Part shown: one piece after another, positions 1 through 17,535 of the stretch
How the letters are laid out: the number at the start of each line of letters is the position of its first letter
Position numbering within the stretch: position 1 is the stretch's first letter
Source: Dehalococcoidales bacterium
Lineage (GTDB): Bacteria; Chloroflexota; Dehalococcoidia; Dehalococcoidales; UBA2162
Reading direction: 5' to 3'
Assembly: GCA_020343555.1 (NCBI GenBank)
Contig: CP070800.1
Location: forward strand, 1,811,983-1,829,517
Length of the DNA stretch: 17,535 bases
Notes under the pieces: model-generated
Database searches by the model: none
Told to the model about the DNA's origin: nothing
Seen by the model: only the letters and a program-made list of their open reading frames with translations
Position numbers and translations under genes: made by a program

Positions 1-1554
1 TATATCGTTGATTCCAAGTTTCCTGCCAGCGAGCAGTTTGGTGAAGAACTCGTAAAACTCTTGAAAGAAACTTATCCCAGAACGAATTTTGTTTATAAAC
101 AGAAAACAGGATCGTATTTCGACGATGATCCCGATCTTTGGCAGGAGATAAAAGAAAAGGGTGACGGGATGATACAATATGTCGGACATTGAAGCACCTG
201 CGCGCCGGCGGTCGCCGGTCATTGCGTCACAGCCGAAAAGATGGGCATACCCTCAGTACCGGTCATCACCAACACGTTTGAGACGCCTGTAAGGGAGTCC
301 CTGTACGGTAAAGGTATGCAACACCTGAGAGTCGCATTTGTTCAGCATCCTGTTGCTTACAGGCCTTCTGAGGAGTGCCGGCAAAAACTGCTGGGCAGAG
401 ATCCTGTCTCGGGAAAACAAGTACTCCAGGAAATCGTAGACCACCTTACGTTGCCGTTGAATGAAGAAGAGTCTAACACAGGCAGCATCGAAAGACCGCG
501 TCAAAGGATACTTGGTGCCGATACAGAAGAGAATTTCCAGGAATTGTTCAGGAATAACGGCTGGACATTGTATCTGCCGATAGTTGTACCGACCGAAGAA
601 CGGGTGGGAGCCATGCTGAAAGGAACGAGTAGGAAACCCGGTGAAAAGGTTGGTGAAATGGCGCCATCATCGCCGCATGAAAAGTGGTCCTATACCGTTG
701 AACAGGTCGCGGTTAATGCCGTTATGGCAGGAGCGAAACCGGCACATTTCCCGGTGATCCTTGCTATTGCTTCTATAGGACAAACAGCTATGTTTACATC
801 TACAAATTCCTTCACGGCAATGGTATGTGTTAATGGACCCATTAGAAATGAAAACAAAATGAACATGTCTATAGGTACGTTGGGTCCCTTTAATCATGCC
901 AATGCAGCGATTGGAGCAGCATGGTCGCTGGTATCGAAAAACCTAGGTGGAGGAGTTACGCCGGGTTTGAATTATATGGGAAGCCAGGGCCAGGGACATA
1001 ATTTCACTAACCTGTGTTTCGCTGAAAATGAGGAAAGACTCCCGGAAGGTTGGAAACCTTTCCACGTACTGAAAGGTTATAAGCCGGAGGAAAGTGTAGT
1101 CAGTGTTTTTCATGGTTGGAGCTGGAGTAATATGGGTGGATTCGAGTCATGGAAAGACCAGACTATCAGGATTTTCTTTGAGGATAATTTCCAGTGCTGC
1201 GGTGCTTCTATCGTAATGGACCCGCTGGTAGCAATGATGCTTCATGACGATCTTGGATATAAGACGAAGGAAGAATTTCATCAATGGCTGAAAGAAAATG
1301 TTAAGTATGATCAGAAGCAATACTGGGGATTTCCGGGTCAGTTTCCTGCCGGCGGACATCCCGAGGAGCTGGCAAAAGCACAAGCCGGTGAAGAACCATA
1401 TGCTTCATGGCTTAAACTGCCGGAAGGGATTAAAATACCCGTTGCGCGGGAAGTAGACGTGAATATCATGGTAGCCGGTGGCGAAACGAATCCTTACTGG
1501 CAGGCTGGAAGCTTGGGGCTGCTTGGGACTGCTTCTGTCGACGAATGGCGTTAA
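1..1554 (+). CDS. UGSC-family selenoprotein, 5' end outside window
   Basis: The frame is open from base 1 to a TAA at 1552-1554, apart from one TGA at 190-192 that I read as selenocysteine; 517 residues are visible. The context is V-G-H-U-S-T-C, a U-x-x-C redox motif like the UGSC motif of this family. The sequence on both sides of the TGA continues one protein: before it a short alpha/beta segment, after it CAPAVAGHCVTAEKMGIPSV. The C-terminal part (about visible residues 220-370) has the family's NAVMAGAKP, VNGPI, GPFNHANAAIG and CFAENEE stretches, as I recall them. A stem-loop with a GGUC loop follows the UGA. The family is presumed to be a thiol/selenol redox enzyme, but its reaction is not established to my knowledge. 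The true start lies upstream of the window, and ATG 241 is only an internal methionine. It is probably cotranscribed with the CGGC protein 51 bases downstream. I am sure of the frame and fairly sure of the family. Confidence 0.85.
190..218 (+). promoter_or_regulatory. Selenocysteine UGA codon and bacterial SECIS-like hairpin
   Basis: The UGA is at 190-192. A perfect 5-bp stem CCGGC/GCCGG (205-209 and 214-218) encloses the loop GGTC (210-213). The loop begins 18 nt after the UGA, close to the arrangement in E. coli fdhF as I recall it, where a GGUC-containing loop binds SelB. The stem is strikingly GC-rich for this gene. It lies within codons for A-P-A-V-A-G, so it is part of the reading frame. 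Confidence 0.75.
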
Positions 1555-1605
1555 GTGACAAGTTATGGTACAAATAGTATAACGAAAAGCGAGGAGCTGT
1601 GATTA

Positions 1606-1923
1606 ATGAAAATAGGTATTATCAGGTGTGGAGAACACAGCAATAACTGTGCAGGATTTCACTGCTTCCCGGCGTTGCAGGAAAAGAAGGGAAGTTTCGA
1701 AAGATATGGTGATATCGAACTGATAGGATTCGATACCTGTGGTGGTTGCGGCAGAGGTAAAGCTGACAAGATTTTAGAAAAAGCAACGAAGCTTAAAGAA
1801 AAGGGTGCCGAGGTGATACACCTCGGAAACTGCCTGGTACATCCATGTCCAACAGTTGACCTGTATGAGAAAACGATACAGGATGAACTGGAGATAGAAG
1901 TTATCAGAGGAACCCATCCCTAA
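1606..1923 (+). CDS. CGGC domain-containing small protein
   Basis: A complete 105-residue protein with ATG preceded by a GAGGAG Shine-Dalgarno about 9 bases upstream. It begins with a beta strand and a Cys (MKIGIIRCG), then NNCAGFHCF, the signature FDTCGGCGRGK near residues 68-78, and a C-terminal HLGNCLVHPCP motif. This cysteine pattern matches the CGGC domain, a small family thought to bind metal or take part in redox chemistry; no reaction is known to me. It has no signal peptide or membrane segment, so it is cytoplasmic. It lies 51 bases behind the UGSC selenoprotein gene with no terminator between them, so the two probably share a transcript and possibly a redox function. That link is inference from position. 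Confidence 0.8.
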   Translation: MKIGIIRCGEHSNNCAGFHCFPALQEKKGSFERYGDIELIGFDTCGGCGRGKADKILEKATKLKEKGAEVIHLGNCLVHPCPTVDLYEKTIQDELEIEVIRGTHP

Positions 1924-1980
1924 ACTGACTGATCCTGTGTAAAATTCGTATAATTGTTTCTTTCGCAGAAATGATTTCGT

Positions 1981-2010
1981 GTTGACACTTGGTAAACCTA
2001 GTGTTAACAT
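1981..2010 (+). promoter_or_regulatory. Predicted paaX promoter overlapping an inverted-repeat operator
   Basis: TTGACA (1982-1987), a 17-base spacer and TAACAT (2005-2010) form a sigma-70-type promoter. An inverted repeat, GTTGACACT (1981-1989) and AGTGTTAAC (2000-2008) with one mismatch between arms and a 10-base spacer, covers the -35 and most of the -10. This is the usual geometry for repression by a dimeric regulator, most simply the PaaX-like protein encoded just downstream. The promoter and dyad are visible; autoregulation is inference. Confidence 0.6.
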
Positions 2011-2053
2011 TGTCTATCGCTTAAATAACGCTATATTGTTACGGTGACATACT

Positions 2054-2875
2054 ATGTTCGGCCCCAGGTCTGCCATGCTTACTCTCTATGGCGATTACGT
2101 TCGTCATAGAGGCGGTGAAATTGGAATAGGTAGCCTCATAGCCCTCCTGAGTAACTTCGGCCTTTCCGAAAATTCCATCAGGTCAGCGGTTTCCCGCATG
2201 TGCCGTGCCGGCATATTAAAGGTAAGGCGAAATAAATCACGCAGTTATTATTCTCTTAGTGATGAGGGGCTTGCCTTGATGTCTAAAGGCGAGAGAAGGA
2301 TTTTCGAGCGGAAGCGCACCGAGTGGAACGGTCTATGGAACCTGGTCGTCTATTATATACCGGAACAGAACAGGGAAGCCCGTGATCGACTTCGACGGGA
2401 ACTTGCCTGGATGGGATTCGGCCCTTTGACTACCGCAACCTGGATATCACCCCATGACCTTACCGACGAAGTTATCGAGCTTGCAGATAAATTGAAAATA
2501 CGCTCTTATATACAGGTATTTCAGACCAGGATGAAGAATTCAAATGATCCGGCGGGGATAGTTGCCAGGTCCTGGGATCTCCAGAAAATACATAAAAGGT
2601 ATAATGCTTTTATAAAAGAATATCGAAAAAAAATGGAAGATCATCAGGCACGCATCGATAACGGAGAGAGCCTTGAATCCAGCGAATACTTTGTCCAGAG
2701 ATTCAAGCTGATCGACGATTATCGAAGACTGCCGTACCTGGACCCTGATCTTCCTGAAGAACTACTGCCAAAAAACTGGTTAAGATCTGAAGCAATGAAT
2801 ATATTCGATCGTTATCACGAAATGCTTACTGAAAAGGCAAACCAGTATTTCGATTCGGTGCTGGCAGAGTATTAG
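2054..2875 (+). CDS. paaX: PaaX-family transcriptional regulator
   Basis: This 273-residue protein has the length and layout of PaaX, the phenylacetyl-CoA-responsive GntR-like repressor. The N-terminal winged helix (about residues 1-75) carries SAMLTLYGDYVRHRGG and the recognition segment LSENSIRSAVSRMCRAGIL, followed by RSYYSLSDEG. The middle region has WNGLWNLVVYYIPE and LRRELAWMGFGPL, and the C-terminal region contains the family's RSWDL and W-L-R-S-E-A segments. GGTGA lies 6 bases before the ATG. PaaX proteins bind operators near genes for aromatic acyl-CoA metabolism and are released by a CoA thioester. The ligand here is unknown. The gene runs toward the Hdr operon, with only 9 bases between the two stop codons, so it may control that operon from its distal side. 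Family assignment is confident; target and ligand are inference. Confidence 0.88.
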   Translation: MFGPRSAMLTLYGDYVRHRGGEIGIGSLIALLSNFGLSENSIRSAVSRMCRAGILKVRRNKSRSYYSLSDEGLALMSKGERRIFERKRTEWNGLWNLVVYYIPEQNREARDRLRRELAWMGFGPLTTATWISPHDLTDEVIELADKLKIRSYIQVFQTRMKNSNDPAGIVARSWDLQKIHKRYNAFIKEYRKKMEDHQARIDNGESLESSEYFVQRFKLIDDYRRLPYLDPDLPEELLPKNWLRSEAMNIFDRYHEMLTEKANQYFDSVLAEY

Positions 2876-2884
2876 ACAGAAAGT

Positions 2885-3742
2885 TTAGAGTAGACCGAGT
2901 TCGGTAAGCTTGACTGAAGGATCGACAAAATGTTTCTTGGCCCAGCTTGATATACTCTGGCTGCCAAAAGCGTGTGCCATCAATTCACTGAAATAAAGTG
3001 AGGGTAACGGCTCAGTATTGTTCTCTTTCGGCTGACGCATATCCAGGTTTAATTGGCAGATACCACAGGCAGTTATTATCATATCAGCACCGGCTTCCCT
3101 GGCACCCCGTATAATCTTCCCGGATAATTTCTGAACTATTTCCGGAACAACCATGGAGAGAGAACCTCCGCAGCAGTCAACCTTGTAAGACCAGTCAACT
3201 ATCTCAACTCCCAGGGCTTCCATTAACTCGTCCATAATGATGGGATTCTCAGGATTATCGAAGGTGGTAACCTCAGGAGGGCGAACAAGAACGCATCCGT
3301 AATATGGTGCTACCTTCAGACCATCGAGAGGTCTTACTACATTTTCTCTGATATTTTCTAAACCGATATCCTGGTAAAGGATTTCCAGGACGTGATGTGA
3401 TTTATGTGAGAGATCAAGTTTGGCACCTATATCTTCTTCGATCTTTGATTTCAGCGCCGGATCTCTGTCAAGCTCGTATTCCGCGGTCTTAAAACGTAAT
3501 AAACAGCCCGGGCAGGGTGCGACAATGTCCAGGCTTATCTTTTCTGCGAGGGCAAGGTTACGTGAAGGAAGGGCGAGTGAAAGCTCGCGGTTGATAACAT
3601 GACCGGAACTGGCGCCACAACAAGTCCAGTCCGGTATTTCAGTGAATTCAATGCCTAGATATCCGGCTATTTCCTTTATGGATTCTTCATATTCTATCGA
3701 TGTTGTTGTTGCCGTACATCCGGGATAATATGCATATTTCAT
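2885..3742 (-). CDS. hdrB: HdrB-like heterodisulfide reductase subunit B
   Basis: A 285-residue cytoplasmic protein, the usual length for HdrB, beginning MKYAYYPGC. Both cysteine-rich CCG modules are complete: C9, C41-C42, C77 and C80, then C150, C190-C191, C226 and C229. In methanogen HdrB these positions ligate two noncubane [4Fe-4S] clusters that reduce the disulfide CoM-S-S-CoB. A bacterium would use another disulfide, another thiol partner, or only pass electrons, so the name describes the family and not the substrate. It is the last gene of the minus-strand operon, 27 bases behind hdrC, and its stop is 9 bases from that of paaX. It would be fed by HdrC and the selenocysteine HdrA fusion. 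Its Shine-Dalgarno is weak. Confidence 0.9.
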   Translation of the reverse strand: MKYAYYPGCTATTTSIEYEESIKEIAGYLGIEFTEIPDWTCCGASSGHVINRELSLALPSRNLALAEKISLDIVAPCPGCLLRFKTAEYELDRDPALKSKIEEDIGAKLDLSHKSHHVLEILYQDIGLENIRENVVRPLDGLKVAPYYGCVLVRPPEVTTFDNPENPIIMDELMEALGVEIVDWSYKVDCCGGSLSMVVPEIVQKLSGKIIRGAREAGADMIITACGICQLNLDMRQPKENNTEPLPSLYFSELMAHAFGSQSISSWAKKHFVDPSVKLTELGLL

Positions 3743-3769
3743 AAATTCGTCTTTACTCTGGTAAATATT

Positions 3770-4348
3770 TCAGCGAGAAAATACCTTTTTATAAATAGAC
3801 TTGATCTCTCCGGTCGAGTGTCTTTTCAACGAAGGAAATTTTATCTTTCCTTTTCTGAACATGCCGATTGCCATATTAGCCAGTTCTTTTAACTTTGGAA
3901 TAGAGAGGAACTCACGTGCTTTGAGTTCATAGCTTATCATCAGGCTTACTTCGTCGATCCTGCCCTTTTTCTTTATCTGATCCAGAAATGCCTGGTGAAA
4001 TTTGAGTATGTTACTCACCTGGCTGTTCACTCCGGCTTTTACCGATTCTTCACGAAGCATGTCCATAAGGCGGACAATCTCGATTTCATTGGGACAGCGT
4101 GTAGCACAGGTCTCGCAGGAAGCGCATAACCAGATGGTAGTGCTGTTTACTACTTTGTCTCTGAGACCCAGTCGAACGAGATGGATTATCTGGTTGGGGT
4201 AATAATCCATTGCATAAGCCACGGGGCATCCGTCGCTGCACATCGAGCACTGATAGCAACGATTGAGATACTTCACCTCAGCGGCTATTTTTTGGGCAAA
4301 TTCATTATTCCGGGGCGGTATTTTCTCCGTCGTCAGTTGCTGCTGCAC
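3770..4348 (-). CDS. hdrC: HdrC-like heterodisulfide reductase subunit C
   Basis: A 192-residue protein with two CxxCxxCxxxC [4Fe-4S] motifs, C31/34/37/41 and C75/78/81/85. This is the HdrC pattern, in which the clusters wire HdrA to HdrB. The sequence around them (YLNRCYQCSMCSDGCP and WLCASCETCATRCP) is typical. The listed GTG start overlaps the end of the HdrA fusion gene by 44 bases, with only a weak AAAGG upstream. A second in-frame GTG about 24 codons later, just before KYLNRC, follows the HdrA stop and is possible, so the start is uncertain. The C-terminal tail (residues 110-192) is helical and basic. It lies between hdrA and hdrB, so an HdrABC unit is expected. Confidence 0.9.
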   Translation of the reverse strand: MQQQLTTEKIPPRNNEFAQKIAAEVKYLNRCYQCSMCSDGCPVAYAMDYYPNQIIHLVRLGLRDKVVNSTTIWLCASCETCATRCPNEIEIVRLMDMLREESVKAGVNSQVSNILKFHQAFLDQIKKKGRIDEVSLMISYELKAREFLSIPKLKELANMAIGMFRKGKIKFPSLKRHSTGEIKSIYKKVFSR

Positions 4349-7300
4349 TTGCCGCTTTACCTTTCTTCTTTGGTAGCGTCCTCTTATCCCTGAGAATTGT
4401 AAGTTGTTCTTTCTGCTCTTCGTTTAATTCAAGATGACCCAGTTTGGTAATTTCATTGGTATAATCATTTATCATTCCCGCAAAAGCTGCTCCCTCTGCG
4501 GCTGAGGCGAATTCTAGTTTTAGCCTGGATGGTTCTATCCCCATTTTTTCAAGGCCTTGCTGGGTAATAGGAATAGTGCGTATCTGCTGCTGGACACCGG
4601 TAATGTAATGGCAGTCCGCAGGATGGCATCCTACTATGAGGACAGCATCCATCCCTTTCAGATAAGCGTCATAGACGAACTTGGGGTGCACCCGACCGGA
4701 ACACAGGACTCTGATCGCACGGGTGTTGGAGGGGTATTGGATCCTGGATACTCCGGCAAGATCGGCAGCTGCATAACCACACCAGTTGCAGAGAATTGTT
4801 AATATTTTTGGTTTGTCAGCATCTATAGGTATCGAATAGGCTGCTTCTATCTGTGAGAATATTTGCTGATCGGTGAAGTGGTTCAAGGAAATAGCGTGGG
4901 TCGGACAAACGGCGTTACATACACCGCACCCTTTGCAGGCGGCAGGAATCACATTAGCAACTTTCCCTTCCTCTGTTTCAAGCATCTCAATGGCATTGTA
5001 AGGACAGCCCCTTGTACAGAGACTGCAGCCGATACAATCTTCCTGGTTTACTTCACAGACAGCTCCACTGGCAACAATGGTATCCTTGGAAAGGATAGTA
5101 GCCGCTCGTAGAGCTGCGCCTTTCGCCTGGTTGATGGAGTCAGGAATATCCTTGGGATATTGCGACATGCCACAGAGGAAGATGCCATCGGTTGCGAAAT
5201 CAAGCGGTCTGAGTTTCATATGGGCTTCCATAAAGAATCTATCACCGGTTAACGGCAATCTTAGTAATTGGGATAATTCCTGGTTACCGTCGGGAACGAC
5301 AGGAGTACTGAGTACGACCAGGTCTGGCTTGCTTTCTCCCTTCATGTTGATGGTGCTGTCATAGTAGTGAAGAGAAAGACTGTCACCGTTTACTGATACC
5401 TCAGGCTGTTTTTCCGGTTCATACTGGATGAACAGGACACCTTTATCTCTGGCTTCGAGGTAGTAATCCTCTTTGAAACCATATGCCCTCATGTCCCGGT
5501 AAAATACCGTAATGTCTATATCTGGATTCAGTTCCTTAAGCTTTAATGCGTTTTTCAAGGCTACGCCGCAGCAGATACGACTGCAATAACCGTGTTCTTC
5601 ATTTCTGGCGCCAACACACTGGATCATGGACACATTATTGATACTTTCAGGCAAATTACCGGCAGAGATCATCTCTTCAAGTTCCTGCTGGGTCAGTATA
5701 CTGGTACTCTGTTCATAACAATATTCGGTAGGAGTATAAGCACTCCCGCCGGTGGCAAGTATGGTAATACCATGCTGAAGTTCGACAGCCTCTGATTCGG
5801 GTTCTCCGGTCTTGGTCAGCGTGCTTTTAAAGTTGCCAACATACCCGGCGAAATTTACCAGTTCGTGCCCCTTATAAAGCGTAATATTCTTTTCATTTTC
5901 TACTTCTGAGATTATCTGTTCGAGATAAGGTCCGACTTCCAGACCTTCAAGCGTGTAGTGGATATGCCTGGCGTGACCACCCAGTTCGTTTTCTTTTTCT
6001 ACGAGGTAAACTTCGAATCCCTGTCTGGCAAGAGAGAGAGCCGCGTTCATTCCAGCCAGGCCACCACCGAGAACGAATCCTTTCGGATTAACCGGGAGCT
6101 CAAGTTCCTCGAGTTCGGTAAGATTGCGTGCCCGGGCGACAGACATGGCGATAGTGTCTTTGGCTTTTTCAGTGGCTTCTTCTTTTTCGAATGAATGTAC
6201 CCAGGTGCAATGCTCCCTGATATTTGCCATATCCAGTAAATAGGGATTCAGACCTGCTTCACGTAATGCTTCCCGAAAGACGGTTTCATGATCTCTGGGA
6301 GTACAAGCTGCCACAACGACTCGATTCAGATTCTGTGCTTTAATGGCTTCTGTTATTTTTCGAAGTGCGTCAGAACCGCACGAAATAGTCTGTTGTTCTG
6401 AGTGAACTACATCTTCAAGCGTCCGGGCATATTCGACAAGAGCAGGAACATCGGCAACTCCGGCGATATTAGTGCCGCAGTTGCACACGAAAACCCCGAT
6501 CCTTGGTTCTTCTCCTTCGACAGACCTTTCATTGGGATATATCTTGGTCTGAGCGAGAGTTCCACGCTGACTCGCTAGTAACTGGGCAGCCATCGCTCCG
6601 GAACCGCTGGCTGAACTGATAGAGTCGGGAATATCGATAGGTGCAGTAAACGCTGCGGCTGGATAGATACCGGGTTTGCCGGCAATCTCATTGGGAGTTA
6701 ATCCACCCGTTTCACAGAAACCGTGCTCATTAAGTTCGAATCCCATTATTTCAGATAACGCCGCATTATCTTTTGCCGGACTCATCCCGACGGAGAGTAC
6801 GATCATGTCGAATTCTTCTTCTACTACTGTATGATCGTCGGTGACATAAGAAACGACGAGATTATTATTTCGCTTGTTTTCCTTGACGGAAGAAATTCTC
6901 CTTCTGATAAACCGGGCGCCTTCCATTTCCATGGCCCGGTTATAAAAATCTTCGAAACCTTTGCCGAATGTCCTGATATCATTGTGGAATATAGCTACTT
7001 CGATATCCGGGTGATGATTCTTTACGAGGATCATCTGTTTCAGGGCGTAGGTGCAGCATATTCCCGAACAGTAGGTATTTCCCAGCCCTGAATCGCGTGA
7101 ACCGATGCATTGAAGCCATGCTATCTTTTTCGGCACCTTTCCATCGGATAGACGTACAACCTCACCATTAAATGGCCCTGAAGCGTTCGACATTCGTTCG
7201 AACTCAAGACTGTTGACCACGTTCTTCATGCGACCGTAGCCATATGCACCGGCTAACTTCGCGTCGAATATCTCATATCCGGGACTGACAATAATCGCCC

Positions 7301-7874
7301 CGACGTGCATTATCCCTCTTTTCTTTTTCTGCTTGAAGTCGATTGCCTTTGCCTGGCAGACAGATTTGCATATGGTGCATTTATCATCGAAATAAAGGCA
7401 GGCTTCACGATTGACAGCCGCAGAAGCAGGAATTGCCTGGGGACACCAGATATCTATCGCTTTTGCAGGTCCGAGATTTTCATCAAAAGGATTTGAAACG
7501 GTGTAAGGACAGTAGGTTGCGCAGTTTCTGCAACCAACACAAAGATCTTCATCTACATATCTGGGCTGTCGAAGCACAGTGACAGTAAAATTGCCGGCTT
7601 CACCTTCTACCTTTTCTATTTCGGTATTAGCCAGTATTTTAATATTGGGATGCCGACCGGCATCCGCCATTTTAGGCCCGAGTATTCAGAGAGAGCAATC
7701 AAGTGTCGGGAAGGTTTTGTCCAGCTGGGCCATCTTCCCGCCTATCATTGGTGATTTTTCAGTCAGGTATACTTTAAAACCGGAATCAGCAAGGTCTAAA
7801 GCTGACTGTATTCCACTGATCCCCCCTCCTACAACCAGTACTGCTCCAATAGGTGAGTTTGCAGTTTCTGCCAT
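4305..7874 (-). CDS. hdrA: Selenocysteine-containing HdrA-HdrA-MvhD fusion
   Basis: A 1189-residue flavin/iron-sulfur protein when the TGA at 7688-7686 is read as selenocysteine 63. The two flanking open frames join in the same frame and rebuild the HdrA signature [14 protein letters not shown], where Cys is usual. Domains: FAD fold 1 with GGGISG (about 12-20); a ferredoxin insert with C112/115/118/122 and C159/166/169/173; a second HdrA copy from about 460 beginning VFVCNCG, with GGGLAG near 603; two [4Fe-4S] motifs at C947/950/953/957 and C980/983/986/990; then an MvhD-like domain from about 1020 with CNWC at 1029-1032. The second copy lacks the DCxxC motif and has HIHYTLEG instead. Its ATG overlaps the ferredoxin stop by one base (TAATG), behind GGAGG. 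HdrA is the FAD bifurcating subunit and MvhD its [2Fe-2S] electron entry. Sec forms of HdrA are known in methanogens. Bifurcation here is inferred. Confidence 0.9.
7648..7688 (-). promoter_or_regulatory. Selenocysteine UGA codon and SECIS-like hairpin in hdrA
   Basis: The UGA occupies 7688-7686 on the minus strand. Downstream in the coding sequence, GGATGCC (7665-7659), loop GGTC (7658-7655) and GGCATCC (7654-7648) form a perfect 7-bp stem. The loop begins 28 nt after the UGA, about 10 nt farther than in the first selenoprotein of this window, but the loop sequence is identical. The hairpin encodes D-A-G-R-H-P of the conserved HPNI region, so part of it is constrained by the protein. Confidence 0.7.
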
Positions 7875-8344
7875 TAAAGCTCCTCCACAACTACCGTTTC
7901 ATCCTCATCTTCGACCTCTTCTTCAACTTCAATCTCCTCGTAAGTCAAAGCCTCGGTCCCACACCACTGAACACATAACGGGCCATCTTCGGGCATCGGT
8001 TCGCCGCACATATCGCATTCTAACGCCAGACCGGAATCCGGTTCGTGGAAGATTTCTCGGGACGGGCATGCCTGTCGGCAGAATGAACACTCTCCGTATT
8101 CTTTTCCATCGATGACAGTGACGTTTCTGCCAATGCATTCTACCTCGGTATATTTACCTGCCCTGATGGGAAGATAGATATCGGTATCTTCGCAGCGAAA
8201 TACCTGGATTCGGGATCTTGCCGGGTTAACGATACTGTATTTCGGTTCGGCATGATAAGCTGCACAGGCTACTTCGCAAGCACGACATCCCGTGCATTTA
8301 TCTGCATTTACCTTAATCGTCTTGATTGTTCTTGTTCTTATCAT
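7874..8344 (-). CDS. BamC-like multi-cluster ferredoxin subunit
   Basis: A 156-residue iron-sulfur protein with 13 cysteines: C17/20/23/27 (classical [11 protein letters not shown] motif), C51, C70, C86/89/93, and C110/113/124/128. The spacing resembles the electron-transfer subunits of molybdenum and tungsten enzymes and could hold about three [4Fe-4S] clusters. It ends in a very acidic tail (about residues 136-156). AAGG lies 7 bases before the ATG, and the stop overlaps the hdrA start. Lying directly behind a BamB-like tungsten enzyme gene, it is best read as that enzyme's electron-transfer partner, as BamC is for BamB, connecting the active-site subunit to the HdrA fusion. The pairing comes from gene order and family resemblance. 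Confidence 0.85.
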
Positions 8345-8408
8345 CTTGATACCTTTTATCAGAGAATACTGTTTAATTCGCGAAAGAATGGGAAAATGTC
8401 AAATGATT

Positions 8409-10316
8409 CTAAAGGATACCCCTCTTAATGAAATCTTCGGCGACATATCCTAACTGTAATTTTTCAAGTGTTTCTTTGGTTGGTATCCCGTCCTTGTTCC
8501 AGCCGCGGTACTCGTAATAATCATCAAGGAGTTTCTGTTCAAACTCATGGTCTCTTACTGCCCAGTGATCGGCAGGAGGTACTTCGTCAACTCTTCGCAT
8601 CCCTCTCCTTATATTGAGAGCTCGTATAAGATTACGAATTCTTGTACCGGTTTCCCAGAGACTTTTTTCATCGTAATTCATGCCTGTAGTCAGGTTGATG
8701 ATAGTGGGGAGATTATGAATGTGATAGGCTACTCTTCCACCGAACTGACCTCTGAATGATGATAAGAATCCGCAAATCCCGTCGGAATCATCGAGCGTGT
8801 GCATCATCTCGTTCCACTCGGTGATAGCACAGGAGTCCAGGTTCGATATCTCGTTGCGTTTTTCCCAGTTGAGGAAGATTTGCTTGAATCTTTCATCCGG
8901 AACAGCTTCCCAGTCATCTACGAATGCCTGCCGTTCTTCCATGGTAGGGAGTGGATCCTGGGGGAAAGATCCCTCGATCTGGGTTATCGCCATCTTGTTC
9001 GCGGTTGCTATCATCAGGAAATATGGAGGATTAAGCTTACCAAGTTTTATTGGGAGTTGTTCGAATTTCTTGACGGTATTATGATCGAACGCTTCGGCAC
9101 CATTTCCTATCTGTCGAGCAGCGTGATAGACTCCGTTCGCCAGTTTGTCACCTATACCTTCTCTCCTGACGATCATGTCCATGATATGATAGAACCTGCC
9201 CCGAATATCCTCCGGCATTCCGGGAAAGTCATTTTCTGTAAGGATACCTGCATCGAGAAGCTCAAGCGTGAACGCTATGATCTGTGGTGTGGAATAGGCA
9301 TCCAGACCGTATTCCGTGGCAATTGGTAATATCTCATAACTGAAATCCAGTTCCTGGTATGATGCCATGTGATAGGTGTCTTTGGCATAACATTTATAGG
9401 AAAATCTATTACGACCCGGCCATGAAATGACGTTATGGCATTTTTTGGGGCAGTTGTAACAGCCGGTCTGACGATCCATGTAGTCGTATTTCCAGTTAGC
9501 CCACCGATCCTGTAGATCCTCATTCCAGTAATTCTTGATTCTTGTCCGGGCATTACCCCATGCAAAATTATTATGATGAAAGCTGTCATCCTCATCGACT
9601 GCCATCCAGTCGCCAACATTGTCACTGTCCTTCATAATGATGCGTAAGTCCTGACATATCTTGAATAATTCTGCCGGATTGTGGATATGAATGTCCTGGG
9701 TTCCTCGGACTGCAATTGCTTTTACCTTCTTATCACCCATGATTGCACCGACGCCAGCACGTGAGGCACAGGCATCACTGTGGTCAATGGATGCGGTAAA
9801 GACTCTGTTTTCACCTGCAAGACCTATTGCTGCTACCTGTGCTTTCTCCTGGCCAAGTTCTTCACGTATAATGGTGGCGGTCTCGTGCGTACCTTTACCG
9901 GCGAGGTGTGACGCATCTCTTATCTCAACCTTGTCATTGTGTATCCATATATATACCAGACTGGGTGCTTTGCCTTTTAGGATAATTTTGTCGTAACCGG
10001 CGTATTTCATTTCCGGACCGAAATAACTGCCCATCAGTGAATGAGCCTGGAGATTGGTTTGTGGAGAAAAGGTGTTTACAGCTACTCGATTGGCCCCGGG
10101 AACCGGAGTACCATGAAGTAAACCCGTGCTGAAAATGAGGAGATTTTCTTCCGAGAATGGTTCGGTTTCGGGAGGGACTCTATCCCAGAGTATCTTGGCT
10201 GCTGTTCCCTGACCACCAAGATATAACTCGGTGTTCCTGATATTGGTTTCTACCTTTTCTATGCTACCGGTAGTAAGGTTGATCTCAAGATTAAAACCAG
10301 TCTCTCCGTACCTCAT
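8409..10316 (-). CDS. Tungsten aldehyde:ferredoxin oxidoreductase family, BamB-like
   Basis: A 635-residue protein of the aldehyde:ferredoxin oxidoreductase family, close to the ~650 residues of BamB, the catalytic subunit of class II benzoyl-CoA reductase. It starts MRYGETGFNLEINLTTGSIE, the BamB-like opening. It has the N-terminal pterin-binding region (GANRVAVNTFSP, then SLMGSYFGPEMKYAGYD) and the [4Fe-4S] motif CYNCPKKC (C286/289/293), with the fourth ligand C496 in NLDSCAIT. These match the AOR cluster spacing. The expected cofactor is tungsten bis-pterin. The reaction could be low-potential reduction of an aromatic or alicyclic acyl-CoA, or aldehyde/acid conversion; the sequence does not decide. 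AGGGAG lies 7 bases before the ATG. It is the first gene of the minus operon, about 125 bases downstream of its predicted promoter. The family is certain; the BamB likeness is moderate. Confidence 0.88.
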   Translation of the reverse strand: MRYGETGFNLEINLTTGSIEKVETNIRNTELYLGGQGTAAKILWDRVPPETEPFSEENLLIFSTGLLHGTPVPGANRVAVNTFSPQTNLQAHSLMGSYFGPEMKYAGYDKIILKGKAPSLVYIWIHNDKVEIRDASHLAGKGTHETATIIREELGQEKAQVAAIGLAGENRVFTASIDHSDACASRAGVGAIMGDKKVKAIAVRGTQDIHIHNPAELFKICQDLRIIMKDSDNVGDWMAVDEDDSFHHNNFAWGNARTRIKNYWNEDLQDRWANWKYDYMDRQTGCYNCPKKCHNVISWPGRNRFSYKCYAKDTYHMASYQELDFSYEILPIATEYGLDAYSTPQIIAFTLELLDAGILTENDFPGMPEDIRGRFYHIMDMIVRREGIGDKLANGVYHAARQIGNGAEAFDHNTVKKFEQLPIKLGKLNPPYFLMIATANKMAITQIEGSFPQDPLPTMEERQAFVDDWEAVPDERFKQIFLNWEKRNEISNLDSCAITEWNEMMHTLDDSDGICGFLSSFRGQFGGRVAYHIHNLPTIINLTTGMNYDEKSLWETGTRIRNLIRALNIRRGMRRVDEVPPADHWAVRDHEFEQKLLDDYYEYRGWNKDGIPTKETLEKLQLGYVAEDFIKRGIL

Positions 10317-10435
10317 ATGTAAACTCCCTGAAGATTACTCAACCCCGTAATGGTGGCACGGGTGAATGTCAGTCCGGTATTCGGATGAAAGAATGATCTG
10401 TTTTGAGTATGTCACAATAATCATACTGCGTGTAT

Positions 10436-10447
10436 ATAACGTCATAT
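10436..10447 (-). repeat. Operator candidate, copy 1 of ATATGACGTTAT
   Basis: A 12-bp sequence that reads ATATGACGTTAT on the minus strand. It is an exact inverted copy of 10623-10634 and sits in the initial transcribed region of the minus promoter. Its core TGACGT is near-palindromic. The matching position relative to both -10 boxes suggests one regulator controls both operons. Confidence 0.55.
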
Positions 10448-10449
10448 GA

Positions 10450-10478
10450 ATAGTATCACGCACACATTTGTATGTCAA
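10450..10478 (-). promoter_or_regulatory. Predicted promoter of the minus-strand operon
   Basis: On the minus strand, TTGACA (10478-10473), a 17-base spacer and TACTAT (10455-10450) give a good sigma-70-like promoter. The 12-mer ATATGACGTTAT begins 2 bases after the -10, over the expected transcription start. The leader to the ATG at 10316 would be about 125 bases. Confidence 0.55.
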
Positions 10479-10590
10479 CACTGGCAGTGCGAAATATGCC
10501 ATGAAATAGTATCATATATCTAAAGAATGATTTATGCAAACAGACTATTCATCATACCCTCTCCTCAGTCTCAAAACACTATTGGCGCTA

Positions 10591-10620
10591 TTGACATATA
10601 CCTCGACGACATGTCATTAT
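10591..10620 (+). promoter_or_regulatory. Predicted promoter of the plus-strand operon
   Basis: TTGACA (10591-10596), an 18-base spacer and CATTAT (10615-10620; 4 of 6 consensus bases) precede the HdrD-like gene at 10713. As in the opposing promoter, the 12-mer ATATGACGTTAT starts exactly 2 bases after the -10. A TGACAT/ATGTCA dyad spans the -35 to -10 interval. Confidence 0.5.
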
Positions 10621-10622
10621 GG

Positions 10623-10634
10623 ATATGACGTTAT
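10623..10634 (+). repeat. Operator candidate, copy 2 of ATATGACGTTAT
   Basis: An exact copy, on the plus strand, of the 12-mer at 10436-10447. It sits 2 bases after the plus-strand -10, over the expected transcription start. A weaker relative, ATAACGCTATAT, occurs at 2025-2036 downstream of the paaX promoter and differs from the inverse of the 12-mer at two positions. Confidence 0.55.
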
Positions 10635-10712
10635 TTTTACGCTGTCAAACAATAGTGACATACTATTTCAATCAGAAATGTAGGAAATGCAACGGGAAAG
10701 GTACGGAGTGAC

Positions 10713-11861
10713 ATGCAGGCATTAACACCATACCCGGAAGTGATCGATCTTATTAAAGAAGAGGGCGGTGATCCTCTTAAATTATGTTACCAATGTGGAA
10801 CCTGTTCAGCCACGTGTCCATGGAATCTGGTGAAGAATTTTATAGTTAGAAAGGTTATGCACCAGGGACAGCTAGGACTGATTGACTTCGAAAGCGAAGA
10901 GCTATGGATGTGTGCCACCTGTAAAGCATGTGTCGACAGGTGCCCCCGCGGGGTAGCAATAATCGATGTCATACGGGCAATGAGAAGGGCGATTGTTGAA
11001 TTCAGCGTTGGCGGTATTCCTGACGGCTTGCGAATATCGATGAAGAATATTTCCGCTACCGGAAATCCACTCGGTGAATTGGAAGAAAACCGGGCCGACT
11101 GGACGAAGGATCTTGATATAAAACCTTACTCCAAGGGCATGGACGTACTTTACTTTTCATGCTGTATACCTGCCTATGATCCGAGTGTCCAGAGGGTAGC
11201 AAGAGCAACTGCAAACGTATTGAAAAAGGCTGGCGTGAAGTTCGGAATACTCGGTACCGCGGAAAAATGCTGCGGTGAAAGTGTCCGAAAAGCCGGTAAC
11301 GAGGATCTTTTCAAGGCACTGGCTGAGACTAACATAAGCAACTTTAAAGAAGCCGGAGTTACCCGTATAGTAGCTACTTCGTCCCATTGCTATAATACAT
11401 TTAAGAATGAATATCCCGAACTTGGCGGCGAATTCGAAATCCTTCATTCTTCCCAGTTTATCGCCGAACTCATCGATGAAGAAAAAATAACGTTTTCTAA
11501 AGAGATAAATAAGAAAGTTACTTACCATGACGCCTGTTATCTTGGAAGGCACAACGATGTTTATGATGAACCGAGGAAAGTCCTCCAGAGTATCCCGGGG
11601 ATTGAGCTGGTTGAAATGACCGATAATCGAGAAAACAGTTTATGTTGCGGTGGTGGTGGTGGAAGAATCTGGATGGATACTAAAAAGGGTGAACGGTTCA
11701 GCGATTTGCGAATTGAGCAGGCGATAGAAACAGGAGCTGAAATCCTTGCTGCTGCCTGCCCCTATTGTATTCTTAACTTCGAAGACGGTCTTCGTTCAGG
11801 AGAAAACGAAGACGCTCTGGTTATAAAAGATATCGCCGAACTAGTTGATGAAGCGATGTAG
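10713..11861 (+). CDS. HdrD-like fusion of HdrC and HdrB domains (BamD-like)
   Basis: A 382-residue iron-sulfur oxidoreductase. The N-terminal HdrC part holds two [4Fe-4S] motifs, C25/28/31/35 and C67/70/73/77. The HdrB part holds two CCG modules: C150-C151, C186-C187 and C226 (with S-S-H-C in place of a usual CxxC pair), then C275, C311-C312, C349 and C352. This is the layout of HdrD, of BamD in class II benzoyl-CoA reductase operons, and of related GlpC/LutA-type proteins. It starts the plus operon; GGAG lies 4 bases before its ATG. The first CCG module looks less complete than the second, so perhaps only one noncubane cluster forms. It is probably the electron acceptor/donor subunit of the second Hdr set; its substrate is unknown. 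Confidence 0.85.
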   Translation: MQALTPYPEVIDLIKEEGGDPLKLCYQCGTCSATCPWNLVKNFIVRKVMHQGQLGLIDFESEELWMCATCKACVDRCPRGVAIIDVIRAMRRAIVEFSVGGIPDGLRISMKNISATGNPLGELEENRADWTKDLDIKPYSKGMDVLYFSCCIPAYDPSVQRVARATANVLKKAGVKFGILGTAEKCCGESVRKAGNEDLFKALAETNISNFKEAGVTRIVATSSHCYNTFKNEYPELGGEFEILHSSQFIAELIDEEKITFSKEINKKVTYHDACYLGRHNDVYDEPRKVLQSIPGIELVEMTDNRENSLCCGGGGGRIWMDTKKGERFSDLRIEQAIETGAEILAAACPYCILNFEDGLRSGENEDALVIKDIAELVDEAM

Positions 11862-11869
11862 AGAAGTTT

Positions 11870-11874
11870 GGAGG
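11870..11874 (+). promoter_or_regulatory. Shine-Dalgarno that fixes the hdrA start
   Basis: GGAGG lies 8 bases before ATG 11883. A longer in-frame start, TTG 11868, would overlap this site and has no ribosome binding site of its own, so ATG 11883 is chosen. Confidence 0.75.
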
Positions 11875-11882
11875 CTCGTTCA

Positions 11883-13856
11883 ATGGATGAGAAACCTCGA
11901 ATAGGCGTTTACGTGTGCCACTGTGGAATGAATATTGCCGGTGTTGTCGACGTAGCATCGGTCGCTGAATATGCAGCCGGACTTCCTGATGTAGTGGTAG
12001 CAAAAGATTATATGTACATGTGTTCTGACCCCGGTCAGAACATGATCAAGGAAGATATCAAGGAGAATAATCTCAACCGGGTTGTCGTTGCTTCGTGTTC
12101 TCCAATGCTGCATGAACACACCTTTAGAGTTGCCTGCCAGGAAGCTGGAATAAATCCTTATATGTTTGAAATGGCGAATATCCGTGAGCAGGATTCCTGG
12201 GTGACCGCTGATAAAGATGATGCCACCGAGAAAGCCAAGTCGACCGTCGAAGCTGCCGTACGCTGGGTACAGCACCAGCAGCCGCTGGAAGTCAGGGAAG
12301 TATCGGTAAATCCTAACGTGATGGTTGTCGGCGGCGGGATTGCCGGAATGAGAGCGGCACTCGATATAGCCAACTCGGGGAATAAGGTTTACTTGGTAGA
12401 ACGCGAACCCAGTATCGGCGGTCATATGGCCCAGTTCGATAAAACGTTCCCGACTCTTGACTGCGCAAGCTGTATTTTTACTCCTCTTCTCAGTGAAGTC
12501 GGGAGAAACGAGAATATCGAGTTGATGGCTTACAGCGAAGTTGAAGAAGTAAACGGCTATATCGGAAATTTCACCATTAAAGTCAGGCAAAAAGCGCGAT
12601 ATATTGATGCAGATAAATGTACTGGGTGCAGCACCTGTGTTGAAAAGTGCCCGTTTAAGGTACCAAGCACATTTGACGAAGGAATGAACAACAGAAAGGT
12701 TGTTTATATACCTTTTGCTCAGGCGATACCGAATATAGCGACAATTGATGCTGAACACTGTAAGTACCTTGAAGACGGAAAATGTGGAGCCTGTAAGAAA
12801 TTCTGCCAGGCTGATGCGGTGGATTTTGAGCAAAAGGATGAAATCGTTGAGGTAGAAGTCGGATCGGTAATTCTTGCCACTGGGTACGATCCATTCGATC
12901 CTGCCCAGATAGAACGCTACGGGTACGGAAAATATGATAACGTTATTACTGCTCTCCAGTTCGAAAGAATGAGCAACGCATCCGGGCCGACGCTTGGCGA
13001 GATTCAATTAGCTGATGGCTCAAAACCTGAAAGTGTAGCAATTGTACACTGTGTCGGTAGCAGGGATACTAACTATCACGAATACTGTTCAAGAGTCTGC
13101 TGTATGTATGCTCTGAAATATTCGCACCTTATCAAGGAAAAGACAGAAGCCAATGTGTACCAGATGTACATCGATATGAGGTGTTTCGGTAAAGGTTACG
13201 AAGAGTTTTATAACAGACTTGCTGATGAGGACACTACTTTTATTAGAGGAAAAGTAGGGCAGATAACAGATAAAGCTATTAGCGATGAAGAACAGGGTAA
13301 ACTGGTCGTGGTCGTTGAGGATACTTTGCTTGGCAGTATCGTTCGCGTTCCGGTAGACATGGTCGTCCTGTGTACGGCACTGGAACCGAGAGAAGATGCA
13401 AATGAAGTCGCCCAGCTTTTCGGTATTAACCGAAGTGCCGACGGATTTTTCCTTGAAAGACATCCGAAACTCGATCCTGTCGCAACAATGAGTGACGGCC
13501 TTTATCTGGCAGGATGCTGCCAGGGACCGAAAGACATACCGGACACTGTCGCTCAGGCTTCGGCGGCAGCCGGAAAAGTCTTATCCATGATAAGCAGAGG
13601 TAAGGTTGAAGTTGAAGCTGCTACTGCGTCTGTTGATGAAGAGGTGTGTACCGGTTGCGGACAGTGCGCCGCGGTATGTGCCTACAAGGCTATAGAAATA
13701 GATGAAAAACGGAAAATTGCCGAAGTCAATGCAGCTCTTTGTAAAGGATGTGGATCATGCGCAGCTCAATGTCCTTCAAGCGCAATTCAGCATAAGAACT
13801 GGACACCGAAACAATTTTTCGAGAAAGTAGACGCAGCTACGCGGGTGTATTTATAG
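11883..13856 (+). CDS. hdrA: HdrA-like FAD/iron-sulfur protein
   Basis: A 657-residue protein matching the usual length of HdrA. The N-terminal domain opens with IGVYVCHCGMNIAGVVD and contains the CSDPGQ motif (47-52). The thioredoxin-reductase-like FAD domain has GGGIAG (150-155). The signature FPTLDCASC has C194 and C197; Cys stands where the other operon's HdrA has selenocysteine. A ferredoxin insert has C246/249/252/256 and C293/301/304/308. Two C-terminal [4Fe-4S] motifs lie at C589/592/595/599 and C620/623/626/630. In HdrABC-Mvh complexes HdrA holds the bifurcating flavin; QmoA and BamE are relatives. It follows the HdrD-like gene by 21 bases and precedes the tandem HdrA by 9, so all three are surely cotranscribed. 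Confidence 0.92.
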   Translation: MDEKPRIGVYVCHCGMNIAGVVDVASVAEYAAGLPDVVVAKDYMYMCSDPGQNMIKEDIKENNLNRVVVASCSPMLHEHTFRVACQEAGINPYMFEMANIREQDSWVTADKDDATEKAKSTVEAAVRWVQHQQPLEVREVSVNPNVMVVGGGIAGMRAALDIANSGNKVYLVEREPSIGGHMAQFDKTFPTLDCASCIFTPLLSEVGRNENIELMAYSEVEEVNGYIGNFTIKVRQKARYIDADKCTGCSTCVEKCPFKVPSTFDEGMNNRKVVYIPFAQAIPNIATIDAEHCKYLEDGKCGACKKFCQADAVDFEQKDEIVEVEVGSVILATGYDPFDPAQIERYGYGKYDNVITALQFERMSNASGPTLGEIQLADGSKPESVAIVHCVGSRDTNYHEYCSRVCCMYALKYSHLIKEKTEANVYQMYIDMRCFGKGYEEFYNRLADEDTTFIRGKVGQITDKAISDEEQGKLVVVVEDTLLGSIVRVPVDMVVLCTALEPREDANEVAQLFGINRSADGFFLERHPKLDPVATMSDGLYLAGCCQGPKDIPDTVAQASAAAGKVLSMISRGKVEVEAATASVDEEVCTGCGQCAAVCAYKAIEIDEKRKIAEVNAALCKGCGSCAAQCPSSAIQHKNWTPKQFFEKVDAATRVYL

Positions 13857-13865
13857 AGAGAAGAG

Positions 13866-16800
13866 ATGGCGGACAGTAAAGAACATTCAGTCCTTGTTAT
13901 AGGCGCGGGTGTCGGCGGTGTCAAAGCGTCTCTTGAACTTGCCGAATCAGGATTAAAAGTCTATCTGTGCGACCTTAGCCCTGATATAGGCGGTACACTC
14001 ATGCAGATGGACAAATGGTTTCCGAACAGTCACTGCGGAATGTGCCAGATGTTGCCTCTGGTCGTTGGCGATGAGTCCGTTCAATTCTGCCTTAGACGTG
14101 GACTGAACCACCCAAATATCGAATTTCTCCCCCTGACATCGGTCGAAAAACTTGAAGGTCAGGCTGGGGATTTTACAGTGATCCTGAAGAAAACATCCAT
14201 GGGCGTGAAACGTGATCTATGCTCAGGTTGCGGTCTCTGTGCTGAAGTCTGCCCGATTGAAGTCGACAGCGAATTTAACCAGGGACTCGAAAAAAGAAAA
14301 GCTATATATGTAAGAAATCCGATGGTTGCTTCTAATGCGTACCTTATCGACTGGAACAGCTGCACGAAGTGCGGTTTATGTGCAGAGAAATGCCCGAATA
14401 GCGCGATCGATCTGGATGCACAGGAAGAGACTCTGGAGATAAAAACCGGAGCTGTCATACTCTCAACCGGCTTCGAGGAATTCAATGCCAAGAAGACAAG
14501 CGAATACGGATACCAGCGTTTTCCGAACGTATTGACAAGCATTGAGATGGAAAGAATGTTGAGCCCGTCAGGACCGACCGATGGAAATTTGCAGCGGACC
14601 TCGGATGGAATTATGCCTTCGTCACTGGCATTTCTGCAGTGTGTCGGTTCGAGAGAGCTAGAATATAACTACTGCTCGTCTGCCTGCTGCATGTATGCCA
14701 TTAAAGAAGCTGTCCTGGCCAAGGAAGTAAATCCGGATATAGATATAACCATTTTCTACATGGACATTCGGGCTTTCGGTAAGGGCAACTATAAGTACTT
14801 CCTGGAAGCCAGAGATAAGTACGGTATCAAATTTGTCAGAACGCGGGTGCCAGCCATAAAACGCGATTTCCTGACGGATAATATTCTGCTGTCTGCAAGA
14901 GATGAAAATGGTAGCATAAACGATTATTCTTTCGAGATGGTGGTATTGTCGGTCGGGCAAGTGCCACCACCGGGATTTTCAGACTTGAGTGATGCTCTAG
15001 GGTTGGAGACAAACCGGTGGGGATTCTGCGAAAGCAACATATTTTCGCCGGTCGAAACGAGTAAAGAAGGTATCTTTGTATGCGGTTCAGCTTCGGCACC
15101 GAAAGACATTGCCGATACCCTTGTTGAGGCCGGGGCGGCAGCCAACAGGGTAATGTCCTTATTATCTGTATCTCGGACCATAGAAGAACCAACTGAAGAA
15201 GTTAATGAAGAGTTGGATGAAGAAACCGGAACTGCAGTAATAATATGTGGCTGTGGTGGTGAAATTGGATCGGTAATCGATATCGATCGGATCCTGGAGT
15301 ATAGTAAAGGATTACCCGGCGTGGTCTATGCATCAAAATCCGATTTCTTATGCGAGAAAGATGGATTTTCCAGGCTGGCTGATGAAGTAAAACAGGCCAA
15401 AGCCGGTAAACTGGTGATTGCTGCCTGTCCTTCCACGATCATAGCCGGGCAGATGAACCAGGCGTTTAAAGATGCCGGACTTAACAAAGTATTTACTCAG
15501 TTTATTAACCTTCGGGAAGGCATTGCCTGGGTGCATAAGGATGAACCGGAAGCGGCAACGGAAAAAGCCAGGAAACTTATCGCCATGGCTGCTGAAAGAG
15601 CAAGACTCCAACAGAACACTGCACTACAGTCAAGTACAGTAAATGGAGGAGCTCTTGTTATAGGCGGAGGTTTGAGCGGAATGATAGCCGCTTCATCCAT
15701 CGCTGAACAGGGATACGAAGTTCACCTTGTTGAGAGATCGGATAAACTGGGAGGGAATCTTCAACATATTCACACTACTCTTTCCGGTGATGATCCTCAG
15801 AAATTACTGTCGGATACTGTAAAAGGTATTGAAGAAAATACCCTGATTGATGTGTACCTGGATTCTGAAATCAAGGAATGTTCCGGGTATGCCGGGAATT
15901 TTGTCGTTACGATCGTAACCGGTGACGAAGAAATTCCGCTTCAGGTCGGTTCAGTGATACTTGCCACAGGAGGTAGTGAGTACGAACCTCAAGAGTATTC
16001 CTGTAAAGAAAGTGATAGCATTATCACCCAGTCCGAACTGGAACAGAAAATTGTTTCCGGTGATTTGGAAGTTGAAAACATGAGTTCCGTGGTGATGATA
16101 CAGTGTGTCGGCTCACGGAATGCAGAGAGACCATACTGCAGTCGCATCTGCTGCAGCCAGGCGATCAAGAATTCACTGGAGATAAAGAAACAGAATCCGG
16201 ATTGCCGGGTATACGTTCTTTATCGTGACATTATGAGTTATGGTTTTCTAGAAGAATATTACACGAAAGCCAGGGAAGCCGGTGTGATATTTATCAGGTA
16301 TAACGAAGATGACGAACCTCGTGTTATTGCCGAAGGCGGAAAAGTAACGGTTGAGTTTCAAGAGCCTGCACTGGGAGACACGATAACTCTGGAGACGGAT
16401 ATAGTTGTATTAAGTCCGGCAGTATTGCCCCAGGAAAGTAATGCCGGATTGGCTGATATGCTTGACCTGGAACTGACTGAAAACGGTTTCTTTAAAGAAG
16501 CGGAAGTAAAATTCCGCCCGGTAGATTTTACCCGTGAAGGTATCTACGCTTGCGGCTTGGCGTTATATCCCAGGAACGTGAGTGAGAGTATAACTGAAGC
16601 TCAGGCTGCTGCGCAAAGAGCAGTAACGTTGCTTGGTCGTGGTCGACTTCAGGCATCACCTATCGTCGCAGAGGTCAATCCCAGGTGGTGTACCGGCTGT
16701 GAACTTTGTATTGAAGCATGTCCTTATGGAGCGAGAATAAAGGATATTATGAAAGGTATCGTCGTGGTAAGGGAAGCATTATGCCAGGGGTGTGGTGCCT

Positions 16801-16886
16801 GTGCTGCCGTATGTCCCAGTGGTGCTACCAGGCTGAGACAATTTACCGATAAACAGGTATTCTCGATGATCGATGCGGGAATATAG
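13866..16886 (+). CDS. Tandem HdrA-like flavoprotein without MvhD domain
   Basis: A 1006-residue protein made of two HdrA-like halves. Half 1: FAD motif GAGVGG (13-18), WFPNSHCGMC with C57/C60, ferredoxin motifs C119/122/125/129 and C166/169/172/176, then GSRELEYNYCSSACC. An acidic linker (about 439-455) leads to half 2, which begins VIICGCGGEIGSV near 456 and has a second FAD motif GGGLSG near 598. The region of the DCxxC motif reads HIHTTLSG instead. YCSRICC follows, then C-terminal clusters C942/945/948/952 and C973/976/979/983. It is a paralogue of the first 1015 or so residues of the minus-strand fusion, but stops where that one continues into MvhD. It probably extends the electron relay between HdrA and MvhD/FrhB, with two flavins expected. 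Confidence 0.88.
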   Translation: MADSKEHSVLVIGAGVGGVKASLELAESGLKVYLCDLSPDIGGTLMQMDKWFPNSHCGMCQMLPLVVGDESVQFCLRRGLNHPNIEFLPLTSVEKLEGQAGDFTVILKKTSMGVKRDLCSGCGLCAEVCPIEVDSEFNQGLEKRKAIYVRNPMVASNAYLIDWNSCTKCGLCAEKCPNSAIDLDAQEETLEIKTGAVILSTGFEEFNAKKTSEYGYQRFPNVLTSIEMERMLSPSGPTDGNLQRTSDGIMPSSLAFLQCVGSRELEYNYCSSACCMYAIKEAVLAKEVNPDIDITIFYMDIRAFGKGNYKYFLEARDKYGIKFVRTRVPAIKRDFLTDNILLSARDENGSINDYSFEMVVLSVGQVPPPGFSDLSDALGLETNRWGFCESNIFSPVETSKEGIFVCGSASAPKDIADTLVEAGAAANRVMSLLSVSRTIEEPTEEVNEELDEETGTAVIICGCGGEIGSVIDIDRILEYSKGLPGVVYASKSDFLCEKDGFSRLADEVKQAKAGKLVIAACPSTIIAGQMNQAFKDAGLNKVFTQFINLREGIAWVHKDEPEAATEKARKLIAMAAERARLQQNTALQSSTVNGGALVIGGGLSGMIAASSIAEQGYEVHLVERSDKLGGNLQHIHTTLSGDDPQKLLSDTVKGIEENTLIDVYLDSEIKECSGYAGNFVVTIVTGDEEIPLQVGSVILATGGSEYEPQEYSCKESDSIITQSELEQKIVSGDLEVENMSSVVMIQCVGSRNAERPYCSRICCSQAIKNSLEIKKQNPDCRVYVLYRDIMSYGFLEEYYTKAREAGVIFIRYNEDDEPRVIAEGGKVTVEFQEPALGDTITLETDIVVLSPAVLPQESNAGLADMLDLELTENGFFKEAEVKFRPVDFTREGIYACGLALYPRNVSESITEAQAAAQRAVTLLGRGRLQASPIVAEVNPRWCTGCELCIEACPYGARIKDIMKGIVVVREALCQGCGACAAVCPSGATRLRQFTDKQVFSMIDAGI

Positions 16887-16901
16887 ACGGGGAGACAGAT
16901 A

Positions 16902-17327
16902 ATGAGTGATAAGTACGACCCGGTTATAGTGGGATTTTTCTGCAACTGGTGCACATCGACTGCAGCAGACCTTGCCGGTACAAGCCGAATGCAATATCCG
17001 GCAAATGTGAGAGCTATAAGAACGATGTGCAGCGGATCGGTCGACCCGGTCTATATTCTGAGAGCATTACTCAGCGGAGCTGATGCAGTAATAGTAGGCG
17101 GTTGCGCTCCGGGCGACTGTCATTACGTTTCCGGTAATTATAAAACAAGACGAAGGATCAAAGCTCTTAAGACCATACTGAATACGTTAGGTCTGGATGA
17201 TGAGAGAGTCTGGTTGAGATGGATAAGCGCCTCGGAAGGCGGAAAATTTGCCGAGACGATGAAAGAAATAACCGGGGAAATGGAAAAGAAAGGTCCTAAT
17301 CCTCTGAATAAACAGTGGACGGTCTAG
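16902..17327 (+). CDS. mvhD: MvhD-like hydrogenase iron-sulfur subunit
   Basis: A 141-residue protein of the MvhD/FrhD family. It shows VGFFCNWCTSTAADLAG with C14/C17, then TMCSG with C43, and GGCAPGDCHY with C68/C73, the cysteines that bind a [2Fe-2S] cluster. In methanogens MvhD passes electrons from hydrogenase or formate dehydrogenase to HdrA; BamF is a bacterial relative. GGGGAG precedes the ATG. It begins 16 bases after the tandem HdrA stop. The opposite operon has the same domain fused to its HdrA, which supports a direct contact between the two here. All key positions are cysteine, with no UGA. Confidence 0.92.
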   Translation: MSDKYDPVIVGFFCNWCTSTAADLAGTSRMQYPANVRAIRTMCSGSVDPVYILRALLSGADAVIVGGCAPGDCHYVSGNYKTRRRIKALKTILNTLGLDDERVWLRWISASEGGKFAETMKEITGEMEKKGPNPLNKQWTV

Positions 17328-17340
17328 ACAGGAGGATATG

Positions 17341-17535
17341 GTGCGTAACGCAATATTAGATACAAGCAAAGATGGAATGCTGGAGTCGATAAAAGGATTT
17401 CTTAAAGGTCTGCTTGAGAAAGAACTGGTAAACGCAGTCTTGGTTCCGGTCGAACTTCCTTCCGGGAACAATGTGGTACAGACACTCGTCAGTAATCCGG
17501 AGAAGCTGGATTCGGCTAATCCTCTTGCTCCGGTA
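17341..17535 (+). CDS. FrhB-type F420 hydrogenase/dehydrogenase beta subunit, 3' end outside window
   Basis: The first 65 residues of an open frame that runs off the window. The segment ESIKGFLKGLLEKELVNAVL, then VPVELPSGNNVVQTLVSNPE and a final PLAPV, resembles the start of FrhB/FdhB-like flavoproteins that accompany HdrA-MvhD sets in bacteria. These carry FAD and iron-sulfur clusters and exchange electrons with F420, NAD(P)H or ferredoxin. AGGAGG (17330-17335) lies 5 bases before GTG 17341. ATG 17338, one codon earlier, is only 2 bases from that site, so GTG is preferred, but the difference is one residue. It follows mvhD by 13 bases. The family call rests on a short N-terminal piece. Confidence 0.7.
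   Translation, partial: MRNAILDTSKDGMLESIKGFLKGLLEKELVNAVLVPVELPSGNNVVQTLVSNPEKLDSANPLAPV

Follow-up and report, generated by a model that had tools for sequence, protein, structure and literature searches.

The closest described relatives of the locus analysed here include the Bam complexes (BamBCDEFGHI) of Geobacter and Desulfosarcina, whose tungsten enzyme serves the anaerobic opening of aromatic rings. According to the accessible text of PMC12096430, class II benzoyl-CoA reductases operate at about -622 mV, the known Bam complex forms a single assembly of roughly 1 MDa, and Cys322 of BamB is a tungsten ligand. The available portion of PMC9304861 describes two bifurcating modules, proposes BamGHI as the feed of mid-potential electrons to the HdrA module, and states that the true nature of Bam bifurcation could not be demonstrated. 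A selenocysteine is also known in BamE (PMC5109826, accessible part). The route by which electrons reach the potential of a class II benzoyl-CoA reductase is thus an unsettled question, and it is one that a natural variant of the complex would address.

We propose that the locus described here is a divergon encoding two soluble redox machines, co-regulated and probably coupled, the left one being a BamB-BamC pair with a replaced Hdr chain, a reading in which our confidence and our doubt are about equal. The window is a 17,535-nt stretch of contig CP070800.1 from an uncultured Dehalococcoidales bacterium, and coordinates count from its first letter (table below). The original prediction described two divergent operons, each with its own Hdr path, leaving a single control region; all the named genes were found on the strands stated, both paths are present, and the same element stands at each promoter. 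One detail is corrected, namely that the second CCG motif of the right HdrC-HdrB fusion (HdrCB) is partial.

Features of the window, in order of position
Feature	Position	Strand	Remarks
PaaX-family regulator	2054..2875	+	far end of left operon
HdrB	2885..3742	-	two full CCG motifs; distinct HdrB clade
HdrC	3770..4348	-	two CxxCxxCxxxC motifs; 44-nt overlap with fusion gene
Sec-HdrA.HdrA.MvhD fusion	4305..7874	-	1189 aa, reads through one TGA
SECIS-like stretch	7640..7688	-	hairpin GGAUGCC-GGUC-GGCAUCC, begins 23 nt past first base of TGA
In-frame TGA, read as selenocysteine	7686..7688	-	opposite a Cys of 5odc_A HdrA, DCSxC motif
BamC-type [4Fe-4S] ferredoxin subunit	7874..8344	-	186 bits to 4z3w_E
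BamB-type tungsten subunit	8409..10316	-	784 bits to 4z3w_A; AFOR_N/AFOR_C
Divergent control region	10317..10712	.	
Shared promoter element, left copy	10406..10452	-	
Promoter-like TTGACA-17-TACTAT, left operon	10450..10478	-	
Promoter-like TTGACA-18-CATTAT, right operon	10591..10620	+	
Shared promoter element, right copy	10618..10664	+	35/47 positions identical to left copy
Fused HdrC-HdrB	10713..11861	+	one full, one partial CCG motif
HdrA	11868..13856	+	true start probably ATG 11883; 770 bits to 5odc_A along its length
Tandem HdrA.HdrA	13866..16886	+	Cys at Sec position; in stand-alone module clade
MvhD (FlpD)	16902..17327	+	
FrhB/FdhB-like subunit	from about 17338 to 17535	+	cut by window end

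Judged by its sequence, the BamB of the window falls in the class II benzoyl-CoA reductase family, within a separate, loop-less clade. In the alignment, the tungsten ligand of AOR-family BamB, Cys322, is present, while the Zn/proton-relay set (Glu251, His255, Glu257, and His260) is reduced to His260, the Glu251 loop being missing, His255 replaced by Glu, and Glu257 by Asp. These relay residues are not universal, as Glu251 is found in 47 of 57 loop-bearing BamB rows and missing from the other 10. All loop-less rows fall on one side of a branch with an SH-aLRT of 100, and the window's BamB nests in this tree with BamBs from operons holding BamD and BamE (loci L083, L159, and L164 of the loop-less clade; L159 also carries what we judge by eye to be NuoE/F/G-like genes). 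Both BamB types occur together in eight genomes (W403, G398, G399, G043, G066, G002, G003, and G011). The ferredoxin of the left operon matches BamC, on a long branch with no firm place in the BamC tree.

The Hdr chain attached to this head is different. As in BamE, the tandem HdrA appears to contain selenocysteine, since its in-frame TGA is followed by a hairpin (-17.6 kcal/mol, z -2.21; equalled by 5 of 200 shuffles) and W403, a relative of the window, has a tRNA-Sec match of 68.2 bits against a cut-off of 47; scanning the window against Rfam with gathering cut-offs gave no match. The 37 BamE rows nevertheless form a clade that excludes the tandem (SH-aLRT 99, in a quick tree where the tandem forms a long branch), and joining it to the BamE of G399 is rejected by an AU test that shares the model's long-branch pull (p 0.0013). 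HdrC and HdrB are split, in place of the fused HdrCB of BamD; the absence of BamD is nothing special by itself, because BamD is likewise missing from six or more further loci that combine BamB and BamC with a tandem HdrA (L080, L082, L085, L095, L160, and L161). The left operon would therefore be a BamBC head on an Hdr chain other than BamDEF, and the suggestion of an undescribed Bam relative holds for BamB and BamC but does not extend to the HdrA tandem.

The right operon is one instance of an Hdr-FrhB module that otherwise stands alone in Dehalococcoidia (loci L112, L118-L129, and L145-L158), for which we found no published name; nor did our literature search find anything on Dehalococcoidia HdrA with FrhB, on Hdr-FrhB in Chloroflexi, or on Chloroflexota bamB with heterodisulfide reductase. 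Its gene order (tandem HdrA, MvhD, FrhB, HdrC, HdrB) is seen in 24 of 27 module loci, the other three ending at a contig end, and is followed by the window as far as FrhB and by W403 as far as HdrB. Trees place the window's tandem HdrA and the HdrB of W403 in the module clades. At L118 the module sits between NuoF-like and TfrA/SdhA-like genes. The FrhB copy in W403 matches PF04432 and FdhB chains 9t1s_M, 8rvu_E, and 7bkb_E, and the operon there runs on into its own split HdrC-HdrB; the opposite fusion choices noted earlier for the two operons thus break down once the whole right operon of W403 is considered, and the window's copy may likewise run on past the window end. For the same reason, we reject the idea that the left HdrC-HdrB is the moved tail of the right module, which would have proved a single machine; the left HdrB, moreover, forms a separate clade. 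Likewise, the right HdrCB is not a BamD relocated from a bam operon, as it groups with the HdrCBs of the module, G400, and G405 (97/92), outside 36 BamD rows.

The two promoters carry mirror-imaged copies of an element of about 47 bp. With arms more than 100 bp apart, none of 150 shuffles equalled the pair, and with any arms 6 of 1500 did; under other scoring the pair is weaker (window: 5 of 400 and 12 of 1500 shuffles; W403: 17 of 400). The exact core occurs in the 3.3 Mb of W403 at these two promoters only, with a search pattern drawn from those sites. A wider regulon in W403 was considered and rejected: sites with one or two mismatches fall within coding sequences that, by eye, resemble URO-D, and when as many as three mismatches are allowed the sites (10 on one strand, 14 on the other) are about as many as those of a reversed control pattern (10 and 9). 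Promoter-like sites number three in the control region against 2.0 expected from shuffles, a weak signal when taken alone. Given the matched control sequences, both operons are probably made and used together. PaaX, which is encoded no more than 4 kb from BamB in 15 of the 22 other Dehalococcoidia-class loci with BamB, is a candidate regulator of both.

Both operons are conserved in W403 in the same order, with 85-99% protein identity, and three more contigs (289,595, 139,766, and 120,605 bases) apparently hold BamB, the left HdrB, and the right HdrA together, the contigs having been equated by eye, from identical lengths and overlapping source labels, among the best 120 matches per protein in three lists, where absence is no proof of absence. 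If this contig reading is right, the operons share a contig down to about 63-75% identity. The right module is present in 27 other genomes, 26 of which show no BamB (E<=1e-100), while the remaining one, G345, has BamB on another contig; of the 18 genomes whose BamB reaches 52% or more, just two, W403 and G345, carry the right module. Joint conservation therefore holds within the window's own lineage, and outside it, at the level of the families, the operons occur independently, the very outcome that the original prediction had named as evidence against itself. W403 also holds a canonical bam set; its main benzoyl-CoA reductase may therefore be other than the left machine.

How might the two machines work? 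In the left one, the HdrA flavin would split mid-potential electrons. One electron, at low potential, would pass from HdrA via BamC to the tungsten site, where an acyl-CoA, aromatic or related, may be reduced; the other, at high potential, would pass from HdrA via HdrC to the two clusters of HdrB. BamD, BamE, and BamF would here be replaced by HdrC, HdrB, and the fusion of the Sec-HdrA with another HdrA and MvhD. The right module is probably the electron source or sink of the left machine and would take the place of the NADH-linked BamGHI of known Bam complexes, because BamGHI is proposed to feed the HdrA module (PMC9304861, text available).

One large soluble complex, in which the right module docks on the left BamBC-HdrA-HdrC-HdrB instead of BamGHI and two HdrA stages run in series, is a possible but unsupported reading that we consider quite improbable. 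It would suit the shared element, the lack of BamGHI genes in the window, and the single assembly and two bifurcating modules reported for Bam (PMC12096430 and PMC9304861, as far as accessible), but a module that occurs without BamB in 26 of 27 other genomes, and that in W403 brings HdrC-HdrB of its own, requires no left partner. Thus, between the single complex and the two coupled machines originally offered, our tests gave the former no preference, and the stand-alone module speaks for the latter. The same independence, and the surroundings of the module at L118, would fit co-regulated neighbours doing unrelated work, the right module serving general cofactor balance during aromatic acid use with no direct electron exchange. 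We regard this too as unlikely, as the confinement of the exact core to two promoters in W403 and the shared contigs, if correctly read, count against it.

Another question is whether the loop-less BamB is a benzoyl-CoA reductase at all, or an enzyme acting on another acyl-CoA, by reduction or, in reverse, by oxidation. The altered relay residues, the separate clade, and the eight genomes with both types point that way, whereas the retained Cys322 and His260, the clade members in BamD and BamE operons (one with apparent NuoE/F/G-like genes), and the 10 loop-bearing rows that also lack Glu251 point back to the known activity; this reading, which can stand together with two coupled machines, falls somewhat short of an even chance. 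Bolder, and rather doubtful, would be a tungsten aromatic-ring reductase built to a second design, combining the loop-less BamB with two HdrA stages (the FrhB-fed right one replacing Bfu/BamGHI and the left one BamDEF) under one regulator acting through the twin elements.

If two coupled machines are indeed encoded, evolution would have carried out a swap experiment, placing the same kind of head on another Hdr chain, next to a second Hdr module under common regulation. Such a variant would reveal which parts are interchangeable and put the two-stage bifurcation proposal to a clear test, and the loop-less BamB clade, which several genomes carry in addition to the other type, may reduce different substrates.

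Like the Bam complexes, the locus has BamB and BamC homologous to chains A and E of 4z3w, with Cys322 and His260 kept, and a selenocysteine tandem HdrA, MvhD, and HdrC/HdrB-type proteins as in BamD-F; unlike them, it lacks the Glu251 loop, its HdrA tandem lies outside the BamE clade with MvhD fused to it, in the left operon HdrC and HdrB are separate genes and BamD is missing, and gene calls found no BamGHI (NuoE/F/G-like) genes within the window. The right operon shares with the stand-alone Dehalococcoidia module the order of tandem HdrA, MvhD, and FrhB, an HdrA-like gene directly upstream (as in most module loci, though not L112), and, in W403, HdrC-HdrB after FrhB; it differs in having HdrCB at its head, where in L129 and L152-L158 HdrCB follows HdrB, and in a control region common to a BamBC operon. 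No catalytic subunit of a partner hydrogenase or formate dehydrogenase was found among the window genes. The tandem HdrA and the Bam-family tungsten head set the locus apart from methanogen HdrABC-MvhAGD and formate-linked Hdr complexes (5odc, 7bkb, 9t1s), with which it nonetheless shares the HdrA flavin subunit, MvhD, HdrC, an HdrB with two CCG motifs, and an FdhB-like subunit.

Here, we propose that the two operons of the window are a real pair, that they are probably co-regulated, as the sequence between them suggests, and that they can be read as encoding two coupled machines. The divergent layout of the original prediction was borne out, with the named genes found on the strands it gave (see table) and neighbouring genes within each operon overlapping or lying close together.

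Features of the window (window coordinates)
Feature	Operon	Position	Strand	Remark
UGSC-family selenoprotein gene		1-1554	plus	in-frame TGA 190-192; start beyond window edge
CGGC-domain protein gene		1606-1923	plus	adjoins UGSC gene
Inverted repeat		10406-10452 and 10618-10664		within intergenic 10317-10712
BamB-type tungsten subunit	left		minus	784 bits to 4z3w_A
BamC-type ferredoxin	left		minus	186 bits to 4z3w_E
Sec-HdrA + HdrA + MvhD, one protein	left		minus	read through single TGA
HdrC	left		minus	
HdrB	left		minus	two full CCG motifs
Fused HdrCB	right		plus	CCG motifs: one full, one partial
HdrA	right		plus	770 bits to 5odc_A
Tandem HdrA.HdrA	right		plus	
MvhD	right		plus	
FrhB/FdhB-like gene	right		plus	start only in window

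The two repeat copies are identical at 35 of 47 positions, each read in its own operon's direction and each directly 3' of a promoter-like TTGACA-17/18-TACTAT/CATTAT pair, although such pairs are not unusual in themselves (3 seen versus 2.0 expected). Shuffled sequences gave a repeat as good in 0/150 cases for arms separated by over 100 bp and in 6/1500 for any arms (match +1, mismatch -1), in 12/1500 and 5/400 with mismatches at -1.25 and -1.5, and in 17/400 for the corresponding region of the nearest genome found, Dehalococcoidia bacterium W403. W403 keeps both copies, and the exact core pattern, itself derived from these two sites, has two matches in its 3.3 Mb, both at this region. A wider regulon was not seen in W403: sites with one and two mismatches lie in coding sequence, and counts at three mismatches are close to those of a control pattern. 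A PaaX-family gene adjoins the distal end of the left operon. Since 15 of the 22 other Dehalococcoidia-class BamB loci also have PaaX no more than 4 kb from BamB, it would be the first candidate regulator.

W403 has the window's gene order (UGSC gene, left operon, right operon), with proteins 85-97% identical. Its contig stops within the tandem HdrA and the remainder is on another, C99, which matches the end of the tandem HdrA (96%), MvhD (99%) and FrhB (98% over the window's piece) and continues with an HdrC and an HdrB that belong to the right operon itself. Downstream are two genes that we take to be MmgE/PrpD-like (L175:5133-7109). A further W403 contig (C28) carries canonical-type BamB, BamC, BamD and the start of BamE; the 3.3-Mb genome is rich in tungsten-enzyme-type genes, with 23 AOR/BamB-family matches (E<=1e-30). 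The UGSC gene, which has a long C-terminal extension, and the CGGC-domain gene are 93% and 96% identical in W403.

One close relative, W403, thus keeps the pair, as three further lineages probably do. Contigs of 289,595, 139,766 and 120,605 bases are common to the best 120 matches each for BamB (88, 83 and 75% identity), left HdrB (76, 71 and 71%) and right tandem HdrA (81, 74 and 63%); contigs of 23,975 and 57,013 bases are in the first two lists only. Among contigs of at least 20 kb, the window's own excluded, seven have BamB at >=75%, five of them in the HdrB list and three in the right-tandem list; eight have the right tandem at >=60%, three of them in the left HdrB list and five not. These best-120 lists were compared by eye; they say nothing on gene order, and absence from one proves nothing.

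At family level the picture differs. BamB (E<=1e-100) is in 14/393 class and 15/156 order genomes, and at >=52% identity in 18 different genomes. The right tandem HdrA is in 18/393 class genomes (E<=1e-260; 13 above 1000 bits) and 18/156 order genomes (E<=1e-290; all above 1000 bits), making a combined set of 27 above 1000 bits, with W403 not counted since its copy is cut. BamB accompanies it in one of the 27 (G345), on a separate contig; these genomes are mostly drafts of unstated completeness, so gaps may account for some absences. In 24 of the 27 module loci the order is tandem-MvhD-FrhB-HdrC-HdrB, a contig end cutting the other three. With the right tandem lacking BamB in nearly all of these genomes, the two systems are independent at family level; within the window's lineage the two operons go together where seen (W403 and, probably, three contigs). 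It is possible that both operons' products form a single complex; we read them as two coupled machines.

The right operon belongs with a stand-alone Dehalococcoidia module. Its tandem HdrA lies inside that module's clade (28 rows, SH-aLRT 100), its HdrCB groups with HdrCBs from G400, G405 and eight module loci (support 97/92), and the nearest kin of W403's right HdrB are module HdrBs. The right HdrCB was also considered as a BamD; it did not group with the 36 BamDs in the tree. At one locus (L118:1-14690), an Hdr-FrhB module is flanked by NuoF/NuoG-like and TfrA/SdhA-like genes and looks like a soluble NADH-Hdr-fumarate-reductase-type system. At two others (L131 in G186, L133 in G164), HdrCB, tandem HdrA and MvhD branch close to the Bam clades without falling inside them; next to these genes L131 has a BamC-like protein (41%) and a remote AOR-like one (28% to BamB). 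This may be a non-reductase AOR-Hdr system.

On the left operon's BamB family, PMC12096430 (accessible text) assigns Glu251, His255, Glu257 and His260 to Zn binding and the proton relay, and Cys322 to W binding. Among 191 aligned BamBs, 120 of them chosen for likeness to the window, His260 is in all and Cys322 in 190; the Glu251 position is a gap in 134, Glu in 47 and another residue in 10. The window's BamB retains His260 and Cys322; its residue at position 255 is Glu and that at 257 is Asp. In a quick tree of 77 BamBs, the 22 with a gap where the Glu251-bearing loop sits in others are split from the rest by one branch (SH-aLRT 100), and both types occur in W403, G398, G399, G043, G066, G002, G003 and G011. 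Bam-type enzymes are placed in two clades, 62 and 63, in the accessible part of PMC13328260. All 37 BamE tandems fall in a single clade (SH-aLRT 99), with the window's left tandem outside on a long branch. G399's BamB is close kin of the window's; the left tandem as sister to G399's BamE was rejected (AU p 0.0013; 0.00045 with G321 added). The tree gave the window's BamC no settled position. The left HdrB and its homologs (every third of 120 listed, 40 in all) form one clade (42 rows, SH-aLRT 100), separate from the HdrBs of the stand-alone module and of L082 and L085. The simplest account of these sequences would be a reductase-family BamB joined to a different Hdr chain.

In the alignment, the TGA of the left HdrA stands opposite a Cys of methanogen HdrA, and a hairpin with a GGUC loop (-17.6 kcal/mol, z -2.21) comes after it. 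A tRNA-Sec was matched in W403 at 68.2 bits (cut-off 47, also exceeded in 5/14 control genomes). The available portion of PMC5109826 already covers BamE with selenocysteine and duplicated BamB genes, so neither point is new here.

How, then, do the two operons compare with known systems? Such a divergon is not described in the accessible parts of PMC10570749, PMC5736913, PMC6129605, PMC13101534 and PMC13416013, and no paper on this gene combination was found in the literature searched, most subscription papers being outside its reach. Unlike Bam, the left operon has no BamD, with HdrC and HdrB downstream in its place. This absence alone is not special, as six or more further loci that have BamB, BamC and a tandem HdrA also lack BamD (L080, L082, L085, L095, L160, L161). 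Two of these bam operons (L082:6302-14386, from a Spirochaetes MAG, and L085:1892-15468, from G043) have split HdrC and HdrB of another clade after MvhD and no fused BamD. In the proposal for Bam (PMC9304861, as far as accessible), the HdrA module receives mid-potential electrons from BamGHI and makes from them one electron of low potential, for the ring, and one of high potential. The window has no BamGHI among its genes, and the promoter element of the left operon is also found ahead of a second HdrA-type module, one that includes FrhB. In our reading of two coupled machines, in which direction of flow, substrate and carrier are inferred, the right module would take the place that BamGHI holds in Bam.
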